IMG/VR virus record: IMGVR_UViG_3300027659_000033
Location: 1 to 63,887 of that record
DNA length: 63,887 nucleotides
Direction: 5' to 3' (one strand)
Source: a virus
In this document: positions 1-63,887 of the stretch, piece by piece
Layout of the letters: every line of letters starts with the position of its first letter
Numbering within the stretch: position 1 is the first letter of the stretch
Position numbers and translations under genes: made by a program
The notes under the pieces: generated by a model
Told to the model about the DNA's origin: nothing
Seen by the model: the letters and a program-made list of their open reading frames with translations, nothing else
The model's database searches: none

Positions 1-1609
1 TAAAGTATCGGAAATACTGGTTTGCTGCAGCACCATAGAGACTGTTAAGAAGAATCTTTAAACACATTTGACGATTACTCGATCGGTCAATCTCAGTTTG
101 AAGGGTGTGATATCGCGCAGACTTTTTATCAGTAACTTCAGCTTCCTTCTCATAGTCAAGCATTTGTCGCTTTACTACAACTCGTTGATTGTATAGTTCT
201 TCAATAATTTCTGGGAGAATGCCTTGTTTGTCACGCCGAAAGCATGCACCATTTGCCGCAACTGCTAGGTTATCCTCTGGCGCCCAAACCTGTTCAGAGG
301 TTAGAATCTTATCCTCACCTCCGTTTTGAAGTGACGCAACTTTCATATGAGGCACAATCGTTTCAGGACTCATGTTATACTGAATAATGAGGTTAGGATA
401 TAGACTGTTAAGGTCAAAGCTCATAACCCATTCATGCCTGCCAATATGCGGATCTTTGACAAACCCGCCAGCATAGTCTGTTTTAAACGATCGTGAGTTT
501 GGTGGAATCGCAATTTTTCGACTCGCAAGTTTTCTAAAGATGATGCTGTCCCAAATTGCAACTGTGCCTAGCGTGTCACCGTAGTTTACACCACCGAAAT
601 ACGCGAGGGTAAACGCAAGGTTGATGAGACCTAGTTTCGCTTCTAACCGTTCAATAAGTTCAATATCAACAATGTTATAGTCAATGAATTTTTGGTAGTT
701 CTTCTCATACAACTCAGTGAGCGTGCCATATTCGCTATAGTCGATTTTATTTTGACCAAGCACAACCTCAGCAATAAAGTCTAGGCGATAAGACTCTTGT
801 GCACCATATGTATTTGCCGCAAACTTTTTAAAGAGGTCAAGATAGTCTAGTTGTTGAATGCCATATAGGTTATAAAGAAAGTTTTCTTTGCCCTTAATTA
901 CGACTGCTTTTTGTTCAACATAATTCCATGGAGACATCTTTTTCGCGTCATCTTGGCCAAGCACCCGAGAAATACGATTGACAAGATATGGAATATCAAA
1001 CAGACGAATGTTCCACCCAGTAATAACATCTGGCGCGTTTAAGGGGTCTGACCACCAAGACAAAAAATCAATCAACAATTCAGCCTCGCTGTCAAATTGT
1101 CTAAACTCTTTTTTAAGGTGGGGAATGCTTGATTGCGACGGGTCATATTCTTTTAATCCCCAAACAATATAGTGATCGAGTCGACTGCTCTTAAGACCAA
1201 TTGCGGTAATCGGTTGGTCTGCTATAGACGGTTCTGGAAAGCCGTTGTCAGACTTACACTCAATGTCAAGAGAGACGACGTCAATCTTTTTAGAGTTATA
1301 CTTAATTTCGTTTGGAAACTCTGCCTGAATAAAAGCAGGTATATGACGATCATTTCCATAAATTTTAAAATTGTCTATTCCTTCGTAACTTTTAGTAAAT
1401 GCTCGACACTCAGACATGCTGTCAAAGCGCATTGGCTCAAGTGGCAATCCGTCGAGAGAACGCCATTTAGCATTGCTGTCTTTACTTTCAAGATACATAA
1501 CAGGCCGGAACCTGTATGTGGTATAGATTTTTTGCCCGTCTTCATCATACCCTCGATATAGGAGAGTATTCATTTTTCGTTCAATGCAAGTATAGAATCC
1601 GTTAATCAT
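1..1609 (-). CDS. 43: DNA polymerase gp43 (family B), N-terminal part
   Basis: Replicative family-B DNA polymerase with 3'-5' proofreading exonuclease. The gene starts at the ATG at 1609-1607 and runs off the left window edge, so 536 residues are visible; T4 gp43 has about 900. The exonuclease I motif DIE falls at residues 115-117, almost exactly as in T4 (D112/E114). The palm motif DLNSLYP begins at residue 399 (T4 D408), and motif B, K-x3-NSLYGA, lies near the visible end. A sigma70-like promoter lies directly upstream and hsp20 precedes it. The call is secure; only the C-terminus is missing. Confidence 0.97.
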   Translation of the reverse strand, partial: MINGFYTCIERKMNTLLYRGYDEDGQKIYTTYRFRPVMYLESKDSNAKWRSLDGLPLEPMRFDSMSECRAFTKSYEGIDNFKIYGNDRHIPAFIQAEFPNEIKYNSKKIDVVSLDIECKSDNGFPEPSIADQPITAIGLKSSRLDHYIVWGLKEYDPSQSSIPHLKKEFRQFDSEAELLIDFLSWWSDPLNAPDVITGWNIRLFDIPYLVNRISRVLGQDDAKKMSPWNYVEQKAVVIKGKENFLYNLYGIQQLDYLDLFKKFAANTYGAQESYRLDFIAEVVLGQNKIDYSEYGTLTELYEKNYQKFIDYNIVDIELIERLEAKLGLINLAFTLAYFGGVNYGDTLGTVAIWDSIIFRKLASRKIAIPPNSRSFKTDYAGGFVKDPHIGRHEWVMSFDLNSLYPNLIIQYNMSPETIVPHMKVASLQNGGEDKILTSEQVWAPEDNLAVAANGACFRRDKQGILPEIIEELYNQRVVVKRQMLDYEKEAEVTDKKSARYHTLQTEIDRSSNRQMCLKILLNSLYGAAANQYFRYF

Positions 1610-1617
1610 GTAAGATC

Positions 1618-1646
1618 ATTATACCACAAACCGGCAAAGATGTAAA
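1618..1646 (-). promoter_or_regulatory. Early (sigma70-like) promoter of gene 43
   Basis: On the minus strand TTTACA (1646-1641), a 17-bp spacer and TATAAT (1623-1618) end 8 bp before the gp43 start codon. The -35 box overlaps the loop of a 15-bp perfect inverted repeat (1627-1666). Confidence 0.75.
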
Positions 1647-1666
1647 CAACAATCTTTGCCGGTTTG
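1627..1666. terminator. 15-bp perfect inverted repeat between hsp20 and gene 43
   Basis: The arms 1627-1641 and 1652-1666 are perfectly complementary around a 10-nt loop. The hairpin lies 19 bp beyond the hsp20 stop, so it may terminate that transcript, but it has no clear U-run. It also straddles the -35 box and spacer of the gene 43 promoter, so it could equally be an operator or a processing site. Confidence 0.55.
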
Positions 1667-1684
1667 ATGTTTATGTATGTTTAT

Positions 1685-2089
1685 TTATGCTATTGTTATT
1701 TTGCGTGGTTTCTTTTCATCCGGAACTTGTCTCTCGAGCGAGACAGACAAGATTCCATTTTGCAGAGAAGCGTCGTTTACGACAACATGCTCTGCAAGGG
1801 TGAAACGACGAGAGAATTTGCGAGCACTAATTCCTCTGTGTGCATACTCCCTTTCGTCTTTTTCCGACTTTTCACCAGTGATCACTAGTGAGTTTTCTAT
1901 CGTTTCGATGTCGAGTTCAGAGTTATCAAATCCAGCGACTGCCAATTCAATGACATACTGGTCTTCCGATAGTTTAACCACGTTATGTGGTGGATAAACA
2001 TTCAGATTTTCTCTTTGAACTGTATCAAACTCTTGAAAGAGTTGATCGAACCCAATACCAAACGGCCTATACATTGTACTTATTTTCAT
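1685..2089 (-). CDS. hsp20: Small heat shock protein Hsp20 (alpha-crystallin family)
   Basis: 134-residue holdase chaperone of the IbpA type, which binds unfolding proteins without ATP. The alpha-crystallin domain covers roughly residues 35-125, including the family patterns VIELAVAGF, LVITGEK and a GILSVSLER-like end (the G-x-L motif). Hsp20 genes are a hallmark of marine T4-like phages and commonly lie near the replication genes, as here beside gene 43. A strong Shine-Dalgarno AGGAGAAA precedes the ATG. A late promoter at 2176-2183 and a dyad at its predicted transcript start suggest late expression. A role in protecting phage or host proteins during infection is inferred. Confidence 0.93.
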   Translation of the reverse strand: MKISTMYRPFGIGFDQLFQEFDTVQRENLNVYPPHNVVKLSEDQYVIELAVAGFDNSELDIETIENSLVITGEKSEKDEREYAHRGISARKFSRRFTLAEHVVVNDASLQNGILSVSLERQVPDEKKPRKITIA

Positions 2090-2151
2090 TTTTGTTTCTC
2101 CTAATTAAGCGAGTTTTATATGTTATCACAGACCCAATATTGGCATCCGCG

Positions 2152-2172
2152 GTGTTACCACTGTGGTAACAC
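2152..2172. promoter_or_regulatory. 10-bp palindrome at the predicted hsp20 transcript start
   Basis: GTGTTACCAC and its exact complement are separated by one base. The dyad lies just downstream of the TATAAATA element at 2176-2183, so it would form a hairpin at the very 5' end of the hsp20 late mRNA, or it could act as an operator. A second palindrome, CCAATATTGG, sits at 2134-2143. Confidence 0.5.
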
Positions 2173-2174
2173 TA

Positions 2175-3092
2175 TTATTTATATTGAGGAAGTACAAATT
2201 CCTTAAAAGAAAGTAACTTTCGGCTAGAAATAATCTCGAAGAAAGTCTTTGCTTCTTCTGAATTTAATTTCTTATAGTCAAACGATACTTCTGAGTATAT
2301 AGGGCGATAGTGTAGAGTACGCTCCTTCGCAACCAAAAGTAACTGACCTGTAGTTACCATGTCAGATTTTTTAATATCACCCGTGCGTATAGGATTCATA
2401 AACTTATCATCATTTGGCTTTTGAGACATTGCCTCAAGAAACTCATATGGGTCAGCTATAACATTGTCGCGGAGATAATCATTAACAATTTCCCAACGAG
2501 TCTCTGAACTTTTGCGAGCATTAATGAGGTGGTCATCTTGTGCGTTTTTACTGTATCCTAAATTTGGCATATCAATGCCATGATTAGTGCGAACGCAATG
2601 GTCATCTGCTTTACTAATTTCTTTGAGTTTATAAACATACTTACGTGGGTTTTCCTTTGTAGAGTCTGCTTTTTTAATAGTAAATCCGCCTTCAAGAAGG
2701 TAACACGTCTCAGGATTAAAAATAAATGTTGCTCCGGCAAGCTCCTTATCAATTAGAAATTGAGCGGCATCTTTTGGAGTTTTTAGTCGCAAAGCATTAC
2801 GAATAGCAAGGCCGTCAGGAGAGACGATTGCTTTCTTTTTCTTTGCATTTTTACTAAGTACCTTTTCTCCTTCTTTCTCGTCACTCTTGACACTAAATGA
2901 AGCTGATATAATTGACAGTCCGTATTCGTTTACGCCTTCTGTCCATCGAGTAGTTTGATCATCAATAAAGAGGCGTTGTATGCCACCACGGTTTGAGTTT
3001 ACAACCTTTATAGAGGTCGAGTAATTTCTGTCGCGATTTTTAGCGCCGACCCAACCAAATTTCTTAATGTACTTTACTGCTACTACACACAT
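2175..3092 (-). CDS. Ntn-hydrolase (choloylglycine/penicillin-acylase-like, N-terminal Cys)
   Basis: 305 residues. Removing Met1 would expose Cys2 as the N-terminal nucleophile. It is followed by the N-R-D-R segment near residue 19, the G-V-N-E-Y-G-L-S block near 54-61, an R-T-N-H-G motif in the middle and an S-S-x-x-R-W-E helix. This is the residue order of Ntn amidohydrolases such as bile-salt hydrolase, penicillin V acylase and the C45 acyltransferases, and the length is normal. No signal peptide is seen, so a cytoplasmic enzyme is likely. The substrate is unknown; acyl-homoserine lactones or other N-acyl amides are possible by family analogy. A late promoter lies 21 nt upstream. Confidence 0.72.
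   Translation of the reverse strand: MCVVAVKYIKKFGWVGAKNRDRNYSTSIKVVNSNRGGIQRLFIDDQTTRWTEGVNEYGLSIISASFSVKSDEKEGEKVLSKNAKKKKAIVSPDGLAIRNALRLKTPKDAAQFLIDKELAGATFIFNPETCYLLEGGFTIKKADSTKENPRKYVYKLKEISKADDHCVRTNHGIDMPNLGYSKNAQDDHLINARKSSETRWEIVNDYLRDNVIADPYEFLEAMSQKPNDDKFMNPIRTGDIKKSDMVTTGQLLLVAKERTLHYRPIYSEVSFDYKKLNSEEAKTFFEIISSRKLLSFKEFVLPQYK
2176..2183 (-). promoter_or_regulatory. T4-type late promoter (hsp20)
   Basis: A perfect TATAAATA on the minus strand, 86 nt before the hsp20 start, overlapping the stop codon of the upstream Ntn-hydrolase gene. Confidence 0.6.
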
Positions 3093-3113
3093 ATGAGATA
3101 ATTGCTATATTGT

Positions 3114-3121
3114 TATTTATA
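3114..3121 (-). promoter_or_regulatory. T4-type late promoter (Ntn-hydrolase)
   Basis: TATAAATA on the minus strand, 21 nt before the Ntn-hydrolase start codon. Confidence 0.65.
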
Positions 3122-3132
3122 ATATAGTAGTT

Positions 3133-3819
3133 TTACCGACTAATAATTAATTTTCTTAAGCCATTTATCAAAGCTATGACAAATTTAGTACTCGTTGGTC
3201 CAGGCCATGGAAAACTTAATCCAATTACTCCAGTAGCAAATAACAATAACAGTCGCGTGCCATCTGTGCCAGCAAAGAGTGTTGATAGCGCAAAATTTCC
3301 TGAAAGTGCAGACAGCACATCAGAAAAGTCAAAGTCATAATGAAAGTCACCCGTAAATGACATATTCATCCAAATGTAGATTAACATACCCGCAACGGCA
3401 ACTCCAGCAATTTTCTTTAGTTTTGGATGATTTTGTAACCAGTCGTCAAGACCACGTAGGGCCTCTTCTGTCCATCGACCAATCTTACTTTTAGCAATAT
3501 ATTCAGCAATAGCCTTTTGTACTTGAGCGTATGCAGCATAGCCAGCCTTTACTGATTTCCACAGTTTGTTTAAGTCAAAACGTATAGAACTAAAAAATTT
3601 AAAGACCCTCGAGTCTTTAAACATAGTTATAATTTCCTGAACATCTGCTTTGGCAGCACTTGCCAATGTTTGTATAAAATCTAACTTTGACCGCACACCA
3701 GCCGTTAGATTAGACAATATTCCTTCGTCTAGGCTATTAGACTCAAATATAGTTATTGCCGAATAGTAGTCTGCTTCTTCTTGAAGAGAGTCTACCGAGT
3801 ATTGATTAAAACTTTTCAT
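3133..3819 (-). CDS. Hypothetical membrane protein (228 aa)
   Basis: I do not recognise this protein. The N-terminal two thirds are charged and helical. Hydrophobic stretches lie near residues 138-155 (IAGVAVAGMLIYIWM), 175-195 and 198-212, so the C-terminal half is probably membrane-embedded. Its ATG overlaps the regA stop codon (ATGA), so it is probably translated by coupling with regA. It lies between regA and the Ntn-hydrolase gene. No function is assigned. Confidence 0.7.
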   Translation of the reverse strand: MKSFNQYSVDSLQEEADYYSAITIFESNSLDEGILSNLTAGVRSKLDFIQTLASAAKADVQEIITMFKDSRVFKFFSSIRFDLNKLWKSVKAGYAAYAQVQKAIAEYIAKSKIGRWTEEALRGLDDWLQNHPKLKKIAGVAVAGMLIYIWMNMSFTGDFHYDFDFSDVLSALSGNFALSTLFAGTDGTRLLLLFATGVIGLSFPWPGPTSTKFVIALINGLRKLIISR

Positions 3820-4253
3820 GCTTTTTTCTTAACGTTACCAATACTGTATTTTGAACGAAGGTCCCAATTAAACTTATCTTTGTGAGAGATAATTTTAATT
3901 TGTTTTAGACTTGTGGTGTCTTTTGCATGATCACGATTAACAATTTCAAGCAGTCCCCAGTCAGAAAGAAGAAGAGTAATTGTATTACGCCTACACATAT
4001 CATCATGTGTAAACGTTGATGGCTTACCATCTAACATAAAGAGTTCTTTAAAATGTACAATAAAGTAGCGCCCCTGCTTGTGCAAGATATGGCAACTTTG
4101 AAAGAGTACATTTTCTTCTCGCTTGGAGGAGACACCAATGCGAGAAAGAGTTTCTTTAATTTTTAAAAAATCATCCGGGTCATTTAAATACACCTCAAGC
4201 ATTTGAGGTGGTGACCAGCTTATAATATCTGTATGGGAAAAATTGTCATTCAT
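3816..4253 (-). CDS. regA: RegA translational repressor
   Basis: RegA binds the initiation regions of early phage mRNAs and blocks their translation. T4 RegA (122 aa) aligns from residue 18 onward: MLEVYLNDPDDFLKIKETL against the T4 start MIEITLKKPEDFLKVKETL, then VLFQSCHIL, YFIVHFKE, the DWGLLEIV block and a C-terminal KYSIGN. The protein is 145 aa from the ATG at 4253; the internal ATG at 4202 would match the T4 start exactly, so the true start is uncertain. The position between gene 62 and gene 43 is conserved in T4 phages. A TATAAATA element lies 12 nt before 4253, unexpected for an early regulator. Confidence 0.95.
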   Translation of the reverse strand: MNDNFSHTDIISWSPPQMLEVYLNDPDDFLKIKETLSRIGVSSKREENVLFQSCHILHKQGRYFIVHFKELFMLDGKPSTFTHDDMCRRNTITLLLSDWGLLEIVNRDHAKDTTSLKQIKIISHKDKFNWDLRSKYSIGNVKKKA

Positions 4254-4265
4254 GATGCGATATTA

Positions 4266-4273
4266 TATTTATA
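4266..4273 (-). promoter_or_regulatory. T4-type late promoter element (regA)
   Basis: TATAAATA on the minus strand, 12 nt before the regA ATG at 4253. It would leave only a few nucleotides of leader. Confidence 0.5.
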
Positions 4274-4279
4274 ATATCG

Positions 4280-4504
4280 TCATCGTTTACTTTTATTAAC
4301 TGATCTAGCCCGGCGCCCACGCTTATTCTTCGCCCGCATTTTTGCTACTCGCTTTGGAGACAAATTTTTCTTTCCGGTTGACATTCTAAATCCACCAGCC
4401 ATCATGCGCTTTATAAACTTTGCTGGATCAATCTGAAGTCTTTCGATTGGGGTGTCTGATAATACTTCAGCTTCAATTACTTTTTCGTGTGTTTCCTCCG
4501 ACAT
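4280..4504 (-). CDS. Small basic hypothetical protein (74 aa)
   Basis: I do not recognise a family. The N-terminal half is acidic and the C-terminal third is very basic (a run rich in Lys/Arg ending RSVNKSKR), which suggests nucleic-acid binding. The start overlaps the end of gene 62 by 32 nt in another frame, and regA follows closely. A small gene between 62 and regA is also seen in some marine T4-like phages (from memory). No function is assigned. Confidence 0.7.
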   Translation of the reverse strand: MSEETHEKVIEAEVLSDTPIERLQIDPAKFIKRMMAGGFRMSTGKKNLSPKRVAKMRAKNKRGRRARSVNKSKR

Positions 4505-4925
4505 CTCTCTTGTTTTTTAGTTGTGTTAGTTGTGTTTGTGTAAATAGATGGAATACTGCTCGTGCTTTTTCAGCACTATAGGAGTATTCATCCATTATAC
4601 ATTTTATATATTCAGAATCATCTGACTTTTTTGCCCATTTACTAAAGCGTTTACGTGGGCGTATGCAATGTTTGAGAAAATCATATTGCATCTTATGTGG
4701 CAAGAATGCGCGTTGATTCATCTCATTTGCAAATAACACTGTATCATTAAAATAAGACAGGCCCCGATTGACTATAAACGGCACATATTGCTTGTCCAGG
4801 TTGTTATGGTCGAGGCCTTCGCTGTTGTCGGCGCGCGAGACCTCTAACAAATTTTTACCACTTTGACCTTCATTAATACTGTTAATAAAGTCAAATGGCG
4901 AGAGTTTTTTATTTTCTACACCCAT
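4473..4925 (-). CDS. 62: Clamp-loader small subunit gp62
   Basis: gp62 joins gp44 to load the gp45 sliding clamp at primer junctions. The 150-aa protein fits the short marine form: an SPFDFINSIN start, a KQYVPFIVNRGLSYFNDT block, then FANEMNQ, and an RKRFSKWAKK motif that parallels the T4 gp62 segment GKRYGKWAKL. It lies in the conserved 45-44-62-regA-43 order but is separated from gene 44 by a plus-strand endonuclease gene. A perfect early promoter (4964-4992) sits upstream, restoring expression past the insertion. Confidence 0.92.
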   Translation of the reverse strand: MGVENKKLSPFDFINSINEGQSGKNLLEVSRADNSEGLDHNNLDKQYVPFIVNRGLSYFNDTVLFANEMNQRAFLPHKMQYDFLKHCIRPRKRFSKWAKKSDDSEYIKCIMDEYSYSAEKARAVFHLFTQTQLTQLKNKRDVGGNTRKSN

Positions 4926-4963
4926 TCAATATTTCCCATTAGTTCTGTACGTTTCATAATTGC

Positions 4964-4992
4964 ATTATAATATAGTTTTGTCATTTTGTAAA
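4964..4992 (-). promoter_or_regulatory. Early (sigma70-like) promoter of gene 62
   Basis: TTTACA (4992-4987), a 17-bp spacer and TATAAT (4969-4964) on the minus strand, giving a leader of about 35 nt before the gp62 ATG at 4925. Confidence 0.75.
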
Positions 4993-5002
4993 TAGAATTT
5001 TT

Positions 5003-5010
5003 TATAAATA
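5003..5010 (+). promoter_or_regulatory. T4-type late promoter on the plus strand (endonuclease gene)
   Basis: A perfect TATAAATA reading rightwards, 66 nt before the endonuclease start at 5077. It is one of only two late-type elements on the plus strand, and each precedes one of the two plus-strand genes. Confidence 0.65.
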
Positions 5011-5076
5011 AAAGTATACCGACCGCGACATGTCCAGTGTCCGCCGGTTCTACACAGTACCAACTAAAGCACAATT

Positions 5077-5919
5077 ATGCAGCAATTAAAAATACTTATA
5101 CCTAAAGGATTGTCATGTACATCACCATTCTTCTATATCATCAAACACAAACTTAGCGAAAAATTATACGCTGGTTATTGTTCTTCACAGAAACATTGTA
5201 ACTCATCTAAGTTTATGTCTGAATATGGATATAAAACTTCATCTAAATATGTTAAAGAATTAATTAATAAAGATGGATTGACTTCATTTGAAATTATTAG
5301 AATTAGACATTTCCCAACCAGTTGTGATGCTATCAATTATGAATCGAGATTTCTTCATAAGATTAATGCAATGCATAATAATATTTTTATAAATCAAAAT
5401 AATGGTGGAAAAGAATTTAGATGTAAAGGGCATACTAAAGAATCTAGGGATAAAATGGGATTATCTAGGAAAGGATTAACACACTCTGATGAAACCAAAT
5501 TAAAAATGTCGATTTCTGGTAAAAAAAGATTTGAAGAAAACCCCGTGACAGATAAAACTAAGAAACTTTTATCTATTGCGATGAAAGGTAAAATAACATC
5601 AGATGAGACCAAGATGAAAATTAGTATTGCTGGTAAGGGGCGAGTAACTTCAGATGAAACTAAAAATAAACTTAGTATTAAACGAAAAGGAAAAAGGGGT
5701 CATTCCCAAACACAAGATACTAGGAGAAAACTCGCTGAAGCTGGCAGAAAAAGAAAAGGTGAAAAGCGATCAAGTATTACTAAACAAAGAATATCTGAAA
5801 AATGTAAGGGACGGCGATGGTGGAATGACGGCAGTAGTGTTAAAAGCTCTGTTGATTGCCCAGGTGAAGGTTGGTCATTAGGTAGGATGAAAGCATATGG
5901 ATGTGCTGCGAGAAATTAG
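5077..5919 (+). CDS. GIY-YIG-like homing endonuclease with NUMOD3 repeats
   Basis: 280 aa. The N-terminal nuclease-like region (18-110) has FYIIKHK...YAGYC in place of GIY...YIG, then GLTSFEIIRI and YESRFLHKIN, whose Glu fits the catalytic acid. Residues about 117-215 carry repeated NUMOD3-like DNA-binding units (patterns such as SDETKxKxSIxxKG). The C-terminus has a WWNDGSSVKSS...CPGEGWSLGR motif, typical of T4-type free-standing homing endonucleases. It lies alone on the plus strand between genes 44 and 62, is AT-rich, and has its own late promoter, all marks of a mobile gene. The family is recognised; activity is inferred. Confidence 0.85.
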   Translation: MQQLKILIPKGLSCTSPFFYIIKHKLSEKLYAGYCSSQKHCNSSKFMSEYGYKTSSKYVKELINKDGLTSFEIIRIRHFPTSCDAINYESRFLHKINAMHNNIFINQNNGGKEFRCKGHTKESRDKMGLSRKGLTHSDETKLKMSISGKKRFEENPVTDKTKKLLSIAMKGKITSDETKMKISIAGKGRVTSDETKNKLSIKRKGKRGHSQTQDTRRKLAEAGRKRKGEKRSSITKQRISEKCKGRRWWNDGSSVKSSVDCPGEGWSLGRMKAYGCAARN

Positions 5920-5927
5920 AATATAAC

Positions 5928-6869
5928 TTATTTAAACTCAATATTCACTAGTAATTCGGTCATACATGCAACCATATTCAGCTCCTTGTCAGCCATAAAA
6001 CCGGACTTATAAGAATAGTCAGCGAGAATAAGAACTGCGGACGGAATGGATGAAGGAGCAACAACATCATACAACGAATCATATAGCTTACGAAATACGA
6101 CTGCACTGTCGAGTGTGCTGTTGTTAACAACCCATGATCTCATAGACTTAAAGTCTTTGGCTTTGAGGTGACGAGCCAATTCAGCAATGCTTTGATCTGA
6201 CATTCCAACCAAGATTGCAGTTGGAATCTCGCCGCTTGTGCTGTATCGTTGACACTCATTAAGTACTCGTCTCCAGTCTGGAGCATAGCGAATAATCAAC
6301 TCTGCAAGCGTTTGTTCATGATATTTGACACCTTCAGTCTTAAGAATAAACATTAGGCGCTTCATAAAGTCTCCGGCGAGAGATGCCAATGACTTTTTAG
6401 TAGTGTTAAACTCAATTACCGAACACCTACTATGTAGTGGTTCAATAATCTTGTTTTTAAAGTTACATGTTAAGATAAATCTACAATTGTTACTAAACTC
6501 TTCAATAAACCCACGAAGTGCAGGCATTGTGCTTTGTGGATTGAGATAATCAGCCTCGTCGAGAATAACTACCTTATACCCTCCATTCAATGACACTGTT
6601 GAAGCAAACTGCTTAATCTTATTTCGCAAGACGTCAATACCACTCTCTTCAGAGCCATTGATTAGTATATAATCAAGGTTCAATTCCGCGCATAGCGCGC
6701 GGGCAACAGTGGTTTTCCCCAGTCCAGCGGAACCCGCCAACAATAGGTTAGGGAGTTGACCTCCCTGTACCATTTCGTTAAACGTTTTCTTTAGTTCCGC
6801 TGGGAGAACACATTCATCAATCTTTTGCGGTCTGTATTTTTCGACCCATACCCACTCATCAGTTTTCAT
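5928..6869 (-). CDS. 44: Clamp-loader large subunit gp44 (AAA+ ATPase)
   Basis: gp44 forms the ATPase ring that opens the gp45 clamp together with gp62. The 313-aa protein has Walker A GSAGLGKTT at residues 46-54, Walker B VILDEAD at 101-107, a sensor-1 LTCN near 133 and the SRC motif (147-149) holding the arginine finger of clamp loaders. Length and order match T4 gp44 (319 aa). It ends 8 bp from the convergent endonuclease gene. Expression is probably from the operon of gene 45 and the small genes upstream, perhaps with a weak promoter at 6880-6906. Confidence 0.97.
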   Translation of the reverse strand: MKTDEWVWVEKYRPQKIDECVLPAELKKTFNEMVQGGQLPNLLLAGSAGLGKTTVARALCAELNLDYILINGSEESGIDVLRNKIKQFASTVSLNGGYKVVILDEADYLNPQSTMPALRGFIEEFSNNCRFILTCNFKNKIIEPLHSRCSVIEFNTTKKSLASLAGDFMKRLMFILKTEGVKYHEQTLAELIIRYAPDWRRVLNECQRYSTSGEIPTAILVGMSDQSIAELARHLKAKDFKSMRSWVVNNSTLDSAVVFRKLYDSLYDVVAPSSIPSAVLILADYSYKSGFMADKELNMVACMTELLVNIEFK

Positions 6870-6879
6870 ATATGACTAT

Positions 6880-6906
6880 ATTATACCAAAGTGATTTGTT
6901 TGTACA
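6880..6906 (-). promoter_or_regulatory. Possible weak early promoter of gene 44
   Basis: TATAAT (6885-6880) with TGTACA (6906-6901) at a short 15-bp spacing, overlapping the end of the DsbA-like gene. The -10 box is perfect; the -35 box and spacing are poor. Confidence 0.3.
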
Positions 6907-7135
6907 CACTTTTAATTTCTGCAGCTTCATTTTCAAACTGAGCTGCAGTTTTCTTATGGTATAATTTAGCAACCTTGCGAATTAGCGGTTTTGGCAAATC
7001 AAAGGCGTCTGCAGTTGCAGAAATAATTTCTTTGATAGCATCTCGGCTGTCATCCATTTTAGATAGTTCATCCGAGATTTCGCGAATTGCGCCAAGCAAC
7101 TCCATTTTAGTCTTATCGTCTTCAATTTCAATCAT
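6881..7135 (-). CDS. dsbA: DsbA-like double-stranded DNA-binding protein
   Basis: 84 aa, similar in length and layout to T4 DsbA (89 aa), a dsDNA-binding protein that assists late transcription. Shared traits are an acidic helical N-terminal half and a C-terminal pattern of L-Y-H-K, then F-E-x-E-x-x-E, then a Tyr (here LYHKKTAAQFENEAAEIKSVY). T4 dsbA lies near genes 33 and 59 rather than 44, so the position differs. The match is by eye and moderate. The ATG is preceded by a GGGGAAAAA stretch usable as a ribosome-binding site. Confidence 0.65.
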   Translation of the reverse strand: MIEIEDDKTKMELLGAIREISDELSKMDDSRDAIKEIISATADAFDLPKPLIRKVAKLYHKKTAAQFENEAAEIKSVYKQITLV

Positions 7136-7141
7136 AATATA

Positions 7142-7375
7142 TTATTTTTCCCCAAAATATAGCGCATATGCAATAAATACCGCACACACCCAAAAACCCA
7201 ATGCATAGATAAAGGTCATGATGGGACTGTTGGCCCGTCTCTTAGACGACGCTACACCTGCCATTCCGCCCTTGGGATTCATGTATTGTAACCACAGCAG
7301 CGCTCTTCCAGGAAACGCAAATAGTTCATATAGAATGCTGCCGCCACCAGTCCCATCAAGCCTATCTTTTGCCAT
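7142..7375 (-). CDS. Small single-pass membrane protein (77 aa)
   Basis: No family name is known to me. The N-terminal half has an amphipathic segment (LYELFAFPGRALLWLQYM), then a basic stretch ASSKRR, then one clear transmembrane helix at about residues 53-72 (MTFIYALGFWVCAVFIAYAL). Similar small membrane genes occur next to gene 45 in marine T4-like phages (from memory). It is packed in one operon with a 98-aa gene and the DsbA-like gene, with gaps of only 4-6 bp. Confidence 0.68.
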   Translation of the reverse strand: MAKDRLDGTGGGSILYELFAFPGRALLWLQYMNPKGGMAGVASSKRRANSPIMTFIYALGFWVCAVFIAYALYFGEK

Positions 7376-7379
7376 ATTA

Positions 7380-7676
7380 TTATTCAGTTACGGTATCAAC
7401 ACCTTCTCCTTCAACGAATTCAAACTTAAGTTGGTTTTCACCTTCCAATTCGCTTGATGTATTTGAAGTTTCAGCAACTTCTGGTGAAGCTGCTTCAGGA
7501 TCTTCCTGTGCAGGGATATATGTCTTTAGCTTTTCAAAGAGTGATCCCACGAGTTTAAATTCACTCGCTTCAAAGCCGCCACGGCGAGACACTGTAGCAA
7601 TAATGTTGTGCATCAAAACGAGATCTCCAAGAATGATTTCGTTTCCGTTTGTTTGTTCAGTTGTTTGTTCTTCCAT
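7380..7676 (-). CDS. Small acidic hypothetical protein (98 aa)
   Basis: Unrecognised. An ordered-looking middle (ILGDLVLMHNIIATVSRRGGF, then KLVGSLFEKLKTYIPA) is followed by a long acidic Ser/Thr/Glu tail. It lies directly downstream of gene 45. I looked for a gp33-like co-activator signature, which ends in a hydrophobic-acidic clamp-binding motif, and did not find one. A clamp-associated role is suggested only by position. Confidence 0.65.
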   Translation of the reverse strand: MEEQTTEQTNGNEIILGDLVLMHNIIATVSRRGGFEASEFKLVGSLFEKLKTYIPAQEDPEAASPEVAETSNTSSELEGENQLKFEFVEGEGVDTVTE

Positions 7677-7687
7677 AGTATTATATA

Positions 7688-8359
7688 TTATTTAAATGTT
7701 GAAGTTTTTTCCAGAGCAATATAGTATTGAACTGGAATGATTTCGTTTTTCCAGTGGCTGATAAGCTTAGACGAAATATTCACCACATAGTCTCCTGGAA
7801 GCACTTTAAGATTATTAATCAAAAATTGCAGGTCAAAGGAGCCACGCTGAGAGTTATTTTCGTCTAGCACCACTGAAAATGTATTTGCTGAAGAGTTTTT
7901 GGGATCAACAACAGAAAGAGTAACGACACCATCTTCGCCTTGTAACGAAACAATCGAATGCCCAAGCACACCAGCGGCCTTGCGGACCTGAGTTAGGAGC
8001 TCGGAAGTAATGTTTACCGTCAGGTCGCCTTGCGGCATATTAATCTTATTTTTAGGACTCGTAAGAATACTCTGATCAGCAAAACGATAGGACGCGCGAG
8101 TACGGCCAGACTTAAATTGTACACTATCATTAGTAAATTCAAGGTCTGGGTCTTGTAGCAACGAGAACATCGAAATAAATTCATTTAGGTCATAGATGCC
8201 AAAATCAGTAGAAAATTGTTCTGTAATTTCTGCAATTGCCATAATATTCTTGGCTTCAGAAATTGTAGAGAGAGGTTCGCCGGTCTTTACGACAAGATTA
8301 GAATTAATGCCTGAAAAATTCTTTAGAATATCAATTGTTTGAGAGGATAGTTTAGTCAT
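7688..8359 (-). CDS. 45: Sliding clamp gp45
   Basis: gp45 is the trimeric ring that tethers the polymerase and also activates late transcription with gp55. The 223-aa protein matches T4 gp45 (228 aa) in length and in the opening (LSSQTIDILKNFSGINSNLV against LSKDTTALLKNFATINSGI), in the IYDLNEFISMFSLL segment and in the ending NISSKL...YYIALE. It heads the 45-44 operon. A perfect early promoter lies 11 bp upstream. Confidence 0.95.
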   Translation of the reverse strand: MTKLSSQTIDILKNFSGINSNLVVKTGEPLSTISEAKNIMAIAEITEQFSTDFGIYDLNEFISMFSLLQDPDLEFTNDSVQFKSGRTRASYRFADQSILTSPKNKINMPQGDLTVNITSELLTQVRKAAGVLGHSIVSLQGEDGVVTLSVVDPKNSSANTFSVVLDENNSQRGSFDLQFLINNLKVLPGDYVVNISSKLISHWKNEIIPVQYYIALEKTSTFK

Positions 8360-8370
8360 AGTGTAAGTAT

Positions 8371-8399
8371 ATTATATATTAGAGAGGGGCGTTTGTAAA
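8371..8399 (-). promoter_or_regulatory. Early (sigma70-like) promoter of gene 45
   Basis: TTTACA (8399-8394), a 17-bp spacer and TATAAT (8376-8371) on the minus strand, immediately before gene 45. Confidence 0.75.
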
Positions 8400-8404
8400 C
8401 ACAT

Positions 8405-8707
8405 TTATTTTTGTATTTGTAATTCATAGTAAAAAAGCATACAACAAGCTGCGTGAGCTGCGTGATGTAGTCCACTCTCAGGATCATGTGTTTCGCCCCT
8501 TTGTAGGGCCCACATATGTCGCTGAGCAGCTGCAAAATAACGATTCTTAGCATCGTCAAGTAATCTCCAGTTGTCTCGAGAATATTTAACAGACCCATAC
8601 GTGAGAACCTTTACAGTTTCTTCCAATGCATATGGAGGAATCAAACTATAATCTGGCTTATCGCCATCATATTTGATGCCTTTTGTTTTCTCGTGGTCGC
8701 GTATCAT
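8405..8707 (-). CDS. dATP/dGTP diphosphohydrolase-like protein (DUF5664)
   Basis: Members of this phage family carry the pattern KYDxxKPDxSLIPP...G..KYSRDNWR......RYFAAAxRHxWAL..GE..DPESGxxHxAHAAC, seen here almost in full; the conserved His/Asp/Glu residues suggest a metal-dependent nucleotide pyrophosphohydrolase. I chose the ATG at 8707 (100 aa). An upstream in-frame ATG at 8749 would add 14 residues, but they are encoded by a terminator-like hairpin (8716-8749). A role in nucleotide-pool control is inferred from the family name; the substrate is not proven. Confidence 0.75.
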   Translation of the reverse strand: MIRDHEKTKGIKYDGDKPDYSLIPPYALEETVKVLTYGSVKYSRDNWRLLDDAKNRYFAAAQRHMWALQRGETHDPESGLHHAAHAACCMLFYYELQIQK

Positions 8708-8749
8708 AAAGAAGAATGCAGGAGCACAGCATTTGCCATGCTCCTGCAT
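8708..8749 (-). terminator. Hairpin terminator between the winged-helix gene and DUF5664
   Basis: An 11-bp perfect stem (8739-8749 with 8716-8726, 12-nt loop) is followed on the minus strand by the pyrimidine run TCTTCTTT and then the ATG at 8707. It probably ends the transcript of the 85-aa gene. Confidence 0.65.
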
Positions 8750-8759
8750 GTTTTAAGAA

Positions 8760-9017
8760 TTAGCCATTCTTACGTGGGGTGCCAAGACGATAGCGGTTAA
8801 TGCTTTCGCCCTTGCGGTTCTTGCGCGGGTTCAGGTAAATCGCAAGACCGTGGTCATTACGAAGCGAGCTGATGACACGACTTGGGTCAGCAATACCTGC
8901 CTTGCGGGCTTCCGATGCCGAAAACTCATGTCCTTGTTGAAGGAAAGCAAAAAGAGCTTCCTTTTGGGTCATGTTTTTAACGAGGCGGGCCAACTTGGTT
9001 GTTTCAATTTTAGTCAT
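8760..9017 (-). CDS. Small winged-helix-like DNA-binding protein (85 aa)
   Basis: The sequence reads as one helix-turn-helix unit: MTQKEALFAFLQQG is helix 1, FSASEARKAGI is helix 2, DPSRVISSLRNDHG is the recognition helix, and a YLNPRKN...INRYRLG hairpin is the wing. Such small proteins are common in marine T4-like phages and are possible transcription regulators; no target can be given. It stands between the CobS-type ATPase gene and the DUF5664 gene and is followed by a hairpin terminator. Confidence 0.72.
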   Translation of the reverse strand: MTKIETTKLARLVKNMTQKEALFAFLQQGHEFSASEARKAGIADPSRVISSLRNDHGLAIYLNPRKNRKGESINRYRLGTPRKNG

Positions 9018-9088
9018 ATTATATTCTATTTTGTTTATTCAGTTTTGGTCTATAGTTACAGTGTTTAGCGTAGACCAACCGCTAAAGT

Positions 9089-10249
9089 TTATAAAGTTTG
9101 TTCCACGTGTGGATCGCTGTCGATTTCAGCTTTGATTTGATTGCTATCAATTTTGGTGTAAAGATCGATAAATGCTTCGCGTGTTTCTTGCTCAAACCTG
9201 GCAACGCACATGCTAATTGCAACTAGGCGATCTCTAAAAATACTATAGGCCTTAACGATATGACACAGGCGGCGAGTCGAAATAAGTTCATCAACTCCCT
9301 CAGCATCATATGTCTTACGAATAACACTGCTCCAAGCAACAAGTTTGTCAGTAAATTCTGAGTCATCAATATTTAGTAATTCCATATGTTTGGCAATAAT
9401 ATTGCGCTCAACCTTAAATGGCGGATATGGCTGATCAATCGTGGCAACAAACCGTTCAATAAATGCTTCATCAATAATGTTTGCAGCGCTATACCGACCA
9501 TCGTCTGATCCCCGGCCCTTAGTGTTTGCGGTAGCAATCACATTAAACCCTTGGGCCGGGGAGATGACCTGACCAATCTTTTTGATCAAGACTGGTTTTC
9601 CTTCTAGGACTCCCTGGAGACACATAATCTTATTGCTACCGCGATCCAACTCATCGATCAATAAGATACAGCCACGTTCCATGGCTTTAATTACAGGACC
9701 TTTTTGGAAAACGGTTTCGCCGTTAATTAGGCGAAAGCCACCAATAAGGTCGTCTTCATCAGTCTCAGGGGAGATTTGTACTCGAATATACTCACGCTTA
9801 AGTCGGGCGCAAGCTTGTTCTACCATCATGGTTTTACCATTACCGGACATTCCAGAAATATACAGCGGGAAAAACATTCCAGACTCAATAATGCGCTGAA
9901 TGTTTTTATATTCACCCCACTTTACAAACGTGTGATCTACATTTGGGACATACACATCATCGTTCGAGATTGACGAAACTGAGCACGCTAGATTTAGTTT
10001 AGACTCAGTCACCGCCTCGGTAAAGACTGGGCGGCGGGGTGGCAGATCTGCCGAGGAAGATAGTTGAGACACATCAAATTTTCCGCGACCAACCTTGATA
10101 CCCCTTACAATAAAGGTATCGTTAATCTCTCTAAACTTGAGGCCGTGATTTCGGCCAACTTCAAAGATTGTCTTTGAGCTCACACTTTTAGGGGTGTGAT
10201 TAGTTAGTAGGTCATTTAAGGCAGCTTGTGCTTTGATTTGGTCAATCAT
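9089..10249 (-). CDS. cobS: CobS-type MoxR-family AAA+ ATPase
   Basis: 386-aa AAA+ ATPase of the kind annotated CobS in marine T4-like phages. Walker A GMSGNGKT is at 133-140, a PETDEDDLIGGF block at 161-172, Walker B LLIDELD at 196-202 and sensor ATANTKGRG near 238. In cobalamin synthesis CobS works with CobT and CobN; here the neighbour is a VWA/metallopeptidase protein, the usual partner of MoxR ATPases. A chaperone or remodelling function with that partner is therefore at least as likely as cobaltochelatase activity. A sigma70-like promoter precedes it. Confidence 0.88.
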   Translation of the reverse strand: MIDQIKAQAALNDLLTNHTPKSVSSKTIFEVGRNHGLKFREINDTFIVRGIKVGRGKFDVSQLSSSADLPPRRPVFTEAVTESKLNLACSVSSISNDDVYVPNVDHTFVKWGEYKNIQRIIESGMFFPLYISGMSGNGKTMMVEQACARLKREYIRVQISPETDEDDLIGGFRLINGETVFQKGPVIKAMERGCILLIDELDRGSNKIMCLQGVLEGKPVLIKKIGQVISPAQGFNVIATANTKGRGSDDGRYSAANIIDEAFIERFVATIDQPYPPFKVERNIIAKHMELLNIDDSEFTDKLVAWSSVIRKTYDAEGVDELISTRRLCHIVKAYSIFRDRLVAISMCVARFEQETREAFIDLYTKIDSNQIKAEIDSDPHVEQTL

Positions 10250-10280
10250 ATTGTTTACGGTTAGTATTGCTTACAGGCTT

Positions 10281-10309
10281 ATTATAAGCTAAATTCTGAG
10301 GTTTGTACA
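10281..10309 (-). promoter_or_regulatory. Early (sigma70-like) promoter of the CobS-type gene
   Basis: TGTACA (10309-10304), a 17-bp spacer and a perfect TATAAT (10286-10281) on the minus strand, about 31 nt before the start codon. Confidence 0.6.
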
Positions 10310-10345
10310 TAAGAAAGTGATAAAAAATTCACTTTTTTTTACGTT

Positions 10346-12559
10346 TTATGCGATAAATTCAGCGAATTTGTTCAAAAACACGCGAGAAACCTTCTTTTCA
10401 GTGTTAAATTTGGTAAAATCGCGGGCAAGTTTATTTTGAGAGGAACTTTCGGCCAGGTTCTTTCCAAAGCCGTCACTCATAAATTCCTCTTCCTCGCTAA
10501 TGTCTAGGTTATTTTTTGAATCAAATACAAAATAGATGTCATAATTAAATCCACCAACGATTGGCAAACATTTTTCTTTTTTTGCTGTCTTTTGCATAGA
10601 ATTAAACGCATTGACTGCTTCACCCCAACCCATAAGTTGTTTTTTGGTGTACATTAATGCGTTAATACAGCTGTTCTTGTAGTCAGATCTATAGTTAGCA
10701 ATAAAGAATCCAATTACAGTGGTATCACAGCTAGTTTTTAAATTTTGAATGAGTGCAGCATAAATGTCGCGCTCTTTGCGATTAAATTTAATATTTGTTC
10801 CAAAGACCGGAACCGTGACTCCACAGTTCCATTTATTTTCAGGGTCACGTTCAAACTCTTTTGCAGTTTCGTTTGTATGAAATTGTACGCCGCAACCATC
10901 TCCATCAGTTAGGAAAATCGTATTCATTTTTTGAACATTATGTCGTGCTTTAAACCGCCGTACAATTTCATGTGCGATGATGATAGTTTCATTAAGTGGG
11001 GTGCCATTCATAATCTCGTACTTGCCGCCAAGTGCCATCATAGGAGAAGAATAGTCAGTGCGGAGGTATGAGAATTGAGCTTTAAGTTCTCGGCAAGCAA
11101 GTTCAAAATCAGTTTTTTTCATTGCCGAATTTAGCAACTCGAACACGCTGGTATTTGAAAAATTAATGCTACGGCCTGGAGCTAATGCTACGCTTTCATG
11201 AACCTCTCCATATGTAGAATAAGATGAAGTAAATCCATAGACCTCAAACGGAATTCCAACTGCTTTACAAAAGGCTACGAGTTGAAGAGTTTGATTGGCT
11301 ACCATACTAATAGTTCCCGACATTGAACCAGAATAGTCAATAAAGAAAACCATTCCATGGTTTTTAGCGTCTGCAAGGCGAGTGACACTTTTAAAGATCT
11401 GATCTTCAAACTTATAAGAGTGCAATCGATTCACGTCAATCGTTCCAGTGGTTGACCGGGCAGCGCGGGAATATTGATAAGCTGCTTTCCGGCGTTCAAA
11501 TTCCTTTATTAGTGTCGCAATGTGACATTTGGTTGTTGACTTAAACGCATTCCAATCAGCAACCACATCAGGACATGTCATGACTCGGTTATAACGAACC
11601 AAGTCAACTCTACGCTCCAACATAATCTCTTTAATTGGAACAACTCGCGACATCATATATTCAATATTCGGAGGATTGGCGAGATGCGACGTTATTGTTT
11701 CATCTTGCAAATTTTTGATATTTTCCTCAGCGGCACTTAAAGTTTTTGAGCGTAACTCTTCAGTAAGAGCGGGATACTCGTCCTTTTCTGTGTCGTCATT
11801 CGATTCATCATCTGCACTGTGTTGAGAGTGATCACTCAAGGAATTCGATTCTTTAGGTTTAGACTTGTCATCCGCAGATTTACCTTCGTCAGACTCGTCT
11901 TCTATGTCACCTTCATCAGACTCGTCGTTAGACTCGTCGTTAGAGGGCATTGACTGCTCACTGTCAATGCCAGATTGCTGTGAGTTGTCTTTCTTTTCGT
12001 CCTTAATCATCTCAATGATGTCTTTACAAATTTCCAAAACCTCATCATAAGTTTCAGCGGAGACACACCGGTCGTATATAACAGTCTCATCTTCGTTAAG
12101 AGGAATATTTGTGATATTTCCAATTTTAGCACGAAGGTTAAGACGATCAACAAACTTTAAAGTGGAAACGTCCTTATTAGCAATTTCAAAAAGGTCTGTC
12201 TGAATAAAATGCTTATATCCTTCCTTAAAGGAGAAAACGAGACCTGGATAATTTTTGCGAATCAAACGTTCAATACGAACATCCTCAACAATATTCGCAA
12301 TATCAAATGGGATATTAGGGAACATTTCCTGGAATCGAGTAATTGCATCTTCTGGAGTGTATAGAGCATGTCCAACCTCGTGACCAATTAACAAGTCGGA
12401 AACATTCTTGTTATCAGTGTTCCACAACGGCAAACCCAAAATCCGGTTCTTAACGTCGAAGAATGCAGTATGATAGTTTCCAATGCTTACTTGAATATTT
12501 TCCTTGGCCAGCAACTTTGCTAGCTTTGTTTGAGATTCACGATTAACGGTGGCAGTCAT
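10346..12559 (-). CDS. Metallopeptidase-like / VWA-domain protein (CobT-like partner of CobS)
   Basis: 737 aa. The N-terminal part has a zinc-peptidase-like motif HEVGH at residues 60-64 followed by ALYTP and, near 91-97, VEDVRIE, which can give the third ligand. Residues about 190-265 are very acidic and low in complexity. The C-terminal part is a von Willebrand A domain with MIDAS DYSGSMS near residue 409 and a later FLTDGDG. CobT-type and ViaA-type VWA proteins pair with MoxR ATPases, and a CobS-type ATPase gene follows directly. An early promoter precedes it. Proteolysis is possible but unproven. Confidence 0.82.
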   Translation of the reverse strand: MTATVNRESQTKLAKLLAKENIQVSIGNYHTAFFDVKNRILGLPLWNTDNKNVSDLLIGHEVGHALYTPEDAITRFQEMFPNIPFDIANIVEDVRIERLIRKNYPGLVFSFKEGYKHFIQTDLFEIANKDVSTLKFVDRLNLRAKIGNITNIPLNEDETVIYDRCVSAETYDEVLEICKDIIEMIKDEKKDNSQQSGIDSEQSMPSNDESNDESDEGDIEDESDEGKSADDKSKPKESNSLSDHSQHSADDESNDDTEKDEYPALTEELRSKTLSAAEENIKNLQDETITSHLANPPNIEYMMSRVVPIKEIMLERRVDLVRYNRVMTCPDVVADWNAFKSTTKCHIATLIKEFERRKAAYQYSRAARSTTGTIDVNRLHSYKFEDQIFKSVTRLADAKNHGMVFFIDYSGSMSGTISMVANQTLQLVAFCKAVGIPFEVYGFTSSYSTYGEVHESVALAPGRSINFSNTSVFELLNSAMKKTDFELACRELKAQFSYLRTDYSSPMMALGGKYEIMNGTPLNETIIIAHEIVRRFKARHNVQKMNTIFLTDGDGCGVQFHTNETAKEFERDPENKWNCGVTVPVFGTNIKFNRKERDIYAALIQNLKTSCDTTVIGFFIANYRSDYKNSCINALMYTKKQLMGWGEAVNAFNSMQKTAKKEKCLPIVGGFNYDIYFVFDSKNNLDISEEEEFMSDGFGKNLAESSSQNKLARDFTKFNTEKKVSRVFLNKFAEFIA

Positions 12560-12569
12560 TATGAATCTA

Positions 12570-12598
12570 TTATAGCAAGAAAACCTGCTAATGTAAAT
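12570..12598 (-). promoter_or_regulatory. Early (sigma70-like) promoter of the VWA gene
   Basis: TTTACA (12598-12593), a 17-bp spacer and TATAAT (12575-12570) on the minus strand, 10 bp before the start codon. Confidence 0.75.
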
Positions 12599-12664
12599 AA
12601 AAAAATGACGATTTGTGAAAAAAAGTGAGAAAAGTAAGCCACCAAAGGGGTCGGGAGTGGCAAT

Positions 12665-14386
12665 TTAAGCCATTTCTTTAATACGTGTGAAGTTTTTCAC
12701 CTTTTCAAACTCAATTTTTTGTTCAAACTTGCCTTCTAGTAAATCCTGCTTATGGCTAATCACGAATATGCGCGTGTCAGAATCCAGCGTATTCATAATC
12801 TTAAGCAGATTATCAATGCCGTCAGAGTCAAGACTTGCGTCAAATACCTCGTCGAGTATAAGCAGGTTTGTGTTGCTGCTGTTTTTCATCTTCGCGACCT
12901 GTCTCCATGCGAAGAGTAGACTCAAATCAATCCGCTGTTTTTCTCCTTCGCTAAAAGAGCTGTATGAAAAATCATCGCGGTGTCGTGAGCGTATTATCTC
13001 AGTAAAATTCTCGTCAAGGGTAAACGAAACAAAAAAGTCTAAAATCTGCAGGTAATGATTTATGAGTTTATTCATAATTGGCAGATATTGACGAATAATT
13101 TTAGTTTTTATTCCTGTGTCCTTTAGTAACTCGGCGAGAATCTCATTGTACATTCTCTCTTCAAGTTGCAATGACTTTAATTCTTGAAAGGTCTCTCTTT
13201 CGTTAAGCAGAGTGTCAAGAGAAGACTGAGCGCCAGAGACTTCTAATGTTTCATAATGTGTGTTCATCAGTGTGGTCAAATCGTTGATTCGCTTTTCAAG
13301 CCCACTAACTAGATTCTGGTTGCTGTGTATCTTATTATGAATGCTATTCAGTCTTTTTAACTCAGACGTCACCTCTTGTATCGAGTCTCCAGTTTGGGTT
13401 AATGACTCCTTAAGCTTGTCATACCCAGAACTTAATTCTTGAGCGCTGTGTTTGCACTTAGCAATCTTATGCTCACGAAGGTCCGAATCTATGTTTTGGT
13501 TGCATGTTGGGCACTCAGTGTTATTTTCATAAAACTGAGAGTCAGAAACAATTTTCTTAATATTGTCCTTTATTTGCCTCTCGTAAGACAGCAGCGAAGC
13601 CTTTGTCTTTTCATGGCGTCCTAATTGGCTTTGAGTCTTGCCATACGCCTCGCTATACTCCGCGCTTAAAGATAAATTTTCAGTTTCCATATTAGAAATA
13701 TCACCGCGCAGACTCTCTATCTCATCAGAATATTTTGCAGCGTTGCTTTCATTTAACTGTTGTAAATGCAAAATATGTTTTTTCTGCAAATCAACTTTTT
13801 CTTTTAAGGTGAAGAGTTGATTTTCGGTGTCCTTTATGCCATCCTTAAGTTTTGCTGAATTTTCCTTTAGCACTGAGTTCATTTTGCTAAACACACCAAT
13901 GTCCAATAGATCCTCAATAACTTCACGCCGATGATGTGTACTAAGTTGCATAAATGGAATAAAGTTACTACTACCAAGCACGACAACCTGATGGAAACTC
14001 TTATGATTTAATTTTAAGATATTAGTCTCTAGTAGTTTTTGATAGTCACGTGAATGTGACTCCTGATTAACAAGTATTCCGTTTTGCCAAATTTCAAAAA
14101 TGTTCGGTTTAAGGCCGCGGACAATCTTATACAGTGACGACCCAAGTTTAAACTCAACAGTTACAAGGCAGTTTTTGCCATTAATACTATTAACAAGTTG
14201 CGGCTTATTGATGTTACGATGTGGCTTGCCGAAGAGCACAAATGAAAGGGCGTCTAGTATAAGCGACTTTCCAGAGCCATTATGACCTACAATTAATGTA
14301 GAGCGTGCATCATCTAAATTTATCGTAATGTCGTTGTCTCCAACACTTAAAAAATTACGATAGGTTAAAGAGGTAAAAATAATCAT
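12665..14386 (-). CDS. 46: Recombination endonuclease subunit gp46 (Rad50/SbcC-like)
   Basis: gp46 is the SMC-like ATPase partner of gp47; the pair resects DNA ends for recombination-dependent replication. Walker A GHNGSGKS is at residues 34-41, a central coiled coil is broken by a zinc-hook CPTC near 290, and the C-terminal ABC signature FSEGEKQR is followed by Walker B LLILDEVFD near 508. The 573-aa length matches T4 gp46 (560 aa). Its start overlaps the gene 47 stop (ATGA), consistent with coupled translation. Confidence 0.97.
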   Translation of the reverse strand: MIIFTSLTYRNFLSVGDNDITINLDDARSTLIVGHNGSGKSLILDALSFVLFGKPHRNINKPQLVNSINGKNCLVTVEFKLGSSLYKIVRGLKPNIFEIWQNGILVNQESHSRDYQKLLETNILKLNHKSFHQVVVLGSSNFIPFMQLSTHHRREVIEDLLDIGVFSKMNSVLKENSAKLKDGIKDTENQLFTLKEKVDLQKKHILHLQQLNESNAAKYSDEIESLRGDISNMETENLSLSAEYSEAYGKTQSQLGRHEKTKASLLSYERQIKDNIKKIVSDSQFYENNTECPTCNQNIDSDLREHKIAKCKHSAQELSSGYDKLKESLTQTGDSIQEVTSELKRLNSIHNKIHSNQNLVSGLEKRINDLTTLMNTHYETLEVSGAQSSLDTLLNERETFQELKSLQLEERMYNEILAELLKDTGIKTKIIRQYLPIMNKLINHYLQILDFFVSFTLDENFTEIIRSRHRDDFSYSSFSEGEKQRIDLSLLFAWRQVAKMKNSSNTNLLILDEVFDASLDSDGIDNLLKIMNTLDSDTRIFVISHKQDLLEGKFEQKIEFEKVKNFTRIKEMA

Positions 14387-15447
14387 ATTCCGTCAATTAA
14401 TTGAGATTCAAGGTACAGTTCTTGAAGTTTAGTTTTTATGCGCGTTTTGTCAAGATCAGTTTCAATTGCATCAACATAACTGTTTAAGAGTGAAGGAGTA
14501 TCGGACACTTCAATACAGTCATCATCTATAGAGTCAGCTGAATATTCAACAAATGACTCAACGATCTTTAAGTCAAATGGCTCAGCCGCATTTATAGCAT
14601 CAATATATTTGTCAAACGCGTATGGATCCTTTTTTGATGTTACTACTACCTTTATATATGTCCCGGTAATATCCGTTGCATTTGCGTAGGGCACTGGGCC
14701 CGATGAGTCATCATAGGTTAGTCTTTTAAAGAGTGAAAGAGGATTACGTATTGGAACAAGTTCGCGATTAGATGTATCCAAGACGTGAAAATATTTAGGA
14801 TCATTGCAGTCTGCCCAAGTAATCTCATATGGCACACCAAGATAATGAATGTTACCGCTACTGCTCTTTGTATGATAGTGACCAGAGAGTACCATCTCAT
14901 ACCGAGAAAATAAATCTGCTGACATTCCATGACTAACTGCTGGGGCACCCTTCATCATTTCAAACCCAGCAAGTTCTAGGTGGGCTCCAATTATAGGAGC
15001 ATTTGCCTTTTCAATAAAGGCGCAAGACTCTGCATAATTTTCAACCGTAATCCATGGCAGCAGTGCAACCGCCAAGCCATCATAATCACGTACTGTAGGA
15101 GACATAATTACGTTTACATGCTTGCTATGATACTGTAAAAGCTCAGTCAAGCTACACAGCGAGTTTGTATTTCTAAAAAAGGTATCATGGTTACCAGGAA
15201 TAATATCCATAGTCATGCCATACTCTTCAAGCTTTTCAAGAAACATTGCACGGTTACGAGCAAGTACTTTAAAGTTAAGATATTTGCGATGATCAAAATA
15301 GTCACCAAGATGAAGTATTTGAGTAATGCCTTCTGCTAAGCAATGCGGGAAAAAGATTTCCGAATAGAACCGCTCAGTATAGTCTATAAAAACATCACTA
15401 CCGTTTTTAACACCCGTGTGGGTATCAGTGAGAATTGCAATTTTCAT
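14383..15447 (-). CDS. 47: Recombination endonuclease subunit gp47 (Mre11/SbcD-like)
   Basis: Metallophosphoesterase nuclease of the gp46/gp47 complex. The metal-binding motifs appear in order: DTHTG (residues 8-12), LGDYFDHR, GNHDTFF and GHYHTKS. The length of 354 aa is close to T4 gp47 (339 aa). It overlaps both neighbours by four bases (gene 55 upstream, gene 46 downstream), so 55-47-46 behave as one translationally coupled unit. Confidence 0.97.
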   Translation of the reverse strand: MKIAILTDTHTGVKNGSDVFIDYTERFYSEIFFPHCLAEGITQILHLGDYFDHRKYLNFKVLARNRAMFLEKLEEYGMTMDIIPGNHDTFFRNTNSLCSLTELLQYHSKHVNVIMSPTVRDYDGLAVALLPWITVENYAESCAFIEKANAPIIGAHLELAGFEMMKGAPAVSHGMSADLFSRYEMVLSGHYHTKSSSGNIHYLGVPYEITWADCNDPKYFHVLDTSNRELVPIRNPLSLFKRLTYDDSSGPVPYANATDITGTYIKVVVTSKKDPYAFDKYIDAINAAEPFDLKIVESFVEYSADSIDDDCIEVSDTPSLLNSYVDAIETDLDKTRIKTKLQELYLESQLIDGI

Positions 15448-16055
15448 TGTATAAAGTTATCGAGGGCACCAACCTTTTCAGATTGGATTTTAGCCTTTTT
15501 CTTAGCACGTGGTTTTTCAACCACTTCAACAGATTCAACCAACTCATTGCTTTCTTTATAAAAGGCATCGTTACGTTGACGCATCTTTTCGATAAGCGAC
15601 TCTCCATAGTCAGAGCCATCTTCAAACTCTGCAAAGTTTCCAATTCCACCGCTCTCAATTAGCAGCTGTTTAATATTAGTCTGTTTCTTTTCTTTTGCTA
15701 TACGTCGTAAAAATGCATACCAAGAGATTTGGGTAAAATATGAAAACGCATTTGGAGTACCAGTCCGGGTTGGTTTATTAATGTCGTAATTCATAATAGC
15801 CTTGATGCAATTTTCAACTGCATCCATAACCATATCTTCACGATAACTGTAATTTACAAAGTTACCACTACGAGACAACCCGTTCGTGATTTTCATAAAA
15901 CATTCACCAATATAATTGGTAATTTGTCGAGGTTCTCTGCCCTCATCCTTGTCGAGATTTACAGCACTCACATATTCGACGACCGCTGCAGAAAACTCTT
16001 TATTATTAACATAGTCATCACCGCGTGACCGTCGCTTTTGCTTTTCAGGTTTCAT
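15444..16055 (-). CDS. 55: Late-transcription sigma factor gp55
   Basis: gp55 directs host RNA polymerase to TATAAATA late promoters with the gp45 clamp as activator. The 203-aa protein has the region-2-like core with YREDMVMDAVENCIKAIMNYD and FSYFTQISWYAFLRRIAKEKKQ, as in T4 gp55 (185 aa) and its marine homologues. The position next to gene 47 is conserved. The early promoter upstream fits its need to be made before late genes, many of which in this window carry the cognate element. Confidence 0.94.
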   Translation of the reverse strand: MKPEKQKRRSRGDDYVNNKEFSAAVVEYVSAVNLDKDEGREPRQITNYIGECFMKITNGLSRSGNFVNYSYREDMVMDAVENCIKAIMNYDINKPTRTGTPNAFSYFTQISWYAFLRRIAKEKKQTNIKQLLIESGGIGNFAEFEDGSDYGESLIEKMRQRNDAFYKESNELVESVEVVEKPRAKKKAKIQSEKVGALDNFIQ

Positions 16056-16061
16056 AACTTC

Positions 16062-16089
16062 ATTATATATTGTTTTTCAAAAATGTAAA
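16062..16089 (-). promoter_or_regulatory. Early (sigma70-like) promoter of gene 55
   Basis: TTTACA (16089-16084), a 16-bp spacer and TATAAT (16067-16062) on the minus strand, just before gene 55. Confidence 0.7.
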
Positions 16090-16171
16090 CACTTTTTTAT
16101 ATCTATGTGAATTTTCTAGTGTACATAGTTTATAGAATAGGGTATAATAATCTATGATTGTTTGATAGACA

Positions 16172-16612
16172 TCATACAGTCTTCCAACGATCTAAGAAGA
16201 TATTCCATAAATCAGTGTCTGATACCAATGAATCTGGTGGATCAATATTAGGTGAGGGATAACTTAAGTCTTCTGATTCTTCTGTAGATGATTCTGACAT
16301 TAGCTGTATTAGTCTTTGATATACTAGAGCCTCTGCATATTTCCTCTTAGTGACATCAGATGTGTCTGATTCTGTTTCAATGCTACGATCATAGACAATA
16401 CAATTCTCAGTGGTGTTGCCTGCCAACATTGGTAACATTATTTCGCTATACTCTCCAGACTTTAATACTACCTTTCTAATCTCTAATGGACAATTTAACT
16501 GTATGCCTTCTTCATACTCATGCACAACCTCTCCTATAAGTGCTTTGCCGCTCGACAGCGTAAAGACTCTTATGTCCAAGTCCTTTAACTTTAGATACAA
16601 CCCATCAATCAT
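16172..16612 (-). CDS. Hypothetical protein, possibly with a small SH3/Sm-like beta fold (146 aa)
   Basis: I do not recognise a named family. The first 65 residues look like a small beta barrel: VFTLSSGKALIGEVVHEYEEGIQ, then LEIRKVV and YSEIMLPML, an alternation seen in Sm-like proteins. The rest is Ser/Asp/Glu-rich with a Trp-containing end (LWNIFLDRWKTV). The start overlaps the uvsW stop (ATGA), so it is coupled to the recombination genes. The Sm-like idea is inference from the pattern only. Confidence 0.65.
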   Translation of the reverse strand: MIDGLYLKLKDLDIRVFTLSSGKALIGEVVHEYEEGIQLNCPLEIRKVVLKSGEYSEIMLPMLAGNTTENCIVYDRSIETESDTSDVTKRKYAEALVYQRLIQLMSESSTEESEDLSYPSPNIDPPDSLVSDTDLWNIFLDRWKTV

Positions 16613-18111
16613 GGTAACTGTATTTCGTATAGTTTATAGTTAAAACCTTCGCGGGCATATATTTTAGTACGTTCTATTGCGTGTTGCAACGTGTAATTCT
16701 TTTTCTTTTTCCAACTGAAATTGTCTGATATGTCATAGACTGTTGTTGTTCGACCGTCGTCAGACTTTCGTAGTCCTCGACCAATGCTTTGTAATACGCG
16801 TATTTGGCTTTTCGTTGGCGCAGCGAAAATAATTTGATGTAGATTCTTGATATTAATTCCCACGCTGAACGTTCCCATACTTGCCACAATAATCGCATTG
16901 TTTTGTGTTTCAGTTAATTCTCGTATGTGTTCCCGGTTTGTTGCATTTACTTCGCCTGAGACATAGAATATATGTCTATCAGAGTCGCTATTAATGTTAC
17001 TTATAAGTTCAAATAGTGGCTTGCCATGCTTTTGAACAAGATTAAAAAGAACGAGTGTGTTACCCTTTTGATCGAGCGCAAGGTTTGCTATAAAGTTATT
17101 ACGTCCGTCATGAGTTACGATTGCATCAATCTCAGTTTGGTAGTCGACTTTAGAAACAACTTTCTTAAGTTCATCACTGTGGTTGCATACAATGCACTTA
17201 ATTTTTAAGGCTGCAAGGGTATCATTATCAATAAGTTCCTTTGTAGTAATTACACGATGCGTTGGCCCAAAGTTACCAACAAGTACACGCTCATTACAGA
17301 GACTGCCATCAAGAGTGCCAGTTGTGCCTATTCGATAGGCTGCATTAACGCATGCAGACATAATCGTATTTAAACTTTTTGCCTTAAAGAGGTGCGCTTC
17401 GTCGCCAATCACCATACCATAGCTTTGGAACCAAGATTTTTGAAGCGTAATTGCACTTTGCCATGTAGTAACAATTACTCTTGAATCTATGCTATGTTTT
17501 TCTTTGCCTGAATAAATCTTATGCACTTCGGACTCGACATCAAATGCGGGGTCTTTTTCAGAATAGTCAGCAAAGTCTTTTGTCATTTGTTCAACCAGTG
17601 ACGTGGTAGGAACTATAATTAATATTTTTTGGTCATGGTGTTCTAAAAACCAACGAACACACAGGTAAATAATTAAACTTTTTCCAGACCCAGTAGGAGA
17701 TATAATTAGCCCACGTCCTTCAGCGCAAGCATGAGTGTATGCACTATATTGATAGTCTCGTGGAGTTATTTGTGTGCCACCACTTGTTATATGTAAACTA
17801 TTTGCATACTCTAGCAAGGCCTCAGTATCTGGCACATCACGTTCTGTTATGTTGGGATGCAATTCATAACTATAGTTGTGTGACTCAGCAAATTTTAATA
17901 CCTCAAACAACAATCCATATGGCAGTCGTCCTGTACGAGAATCATAGAGACGTACTTTTCCGTCCCACATTTTATTCCGAAAACTGGGCATAAACTTGTA
18001 ACCCTCGGCAAAAAATGTAAAATGCTCTGATAGCTCACAGAGAATACCAGAGTCATTTGAGACTATTCTCACTGACGTCTCATCAATCTTGCTTATTCCT
18101 ATATTTTTCAT
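16609..18111 (-). CDS. uvsW: UvsW RNA-DNA and DNA helicase
   Basis: UvsW unwinds branched DNA and R-loops and helps the phage switch from origin-dependent to recombination-dependent replication. The 500-aa protein has the family N-terminal domain (FTFFAEGYKFMPSFRNKMWDG), Walker A SPTGSGKS near residue 138, a DEAH box in VIGDEAHLF near 237, and C-terminal helicase motifs including the SIGRGLRK motif VI. Its ATG overlaps the uvsY stop (TAATG). The order uvsY-uvsW-55-47-46 is typical of marine T4-like phages. Confidence 0.96.
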   Translation of the reverse strand: MKNIGISKIDETSVRIVSNDSGILCELSEHFTFFAEGYKFMPSFRNKMWDGKVRLYDSRTGRLPYGLLFEVLKFAESHNYSYELHPNITERDVPDTEALLEYANSLHITSGGTQITPRDYQYSAYTHACAEGRGLIISPTGSGKSLIIYLCVRWFLEHHDQKILIIVPTTSLVEQMTKDFADYSEKDPAFDVESEVHKIYSGKEKHSIDSRVIVTTWQSAITLQKSWFQSYGMVIGDEAHLFKAKSLNTIMSACVNAAYRIGTTGTLDGSLCNERVLVGNFGPTHRVITTKELIDNDTLAALKIKCIVCNHSDELKKVVSKVDYQTEIDAIVTHDGRNNFIANLALDQKGNTLVLFNLVQKHGKPLFELISNINSDSDRHIFYVSGEVNATNREHIRELTETQNNAIIVASMGTFSVGINIKNLHQIIFAAPTKSQIRVLQSIGRGLRKSDDGRTTTVYDISDNFSWKKKKNYTLQHAIERTKIYAREGFNYKLYEIQLP

Positions 18112-18560
18112 TAAGATCCAGATACAAACCGTCTGTGGTCTATAATATTTTTAATTGTGGTATGTCTCCATTTAATATTATCCATAATATCTTTAAGAGC
18201 CTCTACAATTGTACACTGATATTCAATTTGCCCCTGTAACTTCATAGTATCAGTGTCGGTACTATAGAATAATTCCATATCACTCTTAAGTGGCTTTGCC
18301 ATTCCAGAGAAGGGATCATACGGCCAACCACGTGCATCCATTTCTTCCTTAGACATCTTACCATTATAATACAGCCACTTATCTTTACGTAAGTGAGCCA
18401 TATTAAGCTCTTTTTTCTTAAGGTTTAATTTTGCGATACTATAGAGTTCTAAATATTTAGAATGCAGTCTTGCACCCTTTATGCTAGTTTCATCTAGATT
18501 AACATCATCAATAACGCTGTCAGTTTCCCATAATTTAAGTATATCTTCAAGTTGCATCAT
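18111..18560 (-). CDS. uvsY: UvsY recombination mediator
   Basis: UvsY loads the UvsX recombinase onto gp32-covered single-stranded DNA. The 149-aa protein (T4 UvsY 137 aa) starts MQLEDILKLWETDSVID and carries the conserved segment LNMAHLRKDKWLYYNGKM plus the helical KLQGQIEYQCTIVEALKDIM. It precedes uvsW in the usual order. No late promoter is seen at its start. Confidence 0.94.
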   Translation of the reverse strand: MMQLEDILKLWETDSVIDDVNLDETSIKGARLHSKYLELYSIAKLNLKKKELNMAHLRKDKWLYYNGKMSKEEMDARGWPYDPFSGMAKPLKSDMELFYSTDTDTMKLQGQIEYQCTIVEALKDIMDNIKWRHTTIKNIIDHRRFVSGS

Positions 18561-18572
18561 ATATATTATATA

Positions 18573-19028
18573 TCATTCTATAAATTCAAAATAATCATAC
18601 CGAAAAGTAATGTCTAAAAAGGCATATTCAGATTCGGTTTGCTGAACATTAAATTCTAACCCTCCTATCGTAGTAGGAAAAGCATTTGCAAACCGAATAC
18701 TACGAGATATATTGTTATGATTTGTTAAAAAATGTAATGTTATATCATGGACTGTTAAGTCTCTATTTGTGGTGTTTGAATGCATCCAGTTAAAAATTTC
18801 ACGATACGACTCTAATTTTTCATCTATAGCAATTCGCATAGTTACAGGGTCATAGGCTAATTTATCGCCTGCCACAAATCCTTGATTATTTCGATACCCA
18901 GTGGTCACTTCTGGCAAAGACACACTAGGAAAACTTGCACTTACCGCAAAATATTGAACATGTTTAAAGTCCTCTGAGTTTATGAATAGTTTAAACCCAG
19001 TCAATGCTAATAAATTTGAATCTATCAT
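18573..19028 (-). CDS. Tail-tube-like structural protein (gp19/gp54 fold) in the gene 3 position
   Basis: The 151-aa sequence has the pattern of tail-tube-fold proteins of marine T4-like phages: LTGFKLFI near the start, a SASFPSVSLPEV strand pair, an IDEKLESYREIFNWM helix and an FLDITFRYDYFEFI end. The true gp19 of this phage ends in a similar way (FTVEFNYQYW). Marine T4-like genomes place a gene annotated as gp3 (tail completion) between 23 and uvsY, so this may be that gene; a tail initiator such as gp54 is the alternative. A late promoter lies 5 nt before the ATG, after the gene 23 terminator. Confidence 0.72.
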   Translation of the reverse strand: MIDSNLLALTGFKLFINSEDFKHVQYFAVSASFPSVSLPEVTTGYRNNQGFVAGDKLAYDPVTMRIAIDEKLESYREIFNWMHSNTTNRDLTVHDITLHFLTNHNNISRSIRFANAFPTTIGGLEFNVQQTESEYAFLDITFRYDYFEFIE

Positions 19029-19033
19029 ACTGT

Positions 19034-19041
19034 TATTTATG
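19034..19041 (-). promoter_or_regulatory. T4-type late promoter (tail-tube-like gene)
   Basis: CATAAATA on the minus strand, only 5 nt before the start codon of the 151-aa gene and directly after the gene 23 terminator. Confidence 0.7.
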
Positions 19042-19042
19042 C

Positions 19043-19073
19043 AAAAAAGAGGCTACCCTTTCGGATAGCCTCT
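19043..19073 (-). terminator. Rho-independent terminator after gene 23
   Basis: On the minus strand a GC-rich stem (AGAGGCTATCC / GGGTAGCCTCT with a GAAA-type loop) is followed by six T residues. This is the clearest intrinsic terminator in the window and would end the abundant capsid mRNA. Confidence 0.92.
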
Positions 19074-19103
19074 AGTTTTAAGGGTTTAACCTACTACAAT
19101 AGC

Positions 19104-20354
19104 TTATGCTAAGTTGCTGTAGGAAGTACCACCGATACCAGTTACAGTGAATGTACGGAAGTATGGGTTTTCACCGTTGGTACCAACACCGCCACCATTG
19201 TCTGTGCCTGCACCACCAGCAAATGGGTTAGCAACGAGACCATAGCGGGTCTTGAAGCCAATCTTTGGTTGGAAGGTATTTGCATCAACTGCACGAACCA
19301 TTGTGAGTGGAACGTATGGGCAATAGAAGAGACCTGCGTCATATGCGTTTGTACCACGATAACCAACAGTTACATAGTCATTAGGTGCAAATGGGTCAAT
19401 AAAGACCTTGAGGCGGCCATTGATCACACCAGCAAATACATTACCAGTGTCATCAACATTGAGGTTAGTTGCAAGAGCTGGAGCATAGTCAAGAACACCA
19501 GCTGCAGCAAGTGCACTTGCAACATTGCTGCTGCAAAGTACAAAGTTTCCTTTACCACGACGTGTTTGCTTAGCAACTTCATTCGCTTCGATTTCGATTT
19601 GGAAAAGAAGTGACTTGAACTTTTCAACAGCCCAACGGCCATCAGCGTCTTGATCGAGATCAAAACCACCATCTACGCCACCGACAACTGCTTTTACATT
19701 AACGGTGTCAATAACTTCGCGGTTGATTTCAGCAAGAATTTCAGTGCTAAGGATGTTAGCAAGTTCAGCTTCTGCATCGAGGCCGTGAACAGCCTTAAGG
19801 TCTTGAGCAAGTTCCATCGAGTATTCTGCCTTAAGAGCGCGTGTCTTAGCAGTAACAGTGGTTTTGTCAACAGTAAAGCCCATTTGGCCGAAACCAACTG
19901 TGCCGCTACCACTGGTTAAACCAGTCTTATCACCACTGCCAGTAAGACCTTCGCCAACTGTAGTAGATACTGGACCAGCGAATGCACCATCTGGAGCATT
20001 GAAGAGAGCTTCTCCAGTGCCAGTGCCAACTGCATTTTGATATGTGCTCTTCATTGCGAAGATCAAGCCGGTTGGCATGGTCATTGGCTGAACGCCAGCA
20101 ATGTCATAAGCAACGATGTTTGGCATTGCGCGGCGAACGAGGCTGATAAGAACTGGATCCCAGTTTTGTACAGCTGCTGTGCTATTGCCTTCCGACAGAT
20201 AAGTAGCTTGTGAATTTTCTTCACGAAGCGCTTTTTCTTGGTTTTCGAGGAGAACTGCAGTAATTGACTTACGATAGTTGTCTTTGAACTTAGGGGCGTC
20301 TTGAGCCTCAAGAATTGGGGCCCACTTTTTTTCGAGTTGTTCTGAATTAAACAT
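19104..20354 (-). CDS. 23: Major capsid protein gp23
   Basis: HK97-fold protein forming the hexamers of the T4-type head. The 416-aa sequence has the N-terminal delta domain and then VRRAMPNIVAYDIAGVQPM, matching the T4 block VRRAIPNLIAFDICGVQPM. The predicted gp21 cleavage is after LSE at residues 53-55, giving a mature N-terminus GNSTAAV. gp22 and gp21 lie upstream and a strong terminator follows. The leader has a CAACAACAACAA stretch and no TATAAATA, so transcription probably reads through from gene 21 or further upstream. Confidence 0.97.
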   Translation of the reverse strand: MFNSEQLEKKWAPILEAQDAPKFKDNYRKSITAVLLENQEKALREENSQATYLSEGNSTAAVQNWDPVLISLVRRAMPNIVAYDIAGVQPMTMPTGLIFAMKSTYQNAVGTGTGEALFNAPDGAFAGPVSTTVGEGLTGSGDKTGLTSGSGTVGFGQMGFTVDKTTVTAKTRALKAEYSMELAQDLKAVHGLDAEAELANILSTEILAEINREVIDTVNVKAVVGGVDGGFDLDQDADGRWAVEKFKSLLFQIEIEANEVAKQTRRGKGNFVLCSSNVASALAAAGVLDYAPALATNLNVDDTGNVFAGVINGRLKVFIDPFAPNDYVTVGYRGTNAYDAGLFYCPYVPLTMVRAVDANTFQPKIGFKTRYGLVANPFAGGAGTDNGGGVGTNGENPYFRTFTVTGIGGTSYSNLA

Positions 20355-20398
20355 AATAGTATTTTTTCTTTTGTTGTTGTTGTTTGGGGTTGGAACCT

Positions 20399-21901
20399 TT
20401 ATCCTTGTGTTGGAACAGTGGCTTCATTTGCCTTGCTCAAACGGGATAATGCGGTCAAATATTTTTGCATTGCAGGCGAAACTGTTTCTTCTGCAATTGT
20501 TTCATTTTCTACAACTGTTTCAGTTGTTATATAGGAAGACTCGTCAGTTGTTTCTTCAACCAATGTTTCGGTTTCATCTAAGATTCCTTTAAGGTAGAAT
20601 TCCTTAATGGTTTCGACTTTTTTACGATATGCACTTTCTGAAGTGTAATTTACATCTTCAACGAGAGACTTAAGTTTTTCAACTTGAGTATCAGCGAGGT
20701 CTGTAGAAGCTTCAGCAACAATCTTCTCGCGAGTGAGTTTTTCAACGCGCTCGGATAACATTGAGATGTTTTCTACAGTGTCTGTAGCTTCTTCTTGAAG
20801 CTTAGCAATGGTACTTTCCATTTCAGCAACTAAATCTTTTTTAGCTTCTGGAACTTCAATATAATTTTCTACAAATACAGCCTTAAGCGATTGAATGAAG
20901 TTTTCAGCAATTTCAGTACGTAAGCCAGACTCAATTGCAACAGCATTTTCAGCTGCCCAACTTTCAACCGCATAGGTTAAATAGTTGTCAATTTTGTCAA
21001 CCAACTCTTCCTTGATTGTTTCTACTTCTTCGATTAATACTGCAGCGTAACTTTCTTTAAGGGTTTCTTCAGTCTCTTTGATTTTGCTTTTAACAGCAGC
21101 TTCAAAGATTGTAGTAGCTTTTTCCTTAAACTCTTCGGTTAAACCTTCTTCAGACTCGACGAGGCGAGAGATGTCAGAGGTGTCGACAGTGATTTCAGTT
21201 GTTGTTTCTTCTTTCATTTCTTTTTCATCTGATTGTTCACCAAGTCCGCTTGTAAGCATACCAATAGCAGAGCCATAGTCACCTTTGGCTTTGTCTAGTA
21301 TACCCTTTGCAGTTTTCATTGCCTTTTCTTCGTCGTACTTATCACCGTGAGCGGCTTGTAGTACTTGTTTTGCATATGTCATAAATTCTTCATCAGAACT
21401 TACTTCAGCTTCAGCGATCTCAGTTTGTTCGTGCAATGGCTTAACGCTGTGCTTCTTGCGAAGTTTAGCAATGTCGGCCTTAGCTTTGTCAGATTCCTTT
21501 GAATCAGCATATTCAGCTTCGTACGTTGTTAATGAAGAAGCTTTCTCCATATCAGCAACAACGTCCTTACCAAACTTATCAGCAACAAACTTTTCAATTG
21601 TGGCCTTAGCAGCTTTTGATTGATTGACGCTTGAACCCGATCCTTGGTCATAATTATAATCATGCTCGGCATGTTTATTCCATAAGTCAGTCAGTGACAT
21701 ACTGTCCATTGAACTTTCTTTCATAGTGTCATCTTCTTCATCAGACTCGTCTTCCATGTCTTCTCCCTCTTTCTTGCACTTAGCTTCAGCGATCTCAGTT
21801 TGTTCCTGATCAAGCTCTAAGTTTTCGTCAAGAGAAAGTAATGTTTCTTCGTTGATGTCTTCAATGACATCTGTTGTGTTTTCAATTGTTGTATTTTCCA
21901 T
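20399..21901 (-). CDS. 22: Prohead core scaffolding protein gp22
   Basis: gp22 builds the inner scaffold of the prohead and is degraded by gp21. The 500-aa sequence is highly acidic and helical with long coiled-coil segments (for example VEKLTREKIVAEASTDLADT), and it lies exactly between 21 and 23. It is much longer than T4 gp22 (269 aa). A 24-bp direct repeat (21407-21430, 21782-21805) encodes EQTEIAEA twice, 125 codons apart; IAE fits the gp21 cleavage rule (L/I-x-E). The extra segment between the repeats may be an in-frame insertion. Confidence 0.88.
   Translation of the reverse strand: MENTTIENTTDVIEDINEETLLSLDENLELDQEQTEIAEAKCKKEGEDMEDESDEEDDTMKESSMDSMSLTDLWNKHAEHDYNYDQGSGSSVNQSKAAKATIEKFVADKFGKDVVADMEKASSLTTYEAEYADSKESDKAKADIAKLRKKHSVKPLHEQTEIAEAEVSSDEEFMTYAKQVLQAAHGDKYDEEKAMKTAKGILDKAKGDYGSAIGMLTSGLGEQSDEKEMKEETTTEITVDTSDISRLVESEEGLTEEFKEKATTIFEAAVKSKIKETEETLKESYAAVLIEEVETIKEELVDKIDNYLTYAVESWAAENAVAIESGLRTEIAENFIQSLKAVFVENYIEVPEAKKDLVAEMESTIAKLQEEATDTVENISMLSERVEKLTREKIVAEASTDLADTQVEKLKSLVEDVNYTSESAYRKKVETIKEFYLKGILDETETLVEETTDESSYITTETVVENETIAEETVSPAMQKYLTALSRLSKANEATVPTQG
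21407..21430. repeat. 24-bp direct repeat in gene 22, copy 1
   Basis: Identical to 21782-21805; both copies encode a TEIAEA-type segment that resembles a gp21 processing site. Confidence 0.8.
21782..21805. repeat. 24-bp direct repeat in gene 22, copy 2
   Basis: Identical to 21407-21430; the offset of 375 bp is exactly 125 codons, so the reading frame is kept. Confidence 0.8.
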
Positions 21902-21923
21902 ATATTACTTTTTTTCTTTAATG

Positions 21924-22568
21924 TTAGAGTTTGGAGAGGAAATCAGACCAAACACGCATTTGTGTTTCTGCTAGTTGCGCAGAAGAGGCTTTTTTGATTT
22001 CTGTCTCATAATTTTCAATTTGTTGCGCCTTTAATAAACCATTATCCCAGATCCATTCAACACCTTCCATGATCCCGTTTACAAAAGCAGACGGAGCACT
22101 TGGGTCTTGAACAATATCAACTGTTGACAACACAAAGTCGTCATTAACAAAGGTTTGGCCATTTTTACTCGCAACGGTTCCCATACCACGACTAGAAACG
22201 CCTAATTGACAACCACCTTCCAAAAGTCCTTTCACAATTTTACCCATTGGTGTGTCAAGTATAAGCGCCTTTCCAACAACATCATTACCGTTCCATTTTA
22301 GTTCGGTAATGCGATGCGAAACTTTATCAAGGTTAATTGTAGGGCCGTCTGGGTGATTAAGTTCACCGACTGCACGTCCCTTATTAACATAGTCAGTAAC
22401 ATATTTGTTTACTGCACTTTCTAAAACTGTTTTAGGGTAAATACGACGATTGCGATTTACCTGCTCGGCCTGCATAAAGATGCCATCGATGATAAATTTC
22501 TTTTCACCATTTTCAGCCGCTTCTGAGATATACTTTAAATCTTCAGAATGTTCTGTTATTAACTTCAT
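21924..22568 (-). CDS. 21: Prohead maturation protease gp21
   Basis: Serine protease that cleaves scaffold, capsid and internal proteins at (L/I)-x-E sites during head maturation. The 214-aa protein (T4 gp21 212 aa) has the catalytic His in GELNHPDGP (H72) and the Ser in LGVSSRGMG (S125 or S126), the order of herpesvirus-like phage proteases. The N-terminal IDGIFMQAEQVNRNRRIYP block is typical. A perfect late promoter lies 5 nt before the start codon. Confidence 0.96.
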   Translation of the reverse strand: MKLITEHSEDLKYISEAAENGEKKFIIDGIFMQAEQVNRNRRIYPKTVLESAVNKYVTDYVNKGRAVGELNHPDGPTINLDKVSHRITELKWNGNDVVGKALILDTPMGKIVKGLLEGGCQLGVSSRGMGTVASKNGQTFVNDDFVLSTVDIVQDPSAPSAFVNGIMEGVEWIWDNGLLKAQQIENYETEIKKASSAQLAETQMRVWSDFLSKL

Positions 22569-22573
22569 CTAAT

Positions 22574-22581
22574 TATTTATA
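22574..22581 (-). promoter_or_regulatory. T4-type late promoter (gene 21)
   Basis: TATAAATA on the minus strand, 5 nt before the gene 21 ATG; the mRNA is predicted to start at or next to the ATG. Confidence 0.75.
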
Positions 22582-22593
22582 TAAAAGTGAATT

Positions 22594-22761
22594 TCAACCT
22601 TCAGTTTTAACTGGAGGCGTGTAAATACTTGATGTTAATTCAACTTTTTTAACTTCAAGCGTTGTACGTACTTTGTCACGTATCAAAGCATCAAAATTTG
22701 ATGCAGTAGAAGACGTGTCATTAGTTACAATACTATCAATAAATTCCTTTATTTTACTCAT
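22594..22761 (-). CDS. 67: Small prohead core protein, gp67-like (55 aa)
   Basis: A 55-residue gene from the ATG at 22761: MSKIKEFIDSIVTNDTSST, then FDALIRDKVRTTLEVKKVEL. Marine T4-like phages have a prohead core protein of this size and pattern (an IKxLIDAI-like start, a D-K-V centre, charged helix) between genes 20 and 21, annotated gp67 or gp68. Here it sits directly upstream of gene 21, 25 bp apart, with its own late promoter 8 nt before the ATG. The length, position and pattern agree; the family call is from memory. Confidence 0.72.
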   Translation of the reverse strand: MSKIKEFIDSIVTNDTSSTASNFDALIRDKVRTTLEVKKVELTSSIYTPPVKTEG

Positions 22762-22769
22762 GTTTTAAT

Positions 22770-22777
22770 TATTTATA
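22770..22777 (-). promoter_or_regulatory. T4-type late promoter (gp67-like gene)
   Basis: TATAAATA on the minus strand, 8 nt before the ATG at 22761. Confidence 0.7.
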
Positions 22778-22864
22778 TATTTTCGCATCTCAACTTTATA
22801 ATATTTTGTCTTGAACGGTTATAATACACTCTAATAATGATTGCAAAACATAAGTTTGTATAGG

Positions 22865-23191
22865 TTAGGCCCACCAGATGTTGGGTATATTAGGGTCACT
22901 AGTCGGTCGTGGAATATAACTTTCATTGCCATCAGTATCATATGTTGTCTGATTTGATGACCAAACGATAAACACTTCACCACCATCTGGTATCGCTATA
23001 TCGACGAGATCACGAAAAAGCACCCAATATTGACCGTCTCCGTTGTGTTCGCCAATTTCGCAGAGAGCATGTTCGTGACTAGCAAGGTTGGAAACTATAT
23101 TTCCATCTAGATCTTGCTGTGCAAAACCATTGGCGAGCCCAAACTGTTCAGCAATCTGTTTCGATGGAAATTTAAGAATATAATCAGTCAT
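22865..23191 (-). CDS. Small fibre-associated protein, cassette A (108 aa)
   Basis: The start at 23191 (MTDYILKFPSKQ) is chosen because the paralogue at 41730-42056 begins identically (MTDYILRFSSKQ). The two proteins share an almost unchanged core LASHEHALCEIGEHNGDGQYW, then FRDLV-IAIPDG, WSSNQ and a C-terminal WW. It directly follows the 387-aa adhesin gene (1-bp gap). I do not recognise a family. A chaperone, cap or assembly partner of the preceding fibre is the natural inference, as T4-like fibres often need such helpers. Confidence 0.75.
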   Translation of the reverse strand: MTDYILKFPSKQIAEQFGLANGFAQQDLDGNIVSNLASHEHALCEIGEHNGDGQYWVLFRDLVDIAIPDGGEVFIVWSSNQTTYDTDGNESYIPRPTSDPNIPNIWWA

Positions 23192-23192
23192 A

Positions 23193-24356
23193 TTATACTG
23201 CAAATGGGGCAAATGTGGCGCACATAATACCAAAACTGGAATTTGTTCCAGCTGTACCAAAAGGACCTCTTCCGGTTACGCTAAGATTCATATTGTGTAT
23301 AGTGCCTCCACTGCTTGGAACCGCAATTGTTGCTACAGCAGAATTGCCAATAGTACTTCCAGCGGTACTATAAAACAAAGAAGCGGTACCTGCACCATCT
23401 GAACTTATCAATACATTATAGTTAGTTTGAAATCCGTTTGATGCAGCTGGGAAACCACTTAGCACAGCAGAGTATGTTGGCAACGTAGGTATTGTAGCAG
23501 CAGTAATATTAGTCGTAAAGTCTAAAACTGGCCCTCCACTAGAGTTCGACAATTGAAAAGTATTTCCAGACACATTGATCACAAAATAACACGAGGTTGT
23601 AGCAAGTCCAGCTCCACCAGTCAAGGCGGTGAATCGTATAATATCCCCATTGACAAAATTATGTCCAGTTGCTGTGATTATATCTGTAGCTGCATCTCCA
23701 GTCGCTGAAAATGAAACTCCGCTGTGTGCCCATAATCGGTATCCGTCTGCAGCTAAAAAAAGACCAACACCACGACCGGTTGGCACGCCTCCTGAAAGTG
23801 AGTTTGAAACACCAGCATAGTATGTAACATTACCACTAGCAACAAAACAGCTCGCGCATCGTAGATTAAATGAAAATGGGAAGTTCCAAGTCATTGACCC
23901 ACCAGACGCCGCGCTAATATAACACACACCCATATTGTGTTGAGCCCATGTGGTATGATCATGAGATGAACTAACACCAGTACTAAGAGATAGTATGTCG
24001 TTATTGTCTGTGTATGTCGTACCTGAACGTCCAATGTTTGCAGAGTTTAAACCTCCACGACTTGCGAGTGGACGATAGATGTTAAACCGCTGTATGACAC
24101 TGCTTGAAGACAACAATTCACGCCGTAGCGTGGTACGTGTTAGTGCACTAAATTCTGTAGAAGATACTTGTGAAGGTATGTCTAACTGCCCACTAGCTGT
24201 GCCGCTGAATGCAGGACTGACGAGAGTCTTATTAGACAAGTTTTCTGCTCCTGAACGAGTTGCAGGATCTACGATTCCTAGTGCAGAAAGAATTTGTGTT
24301 TTTTCCTCTGCTGTCGGCGGTGTTCCTGTTGGTAAGTTTCCTAAGTCGATTGGCAT
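23193..24356 (-). CDS. Tail fibre/adhesin protein, cassette A (387 aa)
   Basis: Paralogue of 42061-43224 (also 387 aa), with the shared N-terminal block ENLSNKTL-SP-F-G and the shared end FAPFA. The N-terminus has the motif PTAEEKTQILSALGI, seen in several fibre proteins here. Residues about 215-280 hold a small beta module (TGHNFVNGDIIRFTALTGG...CYFVINVSGNTFQLS) like the FCCH-type modules of phage tails. The mature protein is probably a virion adhesin; the ligand is unknown. It sits between the 522-aa adhesin and the 108-aa protein genes. Confidence 0.78.
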   Translation of the reverse strand: MPIDLGNLPTGTPPTAEEKTQILSALGIVDPATRSGAENLSNKTLVSPAFSGTASGQLDIPSQVSSTEFSALTRTTLRRELLSSSSVIQRFNIYRPLASRGGLNSANIGRSGTTYTDNNDILSLSTGVSSSHDHTTWAQHNMGVCYISAASGGSMTWNFPFSFNLRCASCFVASGNVTYYAGVSNSLSGGVPTGRGVGLFLAADGYRLWAHSGVSFSATGDAATDIITATGHNFVNGDIIRFTALTGGAGLATTSCYFVINVSGNTFQLSNSSGGPVLDFTTNITAATIPTLPTYSAVLSGFPAASNGFQTNYNVLISSDGAGTASLFYSTAGSTIGNSAVATIAVPSSGGTIHNMNLSVTGRGPFGTAGTNSSFGIMCATFAPFAV

Positions 24357-24366
24357 AGTTTATATA

Positions 24367-25935
24367 TCATGAAGTTTCCAAGAGTCCGACACCATTGTAT
24401 TGAATGGCAACACCATTGTAAGTGATTGGTTCAGATGTGGTTGTTGTAAGGGCTTGTAGTGACGTGTTTGGTAAATTTTTACTGTAATACTTAACTCTGG
24501 TTACAATTCCCAACGAATTTGCTATAAATTCAAGAAGTGTAACAGAATTTAATAGGTTTCCATTGTGGTTAATTGTTGTAATGGTTGATCCATTAAGAGA
24601 TGCACTACAAGTTATCGACTCAACTGAAATAGCAATCTTAAATCTGGTTGAAATTCTTACATTTGTAAAATAAGTTGGAGTTGATGCTCCATCAAATGCA
24701 ACTAAAGCTTCTGTATTATTATTTGCCCCAGGATTATTTCCATATAGCCATCTTCTATTTCCTCCGCTACTCAATATATATTGGTTAATTGATAAACCAC
24801 TAGATAATAATCCTTCAAAAACAAAAGTTCCTCCTCTAGTATTCCATATTCTACTAAATGCTGTTCCGCTAATATTATATATGTCAGTACTTCGAATGAC
24901 ACTGCCAAGTCGATAATTTGGTATATAGCTACTTTCACGACTTAATTCACATTGTGCACCCCAAACAACGATACCACTTGTAGTATCTCCAGCATAGGTA
25001 AACGTTGTTCCAGTTTGACCAACAAATAGATAGAGTCTGTTTGCAGTTGTAGCAGTAAATGTAGCACAACAACGATACCATCCATCTCTATATGGATATA
25101 TGCGAGCGCTCCACCCCGTTGCTGTGCTCGTGACAGATCCGGATCCAGTTAAACTAAATGTGGCGGAAGGAACTGGTGAAGATCCTACATGTATTCCAAA
25201 ACCAGTATATCCTGCAGCCTTTACAAAAGCAGAGACAGTATAGCTTGAACCTGAAACTATCCCAATTGTAGGATCATCAATTCGATGATTATCAAGTGTG
25301 TTTGACGGAATAAATTTTTCAGCAGTGAGTGATCCATCTGGTGCAATGTCAGTATTTGCTACAGGTTGTGATACGAGTCTTACCTGAGTCCAAACAGATG
25401 TATTGTCAAAACTTTCTGACATTTCTACTATGTTTGTTTTACTAATCTCGATCAATGCGCCTAAGCATAAACCAGTAATTGGATCATGATCAACACGAAG
25501 TCCTCGATAGGAGACAGACCAACTCGAAAGCGTTGTAGTTCCAACTTTGCTAGTCACAAGTAGCGTGATCGCTGTGTCGGTCTTGTGGATCAGTGTGCCA
25601 GTAATGTGTCGCTGTGCACCGATTTGGTCGTCACCGTCGGTGTCTTCCATCACAACAACGACTGAGTTGTTGAGCCAACCAACTACGCTGCCAGATGGAA
25701 CCTCAAACACAGCAACACCACCAACTGGAACCCTAGCAGGATTGAGCGATGTAGTGCTTCGCGTCTTTCCAACGATGCGTCCGTTTTGGTTTACAAATGT
25801 GCCTGAGCTTGCACGACTATGAACAGGATTTGGACCTGTTCGACTAACATTAGACTTGTCTGTAGAAAAGGCAATATCAAGCGCCGGTCCATAAGAACGT
25901 CGGTGCTGTTGCATTATAATATTCTTCAGTTCCAT
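24367..25935 (-). CDS. Tail fibre/adhesin with carbohydrate-binding-like jelly rolls, cassette A (522 aa)
   Basis: Paralogue of 43233-44819 (528 aa). Both share RASSGTFVN-NGRIVGKT near residue 40, the YRG-R-DHDPV segment, and a domain with YTVSAFVKAAGYTGFGIHV and DGWYRCCATF, a pattern typical of carbohydrate-binding beta-sandwich modules. The C-terminal half has a LamG/concanavalin-like pattern (RFKIAISVES-TCSASLNGS). It probably contacts host glycans. It follows the collagen-like gene and lies between portal and prohead genes, an unusual site for fibre genes. Confidence 0.78.
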   Translation of the reverse strand: MELKNIIMQQHRRSYGPALDIAFSTDKSNVSRTGPNPVHSRASSGTFVNQNGRIVGKTRSTTSLNPARVPVGGVAVFEVPSGSVVGWLNNSVVVVMEDTDGDDQIGAQRHITGTLIHKTDTAITLLVTSKVGTTTLSSWSVSYRGLRVDHDPITGLCLGALIEISKTNIVEMSESFDNTSVWTQVRLVSQPVANTDIAPDGSLTAEKFIPSNTLDNHRIDDPTIGIVSGSSYTVSAFVKAAGYTGFGIHVGSSPVPSATFSLTGSGSVTSTATGWSARIYPYRDGWYRCCATFTATTANRLYLFVGQTGTTFTYAGDTTSGIVVWGAQCELSRESSYIPNYRLGSVIRSTDIYNISGTAFSRIWNTRGGTFVFEGLLSSGLSINQYILSSGGNRRWLYGNNPGANNNTEALVAFDGASTPTYFTNVRISTRFKIAISVESITCSASLNGSTITTINHNGNLLNSVTLLEFIANSLGIVTRVKYYSKNLPNTSLQALTTTTSEPITYNGVAIQYNGVGLLETS

Positions 25936-25947
25936 GCTGTAAATTGT

Positions 25948-28080
25948 TTATATCAAATCCCAAACGTTTGTGCCTACCTTTTTAATTGCAAAGTTTTGGT
26001 CTGCAAGAATAGTTGGTGCAAGAGAACCCCCATTGATAGTGACTCCAACTCCAGCAACAAGGTTAATAGCTCCGGCTGTTGTAGCACGACGAAAATAAAC
26101 TACTGCTCCAGCAGTCCATGCGACAGCAGATTCTGGTGGAACAGTTATATATATCTGATCTACATGTACACATCTGATGTATTGATCTGTATCGCTGAGT
26201 GCAAGCGTACGAGCAGTCGCGGTTTCTGTGACTATGAGCGACTCGATTGAAGGGCCAATTGGACCAGGCGCTCCGTCATCTCCCTTTTGAAGTACAAAGT
26301 CTAAGGTTTGACTTGGACTTGTCCCAGTAATATTGACTTCTGGAAAACTTCCAGAGACTACAGTACCAATTGATAATACATTAGCTGGACCGGTCTCGCC
26401 TTGAAAACCTTGAACTCCTTGAATTCCTTGAATCCCTTGCTCACCTTGAACTCCTTGAATGCCTTGTTCACCAACGGCTCCAACAGCTCCTGAGAGATTT
26501 ACAATCCATGAAGTAAAAGTTCCATCACCTTCAGTGTCTGTAACTATAGCAATCATCTCGCCTGTAGTTGGGTTATAAGAGTCAATCTCAGCATGAATAT
26601 GATTGCTAATATTATGCGAAATAAGAACAGTCTGATTTGTGCTATATGATAAATCTGTTTCTACAGTAAGTGTAATTGTTGTGTCTATTGCTGGAATCAA
26701 CAGATTTGTAGATGATGTTGTCTGATATTTGTCACCAGCTAATCCGTGTTCGCCTTGAACTCCTTGAATTCCCTGAACTCCTTGAATTCCCTGAACTCCT
26801 TGAATGCCTTGAAGACCTTGCTCACCCTGAAGACCTTGCTCACCCTTTGCAGTAATAAGATCCCAAAAAAGACTGCCATTATATGGAGTGTCTCCAGTGT
26901 TTCCACCATGTGTATCTTTACGATAAAATAATTCGCCGTTATAGACAGCAACATCTCCAACTGCATAGCTTGTGCCAATGCTATATTGACCTGTATAATT
27001 CCATAATGCATCTGCACCATCTAAACCAGGTTCCCCGGGATCGCCTTTATCTCCCTTTGGGCCTTGTGATCCAGAACCGCCACTAGCTCCAACCCATTTT
27101 TTTGTTGATGCATCATATTTAAGATATGCACCATCAACTTTTGCAGTGGTGCGATCAACGTCATTTAAACGGCCAAGCCAAACTTCACCACCTCCACCAA
27201 TTGTAGAGAGTTGGTTATTGACCATACTCTGCCAACTCTTAAATGTTTTTTCTGATTTATCGATATAGCTATCAATATTTGTTTGAGCATTAGATATAAA
27301 CGGTTCAACTATACTGTTGATGTCAGGTATAGTTGCATCTTTTCCTGATGGACCTTCTGGTCCGACTTCACCCTGGGGTCCGACTTCACCACGCTCTCCT
27401 TGAATGCCTGTCTCACCGCGTTCTCCCTTTTCGCCCTGGGGTCCGACTTCACCACGCTCTCCTTGAATGCCTGTCTCACCGCGTAAACCTTGAGGGCCGA
27501 TTTCACCGCGATCTCCTTGCAACCCAACACTGCCTTGAAGCCCCTGCAATCCTTGCTCACCTCTTTCTCCTTGAATGCCTGTCTCGCCACGATCTCCCTT
27601 TTCACCCTGTGGACCGGTCTCGCCTTGTGGTCCCGTCTCACCGCTTAATCCTTGAAGTCCAATCTCGCCTTGAAGTCCTGTCTCACCACTCTCTCCTCTT
27701 TCTCCTTGAATGCCTGTCTCACCACGTAAACCTTGAGGCCCGATTTCACCGCGATCTCCTTGGAATCCAACCTCGCCTTGAATGCCCGTCTCACCACGCT
27801 CTCCGTGTGGACCGGTCTCGCCTTGAATGCCTTGTAATCCTATCTCACCCCGCTCTCCCTTTTCACCACGAAAACCTTGAGGTCCAATTTCACCTCTTAA
27901 GCCTTGAGGTCCACGCTCACCATTTGATCCTCTATCTCCTTTAGGTCCAGGAGTAGCTTCGATTGTACGAGTAGCATACTCTAAAGAATCGATCTTTTCT
28001 ACTATTGGTTCTAGTTGTTTTTGGAGTTTTTTATATAGAGCAACTGGTAATATAGCATTAACATCACTAAGATCTGACAT
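25948..28080 (-). CDS. Collagen-like repeat fibre protein (710 aa)
   Basis: Long Gly-X-Y tracts cover roughly residues 45-248 (units such as GERGETGIQGE), with shorter tracts near 337-352, 410-448 and 533-563. They are separated by globular parts, including one with LWNYTGQYSIGTSYAVGDVAVYNGELF, a carbohydrate-binding-like (CBM5/12-type) motif. Such tracts form trimeric triple helices in phage fibres. A short coiled coil (residues 15-40) may start trimerisation. It directly follows gene 20. The repeat DNA is prone to slippage, so length variation between relatives is expected. A role as a flexible virion fibre is inferred. Confidence 0.88.
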   Translation of the reverse strand: MSDLSDVNAILPVALYKKLQKQLEPIVEKIDSLEYATRTIEATPGPKGDRGSNGERGPQGLRGEIGPQGFRGEKGERGEIGLQGIQGETGPHGERGETGIQGEVGFQGDRGEIGPQGLRGETGIQGERGESGETGLQGEIGLQGLSGETGPQGETGPQGEKGDRGETGIQGERGEQGLQGLQGSVGLQGDRGEIGPQGLRGETGIQGERGEVGPQGEKGERGETGIQGERGEVGPQGEVGPEGPSGKDATIPDINSIVEPFISNAQTNIDSYIDKSEKTFKSWQSMVNNQLSTIGGGGEVWLGRLNDVDRTTAKVDGAYLKYDASTKKWVGASGGSGSQGPKGDKGDPGEPGLDGADALWNYTGQYSIGTSYAVGDVAVYNGELFYRKDTHGGNTGDTPYNGSLFWDLITAKGEQGLQGEQGLQGIQGVQGIQGVQGIQGVQGEHGLAGDKYQTTSSTNLLIPAIDTTITLTVETDLSYSTNQTVLISHNISNHIHAEIDSYNPTTGEMIAIVTDTEGDGTFTSWIVNLSGAVGAVGEQGIQGVQGEQGIQGIQGVQGFQGETGPANVLSIGTVVSGSFPEVNITGTSPSQTLDFVLQKGDDGAPGPIGPSIESLIVTETATARTLALSDTDQYIRCVHVDQIYITVPPESAVAWTAGAVVYFRRATTAGAINLVAGVGVTINGGSLAPTILADQNFAIKKVGTNVWDLI
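27345..27945. repeat. Collagen-coding tandem repeat DNA
   Basis: An imperfect array of 9-bp (Gly-X-Y) units grouped into longer copies; segments decoding to GERGETGIQGERG recur several times. This is coding repeat, not a CRISPR array. Confidence 0.85.
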
Positions 28081-28084
28081 GTCG

Positions 28085-29719
28085 TTATTCTTCTAGAATT
28101 TTAGTCATGCTCTCAATCATTTTTAATTGAGCTTCATGAATTTCTTCTTTATGAGTATTATCTATATGTAAATTGTTTTCGTTATTTGTAAACTCAGTAT
28201 CATCAACAGCGTCGCTAACTGTGTCATCAGTCGAACCTGAAGTATCATCTTCTGGTTTTTCTTCTGCAATCTCAGAATCCATTCTTTCAACGTCAGCGTC
28301 AGACTGATTTAGTATGTTACTGCGTACCCATTTGTCACTGTAATATTTACCAATATGAGAACTTATGGTATCAAGCATGCCTATGCGTTCTCTCATAATC
28401 TCAAAGTCTTTAAGCTCAGAAAAATAGTTATCTTCAATATAGTCAACTGATATGCCTTCACGTATAGTTTCCCAATCGGATTGAGTACAAATACCCTTTA
28501 ATATTAGTTGTACTCGTAGCGCCTCAATAAATATCAACGAAAACTTTTTACGCAGTCTGTTGATAAACTTTTGAAACTTAACCTCTTCCCGAGAAATTTC
28601 ACTCGCACGTCCAATATTAAATCCAGACTCGCTATCAAGACGATTAGCTGGTACATTTAGTGCACGATAAAGCTTCTTTTGGAAAAAGATTACGTCTTCA
28701 ATTTGGCTAAGATTGTCTCCGCCTGGAAGCGTAGTAATTTCTGTACCACGACCCCCTTCACGACGAGGCAACCAAAAATCTTCAAGCATACTCATGCTCT
28801 TACGGTCATCACGTATTTCGCCGGTATTTGCATCATACACAAGTTTGTTACGATACTTTGCCATAATCCCTTGTACATATTCCTCGGCCTTACCCTTTGG
28901 TAAGTTACCAATATCAATATAGAAGATACGACGTTCTGGCGCCCGTGATATACGATAAATCACGAGTGCATCTTCCATCATACGCAACTGATTTACGAGC
29001 TTTACACTCTTATGCAGATATGAAACAGCAAATTTATTGCTTTCATCAAGCATCCCAGAAGGAGCATAAACTATGCTATTTGGGTCAATTTTAAACCCGC
29101 TGCTGGTGTTAAAGTCATCTGAATATAAGAAATATTCTGCGGTAACTTCTGAAGTTTTTACTCCAGTATTTTTATCAACCTTATTGGTTATTTCTTTGAC
29201 CTTTTTAATCTTTAATGGGTCAATTGCTCTTAACTCCTTGATGCCCTCTTTTGGCTTTTTAGGGTCAACCATAATATGATAATACAACTTACCGTCAATA
29301 TACCACTTTCTAAAAATATCTTGACCGCTATAGTTAAACGACAACAGTTTAGTTATCTTATCAAACTCTTCAAGTATTTTTTTCTTAATGTTTTCAGGTT
29401 GCTCTAGATTGTCGAGTATAAGATTAACCGGAGAGCCATCAGAGTCAGACACTATTGCAGCATTTATAATGTCAGATATAGCTGAATCACATTCTGGTTG
29501 AATTGCTGCTGCACGACATTTTAGGATAATGTCCTTTTCATTTGTCAGTGCTGCGCCGTCAATATCAAGTACCTGACCATAATAACCAGCTGTAGCTGAT
29601 GAAGTTACAATAGAGGTACCATCATTTTCTACCGGAGCAGAAAATGATGGTACCTTATTAAAGTCAGGAGTATCTTTTTTATTGATTACCTTGGATAATT
29701 CATAGCCGAATAGCTTCAT
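28085..29719 (-). CDS. 20: Portal vertex protein gp20
   Basis: gp20 forms the dodecameric portal through which DNA enters and to which the neck attaches. The 544-aa sequence (T4 524 aa) has the marker segments RAPERRIFYIDIGNLPKGKAE, YLHKSVKLVNQLRMMEDALVIYR and the FW.PRREGGRGTEI-TLPGG block used for typing marine myoviruses. It follows gene 19 in the conserved order. The ATG lies 6 nt after a TATAAATA element. A 17-bp perfect hairpin (29614-29655) is built into codons about 22-35. Confidence 0.97.
   Translation of the reverse strand: MKLFGYELSKVINKKDTPDFNKVPSFSAPVENDGTSIVTSSATAGYYGQVLDIDGAALTNEKDIILKCRAAAIQPECDSAISDIINAAIVSDSDGSPVNLILDNLEQPENIKKKILEEFDKITKLLSFNYSGQDIFRKWYIDGKLYYHIMVDPKKPKEGIKELRAIDPLKIKKVKEITNKVDKNTGVKTSEVTAEYFLYSDDFNTSSGFKIDPNSIVYAPSGMLDESNKFAVSYLHKSVKLVNQLRMMEDALVIYRISRAPERRIFYIDIGNLPKGKAEEYVQGIMAKYRNKLVYDANTGEIRDDRKSMSMLEDFWLPRREGGRGTEITTLPGGDNLSQIEDVIFFQKKLYRALNVPANRLDSESGFNIGRASEISREEVKFQKFINRLRKKFSLIFIEALRVQLILKGICTQSDWETIREGISVDYIEDNYFSELKDFEIMRERIGMLDTISSHIGKYYSDKWVRSNILNQSDADVERMDSEIAEEKPEDDTSGSTDDTVSDAVDDTEFTNNENNLHIDNTHKEEIHEAQLKMIESMTKILEE
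29614..29655. repeat. Perfect 17-bp inverted repeat inside the portal gene
   Basis: The arms 29614-29630 and 29639-29655 are exactly complementary around an 8-nt loop. The repeat lies within the coding sequence, 64 nt after the start codon, and encodes the segment VPSFSAPVENDGT. Confidence 0.9.
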
Positions 29720-29725
29720 AATATA

Positions 29726-29733
29726 TATTTATA
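29726..29733 (-). promoter_or_regulatory. T4-type late promoter (gene 20)
   Basis: TATAAATA on the minus strand, 6 nt before the gene 20 ATG. Confidence 0.75.
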
Positions 29734-29749
29734 ACCCAAATATCAGTAC

Positions 29750-30295
29750 TTATTGATTAGTACTAGTACTTTGACCAGAAGTCCAATATTGATAATTAAA
29801 TTCAACAGTAAATTCTTCTACTGCATCATTTGTTTCATAGTTTAAGTCAATTGCACTGATATTCGTTGGAAATGCATCAACGAAATTATATGATTTGGTA
29901 GAAGTAGCTGTAAAATCGCGATTTAATTGATAAATTTGTAAATCTCGATAATAATTTAATCCAGGCAAACCAGTTGTATTTGATACGTTACGATTGATTA
30001 GATCCATCCAACTCTCAAATGCGTTACGAATTTCCATACCTACGTCATTAATTACGGTGACTGTCCATGGTTCGAACGTGCGGTCACCCGCTACCTTTAA
30101 TTTACGGCCGCGATACGGCACTTCAATTGGCGCAATTATGCTAGCTGGAAGTTGTGCCGCTTTAATCATGAATCGTGATAATCCCTGAGCTGAACCCGCG
30201 CCAGTTACCGCTGCTGGAAAAGTAATTTCCGCCTGAAATAAATTTGGACGTGCTCCGCCTGCGAATTGACCTTTAAAATTTGTTATATTACTCAT
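29750..30295 (-). CDS. 19: Tail tube protein gp19
   Basis: gp19 stacks as hexamers inside the contractile sheath to make the DNA channel. The 181-aa protein (T4 163 aa) has the family features: GGARPNLFQAEITFP at the start, a PYRGRKLKVAGDRTFEPWTVTV centre, AFESWMDLINR and an FTVEFNYQYW end. It lies between sheath (18) and portal (20) genes as in T4. A late promoter 23 nt upstream gives it its own short leader. Confidence 0.95.
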   Translation of the reverse strand: MSNITNFKGQFAGGARPNLFQAEITFPAAVTGAGSAQGLSRFMIKAAQLPASIIAPIEVPYRGRKLKVAGDRTFEPWTVTVINDVGMEIRNAFESWMDLINRNVSNTTGLPGLNYYRDLQIYQLNRDFTATSTKSYNFVDAFPTNISAIDLNYETNDAVEEFTVEFNYQYWTSGQSTSTNQ

Positions 30296-30318
30296 TGTTG
30301 TTTAGTTATAGTTTTAGT

Positions 30319-30326
30319 TATTTATA
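30319..30326 (-). promoter_or_regulatory. T4-type late promoter (gene 19)
   Basis: TATAAATA on the minus strand, 23 nt before the gene 19 ATG. Confidence 0.72.
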
Positions 30327-30331
30327 ATAAA

Positions 30332-32065
30332 TTATGCACCTAATTCGCTAAATGTTACACCAGAACGTGTTGCTACAAAATTAAGAGAAATAAAGTTAAT
30401 TGAACGTGCTGGTTTGATATAAATATCAGCCACAAATCCGTTAGTATCTATAACTTGTGGCGTATTATTAGATTCATCGCATACTACTTTATATTCAATA
30501 ATACCACGACGACCTTGAATGTCTCGTAAGTATGGATTAATTATATTAATAAATGCGCTTCGCGTAAACTCGTCATTTAATTCAAATAATTGATACTTGG
30601 CTGCAACAGTAATTGCTTTTTGCACCGCAATAAATAGACGACGTACGTTAATGCGATCAAATGCAGAAGGACGCTTTTGACCGGTCTTATCTCCATAGAG
30701 AATAACACCTTGACCCGGAGTATTTATGATTGGATTTATATTTGAATTGTATAAATCGTCACGATCAGTTGTTCTAGGATTGTATGCTAGTTTAGTAATA
30801 CCACGTAACTGACCACGATTAAACCCAGCTGGCGAGAACCATGGATCAGCAATTTCATCGGTATACGCGCAAAGACCGGCTAAGTGACCACATGCTGGAA
30901 TCCATTCGTATCTGTCAGAATAGCGGTTATAAACATACACCGGAGTACTATCGAGTACTGTAAAACTACGTATTCTATCGGAGCTGGCAACCAGCATGTC
31001 GCGCCAATTCAGTAATGCAGTTAGTTTACCTGCGTCACTAGTTATTTTATAAAGGTTTAACGGCGCAGATAAAAATACCATTATATCTTCACGGACACCA
31101 GCCAATCCGATAAGTGCATTATTAATTTCTGCATTAATATCATTTTCAAATGCCTCAGCAAATACTAAACTTGCATTAACATTATCAGTGTCTTCTAGTA
31201 CACCCATTGCATTTACAACAGTGTTTATTTTGTGCTCACCATTGGCACCACCACTAAATGTGATATTTCCATCCCTACCGTTCAATGTATATTTATTAGT
31301 GCTATCTAACGTTACAACGTCATCTGCGTCACCAACAAAGATATATGACGAACCATTATTAATTACGTCTACCCAATAATTTGTCGATCCAGCCGTAGTA
31401 CGAGAGTCACGCGCAAGTGACAAACTTTCCCATGTTTCTAATACTGTATCCTTTTGACCAGTGAATCCGCCATGAGTGTCATAGATTACGATGTGTATTT
31501 CGTCATCTGTATAGATTGTCTCAGAGATTTCCTCGGCCCAGGGGCTCGTGGACGGAGTTGTATAGAAATATCTTTTAATTTCTTTCAGGTTATTAGTATC
31601 TGATAATGTCGTATTATTTGCATGAAAAATTTGTACACGCAATGAGTTGCCAACTAAACCAGGATAGCGAGCATAGAGTGCTGCAGTAAGACTGCTGCTA
31701 GTCACCGTATCAAAGCCTGTTTGGTTTGGTATGAATAGCGGCTCCGCGTCCTGGGCGTAGCCGGAGGTGGTGCCTTTAGCATTTAATGCACTATCACTAT
31801 CAGCGGCGCGAACCACTTTTAATGAATTACCATACTTTAAAAAGCTCGAAGCAGTCAAGAACGATGTTGCAAGAGGATCGTTACTTTTAGTTGGAACAGT
31901 GTATGTTTGTCCTAGAATAGTTTCAGATGTAATATTTACTATTTCATCTACCGGTCCCCAATTGAAGTGACCAATGTATGCACCAATTGATGCTGCGACT
32001 GGTTGTACTGCGGGTGTTAAGTCTGTTTCTCTGGTTTGTACGCCTACGCTTGTTAATGTTGCCAT
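30332..32065 (-). CDS. 18: Contractile tail sheath protein gp18
   Basis: Sheath subunit that contracts on infection. The 577-aa protein (T4 659 aa) opens with LTSVGVQTRETDLT, a typical sheath start, and has the conserved C-terminal core with DRINVRRLFIAVQKAI, FEL-DEFTRSAFINIINPYLRDIQGRRGI and the PARSINFISLNFVATRSG ending. Gene order 17-18-19-20 is canonical. The leader is about 60 nt after a late promoter, longer than for most late genes here. Confidence 0.96.
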   Translation of the reverse strand: MATLTSVGVQTRETDLTPAVQPVAASIGAYIGHFNWGPVDEIVNITSETILGQTYTVPTKSNDPLATSFLTASSFLKYGNSLKVVRAADSDSALNAKGTTSGYAQDAEPLFIPNQTGFDTVTSSSLTAALYARYPGLVGNSLRVQIFHANNTTLSDTNNLKEIKRYFYTTPSTSPWAEEISETIYTDDEIHIVIYDTHGGFTGQKDTVLETWESLSLARDSRTTAGSTNYWVDVINNGSSYIFVGDADDVVTLDSTNKYTLNGRDGNITFSGGANGEHKINTVVNAMGVLEDTDNVNASLVFAEAFENDINAEINNALIGLAGVREDIMVFLSAPLNLYKITSDAGKLTALLNWRDMLVASSDRIRSFTVLDSTPVYVYNRYSDRYEWIPACGHLAGLCAYTDEIADPWFSPAGFNRGQLRGITKLAYNPRTTDRDDLYNSNINPIINTPGQGVILYGDKTGQKRPSAFDRINVRRLFIAVQKAITVAAKYQLFELNDEFTRSAFINIINPYLRDIQGRRGIIEYKVVCDESNNTPQVIDTNGFVADIYIKPARSINFISLNFVATRSGVTFSELGA

Positions 32066-32129
32066 ATATTTTTTTCAGTTATTGTTGATTATAAGTTTGA
32101 TACATAATAAGAAAATTTCAATCTATCGT

Positions 32130-32137
32130 TATTTATA
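32130..32137 (-). promoter_or_regulatory. T4-type late promoter (gene 18)
   Basis: TATAAATA on the minus strand, 64 nt before the gene 18 ATG, in the short gap after gene 17. Confidence 0.7.
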
Positions 32138-32148
32138 AAAAGTCACTT

Positions 32149-33765
32149 TTACAAGGCATTCCATTCTTGTAGTGCTGATACCTGCCGTTCATAGTCAACC
32201 ATACTAGGGGTACTACTAGAAACAGGACTGTCGAATATGCCAAACGGAGGCAAGTCTTCTTCCATTTCGCGTATCTTTTCGCTGTAGAGCAGCGATTTTA
32301 ATTCAATATTACTGAGTCCTCCAAATGCATCTGTGCTCACAAACCAAGCAAAAAGCACGAGGTTCATAACCATGTCGTCATGGGTGTTTCCACGAGCAGC
32401 ATAGCTGTCTCCCTTTGGCTCAAAACTACTAAGTTCAACTATTGTGTCTGGGTCACATAATTGAAGCTTGCCACTTTCAAGCAAGTCTTTTAAATTACTA
32501 CACCCAATACGTTTTACGCGTTTTGTCATAGTAACCCCAATACCGCTACTCTTTACAGCACTTTGCACAAACGTATTGTCATATTCATAGTCATAGTAGA
32601 TTGCATTACAAACAACCTGACCAGCATCATTATTTTCAACTATTACAAGTGCTTCATTATACGTCTTTGCCGCACGAACAATAAATTCTGGAAACATAAG
32701 TGGAGACACTAGGTTGTCTCGATATGTGCACACTTGTTTAAACGCGCCATCGACTCCAGATATATTAAATATTGTAAAGGTACTATAGTCTTGACCACGA
32801 CCTTTACTAACATCAACCGTCATTATATAGTCATGACCTTCAACTGGTTCAGCATAATATCGTATGCCATGTTGTAGTTGTAATGGTTCATGTGACTGCA
32901 ATCCTAATAGCGTGTCTGAACCTATTAGTGTCTGCGAACTGCCAATAAAGTTTACTTCAAATTCTTGGCGAAATTGAAGTTCGCTACTGTTTGCAATAGT
33001 CTGACGTTTCCATTCATCGTCACGACCTGGCACATCATTCCAACGAATAGTAAACGGTTTAAACTCATTTGTAGCCTGTATTGCGCCTTCCCAAAGCTTA
33101 TAAAACATATTACCAATTCCATTAGGTGTGCTAGTAATAATAACCTTTGTGTCTTTACCAGATGAAATAACAGGATAAACTCCGGTATAAAATGCACTAG
33201 CATTATCAACAAATGCAAACTCATCAAGAAACAAAAGTGATATACTCATACCACGAATACTTGAGCTTGAAGTTGCTGCGCAAATAATTCGTGAGTTATT
33301 TGAAAAGTCGATATTTCCTTTATTTAATGCTTTACACCCCGGTTGCAACCAAAATGGAAGATTTTCAAGCATTAGACATATGCGAGACAACATTTCACGC
33401 GCAGTTGCTCCCTTGTTAGCCAAGATTGCAATTGTTTTTTCGCTATGAAAAAGTGCATACCAAAGCAAATAACCACATGTTGAAATTGATTTGCCGCTTT
33501 GGCGGCAAGCTAATATTATATTAAACCTATGTGAATTATAGTGTTGAAATATTTCTCTTTGATATCCATATAACTTAAATGGTACCAAGCCACGATCTAA
33601 ATGAATAACTTTCAAATAGGTTTCACAAAAATAAATTGGATCTTTACTGCACTTGATATATTCATCAATTTGCTCTTTTGTAAAGTTAATGTTAACACCA
33701 TCACGCTTTACATTGGGATTTCCAAGATATCCATTTTCTTTGGTCTTTTGATGATCAACAATCAT
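32149..33765 (-). CDS. 17: Terminase large subunit gp17 (DNA packaging ATPase/nuclease)
   Basis: gp17 cuts concatemers and pumps DNA into the prohead. The 538-aa protein has the ATPase Walker A LACRQSGKS (85-93), Walker B LLFLDEFAF with D181/E182, and coupling motif ITSTPNG (210-216). The nuclease domain carries D318 in TVDVSKGRGQDYS, E377 in IVENND and D463/D464 in NTHDDM. The length is close to T4 (610 aa). An endonuclease gene of the same orientation separates it from gene 16, overlapping its first codons by 11 bp. Confidence 0.97.
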   Translation of the reverse strand: MIVDHQKTKENGYLGNPNVKRDGVNINFTKEQIDEYIKCSKDPIYFCETYLKVIHLDRGLVPFKLYGYQREIFQHYNSHRFNIILACRQSGKSISTCGYLLWYALFHSEKTIAILANKGATAREMLSRICLMLENLPFWLQPGCKALNKGNIDFSNNSRIICAATSSSSIRGMSISLLFLDEFAFVDNASAFYTGVYPVISSGKDTKVIITSTPNGIGNMFYKLWEGAIQATNEFKPFTIRWNDVPGRDDEWKRQTIANSSELQFRQEFEVNFIGSSQTLIGSDTLLGLQSHEPLQLQHGIRYYAEPVEGHDYIMTVDVSKGRGQDYSTFTIFNISGVDGAFKQVCTYRDNLVSPLMFPEFIVRAAKTYNEALVIVENNDAGQVVCNAIYYDYEYDNTFVQSAVKSSGIGVTMTKRVKRIGCSNLKDLLESGKLQLCDPDTIVELSSFEPKGDSYAARGNTHDDMVMNLVLFAWFVSTDAFGGLSNIELKSLLYSEKIREMEEDLPPFGIFDSPVSSSTPSMVDYERQVSALQEWNAL

Positions 33766-34552
33766 ATTGTTGTTTTAATTCAATTAATTTATTATTTAAA
33801 AACTCATCGTCTTTAACTGACCAACCAGATCCTAATTTCACGTTATATTGTTTACAAATTTGTCTAATTTCTAATACTACAGGCCTATTAGTCTTTTGTT
33901 GACGAATTACATTTCTTTTTTCTTGTGATATTTTACCTATTGTATTTTTCCAATGCGGCGATAATTTTGTTTTGCTGCATCGTATAGCAGCTAATTTATT
34001 ATCTCTATTTTGTGCTGCCTTTATCGATCGAGGTTTTGCAACATTCTTTCTCCATTCAGAGTCAGCCATGGTATTTTTCATTTTTTCAATACCCCTTATC
34101 CATTTGGTATTTCTCCATTCCCCGTTGTTATATCGTTGAAAAGCTTTATTTCGTATTTTATCGATTACTCCAGGCACATAATTTGCGTTCGTCACGCTAT
34201 ATTTATCCAATAATAATTGGGAATATTCTAATGTTCCAAACGAAGGACATCGTAAATCATTATTGTGACAATTATAAAAATTTATATTGTATGCTGCATT
34301 AATTTTTTTAAGAAATCTAGTCTCATACTGATATGCGCTATGAGAACACGTAAAAATTTTAATTTTTCTAATAATAAATGAATCTAATCCTTCTTTTTCT
34401 ATAATTTTATTAATTATAGGCGATGACGTAGTATATCCGTTGGATGTTAATAATGTTTTTGGATCGCTGTCATCCTTTGAATATTTGCTGCCAGCATAGT
34501 ATTTTTTAGTAATAATATGCTGTATTATATAAAAATATGGAATTGCAGTCAT
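33755..34552 (-). CDS. GIY-YIG-like endonuclease inserted between terminase genes
   Basis: 265 aa, related to the plus-strand endonuclease at 5077-5919. Both have FYIIxHxxxxKxYAG at the start, then SNGY-TSS or a close variant, GL-SF-I-xI and YE-RFL-KINA with a conserved Glu. This variant has YAG instead of YIG. The C-terminal part is basic and has an LGSGWSVKDDE motif. Its ATG overlaps the gene 16 stop (TAATG), and its end overlaps the gene 17 start, so it fits the operon seamlessly. Free-standing homing endonuclease is the likely role. Confidence 0.8.
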   Translation of the reverse strand: MTAIPYFYIIQHIITKKYYAGSKYSKDDSDPKTLLTSNGYTTSSPIINKIIEKEGLDSFIIRKIKIFTCSHSAYQYETRFLKKINAAYNINFYNCHNNDLRCPSFGTLEYSQLLLDKYSVTNANYVPGVIDKIRNKAFQRYNNGEWRNTKWIRGIEKMKNTMADSEWRKNVAKPRSIKAAQNRDNKLAAIRCSKTKLSPHWKNTIGKISQEKRNVIRQQKTNRPVVLEIRQICKQYNVKLGSGWSVKDDEFLNNKLIELKQQYDC

Positions 34553-35001
34553 TAAACATCAATAGGTTCATCAGTAACACCCCTTAACAACTTTTGAAGT
34601 TCTGTCGTAGTGCCTACAAATATAGCATTATTAGTGGTATTTGGTGCAGATGTCTGTCCCTTTTTATCCTCAACCTGCACAATTTTCTTTCTCTCTTTTT
34701 GCAAACTTAGCAACTGACCGTTTATATCAGCTGCAGTCTTTATCATTCCAGCGAGTACCTCAAATGCACGTGGATGCTCGGCATCACTTGCGAGTGCATG
34801 CATTGTACCTATAGCTTCATCACTTGTAATTATAAGTTTTTTAATTTGTTCTCGAGCAAACTTATAGTCTTCTTCAGCATGCATCACTATTTCGTCATGA
34901 GACGGCCCAACTGGGGCCCCGGTCGCGACGGCAATTTCATGTTTTACTGGTAAAACGTTTTTTTCAAGAGATGCCAGTATGGTATCTTTGTCTTTTTTCA
35001 T
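34552..35001 (-). CDS. 16: Terminase small subunit gp16
   Basis: gp16 recognises DNA and regulates the gp17 motor. The 149-aa protein (T4 164 aa) has the typical helical centre: DYKFAREQIKKLIITSDEAIGTMHALASDAEHPRAFEVLAGMI, with the RAFEVL segment conserved in this family, followed by QLLSLQKERKKI and a flexible end. Position after gene 15 and before gene 17 is canonical, apart from the inserted endonuclease gene. Confidence 0.92.
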   Translation of the reverse strand: MKKDKDTILASLEKNVLPVKHEIAVATGAPVGPSHDEIVMHAEEDYKFAREQIKKLIITSDEAIGTMHALASDAEHPRAFEVLAGMIKTAADINGQLLSLQKERKKIVQVEDKKGQTSAPNTTNNAIFVGTTTELQKLLRGVTDEPIDV

Positions 35002-35003
35002 AA

Positions 35004-35780
35004 TTATATGTCGTCATCAAAACCATATGTAGTGATTACTGTATAGTTTTCTGGAGTATCATTCTCAGGATCACCGAGTTCGACACTCACACCATCAATT
35101 GGCAGTGCTGTTGGAGTTATTGGTGTATCATACAAGTCAACATCAACGACTTTAATAATTTTTGCAGGACCAGTCTGTATACCCATAAACTTAAACTTAA
35201 TATCAAAGTCTAGGGTGTAGATAATTGTACGACGGCTGTTGGCAAAATCACCTTCATAGTCGTCCTGTATATTTGTGCCTGTTAATAGTATAGGTACGTC
35301 AGTAACAGAACCCGGGCCCTCAAGGTCTTTTACCGCAACTATATAGTCTGGAGTAAAGTATGGAACGATTTGTTCAAAAACTTGAAGGGCGTCATCCTGG
35401 TGATGTGCAAGTATGCTTAATTGAATGCCAACTTTATATGGAATACTTTGATATACCTTTTTCTGTACATCAGTGTCACCTTCTATTAGATATAACTTGT
35501 TATTAAGTTTATTTAACTTACTTGCCGAATCATATGTTATTGAGGTAATTTCAAAACTCATACGAGGTAACTTGATTGCTACGTCGCCATACTCTTCATT
35601 TTGCATAGAAGCCAGTCGAGCTAAAAACTTTTGTTTTGGACCATATGAAATTGGCACACGTTGTATACCAGTCATTTTGCCATTTACCTTTTTTGCAACA
35701 GACACGTCATTAAAGATTGTGCCAAAAACTGCCACAATCTTTTTTAGATTTCCGTTATAATAATATGAACTGTTTAACAT
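35004..35780 (-). CDS. 15: Tail sheath stabiliser/tail terminator gp15
   Basis: gp15 caps the tail and joins it to the neck. The 258-aa protein (T4 272 aa) has the signature start YYYNGNLKKIVAVFGTIFNDV, then VPISYGPKQKFLARLA, LPRMSFEITSITYD and the YKVGIQLSILAHHQDDALQVFEQIVPYF segment. It sits between genes 14 and 16 with gaps of 2-3 bp. Confidence 0.95.
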   Translation of the reverse strand: MLNSSYYYNGNLKKIVAVFGTIFNDVSVAKKVNGKMTGIQRVPISYGPKQKFLARLASMQNEEYGDVAIKLPRMSFEITSITYDSASKLNKLNNKLYLIEGDTDVQKKVYQSIPYKVGIQLSILAHHQDDALQVFEQIVPYFTPDYIVAVKDLEGPGSVTDVPILLTGTNIQDDYEGDFANSRRTIIYTLDFDIKFKFMGIQTGPAKIIKVVDVDLYDTPITPTALPIDGVSVELGDPENDTPENYTVITTYGFDDDI

Positions 35781-35783
35781 GGT

Positions 35784-36713
35784 TTATGAGGGGTCTCCAA
35801 ATGGGTTGCTTTCACTAAAGTCAATATAGTCGTTGCCTGCAAGTTCAAAAGAACTATTTTGTGTAAGGTCATCATTAACAAAGAGCGCAGCATCTCCATC
35901 ATCCAAATCAACTACAGAAGTTACCGTTGAAGTCGTACCAGAAGTCTGACCCGTTAGTTCAGTATTAGGAGTTAGTGTATGATACTCTTCGTCATCAAAT
36001 GTTAGGGTGCCAAATGTCGCAATTATTCCACCAGGTGTATGTTCATACTGTAACAACTCGGCTGATCCAGTAACCCCAGAAGGCAATGTAATTGTTAACG
36101 TTTCGCCAAGGTTATGTACGTCTCCGCCGTCAAAGTCAAGCAGCGCTCGTGAGCCTTGAGTATGACCAACTTGGATGCTATCAATCTCTGTTATTCCAGT
36201 ATCAATTTCCTGACCGCCATACTCAAACAGTTCGCATGTGAGTTTAAACGTAGGGATAGTAGCCTTTTTATCGCCCGAACCACCAAGTTGGAAAAATGGA
36301 ATCTTATCTTCAACAAATTTAATTTCAAAAAGCCCGCCAGTAAATGGCAAGTAAATGAGGTCACCTTCACGCGGGCGAACACTGTCATTTGTATAGCCAT
36401 GACGTCCAATGAGTGAGTTCCAACGGCGGCTACTGCACACAAGTGTAACCTGATCTCGCGTCTCAAGTCCAAATTTAGTCATGAGGTCGCCGTCACCTTC
36501 AAAGCCATCAACACTCTCGACAAACATTTCAATAAGAAATGAAGCGTCAAAACTTGATATTACATCCTCATTTAAGATAAAGTCTTGCTTTATAATCTTG
36601 CGAGGAATGTAGTAGACGTCGTGTCCCATGATTTTCATAGACTCTATAAGCAAATCTTCAAGAAGGTTTTGCTCGGGTCTATACCGCTGACTAAAATATA
36701 CACTACGTGCCAT
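35784..36713 (-). CDS. 14: Neck protein gp14
   Basis: gp14 forms the neck together with gp13 and links head to tail. The 309-aa protein (T4 256 aa) has the family start SVYFSQRYRPEQNLLEDLLIESMKIMGHDVYYIPR, followed by an EMFVESVDGFEGDGD segment. The region after residue 180 is beta-rich and Asp/Thr/Gly-rich and accounts for the extra length. A GATAAATA element lies 7 nt before the ATG. Confidence 0.95.
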   Translation of the reverse strand: MARSVYFSQRYRPEQNLLEDLLIESMKIMGHDVYYIPRKIIKQDFILNEDVISSFDASFLIEMFVESVDGFEGDGDLMTKFGLETRDQVTLVCSSRRWNSLIGRHGYTNDSVRPREGDLIYLPFTGGLFEIKFVEDKIPFFQLGGSGDKKATIPTFKLTCELFEYGGQEIDTGITEIDSIQVGHTQGSRALLDFDGGDVHNLGETLTITLPSGVTGSAELLQYEHTPGGIIATFGTLTFDDEEYHTLTPNTELTGQTSGTTSTVTSVVDLDDGDAALFVNDDLTQNSSFELAGNDYIDFSESNPFGDPS

Positions 36714-36720
36714 ACTATAT

Positions 36721-36728
36721 TATTTATC
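36721..36728 (-). promoter_or_regulatory. Late promoter variant (gene 14)
   Basis: GATAAATA on the minus strand, 7 nt before the gene 14 ATG; one base differs from the T4 consensus. Confidence 0.55.
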
Positions 36729-36729
36729 C

Positions 36730-37476
36730 TTATCCGACAAAGAAATCTGGCGGCATTTGATATTTCGTATCAAAATCAGTCTCTATTTTTTCAATGTCAT
36801 TTATCGCATCTTCGTAAATCGCACGCCCATTTAGAGTAATTCCACCGGGCAACGTCATGCCTTCGAATTTCAACAAATTCGTCCCCCATTGCTTTTTCAG
36901 CAACGCGGTAAGATATTTCTTAAGAAGCATGTCATTATATACATCAGTATAGTCATTCGGGTTTATCGTTTGATAACCTTCAACTATAATATATTGGCCT
37001 ATATGTATATAAGTTTTCCAATCATCTTGAATACTAAGACGATTCATATGACGAGTAAATATAATCTGCTGTGTTGAACCGGTGAGTATAAGTTCAATTG
37101 AGCTCATATACTGCTTCGTCATTTCATAGTTAACAAGTGAACCGGGCTGGCGAAGGCCATACAAGTCATTCAAAAACATTTGATATTTAACACTAAACAT
37201 ATCAGCAGCATCGCCACTACTTAAGTTTAGTACACGCAATACGGAAATAAGTTGGTCAGGCAGCGTAATATAGTTGTTATCATAGTCCGCTTGTGTGACC
37301 TGATGCTTTAAGAATGTACGTACGACCGCGTCGCTATGATACTCTTGATAAAACTGAAGTGCCTCATCAATGCGATCTTCGATCTGATCCTCATCAATAT
37401 TAATTTCAAGTACTGGAGCGCCTAATGCCCTTAGGCAATAGTCAGCAAGTTCTTGTCGTGATGTTGGTTTTGCCAT
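36730..37476 (-). CDS. 13: Neck protein gp13
   Basis: gp13 is the head-completion/neck protein acting with gp14. The 248-aa protein (T4 309 aa) starts with SRQELADYCLRALGAPVLEINIDEDQIEDRIDEALQFYQEYH, a highly conserved block of this family, and contains the later LLKKQWGTNLLKFEGMTLPGG motif. It begins the canonical 13-14-15-16-17 run. A perfect late promoter lies 7 nt before its ATG. Confidence 0.96.
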   Translation of the reverse strand: MAKPTSRQELADYCLRALGAPVLEINIDEDQIEDRIDEALQFYQEYHSDAVVRTFLKHQVTQADYDNNYITLPDQLISVLRVLNLSSGDAADMFSVKYQMFLNDLYGLRQPGSLVNYEMTKQYMSSIELILTGSTQQIIFTRHMNRLSIQDDWKTYIHIGQYIIVEGYQTINPNDYTDVYNDMLLKKYLTALLKKQWGTNLLKFEGMTLPGGITLNGRAIYEDAINDIEKIETDFDTKYQMPPDFFVG

Positions 37477-37483
37477 AATATAT

Positions 37484-37491
37484 TATTTATA
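37484..37491 (-). promoter_or_regulatory. T4-type late promoter (gene 13)
   Basis: TATAAATA on the minus strand, 7 nt before the gene 13 ATG. Confidence 0.75.
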
Positions 37492-37492
37492 C

Positions 37493-38299
37493 TCAATGTC
37501 CTTTAGTGACAGGATTGTATGCAATCTTTTCAGTTAATACTGAAGAGTATACGCTCGATTCTGGAGATAAGTATTCAAATAATAATACCCCAGCGCCTTC
37601 TGGTCCATTGCCAAATTCTATTGTCAACGGATAATACAGATCAGCAACCATATTAAATGTACCTGTGCTGTCTTGAACCCCATGCAGACCAGGTACACCT
37701 ACTATATAGTTGCTCATAGTCCTATTAGCATCAAATGCATCAGGACCAAGCCACAGATAGCTAGCATCATCTGAAGCGAGTTTAAATGTATATAGTCCGC
37801 TTACATTGGGTTTAAAATAACCTCTTATGATAAGACTCTCGTTGTTTGGAACTGCAGAATAGTTTCCATAGACTACACTCGCAACTTCTTCAGATTTTAG
37901 AGGAGGGCCTACGCTAGCAGTTCCAGAATTTGTCGGAGGCGATGCACCAATATAAAATACACCTTTGCCAACTGCTGGAAATGGTTGGACTAATGATTCT
38001 GGTGTATCATATTCTGGTTGCGGTATAAACCCCCAATCTTGCCAATCTGTCTGTGTTGTTGCAACTCCAGCATTGACAATTTGAAAGTACGAAGGCGGAA
38101 CTTCAAACCCAAACGTAGTTAACAGCCTGCTGCTAAAAAACCCATTGTCGTCATTGAAATACCCGTAATATTGCTTTGTGTACAGACCAGCTTGTAAATT
38201 TAATGCACTTACATCCCATGAATTGGGATCACCGGAAACAGCAGTGCCATACTTGTATGACAAATCCAATCCAAGGCCAAATCTAACTCCTTGAAACAT
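37493..38299 (-). CDS. PA14/GLEYA-like adhesin (268 aa)
   Basis: The C-terminal half has the PA14-type signature GYFKPNVSGLYTFKLASDD followed by LWLGPDA, and near the end YYPLTIEFGNGPEGAGVLLFEY. This is the layout of PA14 and GLEYA domains, calcium-dependent sugar-binding modules known from toxins, glycosidases and yeast flocculins. The Asp pair in ASDD could join in calcium binding. No enzyme domain is present. It lies directly upstream of gene 13 and downstream of a 96-aa gene (gap 4 bp). A virion-bound lectin is the likely role; the ligand is unknown. Confidence 0.72.
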   Translation of the reverse strand: MFQGVRFGLGLDLSYKYGTAVSGDPNSWDVSALNLQAGLYTKQYYGYFNDDNGFFSSRLLTTFGFEVPPSYFQIVNAGVATTQTDWQDWGFIPQPEYDTPESLVQPFPAVGKGVFYIGASPPTNSGTASVGPPLKSEEVASVVYGNYSAVPNNESLIIRGYFKPNVSGLYTFKLASDDASYLWLGPDAFDANRTMSNYIVGVPGLHGVQDSTGTFNMVADLYYPLTIEFGNGPEGAGVLLFEYLSPESSVYSSVLTEKIAYNPVTKGH

Positions 38300-38303
38300 A
38301 AAA

Positions 38304-38594
38304 TTAGAATAATACTGTTACAGCAGCAGCAGATATAGTAGTTCCACTATCGACTATACGCTGACCACCAAGAGGCCATACTCCTGGGCTCAATGTAAGT
38401 ATAGCTGTTTCACCATCTACGCCTTCAATTTCAATGGTTCCATTAGCAGTACCAGGGGCGATATATAGTCCAGCAAACACTTTGCCCGCAGTCGGTGTGT
38501 AAAAACCAGGATCACCCGTAAAAGCTAATGCCTCATATGCAACTGCAGAGGAGTTTTGGTGTATTAAACCTTTTTCGTAAACGTTTGTACTCAT
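38304..38594 (-). CDS. Small probable virion protein (96 aa)
   Basis: No family is recognised. The sequence is beta-rich, small-residue-rich and lacks charge clusters (KVFAGLYIAPGTANGTIEIEG, then a Thr/Ala-rich end ISAAAVTVLF), the look of a small decoration or fibre-joining protein. It is placed 4 bp before the PA14-like adhesin gene and has a perfect late promoter 6 nt before the ATG. Confidence 0.7.
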   Translation of the reverse strand: MSTNVYEKGLIHQNSSAVAYEALAFTGDPGFYTPTAGKVFAGLYIAPGTANGTIEIEGVDGETAILTLSPGVWPLGGQRIVDSGTTISAAAVTVLF

Positions 38595-38600
38595 ATATTC

Positions 38601-38608
38601 TATTTATA
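38601..38608 (-). promoter_or_regulatory. T4-type late promoter (96-aa gene)
   Basis: TATAAATA on the minus strand, 6 nt before the ATG at 38594. Confidence 0.75.
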
Positions 38609-38761
38609 TTAATCTCTTATAGAGATTCCAGCACATATTGAAATACACAACGCAAATAGTATAATACCGTGCTGTGCTACCATCTCAGCAGTATTTAAAC
38701 AATTAAATGTAAACATACATAAAATTGAAACAAATACCGCGAGGATGACATTCTTGTTCAT
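38609..38761 (-). CDS. Small two-helix membrane protein, candidate lysis partner (50 aa)
   Basis: The ATG at 38761 overlaps the stop of the upstream candidate holin gene (ATGA). The 50-residue product has two hydrophobic segments, VILAVFVSILCMFTFNCL and IILFALCISICAGIS, joined by a short polar turn (NTAEMVAQHG). The overlap and membrane character suggest translational coupling to the holin-like protein, as for antiholins or lysis helpers. There is no sequence family evidence. Confidence 0.6.
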   Translation of the reverse strand: MNKNVILAVFVSILCMFTFNCLNTAEMVAQHGIILFALCISICAGISIRD

Positions 38762-39078
38762 GGCTTGTTAATAAATTTTTCGGGCGCGCGTTCAAAGTGT
38801 TTAGCTAATTTAATAATTCCATTAATAATTTCTGGAGAAACAACCCCAATAATACCATATGTGATTGCCTTATAAAGGCTAGGTATATCTGTTTGTTCTA
38901 GTATAAACCACGCAATTGCTGAAGCAATAGCAGCTGAAGCAATATTTTTAAATTGCTCAAGAATAGTGTATTCTTTTTTTGCTGTCAAGAGTCGAGCAAG
39001 CATTCCTGCTGCGCCAACTAGAGGTATTATCCAACCGCCCTCTAGAAACTCTTGTAACATTGATCTTTCTGGTTCCAT
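38758..39078 (-). CDS. Candidate holin (superfamily III-like, 106 aa)
   Basis: The protein has three hydrophobic segments: WIIPLVGAAGMLARLL (about 15-30), IASAAIASAIAWFIL (46-60) and AITYGIIGVVSPEIINGII (71-90), then a charged end FERAPEKF. Size, topology and the pattern resemble phage holins of the superfamily III type that form lesions for endolysin release. No lysozyme gene is visible next to it. A late promoter lies 55 nt upstream. The call rests on topology and a weak family resemblance. Confidence 0.55.
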   Translation of the reverse strand: MEPERSMLQEFLEGGWIIPLVGAAGMLARLLTAKKEYTILEQFKNIASAAIASAIAWFILEQTDIPSLYKAITYGIIGVVSPEIINGIIKLAKHFERAPEKFINKP

Positions 39079-39133
39079 TTATAACTATATTTTTAAAATA
39101 TGAAACATTATATAACGTCTATCAACATATTGT

Positions 39134-39141
39134 TATTTATA
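39134..39141 (-). promoter_or_regulatory. T4-type late promoter (candidate holin)
   Basis: TATAAATA on the minus strand, 55 nt before the ATG at 39078 and just beyond the end of the glycosyltransferase-like gene. Confidence 0.65.
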
Positions 39142-39153
39142 AAAATATGTTTT

Positions 39154-39825
39154 TTATCTAATTAAATTGTGTTCAACCGCGTATTTATAGAAAAGTTCCT
39201 CATGAAAGCTTCGTATACTATACTTTAGTGCTATTTCATCCAATGAACAATGAAAGGCATGAGTAATATCATAGACTGCCTGCAATGACCCACAATAGTA
39301 GTTGTCTACACCCTTTACATGTCTATACTGATGTGGATACTTTAAACTTAGCCCTTCCCCAGCAGTCGTCATCTTTAACAGGTTTTTAACTGGAGTGTAA
39401 CATACTTTTGTAGTAAATTTATCATACCGAGTGCTTACTACAAGATCATAATCATGCCTATGGTTATTATGTAGATGTGATATGAGTTTGAACTTACCAG
39501 CCCACATTCGTTTCCATGCAATACGCGGACACGTATTTATCTTTCCTTCTAAGTTTCCATGCAGTTGGCACTTAGAGTCGTCGTCAACTATAATTTGTTT
39601 TATGTTGTATTTGCTAAAATAATCTTTAAGCACAGAACGAGTAACAATAAAACTGCTATCAGTATTAAGTTTTCGATAGGAACTTTGCGCCTCAGACGTG
39701 TTCCAAGTATGCAAAAATAAATCAACGCTATGACCATACCCCTCTAGTATGCCTATATAGTTTGCTAGACCCAAATCTGTCAAGCCGTCTCTAACGTGCC
39801 CTCGTATACAAAACGCTATTTTCAT
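39154..39825 (-). CDS. Glycosyltransferase-like protein, paralogue 2 (223 aa)
   Basis: It shares its whole length with the adjacent 223-aa protein at 39822-40493. Common blocks are [10 protein letters not shown] at the start, a DLFLHTW/DIYCHAW segment, IAWKRMWAG in the centre, TRYDKF/TRYDYF, and a VDN(Y/F)Y-G-L end. The Rossmann-like start and the acidic Y-D-x-F motif fit a GT-A-like glycosyltransferase. I cannot name a Pfam family with certainty. Its ATG overlaps the stop of its paralogue (ATGA). Together with UDP-galactopyranose mutase upstream it may modify a virion or host surface glycan. Confidence 0.62.
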   Translation of the reverse strand: MKIAFCIRGHVRDGLTDLGLANYIGILEGYGHSVDLFLHTWNTSEAQSSYRKLNTDSSFIVTRSVLKDYFSKYNIKQIIVDDDSKCQLHGNLEGKINTCPRIAWKRMWAGKFKLISHLHNNHRHDYDLVVSTRYDKFTTKVCYTPVKNLLKMTTAGEGLSLKYPHQYRHVKGVDNYYCGSLQAVYDITHAFHCSLDEIALKYSIRSFHEELFYKYAVEHNLIR

Positions 39826-40493
39826 AAAATACCAATATCATAGGCATGCCGATAAACTAATTCCTCTTGATTAACTATATTGGGATATTTAGCACTAATG
39901 CTATCTAGGTTAAGGTGAAAATCATTTACAATCTTATGCATATTTTCTAACGTTCCAATATAAAAATTATCAACCCCTATTATACTGTGCGAATAGTCTG
40001 GATACTTAAATGCAAAACTTTGTTTTTTAGCGATCAGTCGACGTAAATGTTTTGGTGGAGTGTAACATATTGGAGTCGTAAAATAATCATAACGTGTATT
40101 AATGATTGCATCATATTTAACACCGGATGTATAGGCTGCATTTATAACTGAAACCTGGCCAGCCCACATTCGTTTCCATGCAATTATAGGACATATACTT
40201 TTACAAACTACTCCAGTTTTAATTCCACGTATTTTTACCTTTAAGTCGTTTTCTATAATCACTTTAGACACATTAAAGTTTTTAAAATAACTGCGCAGTA
40301 ATTCTTCCTTAACTTCAAAAATATTAGATCTATCGAGTGTTTTATAACTACTTTTTGCCTCAGACTCGGTCCACGCATGACAATAAATGTCAAGTGAGTG
40401 CCCATCGGACTCACACAGACTAATAAACTCTCGTAAAGAACTAGTGAAAAGTCCGTCCCTGATATGTCCTCGTATACAAAACGCTATTTTCAT
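39822..40493 (-). CDS. Glycosyltransferase-like protein, paralogue 1 (223 aa)
   Basis: Tandem paralogue of 39154-39825, of the same length and motif order ([22 protein letters not shown]-type segment, [26 protein letters not shown]). A stretch of about 26 bp coding the IAWKRMWAG region is the same in both genes, so the duplication is fairly recent or under conversion. The ATG overlaps the stop of the mutase gene upstream (ATGA). It is a likely transferase using a sugar nucleotide; the donor could be UDP-galactofuranose given the neighbour. This is inference. Confidence 0.62.
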
Positions 40494-41488
40494 AAATCTC
40501 TTAACTTTAGCATAACATGCTTAATTGCCATCCACATGTCTAAATATTTATAAGTTGCAAGACGCCCAACAAAAATTACTCCTTCCTCCTCCTTTGCGAG
40601 TGTCTCATAGCGGCGATACATTTCTTGTCCCTCACCCCAAGGAATTGGGTAAAATGGCACGTCGTTTGGTCCGCACTCCTTTGGATATTCTCGAGTAACC
40701 ACTGTTGGGCCAACATGACCCGGCGTCCAAGCGCTGTGATCATAGACACGAGTGTATTCCACATCTTTGTTATTTTGATTAACAATAAACGTATCAGTCT
40801 TTTCACAAAGTACGTCATGCTCAAAACGCAACGAACGATAAGGTAATCGTCCATACACCGTTCCAAAATAACTATCAATTTTACCAGTATACACAATCAA
40901 GTCAGACGGCTGACGTTCATGCACCCAACGATCTTCCTCACAGTTTAAGTGTACGGTAATGCCGTCAAGCATTCGCTTAAACATTTCCGTATAACCATCC
41001 TTTGGAACACACTGATACTTTTGTCCCTCAAACCAGGTAGGGTCCTCAGCATCTGCAGTTTTAGGAATGCGATTTGTAATCGTCTTTGGAATCTCTTCAA
41101 ACGGCACTCCCCATTGCTTTTCGCTATAGTCCTTAAAAATATACTCTATAATCTCTTCTTGTGAGAGCTCTCTTCCAAGCTCAGAGATTGTTTTTTTACT
41201 GTATGGCAAACTAACGAGTCCAAGGCGTGTTTGACCCTTAGGCTGTAGTGCAAATGGAATCCATTCAGTATAACGACTTAAAAACGCATAGACGTCTTCG
41301 TCATCAGTATGGAAAATATGCGGGCCATACTGATGAACAAGTGTATTTGTAATATAGGCATCGGCGCAGTTTCCTCCAATATGAGAACGAGTCTCATAAA
41401 TCTCTACGTGGTATCCTTTTTCTTTTAGCAACACCGCTGCGGAGATACCCGACAGCCCACACCCAATTATTTTAGCACTTTTTTTCAT
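40490..41488 (-). CDS. glf: UDP-galactopyranose mutase (Glf)
   Basis: FAD enzyme converting UDP-galactopyranose to UDP-galactofuranose. I chose the ATG at 41488 ([14 protein letters not shown], 332 aa); a GTG at 41506 would add six residues. The Rossmann FAD motif GCGLSG...[10 protein letters not shown], the [11 protein letters not shown] block with its catalytic-site His, [16 protein letters not shown] and the C-terminal [12 protein letters not shown] segment with its FAD-contact Arg are all present, at a slightly short length (E. coli about 367 aa). It forms an overlapping operon with the two glycosyltransferase-like genes. Confidence 0.93.
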
Positions 41489-41525
41489 AAAATAGTATTT
41501 TATCACGGTTTACGCCTAAAGTAAA

Positions 41526-41533
41526 CATAAATA
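41526..41533 (+). promoter_or_regulatory. Late promoter on the plus strand (61-aa gene)
   Basis: CATAAATA reading rightwards, 7 nt before the ATG at 41541, the same geometry as the minus-strand late genes. Confidence 0.6.
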
Positions 41534-41540
41534 TATCTAT

Positions 41541-41726
41541 ATGAAAATTAATGAAAAAGTATACGTAAACAGTGAATTTAAAGATCTTCTCCGCGGCATG
41601 AATATTGGTATTGTCGACTATATTGAAGTTTATAAAGTTGAAGGCGACAAAGTATTTTTTAAAGCAAACAGCGCGCGCCTGCACCTAACAAAAGATGATT
41701 TTGAAGAGGTGCGACTCGGCGCCTAA
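41541..41726 (+). CDS. Small hypothetical protein on the plus strand (61 aa)
   Basis: The sequence is a charged, beta-rich mini-protein (KINEKVYVN, GIVDYIEVYKVEGDKVFFKA, RLHLTKDDFEEVRLG), perhaps an SH3-like barrel; I do not recognise it. Coding status is supported by its late promoter at the favoured distance and by an exact fit between the mutase gene (divergent) and the 108-aa gene (convergent, 3-bp gap). It is one of only two plus-strand genes. Confidence 0.65.
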   Translation: MKINEKVYVNSEFKDLLRGMNIGIVDYIEVYKVEGDKVFFKANSARLHLTKDDFEEVRLGA

Positions 41727-41729
41727 TAT

Positions 41730-42056
41730 TTAACCCCACCACAAACTCGGTACGTTGGGGTCGTTAGACGGTCGACGTACTGCTGTTTCGTTGCCATCTT
41801 CATCAGTGGTAATTTGATTTGATGACCAGTAAATAAAGTCGCTAGCTCCGTCTGGAATTGCTATGCCAACGAGGTCACGAAAAAGTATCCAATATTGTCC
41901 GTCGCCGTTGTGTTCGCCAATTTCGCATAGGGCATGCTCGTGACTGGCGAGTGACGAAACTACCATACCGTCTTCGTCTCTATGTGCAAATCCTGTTGCA
42001 AGACCAAACGCTTCGGCAACCTGTTTAGAAGAGAATCGTAATATATAATCAGTCAT
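41730..42056 (-). CDS. Small fibre-associated protein, cassette B (108 aa)
   Basis: Paralogue of 22865-23191, with the same start MTDYIL, the same length and the identical core LASHEHALCEIGEHNGDGQYW. An ATG further upstream exists but lies inside the preceding adhesin gene and is not conserved in the paralogue, so 42056 is chosen. It follows the 387-aa adhesin gene by 4 bp, as in cassette A. The conservation of this tiny protein is higher than that of the adhesin beside it, which points to a fixed partner-binding or assembly role. No family is recognised. Confidence 0.75.
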   Translation of the reverse strand: MTDYILRFSSKQVAEAFGLATGFAHRDEDGMVVSSLASHEHALCEIGEHNGDGQYWILFRDLVGIAIPDGASDFIYWSSNQITTDEDGNETAVRRPSNDPNVPSLWWG

Positions 42057-42060
42057 AAAG

Positions 42061-43224
42061 TTATCCCGCAAACGGTGCAAATGATGCAGTAATTACTGCC
42101 ATTGCAGTATTACCAGTAACTGAACCCATTGATCCAGAGAATGTGCATGTCTGTGTCATCACCGGAGTGCCTCCACCAGTTGAAGCAACTGCAAGTGTTG
42201 TAGTCGGTGTATTACTTAAAATTGTATTTCCCGCTATGCCATAGTACAAAGATGCAGTGCCAAGCCCGTCTGAACTTATCAATATATTAACGTTTGTCTG
42301 TAGACTGGCCGTAGCAAAAATTGGGGAAAATATTGGTTTTTTTGCAACTTGAGTGTTTGTCAATATAGCTATTGATGGAATAAATACTGTTCCAGTAGCA
42401 GAAATTTCTGAAATTCTAAACGTAGTGTTACTTGGCGTTTCGCATATAAAATATGTTGTAGTTGTTAGGACTCCGCTACCTGCTTGTGCTGCAGTAAATC
42501 GAACGCGATCTCCAACAGTAAATCCATGCGAAGTTCCAGTCGTTATTGTCATAAGTCCACTAGTATCACATATTACTGAAATTGTCCCATCTTGAAACCA
42601 CAACCTAAAACCATTAATATCACATATTATGCCAATACCACGACCACATGGAAGACCCCCATTCCAATTATTACTAATTCCAGCCCAATATTCTGAGGTT
42701 GATCCGGTCACTTGTTCACAATTATTAAGCTTTAAAGCTATTGAAAATGGATTATTCCAATCAAGTGCCCCGCCACTCGCAGAGTTGAGATAGCACGTAC
42801 CAAATTCTTTGCGTGCCCATGAAGTATGATTACAAAGTTTACCACTACCATCGTCTGATCCTGTATTTAGTATTGCTCTGGTTCTAGTATCCATCCATAT
42901 ATCGTCGCCACTATTCCCAATTGTCAAAGCACTTGTTCCACCTCTAACATTCCATGTCCTGGTAGTGTTAAACCGTTGTACAGTACTTTCTTGCATCATC
43001 AACTCACGTCGTATGGTAGAGCGATTTATGACACTGTGCTGAGTAAGAGAAACTTGTTGAGTTAACTCAAGTTGGCCATTGCATTCGCCATTAAATGTAG
43101 GACTAATAAGTGTTTTATTAGACAGATTTTCAGGAGCTGTTCTAGTAATAGTTTCGTTTAAACCTAGAGCGCCGAGTACAGCACTTTTTTGTGTAGATGT
43201 TAAGGTAGTTAATTCGATTGCCAT
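42061..43224 (-). CDS. Tail fibre/adhesin protein, cassette B (387 aa)
   Basis: Paralogue of 23193-24356. Shared blocks are PENLSNKTLISPTF, the STIRREL / TLRREL segment, the SASGGALDWN-type segment, a TSHGFTVGDRVRFTAAQAG module (FCCH-like) and the ASFAPFA end. Divergence is greatest in the middle, as expected for a receptor-contact region. It is a probable virion adhesin; the ligand is unknown. A perfect late promoter lies 5 nt before the ATG. Confidence 0.78.
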   Translation of the reverse strand: MAIELTTLTSTQKSAVLGALGLNETITRTAPENLSNKTLISPTFNGECNGQLELTQQVSLTQHSVINRSTIRRELMMQESTVQRFNTTRTWNVRGGTSALTIGNSGDDIWMDTRTRAILNTGSDDGSGKLCNHTSWARKEFGTCYLNSASGGALDWNNPFSIALKLNNCEQVTGSTSEYWAGISNNWNGGLPCGRGIGIICDINGFRLWFQDGTISVICDTSGLMTITTGTSHGFTVGDRVRFTAAQAGSGVLTTTTYFICETPSNTTFRISEISATGTVFIPSIAILTNTQVAKKPIFSPIFATASLQTNVNILISSDGLGTASLYYGIAGNTILSNTPTTTLAVASTGGGTPVMTQTCTFSGSMGSVTGNTAMAVITASFAPFAG

Positions 43225-43229
43225 AAATA

Positions 43230-43237
43230 TATTTATA
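43230..43237 (-). promoter_or_regulatory. T4-type late promoter (387-aa adhesin, cassette B)
   Basis: TATAAATA on the minus strand, 5 nt before the ATG at 43224, overlapping the end of the 528-aa gene. Confidence 0.75.
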
Positions 43238-44819
43238 ATGTTATTGTAACGCCTTCATCATATAGCGTAATTTGTTCTGTTCCTAGAAGTAGTGTTTCGG
43301 TTGTGGTTGTAGTAAGTGCTTGAAGCGTGGTGTCAGACATATTTTTAATATAGTACTTGACCTCTGTTACAATCCCAGTGTTATTTGCCAGTATTTCAAA
43401 TACTGGTGAAACTATATTAAATAGACTTCCGTCATGACTTATTGTACTAATAGTTGAACCGTTTAAAGACGCTCTACAAGTCGACCCTTCAACTGAAATT
43501 GCAATTTTATTTTTATTTGTAAGACGAACATCGCTAAAGTAAACTTTTGCGGAACCATCCCACGCAACCAACGCTTCATTAGTAAATCCACTACCTGGAA
43601 AGTTTGCATACAACCAGCGTTTAGATAAACTGTGTGAAAGAATCCGTAGAGAACTTCCAGCAATATTTTGCGCTAACTGAAATTCTATAAAAAATGTGCC
43701 ACCTTTGGTATTCCATATTTCACCAAATTGAGTTGTTGGAACACTGCACACATCAAGTGCGCGCACTGTAGCATCTATTGTTGTGGGTATATAACTACTT
43801 ACATTTCTACCAACTTCCACTTGATAACCCCACACATAAGCGGTACGCCCTGCTCCAATGTCAGTTCCAGGAACTCCAGTTGAAGAGGTAAGAATAAAGT
43901 CTGTTGTGGTCGCCGCCGCTGCATTTGTTGTCCCACTAACAACTAAGCGTACCCACCCATTTGGAAAAGATATTGCTCTTCCAACTGTAGTAGAGCCGTT
44001 TGCATCAAAGGTTAATGTATCAAGATCAAAAAATGGAACTGCATTTCCAACTGGTCGTAACGTATTAAAATCCAAAGATACATATCTCCAGTTGCCCTTT
44101 TTAACGAAAGCACTAACTGTATAATACGCGCCTAACGAGTATGTTATGCTATTAAGTGATCGACAAAATCCGCCGTAGTCGCCACTAATAGAAGTTAGTA
44201 ACGTAGCTTTATTTGTACCGTCTGGGCTGTTTTCTGTTGAAAGCACTCGAGTGCCATTTCCGGTCCATAGATGCATTTCACCGCTGTGAGTCACAAAATT
44301 TGTTGAGTTGCGCTCAACAAGTAGTCCAGGACATTTAAGCGAGACTGGATCATGGTCGCGCCTCGCTCCGCGATAAGAGACCCACCAATTTGATGCTATA
44401 GTTGTACCAATTTTACCAGTAACTTTAAGAGTAAGTGTAGTGTCGGTCTTATGTATTATATTTCCAGCAATGTTATGACCGTCACCAGACGAGTCCGGTA
44501 ATAAAAATTTATCGTCTCCAGTAAGGTCTTGCATTATAACAACTGCTGCACCGTCAAGCCAACCAACTACATCACCTGGCGGCACATCAATTGTTACAAC
44601 TGAACCAACAGGGTATCGAAGAGGATTAAGAGGCGTAACTGTTTTAGTTTTACCGACAATTCTTCCATTTTCATTTACAAACGTACCAGAACTTGCGCGT
44701 ATAAGTGTTGGTGTCGGGCCAACTTGACCCATACCAGACACATAATCTGCGTAATCAATATCAATAGACGGCCCAATATCTCTTCTTCTCTGTTGAGAAA
44801 TTATATGATTTAAACTCAT
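43233..44819 (-). CDS. Tail fibre/adhesin with carbohydrate-binding-like domains, cassette B (528 aa)
   Basis: Paralogue of 24367-25935. The shared N-terminal half includes RRRDIGPSIDID, RASSGTFVNENGRIVGKT and YRGARRDHDPV. The middle has YTVSAFVKKGNWRYVSLDF, then FPNGWVRLVVSG, a pattern of carbohydrate-binding beta-sandwiches. The C-terminal part (ISVEGSTCRASLNGS) looks LamG-like. It is preceded by a late promoter at 7 nt and followed by the 387-aa and 108-aa genes of the cassette. Confidence 0.78.
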   Translation of the reverse strand: MSLNHIISQQRRRDIGPSIDIDYADYVSGMGQVGPTPTLIRASSGTFVNENGRIVGKTKTVTPLNPLRYPVGSVVTIDVPPGDVVGWLDGAAVVIMQDLTGDDKFLLPDSSGDGHNIAGNIIHKTDTTLTLKVTGKIGTTIASNWWVSYRGARRDHDPVSLKCPGLLVERNSTNFVTHSGEMHLWTGNGTRVLSTENSPDGTNKATLLTSISGDYGGFCRSLNSITYSLGAYYTVSAFVKKGNWRYVSLDFNTLRPVGNAVPFFDLDTLTFDANGSTTVGRAISFPNGWVRLVVSGTTNAAAATTTDFILTSSTGVPGTDIGAGRTAYVWGYQVEVGRNVSSYIPTTIDATVRALDVCSVPTTQFGEIWNTKGGTFFIEFQLAQNIAGSSLRILSHSLSKRWLYANFPGSGFTNEALVAWDGSAKVYFSDVRLTNKNKIAISVEGSTCRASLNGSTISTISHDGSLFNIVSPVFEILANNTGIVTEVKYYIKNMSDTTLQALTTTTTETLLLGTEQITLYDEGVTITL

Positions 44820-44826
44820 ATTTTTA

Positions 44827-44834
44827 TATTTATA
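44827..44834 (-). promoter_or_regulatory. T4-type late promoter (528-aa adhesin)
   Basis: TATAAATA on the minus strand, 7 nt before the ATG at 44819. Confidence 0.75.
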
Positions 44835-45018
44835 GATCGTCGAGATGACGACTTAAGACTAGCAGCGAACTAGCTGTCACTCCTTGTAAATCAATGTCTG
44901 TGAGTTCAGACAACATTCGCCCACCTTCTGAAAATGTAGAGGCACTTATAATGTTTGTTCCACTTATAACAGATTGAAGCGACGGCGTCTCACGTATAAT
45001 TGATGTTATATCAGACAT
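44830..45018 (-). CDS. Small hypothetical protein (62 aa)
   Basis: Unrecognised. Ser/Thr-rich with hydrophobic patches (SIIRETPSLQSVISG, then ISASTFSEGGRMLSEL and ASSLLVLSRHLDDL). Its ATG overlaps the stop of the 112-aa gene, so the two are probably translated together. It may be a small virion or fibre-joining protein. Confidence 0.6.
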   Translation of the reverse strand: MSDITSIIRETPSLQSVISGTNIISASTFSEGGRMLSELTDIDLQGVTASSLLVLSRHLDDL

Positions 45019-45356
45019 TAAATTGGTTGTGTTGAGGCTGGTGATATTTCAACTTGCCCTTCTGCCACCCGCACCACGTGACCTCCAACATTATATATTT
45101 CAACATCATAAACATACCGCCCTGACTTCATGGCTCGAGTTTGAACCGCCGTTAGTGATAAGGCTACCTGTCCTTCTGGAGGAGTATTAATTGATGTAGC
45201 AAATGGTACAGAGTTACTTGATGTGTAGCTCTTACGAATTTGAGCTCGTGATGAGTATCCAGTAAGGTTATATGGTAACCCGTTGGCATCTTTTACGTCA
45301 ATAATTGATGAGTAGGTACTGCCCTGATCGATATAAATGTTATTGTATATTGCCAT
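45018..45356 (-). CDS. Small beta-sandwich virion protein (112 aa)
   Basis: The sequence begins with IYIDQGSTYSSIIDVKDANGLPYNLTGYSSRAQIR and continues with VALSLTAVQTRAM and GRYVYDVEIYN. This pattern, a strand, a G-x-P-x-D/N-L-T-G turn and Y-x-Y-D-V-E, is seen in phage baseplate or tail-fibre N-terminal beta-sandwich domains (BppU-like). That assignment is by pattern only. A late promoter lies 7 nt before the ATG. Confidence 0.68.
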   Translation of the reverse strand: MAIYNNIYIDQGSTYSSIIDVKDANGLPYNLTGYSSRAQIRKSYTSSNSVPFATSINTPPEGQVALSLTAVQTRAMKSGRYVYDVEIYNVGGHVVRVAEGQVEISPASTQPI

Positions 45357-45363
45357 ATAGCAT

Positions 45364-45371
45364 TATTTATA
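45364..45371 (-). promoter_or_regulatory. T4-type late promoter (112-aa gene)
   Basis: TATAAATA on the minus strand, 7 nt before the ATG at 45356. The region 45372-45482 beyond it holds no gene I can support. Confidence 0.75.
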
Positions 45372-45482
45372 AAAATTTATTTCTATAAAGTTTATGTCGA
45401 GTTTTACCAATCGGACCAGTTGGCTTTACAATCAAGTTCAGTTTGTAAGTTTACTCTACTAACTATTAGTAATAGATTGAAT

Positions 45483-47108
45483 TTATCGGTTTTCTAAATT
45501 TACTATTTTCGTCTGAAGAGCCTCCACTAGACTCGTAAGTTCTTTCACAGATTCAATTAATAGTGGAATTATTTTTTCGTACTTGACTGCTTTGTATCCA
45601 TCTTCACGAGTGCATACTGCGTCTGGTAATATTTCTTCAATTTCTTGCGCGATTACTCCAATATCAGAACCGGCATGTGTGTCTTGTTTAGAAGTATCCC
45701 AATCAAAAGTTATTCCATTTATTTTTCGTATTTTACTTAGCGGTTGCTCAATATTTTTAATATTGTTTTTAAGACTTCTATCAGATGTTGAATATGTAAC
45801 AACATCTCCAGTTACGCTTAGTGTACCATTTATTTTTGCTCCACCTCCAAGTGTCGCATAGTTAGTTTCAAGATCTATTTGAAGTGGCCAATAGTTATTA
45901 TACTTTTCCGAAAATAGAGAATTAAAAGCGCTTCCTCGCAGTACATAAAATTGATTGGCATCTACCTGTATCCCTCCGCTGCGACCATCGGTGTCTTGCA
46001 AGATTAAAGTCGGACTAGCATTCTGTATGACAATATTACCTGTTGTTGTAACACTAGAAGCTTTCAGTGGAGCATAGTCAGTGTCAGTTGAATTGCGTAT
46101 TTCAACTCCAGATCCACCACGAAAATGTCGTAGAAGAGTTGCGGACGCACCATCCGCGTTCAAAGCAATCAAAGCATTTCCAACTGTGTTGCATGATTCA
46201 AGTCCAGCAGATGCTTGATTAGTTTGATTAGTTGTTATAGAACGGCAAGGACCATATGTCTCCAGCGTTTTAGTTTCTCCAAAAAACTTTGCAGACACTC
46301 CTCTTTTGCCATTATAGACTGTAGTATTTAAGAAATCCGCAATATTGCTATCACTATTTTGGTAATTAAGCGCAATCTCAATACTAGTGTTTGCGGTAGT
46401 ATTAATTTGATTTTCTATAATTTCAATCGCCCCAATAAGTTGGCGCGTAGAAGTAACTGTATTTGCTGATGTTATAAAGAGTCCGCCGCCAATATTTATA
46501 TTTCCAGTTCCTGTGTTTATTATATCAAGTGCACCGTTGACTCCAGATTTGCGCAATATACGAGCATCATAGTCAACTATTGGGAAAGACGAATGAAAGT
46601 CTATATAACTATCACCAGCTACAGCTATATTGGATCCAAGATCAATTCTAGGAGGTAAAGTAACTGATGTTGATGTCCACACAGGAGCTCCAGCTGATAA
46701 TTTATCTGGAGTTATTGTTCCATTTTTAATTTTTGCACCAACGACAGCATTAGTTGCTAGTTTCGATTCACTAATTACTCCATCATTGATTGTAACTGGA
46801 ATATTAATGTCGCTAAGTCCATCAAAAGTTGGGGCCGGACTAGTCGTTGTAACATGACCAGTCACTGCTAAAACGCGAGGTGTCCGTAAGCGATCGGCTA
46901 CTGGCGAAGTTAGCACAGTTTTATCAAGAGTAATTGTACGCTGACTATTATTTGGGTCTGTAAAAACAATTCTGTTAGTATCAACGAAGGCACCGTCTAA
47001 TAAAGCAGACGATCCAAGATTCAAACTCTCGCGTATATGCCCTTTCTCTGCCTCGGTTGGAGAGTTTAATACATATGGTCCTAAATTAATTGGCGGTGGA
47101 GTTGGCAT
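45483..47108 (-). CDS. Tail fibre with S74 intramolecular chaperone (541 aa)
   Basis: The C-terminal 110 residues form a peptidase_S74 (endosialidase-type) chaperone: SDRSLKNNIKNIE with the Ser-Asp self-cleavage site, then ITFDWD, GVIAQEIEEILPDAV, YEKIIPLLIESVKEL and a trimeric coiled coil. This part folds the fibre and then cuts itself off. The N-terminal part shares the PTEAEKGHIRESLNLG-type motif with other fibres here, and the centre looks like a beta-helical shaft. It is a probable trimeric host-recognition fibre. A late promoter lies 5 nt before the ATG. Confidence 0.88.
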   Translation of the reverse strand: MPTPPPINLGPYVLNSPTEAEKGHIRESLNLGSSALLDGAFVDTNRIVFTDPNNSQRTITLDKTVLTSPVADRLRTPRVLAVTGHVTTTSPAPTFDGLSDINIPVTINDGVISESKLATNAVVGAKIKNGTITPDKLSAGAPVWTSTSVTLPPRIDLGSNIAVAGDSYIDFHSSFPIVDYDARILRKSGVNGALDIINTGTGNINIGGGLFITSANTVTSTRQLIGAIEIIENQINTTANTSIEIALNYQNSDSNIADFLNTTVYNGKRGVSAKFFGETKTLETYGPCRSITTNQTNQASAGLESCNTVGNALIALNADGASATLLRHFRGGSGVEIRNSTDTDYAPLKASSVTTTGNIVIQNASPTLILQDTDGRSGGIQVDANQFYVLRGSAFNSLFSEKYNNYWPLQIDLETNYATLGGGAKINGTLSVTGDVVTYSTSDRSLKNNIKNIEQPLSKIRKINGITFDWDTSKQDTHAGSDIGVIAQEIEEILPDAVCTREDGYKAVKYEKIIPLLIESVKELTSLVEALQTKIVNLENR

Positions 47109-47113
47109 ATACT

Positions 47114-47121
47114 TATTTATA
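47114..47121 (-). promoter_or_regulatory. T4-type late promoter (S74 fibre)
   Basis: TATAAATA on the minus strand, 5 nt before the ATG at 47108. Confidence 0.75.
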
Positions 47122-47128
47122 AATGATC

Positions 47129-47365
47129 TTATTGAGATTTTGTTGTGTTGTCTGATACAAACTTAAATGGATTTATTATTTTTTTCTGTGCAATAAACAT
47201 GTTGCATTCTTCAAGCGTGTCTGCAACTACTAAAACTGCTGCACACATATACGAGCCACTGCCTTGAAATGGTTCGCATAATAAAATATTTGTTTCCTCA
47301 TTATAAAATAACAACCACTTGTCAGCTGTTACATCAATTATAGTTAATTTATGCTCGGTAATCAT
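47129..47365 (-). CDS. Small hypothetical protein (78 aa)
   Basis: Unrecognised. The pattern is compact and mixed alpha/beta: KLTIIDVTADKWLLFYNEETNI, a Cys-containing core MCAAVLVVADTLEECNMFIAQKKI, then a polar tail. It follows the LRR adhesin gene by 1 bp, in the same place that the 108-aa proteins follow their adhesins, so it may likewise serve the adhesin. This is inference from position. Confidence 0.62.
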   Translation of the reverse strand: MITEHKLTIIDVTADKWLLFYNEETNILLCEPFQGSGSYMCAAVLVVADTLEECNMFIAQKKIINPFKFVSDNTTKSQ

Positions 47366-47366
47366 G

Positions 47367-49037
47367 CTATGGTTGGTTTATTATTACACTACACGGCCCA
47401 CCAACTCTAGAAACATTCGTAAGAGTTTGGTAGTATGCATAACCGTCTGTTGGGTTTGTAGTAGTTCTAATTGTTGCAGTACCAGACCCAACAATGGATC
47501 CGCTTGTAACAACATCGTATTGAAAAGTATCATCATTTATTACCTGTTTTACTTTAAATGTGCCCCTAAACGCGTTCTGGAGGTCAACACTAGTAACAGT
47601 AATTAGCTGGTTTTGTATATATCCATGACTAGCTAATGCTACTGTTACAATAGTATTAGTTAAACTAAAAGATGCACCACTTAATGTTTTAGTAATTCCT
47701 CCCGTATAACTTGGAACAAGGCGAGTGTCATCAATTGGCCTGACCCCTCCTAAATTTATAATTTTTTGACTAGGCCCAGCAGCTACAAATGCTTTTAAGA
47801 TCTTATCTATGGCTGCTTGCGATAAATTCGTGGCTTGTGCTTGAAAATCAGTCAAACTGTCTGGCATAACGATATTAGGATCAACTGCAGCAAATTCGTC
47901 AACTTCAGTAACACTGCAGTTAAAACTTGATAAACTTGTGCACGTATGTAACGCGGGAATGTCACCATACACCCCATTATTATTACATGCAAACACTACT
48001 AGATTTGTTAAATTTGTTAGACTTGGTATTACACTGGAAAGTAGATTACCACCACATTTAAAAGTATTTAAAGGAGGAGCCCCGTCTCCACTTATAACTG
48101 GTATTGCACCAGTTATACTATTGCCTGAGCATACAAATGACGTTAATGAATCTAAATTAACTCCCGCTAAATCTGGTATTACACCGCTCAAACCGCTATG
48201 GTTGCATTCAAATACTCGTAATGCGCTCATGCCAGAAAGACTCGGTATACTACCAGACAAATTGTTTTCATAACAATAAAAATTTTCTAAGGTCGTTATA
48301 TAATTTATGTCGTCTGGTATAGATCCAGTTAAGTTATTTCTGTAACAACTAAATATTTCAAGTTTAGGCAAAGTCGTTATGGACACTGGTATGGTACCAA
48401 TTAAATTATTTTCGAAACAATTAAATATTTTTAATTCATTGCGACCAGACAAGTCTGGTATAGTTCCGTCTAACGAATTTCTGTAGCAATTAAATGTTTC
48501 TAAAGCAGCGCAACCAGACAAGTCTGGTATGCCTCCAATATGATTATTTCCATAACAATTAAAGTTAACTAAATTAGTTAATCCACTTATTCGCGGTATT
48601 AATCCGTTGATATTATTGTTGCCATAATTAAAAATAGTTAAATTTGGAATTCCAATAGTGTTTAAATCTGGAATTGTTCCCGATAAGTTATTGTTGTATG
48701 CTCTAAAGACCGTAAGTGAATTTAAACCGCTTAAGTCTGGAATTGATCCAGTTATCATGTTGTCTCTACAATCAACTTCTTTTAGACCAGTACAGCCAGT
48801 TAGTGTCTCAAATTGATTAGACACTGCATTATCATAAAAAATTAATTTTTCAATGCTTGGCTTATTAGAGTATCCAATTAATGACACTATACCATTACCA
48901 ACGCATGTAAAGTTTTTTAAACCAGTAAACGCAGATAAATCAATTGATCCGCCAAATTTAGGTGATGTACTTCCACAATTAATATCTGTAATGCGCGAGG
49001 GGTCGCCGTCAGTTGGTCGAAGTGTAATAGCTAGCAT
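47367..49037 (-). CDS. Leucine-rich-repeat adhesin (556 aa)
   Basis: About 15 tandem LRRs cover residues 15-385. The consensus here is LxxFxCYxNNLxGxIPDLSGxxxL, with the L-x-G-x-I-P feature of the plant-type LRR class and a 22-24-residue period. A C-terminal part (430-556) contains a beta module ASHGYIQNQLITVTSV...DDTFQYDV like that in the 387-aa adhesins. There is no signal peptide or membrane anchor. It is placed among the fibre genes with an AATAAATA late element 5 nt before the ATG, so it is probably a virion protein that binds a host surface molecule. Confidence 0.88.
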   Translation of the reverse strand: MLAITLRPTDGDPSRITDINCGSTSPKFGGSIDLSAFTGLKNFTCVGNGIVSLIGYSNKPSIEKLIFYDNAVSNQFETLTGCTGLKEVDCRDNMITGSIPDLSGLNSLTVFRAYNNNLSGTIPDLNTIGIPNLTIFNYGNNNINGLIPRISGLTNLVNFNCYGNNHIGGIPDLSGCAALETFNCYRNSLDGTIPDLSGRNELKIFNCFENNLIGTIPVSITTLPKLEIFSCYRNNLTGSIPDDINYITTLENFYCYENNLSGSIPSLSGMSALRVFECNHSGLSGVIPDLAGVNLDSLTSFVCSGNSITGAIPVISGDGAPPLNTFKCGGNLLSSVIPSLTNLTNLVVFACNNNGVYGDIPALHTCTSLSSFNCSVTEVDEFAAVDPNIVMPDSLTDFQAQATNLSQAAIDKILKAFVAAGPSQKIINLGGVRPIDDTRLVPSYTGGITKTLSGASFSLTNTIVTVALASHGYIQNQLITVTSVDLQNAFRGTFKVKQVINDDTFQYDVVTSGSIVGSGTATIRTTTNPTDGYAYYQTLTNVSRVGGPCSVIINQP

Positions 49038-49042
49038 ATTAC

Positions 49043-49050
49043 TATTTATT
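49043..49050 (-). promoter_or_regulatory. Late promoter variant (LRR adhesin)
   Basis: AATAAATA on the minus strand, 5 nt before the ATG at 49037; one mismatch to the T4 consensus. Confidence 0.55.
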
Positions 49051-49193
49051 AAGACTTTGGTTCAACGTAAACTTCTTTATTTCGCATAACTTTAAATGCT
49101 ACTATGACCTGACTCCAGAAGCTTCCGCCTACGAATGGATTGCTGCCGTCCGGATTGATGCGGACGCGGTGAGGAGGAGGGCTAGGATGGTTT
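49049..49193 (-). pseudogene. Possible remnant reading frame after the 294-aa fibre gene
   Basis: Between the fibre stop (49196-49194) and the LRR gene one frame stays open to the TAA at 49051-49049 and reads ...RINPDGSNPFVGGSFW, then SQVIVAFKVMRNKEVYVEPKS. It has no ATG of its own. It could be the 3' end of a replaced gene or be reached by frameshifting. A second short frame, from the ATG at 49197 to a TAG at 49129, begins like a signal peptide (MKTILALLLTASAS). Confidence 0.35.
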
Positions 49194-49395
49194 TCATGCG
49201 GTGACGGTGTTGAGTGTGTTGAGGGCGATGTCGAAATAGACCTGTCCGATATTCAGGACGTTGTCGTTGTTGGCGTCGGTGAGGTTAGCGTAGGACAGCA
49301 CCCCGAGCGCGGCGAACAAAGCTTGCCGGTGTGCGCTGGTGGTGATGGACGCGGCGACGGTGGCGGAGGTGATGTCGCTCGTCAGGGCGATGGTT
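49141..49395. other. GC-rich patch (about 61% GC) of probable foreign origin
   Basis: By hand count 146 of 240 bases at 49141-49380 are G or C, while flanking fibre genes are clearly AT-rich. The patch encodes the last 60-70 residues of the 294-aa fibre and the gap after it. Its right edge is close to codons for the GTIALTSDI motif, a common fibre junction. Confidence 0.75.
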
Positions 49396-50078
49396 CCACT
49401 AGCATTTGGCAACGTCCAAGTTTGATTAGTTGTAGCTCCTGACTTTAATTTACCAGTTGAAGTAATAGTTTCACTAGACAAAGTTAACCAATCAATTGAA
49501 TAATCGGGGGCATTACTAATACCAAGTTGTGTTGTTCCAGAAATATTACCAAATGTTGCATGGTATGTTCCGCTATTAGTGTAAATTTTGGCGCCAAGTT
49601 CAGACTCACTACTTATTTCTGCTCCCGTTCCAGAAGAAGTGCTGTATATCCTTGCGCCGGCGCCCTGCTGGCTACTTATTATTGCTCCAGTAGCAAAAAT
49701 ACTGCTTATTTCTGCGCCGTGACCTAGAGCAGATGATATTTCCGCGCCAGCACACACCCCAGTATTAGTAAATTTTGCAGTGGCGGCTGTATTGTGGCTA
49801 GCATATATGCTATAGATATCAGCATCAATACTTTCGCTGATCACGCCATTGAAAGAACCAGAACCGTTTAAGTTACGGCGGACAATTGAATTTGGACTAG
49901 GATCAACGTCAATATCTGGAGTCTCATGAACTACAATTGTGCTGTCAAGAGTCTTATAATATATTTTATTGTCTGCATAGTTTAAAGCAAGTTCGCCATG
50001 GTCTAAAAAATCTGGAATTGGAATTGCGCCGGGTACTTGACTATTTTTTAGAACTATTTTTTTATAATCTGTTGCCAT
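49194..50078 (-). CDS. Tail fibre protein with imported C-terminus (294 aa)
   Basis: The N-terminus has the phage virion-anchor pattern PIPDFLDHGELALNYADNKIYYK. The centre (about 105-170) is made of short repeats such as GAEISS, GAIISS, GARIYS and GAKIYT, which suggest a narrow beta-helical stem. After NASGTIALTSDI the last 65 residues (SAHRQALFAALGVLSYANLTDANN, then VLNIGQVYFDIAL) are encoded by GC-rich DNA unlike the rest of the window. It is a probable fibre whose tip was exchanged. It ends 155 bp before the LRR gene. Confidence 0.78.
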   Translation of the reverse strand: MATDYKKIVLKNSQVPGAIPIPDFLDHGELALNYADNKIYYKTLDSTIVVHETPDIDVDPSPNSIVRRNLNGSGSFNGVISESIDADIYSIYASHNTAATAKFTNTGVCAGAEISSALGHGAEISSIFATGAIISSQQGAGARIYSTSSGTGAEISSESELGAKIYTNSGTYHATFGNISGTTQLGISNAPDYSIDWLTLSSETITSTGKLKSGATTNQTWTLPNASGTIALTSDITSATVAASITTSAHRQALFAALGVLSYANLTDANNDNVLNIGQVYFDIALNTLNTVTA

Positions 50079-50084
50079 ATAATT

Positions 50085-53000
50085 TTATATTTTTATGCGT
50101 GTAAAGTTTGTTCTTTTGTTCCGGGTCTCCAGGCCCACGTTAGTGGGGTCGATTGAATACCTATTATAACCAGCAAAATAAATAGTGCCATTTTTCAAAT
50201 GTAAGATTGTGTGGTAGGCCCCATTCACTTCGCTGTGTATTGCCTGTATATCAATTATATTATTGACCACTTCTGACTGCAAGTTTAAACGTAACCAGCC
50301 TCGCAGCAGATCCGGGGCACCAGCACCAGCACAACCATATGTATTAGCACCAGTTACAAATAAATAATACAGTCCATCTGACTGGCGAAATGCCTTCATA
50401 AAGTTAACTAAATTACCATAATAACCATAGCCAACCCAAAAGTCTTTTATATCATATCCAGGCGGAAGTGCTCCGATTTTTCCCCACCCATCTTCCGGCC
50501 TGCCTGCATTCGAGGACCCACCAAATTTCCCAAGAGAAGAGTGGCCCAAACACCATACTTGGTATAATGTAGTCGGCGAACTTAGAAATCCTATTGAACG
50601 CACTACAGCCTTGGTGGTATGTATACTATTTGATGTTGAACTGGTTAAAATATTAGTACCAGATGCTGAAATAGCAACAGCAGCACCAAGCCCGATGGTG
50701 GCGATCCCCGACTCTTGCTGAACACGAGTTAATAGTTTCCATTTACCATCATCATATTTAAATGTGCGGACTTCACCAGCATTTAAATTGATACTAGCCG
50801 CCCTTGGCGATCCAACTGCTAAAATTGCACCATCGCGTGAAAGTGCCACACTTGAACCACTCTTCTCTCCTCCTAGCGGCGTAAAGGCGGTCTGATAAAA
50901 TTGACGACCAAGTATATCATCGCCAAGTTGAATCCATGATGACATTTGGGAACTATAACTAAACACTCGCGTTGAACCAGCATCTGCTCCACCTATGGCC
51001 GAACCGGGAGCTCCAACCGCGAGTAAAGTTCCTGAGCCATTTAAGGAAATATTAATCGCAGTATCACCAGCAGCTCTTCCTACTATATCTCCTCCAACTT
51101 GGACCCAGACATTTGCAACTAGAGTATACACTCTCACGACGCCTGCTGTCGATATACCATATGAAGCAATAGCTATTACAGTTCCTGAGGTATTAATTGC
51201 AACCTTTATGCCACATTGTTGATTTGTTGCAGTACCAGTTATGGGGTCACCCACTGTCTCAGTTCCTGAAGCGGTTATTCGTCTAATATAGACTCTTCCA
51301 GTGCTGTTATTATGGCCTGGTGCTCCAGCGATAAATGTATTGCCATCACCCGATAATGCAACAGATGATCCCAATTTAGAGGCGTTTAACTCTCCATTAA
51401 ATGATATGCCACGCTGTGTCCATGTACTATCAATTGTAGAATAGTCATATACACGCACTTGACCAAGTTGTGTAGTTCCCACATGTTGGCCATCAGGTGC
51501 GCCTATACACAATCTAGACGCATCAGCACTTAAACTCACAGAACCACCAAACAATGAGGTAGTTTCAGAACTAATTATAGGTTGCCCATAATTTACCCAC
51601 GTGCTATTGTTATATATGTAACATTGCACCCTCGCTAAGGCAGGATCCCCAACTGAAATTATATTTCCAGAATCATCTGAACTTATTGGCGTTGTTATCG
51701 TAAAATCCCCTTGCCTGCCAGCCCTTGTAGTAGCTAGTATATCTGAACCTCTTTGGGCAATAAGGTTTTTACCTTGTCCAGAAATATAAATTGCCTCACG
51801 ACTTACAAGAGCTGTATTAACTGGTTGCGGCTGTTCAGCAGTAGTATATACTCTATCAATAGTAAAATCTTGATTGTCGAAAATAACATCAGGAGAAGAT
51901 TTATTTGTAGTAGTGAGGTTATTTCCAAAAATTTTGTTTCCGCCATAGCCCCATGCATAAAGAATGTTATTTGGTGCTTTTATGAATATTGATGTAAAAC
52001 CGCCCCAACCATTGCCATATATATCAAAACCAGTATAGTCTACAATATCTGGCAGTGTTATGGTATTAAAAGTACTATTAATTGAAATAAAATTTCCTTT
52101 ACCGCTTTGTCCATTACCACCATATCCAGACATGCGTATACCAGAAGGAGTTAGTGCAACACAAATTGTACAGTCATTAGTTCCATTCCAACCACCAACC
52201 AAGAATGCATCAAGTACATCTTCTAAGACAGGCGTATTTTCGCCGGGTGATTTAATTGCAGTTGTTGTAGATGCTCCAGAGTTTCCACGACCAAGTACAC
52301 CAAACTCATTATTACCAGATACCCACAAACGATTCGAAGTATCAATAACGGCAACATTACTAATACTACTGTCTCCTGAGATTATAACTTTACGAATTTT
52401 ATTGTTTGTGCTATAATTATAGAGTGGCGTGTAAGCCTTTGTCCAATATGCGAGTTCGACCGGGTTGTTATTTGCTAGGCCTAAATATGGCACAATATTA
52501 AACATATTATATGTAGCCTCGCCCATAACCCATAATTCTCCGTTTTCGTCTAATGCACACATGTTAGTTTGTGTGACATATAACTCAGCCGCACGACGAT
52601 TGTCTGGAAGCGGCATTTCAGTGTGTCCATATTGATCATTTGAAGGCAACCCTAGGATCGCCGGGTTTCTAGTAAAACCAAATCGGCTTTTTATATTTGG
52701 TCCAGTTATAATTGGTACGCCATCATCATTTATGTAACAAAACTCTCCAACGGAAGGAGCAGATATATATGGACTATACGCTGGGCGTGACACTAATTTT
52801 TTAACAGGACCAACTTTAAATGTTTTTGAGTCAACATAATCACGAGTAGCAACACGGGCCCGGGTATTAGGATCGCTTCCCTCATATAAGCTGCTATTGG
52901 TGTCCCATGACGGCCCTCCAAAACTTAGTTTACTAGGATCAATCGCGTTAGATGTTATTTTATCTCCACCAACTGAAAATGGAGCCACGCCAAGTTCACG

Positions 53001-53897
53001 ACTTACTGGATCAATATACAGTGTATTGTCATGCCTTAAATTTAAAATTCCAGTTCCACCACTGGCAAGTGAGAAAGACTGTAAAGATGTTCCATCTTGT
53101 ATTATATCAAAGGCATTACCACGATCTATAAAAGTGTTAACTACTGAATCTGGAGTTGCCTTTATAATTTTACCAGATGTATTTGGTAAAGTATACCACC
53201 ATGCAGAATTATACCCAACCGGTAGTCCTTGTATATCACCATTTTCAGCGGTATAAATGTTACCATACGTGTTGAGTATGAGAGCGGCGAGCTCCGGATA
53301 GTCTCCACCATTAAAACGACCTCCGCTGCAACGTAACCAATTTGATGGAACGCTGCCACCTTGAAGTGCATAGTCGATAATTGAACCAACAGGCAATACT
53401 ATATTTGTGGTAACAACCTTTGCTGCTCCTTCGCGCTGTATAACGGAAATTATGCTACTTAGCGTCTTCCATGATAAACTGCTACCAGATTTTTCTAATA
53501 TTGAAGATTCTGCTGGATTATTATTCGGAATTGTGTATAAATTTTGTCCAAGTTGTAATTCAGAATTTATTATTATTCGGTCACTAACAAATGGTCCAGT
53601 AGTTCCTAAAACCCCACTATCTTCATAGAATCCAGCAGTGCCAACTTTTAAAATTGGAAAAGCCTTTGTACCACCCGAGAAAGTTTTTGCTCCAGTTATT
53701 GTTTGAGAATCATCTAACGTAACTGTTCGTAACAACGCAGACTGCGTTTGTCCTGCGCTGTAGAATAACGGTGAAATACTATCATTTATAGTAACAAGTT
53801 GATCTATAACACCATTAGTCTTTTTACGCCAGACGTCAAAAGTATCACTATTACTAACTCCGGTCGTAGAAAACTCTGAAAATTGAATTGAATCCAT
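50085..53897 (-). CDS. Giant tail fibre with collar, RCC1-like and FG-GAP-like propeller repeats (1270 aa)
   Basis: Residues about 165-250 match the phage tail collar domain (LPVGSIIDYALQGG, NWLRCSGGRFN). Residues about 440-720 and 1110-1265 carry RCC1-type units (ELWVMGE, LWVSGNNEFGVLGRG, YAWGYGGNKIFG, VWCLGHSSLGKFG), and residues about 770-1090 carry FG-GAP/integrin-like units (GGSVSLSADASRLCIGAPDG, GSSVALSGDGNTFIAGAPG). Both modules build beta-propellers. The fibre therefore may present two propeller heads at the baseplate. The N-terminal 60 residues probably anchor it. An AATAAATA element lies 6 nt before the ATG. Confidence 0.85.
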   Translation of the reverse strand: MDSIQFSEFSTTGVSNSDTFDVWRKKTNGVIDQLVTINDSISPLFYSAGQTQSALLRTVTLDDSQTITGAKTFSGGTKAFPILKVGTAGFYEDSGVLGTTGPFVSDRIIINSELQLGQNLYTIPNNNPAESSILEKSGSSLSWKTLSSIISVIQREGAAKVVTTNIVLPVGSIIDYALQGGSVPSNWLRCSGGRFNGGDYPELAALILNTYGNIYTAENGDIQGLPVGYNSAWWYTLPNTSGKIIKATPDSVVNTFIDRGNAFDIIQDGTSLQSFSLASGGTGILNLRHDNTLYIDPVSRELGVAPFSVGGDKITSNAIDPSKLSFGGPSWDTNSSLYEGSDPNTRARVATRDYVDSKTFKVGPVKKLVSRPAYSPYISAPSVGEFCYINDDGVPIITGPNIKSRFGFTRNPAILGLPSNDQYGHTEMPLPDNRRAAELYVTQTNMCALDENGELWVMGEATYNMFNIVPYLGLANNNPVELAYWTKAYTPLYNYSTNNKIRKVIISGDSSISNVAVIDTSNRLWVSGNNEFGVLGRGNSGASTTTAIKSPGENTPVLEDVLDAFLVGGWNGTNDCTICVALTPSGIRMSGYGGNGQSGKGNFISINSTFNTITLPDIVDYTGFDIYGNGWGGFTSIFIKAPNNILYAWGYGGNKIFGNNLTTTNKSSPDVIFDNQDFTIDRVYTTAEQPQPVNTALVSREAIYISGQGKNLIAQRGSDILATTRAGRQGDFTITTPISSDDSGNIISVGDPALARVQCYIYNNSTWVNYGQPIISSETTSLFGGSVSLSADASRLCIGAPDGQHVGTTQLGQVRVYDYSTIDSTWTQRGISFNGELNASKLGSSVALSGDGNTFIAGAPGHNNSTGRVYIRRITASGTETVGDPITGTATNQQCGIKVAINTSGTVIAIASYGISTAGVVRVYTLVANVWVQVGGDIVGRAAGDTAINISLNGSGTLLAVGAPGSAIGGADAGSTRVFSYSSQMSSWIQLGDDILGRQFYQTAFTPLGGEKSGSSVALSRDGAILAVGSPRAASINLNAGEVRTFKYDDGKWKLLTRVQQESGIATIGLGAAVAISASGTNILTSSTSNSIHTTKAVVRSIGFLSSPTTLYQVWCLGHSSLGKFGGSSNAGRPEDGWGKIGALPPGYDIKDFWVGYGYYGNLVNFMKAFRQSDGLYYLFVTGANTYGCAGAGAPDLLRGWLRLNLQSEVVNNIIDIQAIHSEVNGAYHTILHLKNGTIYFAGYNRYSIDPTNVGLETRNKRTNFTRIKI

Positions 53898-53902
53898 TAT
53901 GT

Positions 53903-54133
53903 TTATTTATTCTCTTTTTTTGCTAATAATTTGATTATTTCTTCTTTCCAAAGCAATAATTCTTCAACTTTTCTATTTAACTCGGCAATTAACTGCTCTT
54001 GACTGCGCATACGTTTTTTACGACGTACCGCAGACGCATAAGCAGTTATATCAGAATTTAATATTGCACCCGAAAAGGAATCTCTCTCTAATGAAGGATT
54101 GTCTTCTACTTTTATTTTTTTATGAGTTGCCAT
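53903..54133 (-). CDS. Small coiled-coil hypothetical protein (76 aa)
   Basis: Unrecognised. The first 45 residues are polar with a basic cluster (SAVRRKKRMRS), and the C-terminal 30 form a heptad-like coiled coil (LIAELNRKVEELLLWKEEIIKLL). It lies between the DUF4815 protein and the large fibre gene, 5 bp from each, so it may be a small adaptor or assembly factor for one of them. This is inference from position and coiled-coil character. Confidence 0.65.
   Translation of the reverse strand: MATHKKIKVEDNPSLERDSFSGAILNSDITAYASAVRRKKRMRSQEQLIAELNRKVEELLLWKEEIIKLLAKKENK
53904..53911 (-). promoter_or_regulatory. Late promoter variant (1270-aa fibre)
   Basis: AATAAATA on the minus strand, 6 nt before the ATG at 53897. 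Confidence 0.55.
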
Positions 54134-54138
54134 AAATT

Positions 54139-57100
54139 TTATACTGTTGCAATTGCTCTAAAGTCACGAATGGTTGGAATATCAAAAATATTATTTGATA
54201 GCAACACAATTTTAACTTGGAAAGAAATAAAATCATCATTAGGATCAATTTTATACTCGCTTTCACTATATTTATTAGGGTCACTGCTAATAGGAATTGG
54301 CACTCCTGGCGTTAATTCCTGCCAATAAGTAAGATCGTCTGGCGTCGTAGTGTCAAATCCCAACTTTACATACACCTTAATATTGGTTTGATCGGTTGGA
54401 CGGTTGGTTGATATATAAACATTTAACCAATCAGCAGGAGAATTTAGTGTAACTTTGCGTGTGATGTATCGTGCAAGCGCAGACCCACCACTTGTTGCAT
54501 TTATTATTTGATATGTAACTCCACTTGCAATTGAACCCAAGTTGGCAGGATAAAATGTAATTATATTCGCAGTATTACTTACAATTTCATATACCTTTCC
54601 ATCATATTCCCCACTTGTGATTTTTAATCGTTTTCCTACCCATCCGTTGACTGCCCAGGGGGTAGCAGGGGTAGTGTCGATTAAAGTATTTGAACTTCCT
54701 CCAGTGGCAGATCCACTTTGGTATAGTGTGTATGCTTCATCAGTGCTGTCAGAATTTATAAGATTTGTAATAGCGAGTAACGATGATCCGTCAACATCAA
54801 TTATTGGAGATATTGCACGGTCTGCAGTTGTTAGGTTTGCAGTTATAAGAGCTCGAGGTCCAAACTGTTGATTTTGGCCAATTACTTTTAACGTATGCGA
54901 ATCTAAGTTACCGTAACTACTAGGCAAATATATATTAGCAGCTGTTTGAAATTTTTTGGGAGATTCAGCTTTAAATTCTATGCTATAATCTATTGCAGTA
55001 CCGTTAAATGTTAAGCTTGGTTGGCGTAAATTAAACATTGATACTGGAATTTCCAGGAGCTTTGCGCGAGTACGGGCGGGTGTAGTTGGCTCGCTGTCAC
55101 TATCCGCGCGTGTAACATTGACAGTCGGCGCAACAGTATATCCAGATCCGCGGTCATGTAGTATTATTTCTGAAATACTGCCATTAATTGGATTTAGTAC
55201 TGCAGATGCACGAGCACCTCCAGTAGGTGGATTAAATGTTATAGTAGGCGGTAAACCATAACCTGCACCAGCAGTTTCTATTGTTATTTTATCTATGCCG
55301 CTATGTAGATTTGTTCTAAATTGTATATTTCCCGATGCGGATGTAGAACCAGTATTGAAAAATTCTGCACGGTTAATACGAAATTTAAGATCTTGTTCTT
55401 GCTGTGGAGTCCATGTGTATGCATTTGCACTCGTGAAGAACGTTCCAAGATACTCTTGCTTTTCAATACGTTTGCCAGAAACTATGTCTGTTTCGCCAAG
55501 TATTGCATACCAACAACGATAGTCTCCGTCATTCGATGATACAATTATTGAATACTCTTCGCCAGTCTTTAAAAAGACTGGGTCACTAAATTTAAAGTTT
55601 GTTGGCAATGAACCGTCAGTACTTATTTGCACTTCGCCTGGGCGTCTGAAAGTTCGTGAATATGGAACTATTGTACGTGTTGGCGCTCCATTTGCCATTG
55701 TTACTATGTATATTTCAACCGGTTGGAAAAGTGCCTTTTGGGCAAAATATAGATCAACTGAGGTTATAAATGCTCCAGTTGGATAGTCATCGGTACTAAT
55801 TATAAATGACTGAGCAAGGGGATCATGATATGCTGTTGTCGTAACACTAGTCACGCTGCTAGAACGCTCTTCTTCTTCAATTGGAGTTACTGTAAATTGC
55901 GGCGTTTTTGTCGAAAGGATAGTTTCCTGCGCAGTTTCAAGTATTCCACTAGCAGTATATTTTGAAAACGCGTATGAAGTTTCAGAAGAAGTGTTTCGTG
56001 AGTCATCTGTTAATTTAAAGATGCGTTCGCCAGTACGAAACCGCATCGAACTATTATTTGGTATAATAAATGATCCATAGAGTTCTCCAGCCGAATCTGT
56101 CGTCAATACGGCGCCATACGGAGTATATCCAATTTGCGAAGTTGGTAGATCTGCTGATAGTATGTTATTGAATATGCGAGTACTGTTATCATTTATTGTT
56201 GAAGGCACAACAAATTTTGTAGTATCATTACCATCCACCTGATTTGTGTATGCCGTTATGTCACGATCTTCAAAGAAAGGATAGACTCGTGTAGACGCCT
56301 TTAAACCAGTAGCGTGGAAATAGACAATTCGTGAACGAATAAATGGTATAATTACAGTGTCTACTACATTTGTTCCAAGACTCTTTGGAACAAATGTAGA
56401 TCCAAGCGTCGTGTTTGTGCCCTCACGAGTGTCTGTAAATTCTCGTGTGGTAGTTGTGGTCCTTAAACCCCTTCGCCTCTCCACGCGCGCCCACGTCGTC
56501 GTCGTGGTGGTGCCACCCCATTCACGTTCCCAGTTATTCCAGTCTGAACCAAGTATGTCGAGTGCCGGGTCTTCAGCAATAAATTTAATCGCGTCAAATG
56601 CGCTGTCATCAGTTACAATAAGGTCTGGCCGAGTAACAGTATCTTTCCAGTTATCTGCTGCTGGCGACAGACGTATATGTCCATTAATTTTTGCATAGAC
56701 ATGAGGGTGTACGCTAATATGAGCAGTCGCCTTTAGGTGTGATATAAGTTCAACTTCGTTGTAATTTAATGTAATAATACTGTCATGAACTCGTATTTTA
56801 TCATTGTCTACTAGTTTTGAAGTACTTCCATTTATACTAGTCTGTTGACTATTAATAGCAAGATCTGCATTGTAACTGTTATAACGTGGCCGTAAAATTC
56901 CATTTTCGCGATCAGTTGAGCAACTATAGTCTGGATTAAATACATTTCCAACGCCATGACCGATAAAATTATCAACTAGTATTCCGTTTTTAAATCGAGT
57001 ACCAGCATCGTCAAATATATTTTTTTCTGTGGCCGAGCGTTCAAGAAGTGAAAGTGACGTATAGTATTCCATATTACTAATACGCTTTTCAATTGCGCCA

Positions 57101-59970
57101 ATATCACTCATTGTATAGCGACGGTTATCAATATAAGTCTTAACTATATCAGATGCATTTGTTGTATATGCTGGAACCTTTAAGGTATAGAGCGTCATTG
57201 AATTTTTAGGCACAGACGGCTCGACTGGAGTTAGCGATGAAACACCATTTACTATAGTAAATTGTCCTCTAGAATTTACTGTAACCGCGTCGATTCGAGG
57301 TAAATAAAATTTAGTGAGTGAAGTAATTGGTGTATTTGGATCAATTTGACTTTTACCTAGATTTTGTTTGATAGTTGTAGTCGCTCCATTAACTACGGTA
57401 TACACTACATCATGTCTAAAATCTATGGCATTTGATAGATTTACCCCTTTGTATGTAGGTATATTTTCATATGCTGTGCCAACACTATTGTTATTTGATC
57501 TATACGAATCAACATTATACATCACAAACTCGCGGGCAGTTACATCGCCAATACGTTCATAATATTCATACTCAATTGCAATAGGTTCAGTAAACGGCAG
57601 ACCTGAGTATTGAACTCTGGCATTCGTGTAAATGTTGTCACGTTGTCCATCATCTATAAGTTTAAATAGTGATGTAATGTCTTTTGCGCTGCCGGGGCCA
57701 GTTGTTTCTACTGAAACTATGCGGATTACATCTGTATTTTGTAATGAGAATATTTTCCCATTGGTGCCTCCACCTGTTACTGTGTCACTAACTATCTCTC
57801 GACTTTTAGTAACCCGCGCAATATTATCAGCATTCGTTACTGCTATTTTTGCAAGTACTGAATAGTTGTCATCAGTTGTCACACCAGTACCAGTTATAGT
57901 TAGTGTCGAGGAGTCACTCGACATGCTAATTGTAGTAGATGTTGCTATGACGCCATTTACCATTACCAATACATTACTAGTATCGGTAAATATTATACCA
58001 CTGCTTACAGAAAGAGTAATTGTTGGAGTTCCCGAGGATGGAAGTGTACCAGTAAACAGTCGTTGCGCGTAAAACGTGGTATTACTCATTTGACGCGACT
58101 GTGGATATGGGCACTGAAAAATAGCAGTATCATTAGTTGCTTCTAACAAAGTACCGCTATTTGCGGTATCAATATTAAACATAAAGTTACTCCCATAAAT
58201 TTGCTCAACATTATCAAATCGTCGAGCATTCCATTCCGCAGTAGACGTGCCAGTAAATTCTACGTCATACACAAAGCAGCGATACATATTGCTACCAGTA
58301 ACAGATTCAAATGCCTTTATTCGGCATGTTCCAATCTTTACAGCCGTGCCGGTTCCGGGCGGTGAGTCGGTAGGCAGTGCCACCGCGGTGGCCAAGGCTG
58401 CTGCTGTTGTAGCAATATTAGCATTATTTTCGTATGCGTATAACCCATAGGTATTTGTAACCGTTGATATTGTTGGAAATGTAGAATTGCCGTCATTGCC
58501 TTTTTGAATACTGCCAATAAAGTAACTCCCAATTGTTGCGCTGATGCTAGTTAATAATTCTGTCTCGTCGCGCGCCTTTTTAGAAGTAACGTTTAAACTC
58601 TTATTAAGCGCAACCCGATAGCCATCAACATATGCAACCGAAGAGTCAAGTGTAACTGTATACTGGTCTCGTGCATTTTCTATTGCATTAACCTTTTTCT
58701 CAGTTGACGTAATATCATATCCGATTTGATCTAAATTATCAGCTTGATATGCACCATATGGATAAGCAAGATCGCTTACTTTTCCTCCGTTAACAAATGC
58801 GGTTGTGCTGGTATTTCCCGAGCCCGGTTTTAAAACTGCAGTAAATTCTGATCCAACACTTGCGGGCTCAGTCGCTCCCAAACCTACCCAATTAGTAGGT
58901 TGCCCGGTTGTTGCACCAAGATCTTGAATGCGATACTTGCGACCAACGACAATGCAGTCAACTGGTAGGTTATCACCATCAAAGGTTTCGCGAATGCCTA
59001 TAGGAAACGGATTTACGGTATAGTTTCCAGACTCTTCACTTGTGCGTTTTGCGAGTATATCAATAATTTCGGTATACTTGGCAGTTTCAACAATTTCAAC
59101 CGGTCGTGAAGCCTTTATTACTAATAATTTTATGTATGAATCTGTACTATTCTCATAGTCATCAGAAGTTATCCAGTCTAAAGTTAGATCAATTGAATAA
59201 CGATCTGCTCCTGGCGCACTATAGTTTGGTGTACCATTAGCGTTGTCTAATAGGCTAGAATCATCAAAGTATGTCGTGATATTTTCATCAATCTTTAATA
59301 CAGCATATCCGGTTAAAGACTCGTTAGTCGGGGTTTTATCAATAAAAAACGTTTGGCGAGGAATTGCCACGAAAGATCCCTTTGTATAGAATACTCCTTC
59401 TTCACAGACTAAACCTGAAGCAAAGCCTTCACTGACATACGAGACGATGTTTACTATTGGCAACTCACTCTCTGGCAAAGAAGCGTCACTTGAACGCAAT
59501 ATAAGTTCATAACCATTTGGTACCTCATGATCAAATACACTGATGCCATTTTCATCAGTATTTGTATAGTTAAAGTAGAATGTATATTTTGCATCTTCGC
59601 GCTTAACATAGCCAACTATCTCGCCACGCAATGTGCTACCAATGTATGCAATGGATTTAGCCGACTCAGCAATCTCGGCAAGCGTAAGAACACTTCCAGC
59701 AACATTTAACTTTGCAGTTGATAGATCAAGGGTCAATGAAAATACTTCAGGTAAAAAGGAAGTACTACCACCAATTACAGCAGTATCAGCTTTCCATACG
59801 CTGTTGCCTAACCTGTTTATTTGATCTTGTAAAGAAGACTGTAACTGGTTTAGTTCTCGTACTTGTACACTATAACCTGGTTTAAATAGTACTCGAAGAT
59901 AATTTTTATCGTCATTCCCGGATGAAATATAATCATCATGATAGGTTGTGTTGTATGATGTAATAGACAT
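54139..59970 (-). CDS. Giant DUF4815-type baseplate/tail structural protein (1943 aa)
   Basis: The N-terminus (YHDDYISSGNDDKNYLRVLFKPGYSVQVRELNQLQ) is the hallmark of the DUF4815 family, large virion proteins of marine T4-like phages encoded beside gene 8. Later parts include the HDPLAQSFII-TDDYPTGAFITSVDLYF module common in these proteins, and two AGAGYGLPPTITF / RGSGYTVAPTVNV beta units also echoed in gp8. No enzyme motif is seen. Its ATG overlaps the gene 8 stop (TAATG). It probably forms part of the baseplate periphery where T4 has gp9-gp12. A 15-bp perfect hairpin lies inside the gene at 56364-56399. Confidence 0.8.
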   Translation of the reverse strand: MSITSYNTTYHDDYISSGNDDKNYLRVLFKPGYSVQVRELNQLQSSLQDQINRLGNSVWKADTAVIGGSTSFLPEVFSLTLDLSTAKLNVAGSVLTLAEIAESAKSIAYIGSTLRGEIVGYVKREDAKYTFYFNYTNTDENGISVFDHEVPNGYELILRSSDASLPESELPIVNIVSYVSEGFASGLVCEEGVFYTKGSFVAIPRQTFFIDKTPTNESLTGYAVLKIDENITTYFDDSSLLDNANGTPNYSAPGADRYSIDLTLDWITSDDYENSTDSYIKLLVIKASRPVEIVETAKYTEIIDILAKRTSEESGNYTVNPFPIGIRETFDGDNLPVDCIVVGRKYRIQDLGATTGQPTNWVGLGATEPASVGSEFTAVLKPGSGNTSTTAFVNGGKVSDLAYPYGAYQADNLDQIGYDITSTEKKVNAIENARDQYTVTLDSSVAYVDGYRVALNKSLNVTSKKARDETELLTSISATIGSYFIGSIQKGNDGNSTFPTISTVTNTYGLYAYENNANIATTAAALATAVALPTDSPPGTGTAVKIGTCRIKAFESVTGSNMYRCFVYDVEFTGTSTAEWNARRFDNVEQIYGSNFMFNIDTANSGTLLEATNDTAIFQCPYPQSRQMSNTTFYAQRLFTGTLPSSGTPTITLSVSSGIIFTDTSNVLVMVNGVIATSTTISMSSDSSTLTITGTGVTTDDNYSVLAKIAVTNADNIARVTKSREIVSDTVTGGGTNGKIFSLQNTDVIRIVSVETTGPGSAKDITSLFKLIDDGQRDNIYTNARVQYSGLPFTEPIAIEYEYYERIGDVTAREFVMYNVDSYRSNNNSVGTAYENIPTYKGVNLSNAIDFRHDVVYTVVNGATTTIKQNLGKSQIDPNTPITSLTKFYLPRIDAVTVNSRGQFTIVNGVSSLTPVEPSVPKNSMTLYTLKVPAYTTNASDIVKTYIDNRRYTMSDIGAIEKRISNMEYYTSLSLLERSATEKNIFDDAGTRFKNGILVDNFIGHGVGNVFNPDYSCSTDRENGILRPRYNSYNADLAINSQQTSINGSTSKLVDNDKIRVHDSIITLNYNEVELISHLKATAHISVHPHVYAKINGHIRLSPAADNWKDTVTRPDLIVTDDSAFDAIKFIAEDPALDILGSDWNNWEREWGGTTTTTTWARVERRRGLRTTTTTREFTDTREGTNTTLGSTFVPKSLGTNVVDTVIIPFIRSRIVYFHATGLKASTRVYPFFEDRDITAYTNQVDGNDTTKFVVPSTINDNSTRIFNNILSADLPTSQIGYTPYGAVLTTDSAGELYGSFIIPNNSSMRFRTGERIFKLTDDSRNTSSETSYAFSKYTASGILETAQETILSTKTPQFTVTPIEEEERSSSVTSVTTTAYHDPLAQSFIISTDDYPTGAFITSVDLYFAQKALFQPVEIYIVTMANGAPTRTIVPYSRTFRRPGEVQISTDGSLPTNFKFSDPVFLKTGEEYSIIVSSNDGDYRCWYAILGETDIVSGKRIEKQEYLGTFFTSANAYTWTPQQEQDLKFRINRAEFFNTGSTSASGNIQFRTNLHSGIDKITIETAGAGYGLPPTITFNPPTGGARASAVLNPINGSISEIILHDRGSGYTVAPTVNVTRADSDSEPTTPARTRAKLLEIPVSMFNLRQPSLTFNGTAIDYSIEFKAESPKKFQTAANIYLPSSYGNLDSHTLKVIGQNQQFGPRALITANLTTADRAISPIIDVDGSSLLAITNLINSDSTDEAYTLYQSGSATGGSSNTLIDTTPATPWAVNGWVGKRLKITSGEYDGKVYEIVSNTANIITFYPANLGSIASGVTYQIINATSGGSALARYITRKVTLNSPADWLNVYISTNRPTDQTNIKVYVKLGFDTTTPDDLTYWQELTPGVPIPISSDPNKYSESEYKIDPNDDFISFQVKIVLLSNNIFDIPTIRDFRAIATV
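56364..56399. repeat. Perfect 15-bp inverted repeat inside the DUF4815 gene
   Basis: The arms 56364-56378 and 56385-56399 are exactly complementary around a 6-nt loop. The repeat is embedded in codons for STFVPKSLGTNVVDT. Confidence 0.85.
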
Positions 59971-61352
59971 TAGAATTGAATAATAATCTTAATTTCTTCA
60001 GTTTGCCCGCTTTGACGGTTAATTAGTTTACGATTTTCAGTAAATACTACTTCACCACTGCGAGGTATATATTCGTTATCACTTACGGCATTGTATGCTA
60101 CAGACGTACCCTTAGAGTCAGTAACTGTGCCACTATTTGGAATAACTCCAAACCCAGTTGTTGAATTTTGATGAAAGTATATTCTGCGTGAAGCAGCGCC
60201 TTCAATCTCAACGCTAGAATAGGAATCAAAATATGCAGTTATCCCAGTTGTTCCAAACGTTAACTTGTCTCCAACTGAAATTCCAGCAGACGGGGGAGTT
60301 GGGATTGTAAGGTAACGAAGTGCACCTAGAGTGTCTGGACTACTATTTTCAGTATACTCAACATTTCTCAAAACTGAAATTTGACGATACGGGATATAAA
60401 AGCCGTCACTTGAAATACTATCAGCCGCGTCAACCGCAATTCCTATAAACCATGATGGTAATATTTTTGAGGGTTCATAACCAAAGCCGAGCAGCGGCGC
60501 GATATGAGGAACTATAACTGCGCCTGAACCACTTGAATCTATTTTAAAATAACCATCAACTATACGTTTTGATCCAGTATCAGTGTATGACCAATTTGAT
60601 GGCAATAACACACTTTTAAGCACTCCAGTATTTGGATCTGTTACAACTGGCAATTCTAATTCGGCCTGTGTGCCATCCGAGTACCTAGCAACAAATGTAA
60701 CTTCATTTAATGAACTATAACCTGAACCCTCTGACACCACAGTAAAACCATACAACAACCCTCCTCCGCCTTCGCGGATAGACTGCGCAACTGTAAGTGA
60801 TACAACTCCAGAAGTTATGTTAATAAATTGGTCAGTAATTAATTTCGATAAAACTGTTGATACGTTATCGATAAGCATCCAAACATAACCATCATTCGCA
60901 TACATTGTTGCTCGATAGTCTGTCGCCACTGGAATTCCGATAGTAGATCCCGGACCTCGCTGAAGACAAATATAGATACGCCCACTTACAACCGCGTAAC
61001 ATGGATTTATTTCTATACCGCCGTCGAGAACACTTGGATAAAAGCAATCTGGATCATACTCGCTGTATGCCTTATAGTATGCAGCTGTTTTCCATTTTAT
61101 ATGTGGAATTACTAGTTGTGTATTTGTGTTATTAATCTTAAGCAGCGTTATTAGATTTGATTTAACATCAGAATCGTCACCCTCTATTCCAAGCGAAACA
61201 GGAATGTCACCTGGAAGTAAAGCTTCTTCATCAAGAACCCATTTATCAGATTTTCCGAGTCCTACATAATAGTTTGTGCTACTGGATGCGATATCCTCTA
61301 AAAAGAGTTGTGCGTTGTTTCTACGAAAAGAGTCTGTTACGATTGCTGCCAT
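59970..61352 (-). CDS. 8: Baseplate wedge protein gp8
   Basis: gp8 is a structural subunit of the baseplate wedge. The 460-aa protein (T4 334 aa) shares the ends of the T4 sequence: AIVTDSFRRNNAQLFL with YYVGLGKSDKW at the start (T4 AIVTSKFRTEKML with FGRSEPW), a DGYVWMLI centre like T4 DGYVWEYLF, and the final GEVVFTENRKLINRQSGQTEEIKI (T4 GEMIYMENRPPIIMAMDQTEEINI). The extra length is in the middle, including an EGSGYSSLNEV module shared with the DUF4815 protein. A late promoter lies 18 nt upstream. Confidence 0.9.
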   Translation of the reverse strand: MAAIVTDSFRRNNAQLFLEDIASSSTNYYVGLGKSDKWVLDEEALLPGDIPVSLGIEGDDSDVKSNLITLLKINNTNTQLVIPHIKWKTAAYYKAYSEYDPDCFYPSVLDGGIEINPCYAVVSGRIYICLQRGPGSTIGIPVATDYRATMYANDGYVWMLIDNVSTVLSKLITDQFINITSGVVSLTVAQSIREGGGGLLYGFTVVSEGSGYSSLNEVTFVARYSDGTQAELELPVVTDPNTGVLKSVLLPSNWSYTDTGSKRIVDGYFKIDSSGSGAVIVPHIAPLLGFGYEPSKILPSWFIGIAVDAADSISSDGFYIPYRQISVLRNVEYTENSSPDTLGALRYLTIPTPPSAGISVGDKLTFGTTGITAYFDSYSSVEIEGAASRRIYFHQNSTTGFGVIPNSGTVTDSKGTSVAYNAVSDNEYIPRSGEVVFTENRKLINRQSGQTEEIKIIIQF

Positions 61353-61370
61353 ACTGTGTTTTATTTAATG

Positions 61371-61378
61371 TATTTATA
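61371..61378 (-). promoter_or_regulatory. T4-type late promoter (gene 8)
   Basis: TATAAATA on the minus strand, 18 nt before the gene 8 ATG. Confidence 0.72.
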
Positions 61379-61404
61379 TAGAAATTATAATATAATTATT
61401 ATGC

Positions 61405-61464
61405 TTAACTATAAGAACCAATGCTGTGGTCAGTGCCAGCAAATATATAATTTTTAACTAGCAT
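61405..61464 (-). CDS. Possible 19-residue microprotein
   Basis: The open frame from the ATG at 61464 reads MLVKNYIFAGTDHSIGSYS. It is supported only by a perfect TATAAATA 5 nt before its ATG, the same geometry as the well-supported late genes. It lies alone between the S74 fibre gene and gene 8. It may instead be an untranslated leader of the gene 8 mRNA. Confidence 0.3.
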   Translation of the reverse strand: MLVKNYIFAGTDHSIGSYS

Positions 61465-61469
61465 AAGAT

Positions 61470-61477
61470 TATTTATA
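61470..61477 (-). promoter_or_regulatory. T4-type late promoter (upstream of gene 8 / microprotein)
   Basis: TATAAATA on the minus strand directly after the S74 fibre gene, 5 nt before a 19-codon frame and about 118 nt before gene 8. Confidence 0.6.
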
Positions 61478-61479
61478 AG

Positions 61480-63887
61480 TTAAAATTTAATGTATTGCAT
61501 TTTGAGCGCCTTGATTTCTTCAACTAAAGAGTTGATAGTATTTTGTTGTTCCTGTATTGCCTTAATTATTGGCGCGATCAATTCTTCATAGCCAATAGAT
61601 AGAACGTCATCACCTCCAGCTATAGAATGATTTTGGAATCCTCCAAAATCAATATTATTTTGTTCAAGTACAGCTTTTACCTCTTGAGCAATGAGCCCGT
61701 GATGATAGCGATTACGTTTTTTGCTGCCATCAGGAGTTATGTTGGCTAGCTTATTGTTTTCTATCCAATCCGATTCTACTCTGACATATTCAAGTTTTTC
61801 TTCTTCAGTGGCATCCTCAGACGGAGGTGATGGACATTCTTGTCTATACTCATCGCGCATGTCCCATTTAAAATCAACTGGTCTCAACGAGTTGATAAAA
61901 TCTAAACCTAATATTGTGTCTCTAATATCTGTTTTATCACGAGCGTCAGATCGATTTTGTACTGCGCCCCATGCATATGTTGAGGTGCCGTATCCACCGA
62001 GTTGAACTTGATTGTCCGCCGTAACTTGAGCATTATATCCAAGAGTAGAACAGCCAGTATAACTTGAACTTAAACCAGTAAATGACAGTGCGCCAACCAC
62101 GGTATTATTAATGCCATTTGTTATTCCACCACTGCTAAAAGCGCTCCGGCCAATAACAACATTATTGGTTCCAGTCGTAATACCAACCCCGGCACCGTGT
62201 CCGACAACAGTATTATATTGTCCAGTTGTAATTACCGCAAGCGCATTACCCCCAACCGCGGTATTATTACTGCCAACAAAATTTTGACTCGTAAGTACGC
62301 TATAGCTTACCGGCGCATTGGTTAGTGCAGTATTTTGGGAAAGAGTAGTAATTTCATAGGTATTTGAATTTGTTATCGCAGTAATTGGATAAGCTCCTGC
62401 AGATATACCCGTTATACCAACCATATTGATAATATAGCCTACTGACACTTGCGGAGGAAGCGTTGTTCCAACTATCGTCACGCTAAACGAACCGTCGGTT
62501 CGATTAGCAGTTCCACTACCAGTCAGCCATTCATCTATTACCGTCGTTCCAACACCACCACCCCCAGTTCCCCAACCAATTAAAGTATTTTGTTCCCCAT
62601 ACTTTAAATTAGACCCAGCCCACGCCCCAATTGCAGTATTATACCCAGTTTGGCCAATCGTTGTTAGCGCGCTAACATGTGAGCCTAGGGCAGAGTAGCC
62701 AACTCCTACACTCATGTAGGAGTTATTAGCTTTTCTTAAAGCGCGTTCGCCTATAGCAATATTATTGTAATTATTGGACCGCGCGACGCCATCTTCAGGG
62801 TCCATCGCGCGGTCTCCTATAACAATGTTATTGCGGTTAGTGGCATCTTCTATCAATAACGTATTTGCAGTAGATGAATTTATTATTATATTATTATCGT
62901 TACAATCAATTTTTAACGGAGACGTAAAAGTTTTAGTTCCAGTTATAGTTTGAGTTCCAGATAAGTTTACAAGTAATGCATCATTTGTAATTGGATGAAC
63001 GTGATCTGCTCGAGCATAGCGAAGACTCGTACCAATCGCAGCAGTGCCGTTGGATAATGGAGTGCTGGCACTTGCTTGGCCAAGTACAAACGCAGTGGTG
63101 GCAATTTGGGTCGTGTTTGTATTGACGGCCGCAGTAGTTAAATTAGTTGTAATTGGATGAACATGATCTTCTCGAGCATAGCGAAGGCTCGCTCCAGTTG
63201 TTGCTACGCCATGAATTAATGGAGTGCTGGCACTTGCTTGGCCAAGTACAAACGCAGTGGTGGCAATTTGGGTCGTGTTTGTATTGACGGCCGCAGTAAT
63301 TGAAAGTGGAACTCCACTAAAGGATGGACTTGCTAGTGGTGCTCGTGTTGTATCAGTTGTAATCGGGTGAACATGATCTGCTCGAGCATAGCGAAGACTC
63401 GTACCAATCGCAGCAGTGGTGCTATTAGCTAACGGAGTGCTAGCGCTCCCTTGGCCAAGCACAAATGCAGTGGTGGCAATATTGGTCGTGTTTGTACCAA
63501 TAGGCATAGTTAACGCGCTACCCGCGCTTGTCGCATAAGTTGCATTTGTTGCATTTGTGGCAGTTGCTGCACTCCCCGCAGCCGTTGCATAACTAACACT
63601 ACCACTTGTTGGAACTGTTATGTCTTGTGTACCATCAAAGGATACGCCATTGATTTTTATTGGTGTGGTTAGTTTCCCAGCGCTTGTCGCAGTGGTAGCG
63701 CTTGTCGCAGTGGTAGCAGTTGTCGCGCTGCCTGCAGTTGTCGCGTAGGCTACATTGAAGCTGCTAGGGTCATAGATATATATGTTTGCAGCATCAGAAC
63801 CACCTAATAACCATAGTGGTTGATTTGGACGACTATCCCAGTTAAATGTCATTGCTGTGCCGTCGCCACCGCCAGCAGCAAGAGTGC
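61480..63887 (-). CDS. YadA-like trimeric tail fibre with S74 chaperone, N-terminus beyond window
   Basis: The frame is open through the right edge; an internal ATG at 63852 is preceded by in-frame codons for LAAGGGDGTA, so the start lies outside. At least 802 residues are visible. The N-terminal part has repeated IATTAFVLGQ-S-STPL / SLRYAR-DHVHPIT units, the centre has YadA-head-like units (NNIAIGERAL, NNTAVGGNAL, YNTVVGHGAG, NNVVIGRSAF), and the end is an S74 chaperone (SDARDKTDI, HGLIAQEVKAVLEQ, YEELIAPIIKAIQEQQ). It is a probable long trimeric host-binding fibre upstream of gene 8. Confidence 0.88.
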   Translation of the reverse strand, partial: TLAAGGGDGTAMTFNWDSRPNQPLWLLGGSDAANIYIYDPSSFNVAYATTAGSATTATTATSATTATSAGKLTTPIKINGVSFDGTQDITVPTSGSVSYATAAGSAATATNATNATYATSAGSALTMPIGTNTTNIATTAFVLGQGSASTPLANSTTAAIGTSLRYARADHVHPITTDTTRAPLASPSFSGVPLSITAAVNTNTTQIATTAFVLGQASASTPLIHGVATTGASLRYAREDHVHPITTNLTTAAVNTNTTQIATTAFVLGQASASTPLSNGTAAIGTSLRYARADHVHPITNDALLVNLSGTQTITGTKTFTSPLKIDCNDNNIIINSSTANTLLIEDATNRNNIVIGDRAMDPEDGVARSNNYNNIAIGERALRKANNSYMSVGVGYSALGSHVSALTTIGQTGYNTAIGAWAGSNLKYGEQNTLIGWGTGGGGVGTTVIDEWLTGSGTANRTDGSFSVTIVGTTLPPQVSVGYIINMVGITGISAGAYPITAITNSNTYEITTLSQNTALTNAPVSYSVLTSQNFVGSNNTAVGGNALAVITTGQYNTVVGHGAGVGITTGTNNVVIGRSAFSSGGITNGINNTVVGALSFTGLSSSYTGCSTLGYNAQVTADNQVQLGGYGTSTYAWGAVQNRSDARDKTDIRDTILGLDFINSLRPVDFKWDMRDEYRQECPSPPSEDATEEEKLEYVRVESDWIENNKLANITPDGSKKRNRYHHGLIAQEVKAVLEQNNIDFGGFQNHSIAGGDDVLSIGYEELIAPIIKAIQEQQNTINSLVEEIKALKMQYIKF
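63055..63136. repeat. 82-bp direct repeat in the YadA-like fibre gene, copy 1
   Basis: Identical over 82 bp to 63217-63298, 162 bp (54 codons) away; a third, diverged copy lies near 63422-63503. Confidence 0.85.
63217..63298. repeat. 82-bp direct repeat in the YadA-like fibre gene, copy 2
   Basis: Identical to 63055-63136. The repeat encodes the segment with NTTQIATTAFVLGQAS and keeps the reading frame. Confidence 0.85.

Follow-up and report, generated by a model that had tools for sequence, protein, structure and literature searches.

The head spikes of RcGTA bind capsule polysaccharide, and the short N-terminal peptide of the spike is held in a base pentamer (PMC7296036, PMC10218006). The gene for the spike fibre, Rcc01080 (NF048003), has a small partner upstream, the gene for the base Rcc01079, and none downstream, where rcc01081 and the following genes are capsule genes (PMC10218006). 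The fibre begins with IALGLGLGL, and its Leu/Gly-repeat (LGLG) anchor binds the base pentamer. A second type of arrangement, in which a small gene downstream of a receptor-binding fibre gene encodes a chaperone, is established for Pam3 gp25 (PMC9608196) and V22 gp27 (PMC7289586); these proteins and Tfa assist their own fibres (PMC9608196, PMC7289586, PMC10579305).

We analyzed a 63,887-nt stretch of viral DNA (IMG/VR record IMGVR_UViG_3300027659_000033, positions 1 to 63,887; hereafter, the window). Judged by its genes, the window is a fragment of a marine T4-like myovirus: the T4-type families and phage genes matched in it include terminase, tail sheath, portal gp20, protease gp21, scaffold and major head protein, and the nearest isolate by portal protein was phage C48C1 (Kyanoviridae; 55% identity). 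Two cassettes on the minus strand, A (25935-22865) and B (44819-41730), both have the order adhesin, 387-aa protein, 108-aa protein. Cassette A consists of a 522-aa adhesin (24367..25935), a 387-aa second fibre (23193..24356) and a 108-aa partner (22865..23191), and cassette B consists of a 528-aa adhesin (43233..44819), a 387-aa second fibre (42061..43224) and a 108-aa partner (41730..42056).

A preliminary description of this DNA had recognized the two cassettes as paralogous three-gene units, and all six ORFs were indeed found in place on the minus strand. BLASTP comparison of A with B gave 42% identity for the adhesins (E 1.7e-109), 39.8% for the 387-aa proteins (E 1.5e-87) and 72% for the 108-aa proteins (E 9e-62), a similarity that, as an alignment result, is far beyond chance. 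The smallest protein is thus the best conserved (72% versus 42% and 40%), as had been claimed, and its 20-residue core, ASHEHALCEIGEHNGDGQYW, is unchanged in both copies. The partner genes start at internal ATG codons (23191 in A and 42056 in B), which lie 1 nt and 4 nt, respectively, past the preceding stop codon. Versions of 131 and 116 aa were rejected as products of spurious upstream TTG starts, the real length being 108 aa. Since the 387-aa protein of cassette B is closer to that of the related locus L003 (63% identity; L numbers denote the loci compared) than to that of cassette A (40%), A and B are old paralogues at separate sites and not a fresh copy. The two cassettes may bind two receptors.

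Residues 159-379 of adhesin A (24799..25461, alignment limits) matched the RcGTA head spike fibre Rcc01080 (PDB 6tb9_F3, E 8e-21), and the protein scored 100.7 bits against NF048003, almost threefold the cutoff of 36; it also matched phrog_5939, a tail protein family (E 1.8e-41). The 522-aa protein is therefore, on homology, an adhesin of a known sugar-binding type, and by analogy it would bind sugar in this phage too. The earlier view that the unit had no prior description does not hold for this component: the adhesin class is known, the partner superfamily is uncharacterised, and the three-gene variant is new. Like Rcc01080, with which the homology extends over about 220 residues, the window adhesin has a short N-terminal stretch before the sugar-binding-type domain and a small gene adjacent to it. 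RcapMu58, a phage homologue of Rcc01080, does not extend beyond the spike domain and lacks a partner, unlike the window adhesins.

The surroundings of the two cassettes differ: cassette A is surrounded by head genes, and cassette B lies near fibre genes. Upstream of cassette A is the gp20 portal gene (28085..29719, minus strand; phrog_213, E 4e-188; PF07230, E 6e-169), and downstream are a 55-aa ORF (22594..22761, minus strand), which by position only is equivalent to the 46-aa ORF preceding gp21 in C48C1, and the gp21 prohead protease gene (21924..22568, minus strand). Between gp20 and cassette A, within the head gene cluster and directly upstream of the adhesin, we observed a gene for a 710-aa collagen-like, repeat-containing fibre protein (25948..28080, minus strand; Pfam Collagen, E 1.9e-51). 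Upstream of cassette B are a 62-aa and a 112-aa ORF (44830..45356, minus strand) that resemble L-shaped tail fibre assembly genes (phrog_1084 and phrog_3304). A 1270-aa protein encoded in the fibre/baseplate cluster (50085-53897, minus strand) matched phrog_4219 (regulator of chromosome condensation).

This position raises the question of whether the cassette A adhesin is mounted on the capsid, as head spikes of the RcGTA type and not as tail fibres, which would be compatible with a chaperone role of the 108-aa partner. The homology to a head spike fibre points in this direction, as does the placement of the cassette within the head gene cluster, between gp20 and gp21, a site at which C48C1 has none. 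In addition, the N-termini of relatives are rich in Leu and Gly (MRLGLGNNL, MKYALGNML), and their adhesin gene is often immediately preceded by one for 84-111 aa, an arrangement comparable to the Rcc01079 base and its fibre. However, the window adhesins begin with MELKNIIMQQHRR and MSLNHIISQQRRR and are missing the LGLG anchor, and the adjacent upstream gene encodes a collagen-like protein and no spike base. Moreover, the small upstream genes of the relatives have no detectable homology to Rcc01079, and cassette B, whose anchor is of the same type, is a neighbour of tail-fibre genes. Baseplate proteins (8env, 9b45) and annotated tail proteins contain the spike domain too, so homology alone cannot place the adhesin on the head. 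We regard capsid mounting as possible but lean against it. That one virion carries the module at both ends, with cassette A forming capsid spikes and cassette B on the tail, is unlikely; such a phage would use both head and tail to capture surface polysaccharide, as has been suggested for gene transfer agents.

A loose Gly-containing N-terminal motif was found in 33 of 63 adhesins of the relatives. Genes of 84-100 aa lie directly upstream of the adhesin in L012, L020, L027, L019, L011 and L040, where many of the N-termini are Leu/Gly-rich, and resemble the Rcc01079 gene in place and size. Their candidacy as Rcc01079 homologues was rejected because homology was undetectable; in a control, RcapMu57 matched Rcc01079 (E 1.2e-5). 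Among the relatives, the N-terminal type of the adhesin co-varies with the upstream gene, which encodes a collagen-like C-terminus, a 202-208-aa protein or a protein of approximately 84-111 aa. For the collagen-like protein next to cassette A, it is the C-terminal type that changes together with the N-terminus of the adhesin behind it. This co-variation suggests that the adhesin N-terminal peptide probably docks on the upstream gene product.

The 108-aa partner had no significant relative in Pfam, NCBIfam or the PDB, and tblastn with three queries found no 108-type member in 50,697 phage records. Relatives were present in at least 164 stretches of viral contigs. In a scan of bacteria and archaea with one genome per species (84,980 species), a partner gene was found on one contig only, a 39-kb contig of a Verrucomicrobia MAG (L069), which is possibly a misbinned or infecting phage and a clue to the host. 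Profile comparison linked the N-terminal half of the 108-aa family to phrog_18574 (hhalign probability 95, E 3.9e-8, score 48); in a column-shuffle control, the best of 200 scores was 18, and none of the 200 reached 48. The protein encoded at L058:3566-3943 bridges the two types (phrog_18574, E 8.8e-6), and when 2600 ORFs, taken from loci fetched around the 108 family, were searched with the phrog_18574 profile, the top 20 matches were all partner genes. From these comparisons, the 108-aa family is judged homologous to phrog_18574, which is listed as of unknown function; neither phrog_18574 nor phrog_1361 was mentioned in the literature searched.

Members of phrog_18574 and phrog_1361 include S-WAM2 gp054, HK639 gp75, AhSzq-1_113, AZ21E_0020 and P12024S gp11. 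The phrog_18574 type, which is like the 108 type by profile, is about 94-116 aa long and is encoded immediately behind a spike-domain adhesin, the two genes slightly overlapping or standing a short distance apart; its C-terminal half is GWHVNVR...RVWA-like, whereas that of the 108 type reads YWVLFRDL...PNxWWA. Megablast found no DNA of the AZ21 partner in E. coli genomes. Aromatic residues W56, F59, W77 and W107 are invariant in the 108-aa family. Residues 11-21 and 71-74 form the only helices in our AF2 model of the 108-aa protein (pLDDT 82); with Foldseek this model had no significant match in the PDB, and its best match among viral models was an unnamed 81-aa protein (E 6e-4). Several partners (L034:6001-6393, L045, L047, L051 and L055) carry extra residues, up to about 25, inserted after the GEH motif; this loop is variable, although the protein is conserved elsewhere.

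The loci of the relatives were retrieved with the small protein alone, so their adhesin context is free of selection. Of 87 non-identical partner genes, 5 were cut by a contig end, leaving 82 testable. The partner directly followed a spike-domain adhesin in 72 of these and was separated from it by one ORF in the other 10; as background, 26 of 588 other ORFs in the same loci (4.4%) followed an adhesin. Members of the 108-aa family located away from adhesins, which the preliminary description had named as evidence that would refute it, numbered 0/82. In 64 cases, the partner overlapped the preceding gene by exactly 4 nt. The phrog_18574 type likewise follows spike-domain adhesins across T4-like, T5-like and lambdoid phages (16/16 testable members, from cyanophages, T5-like Aeromonas and E. 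coli phages, and HK639). In a forward check, the 522-aa query found the adhesin gp10 of Nonlabens phage P12024S, which is followed by the 99-aa gp11, a match to the phrog_18574 profile (E 1.2e-5). The adhesin-partner module is thus more general than this phage.

In the converse direction, spike-domain proteins without a partner occur in RcapMu, RcWaterboi, ctOK67, two Klebsiella phages, RHph_X2_25 and S-CAM4; the rate rests on nine isolates, two of which have a partner. Dependence of the partner on a C-terminal LamG-like domain of the adhesin was rejected, since P12024S gp10, HK639 gp74 and others have a partner without this domain. The partner averaged about 66% identity, compared with 30-36% for three segments of the adhesin (N-terminal, spike and C-terminal). 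Partner divergence correlated with that of the spike domain (Mantel r 0.35, p 0.001) and the adhesin C-terminus (r 0.28) and weakly with that of the N-terminal 30 aa (r 0.14, p 0.06); these correlations are modest, and the compared genes share phylogeny.

We consider it fairly probable that each cassette is an exchangeable host-adhesion module comprising a docked adhesin of the RcGTA-spike type, a coupled chaperone-like 108-aa partner and an inserted second fibre. The first gene would encode a sugar-binding adhesin anchored in the virion by its short N-terminal peptide on the upstream product, and the last gene a translationally coupled partner, most likely an intermolecular chaperone for folding or assembly of the adhesin. 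In this lineage, the 387-aa second fibre would have been inserted between them, and the adhesin would have gained a 25-residue C-terminal tail that probably joins it to the second fibre. The parts of this proposal that the sequences show directly are the homology, the order of the genes and their overlap or close abutment, the exchange of modules and the correlation of the tail with the second fibre. The chaperone role is most likely in view of the close linkage, the conservation of the partner and its constant adhesin company. Several observations count against it: the partner shows no link in sequence or fold to any known chaperone, many spike-domain proteins have no partner, and in L042 the partner has been swapped behind a near-identical 387 gene, which is unexpected of a strictly specific chaperone.

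The partner resembles Tfa, T4 gp38, Pam3 gp25 and V22 gp27 (DUF4376) as a small gene downstream of a receptor-binding fibre gene. However, chaperones of the Tfa type have 162-195 aa, and the 108-aa partner has no detectable similarity to them in sequence or fold; Pfam matches to Tfa or DUF4376 were absent among 55 partner members at E values up to 1, and the C-terminal helical trimerisation domain of Pam3 gp25 is absent from the predicted 108-aa structure. The partner most likely works like Tfa or gp38 yet stands outside those families by sequence. It also differs from the S74 intramolecular chaperone (e.g., that of the fibre at 47108-45483 in the window), which is part of the fibre polypeptide and not a separate gene product.

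Tfa of Mu stays attached to its fibre, and the 108-aa protein could likewise be a permanent virion subunit, such as a cap, tip or connector on the adhesin, and no transient chaperone. The linkage and gene overlap are the same evidence for either role, the four invariant aromatic residues would suit a subunit, and exchange of the partner between phages is expected for a receptor-facing part. However, no other part of the module is as well conserved as the partner, the opposite of a tip that contacts receptors, and we consider a permanent subunit rather unlikely. That the protein merely shares the adhesin operon and has an unrelated function, for example in superinfection exclusion or host take-over, would be in keeping with the failure to assign it a fold or a family of known function. 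This is highly improbable, since the linkage in 82/82 and 16/16 cases across unrelated phage groups is hard to explain without physical partnership, and most of the 108-type set has the 4-nt overlap. An adhesin chaperone remains the reading that we prefer.

Although the module with a small partner is duplicated with diverged adhesins, as the preliminary description had proposed, three genes are not its basic unit. Most relatives have only the adhesin and the partner, which recur together, and the 387-aa gene is optional; members of the 387-aa family occurred in 11 loci, every one a three-gene cassette. Gene order in the relatives thus shows a basic unit of two genes, to which the 387-aa protein adds an optional second fibre. 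In this family, roughly the first 60 residues are conserved, and L125 and L155 have a different sequence in place of the remainder, a pattern characteristic of a fibre that is anchored and can exchange its binding part. The AlphaFold model of the 387-aa protein (7 sequences) had a pLDDT of 39.5 and was discarded.

The presence of the second fibre coincides with a C-terminal extension of the adhesin. Exactly 25 residues follow the LQxLT motif in 7/7 three-gene adhesins examined, and 1-3 residues follow it in 57/57 measurable two-gene adhesins; the extensions in the window lie at 24370..24444 (A, past ...LQALT) and 43236..43310 (B). The slot of the second fibre is taken in L011 and L047 by a fibre whose C-terminus looks S74-like by eye, and the adhesin tail there is different and 24 residues long. 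The extension therefore probably connects the adhesin to the second fibre. The intervening ORF is not always a fibre: at L022:5358-6008, a CxxC-containing, HNH-like ORF (by eye), starting with the CxxC, lies between the partner gene and a tail-less adhesin, and an endonuclease may have invaded this pair.

Comparison of the gp20-gp21 site among relatives revealed conserved flanks (gp20 about 77-87% where well covered, gp21 about 79-97%) around variable content: two-gene cassettes in L034 and L148, three-gene cassettes in L001, L042 and L155, and, in C48C1, portal, 122 aa, 46 aa and gp21 with the cassette absent. In L042, identity to the window was about 0.9 as far as the early portion of the 108 gene, where it dropped to 0.55-0.66. 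This sharp drop behind a nearly unchanged 387 gene indicates that the partner is exchangeable on its own and argues against strict one-to-one specificity. Of the earlier proposal, the self-contained receptor-binding module with a dedicated small partner (0/82 away from adhesins) is supported.

These findings mark the gp20-gp21 cassette as a natural place for exchanging host-recognition modules, and they raise the question of head spikes on T4-like environmental phages. They also propose a concrete function for a small-protein superfamily listed as of unknown function: in T4-like, T5-like, lambdoid and marine phages, its members constantly neighbour spike adhesins of the gene-transfer-agent type and are probably their chaperones. 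Where such adhesins are produced as recombinant bacterial probes, the partner may have to be co-expressed.

Cassette B recurs in L002-L007, with the same three downstream genes in L003, L004, L006 and L007, where these were checked. Just downstream of cassette B in the window, a gene at 40490-41506 (minus strand) appears, on sequence judgement, UDP-galactopyranose mutase-like; its best PHROG match was phrog_9677, of unknown function. It is 86% conserved in L003, L004, L006 and L007, and its predicted product may alter a host surface sugar.
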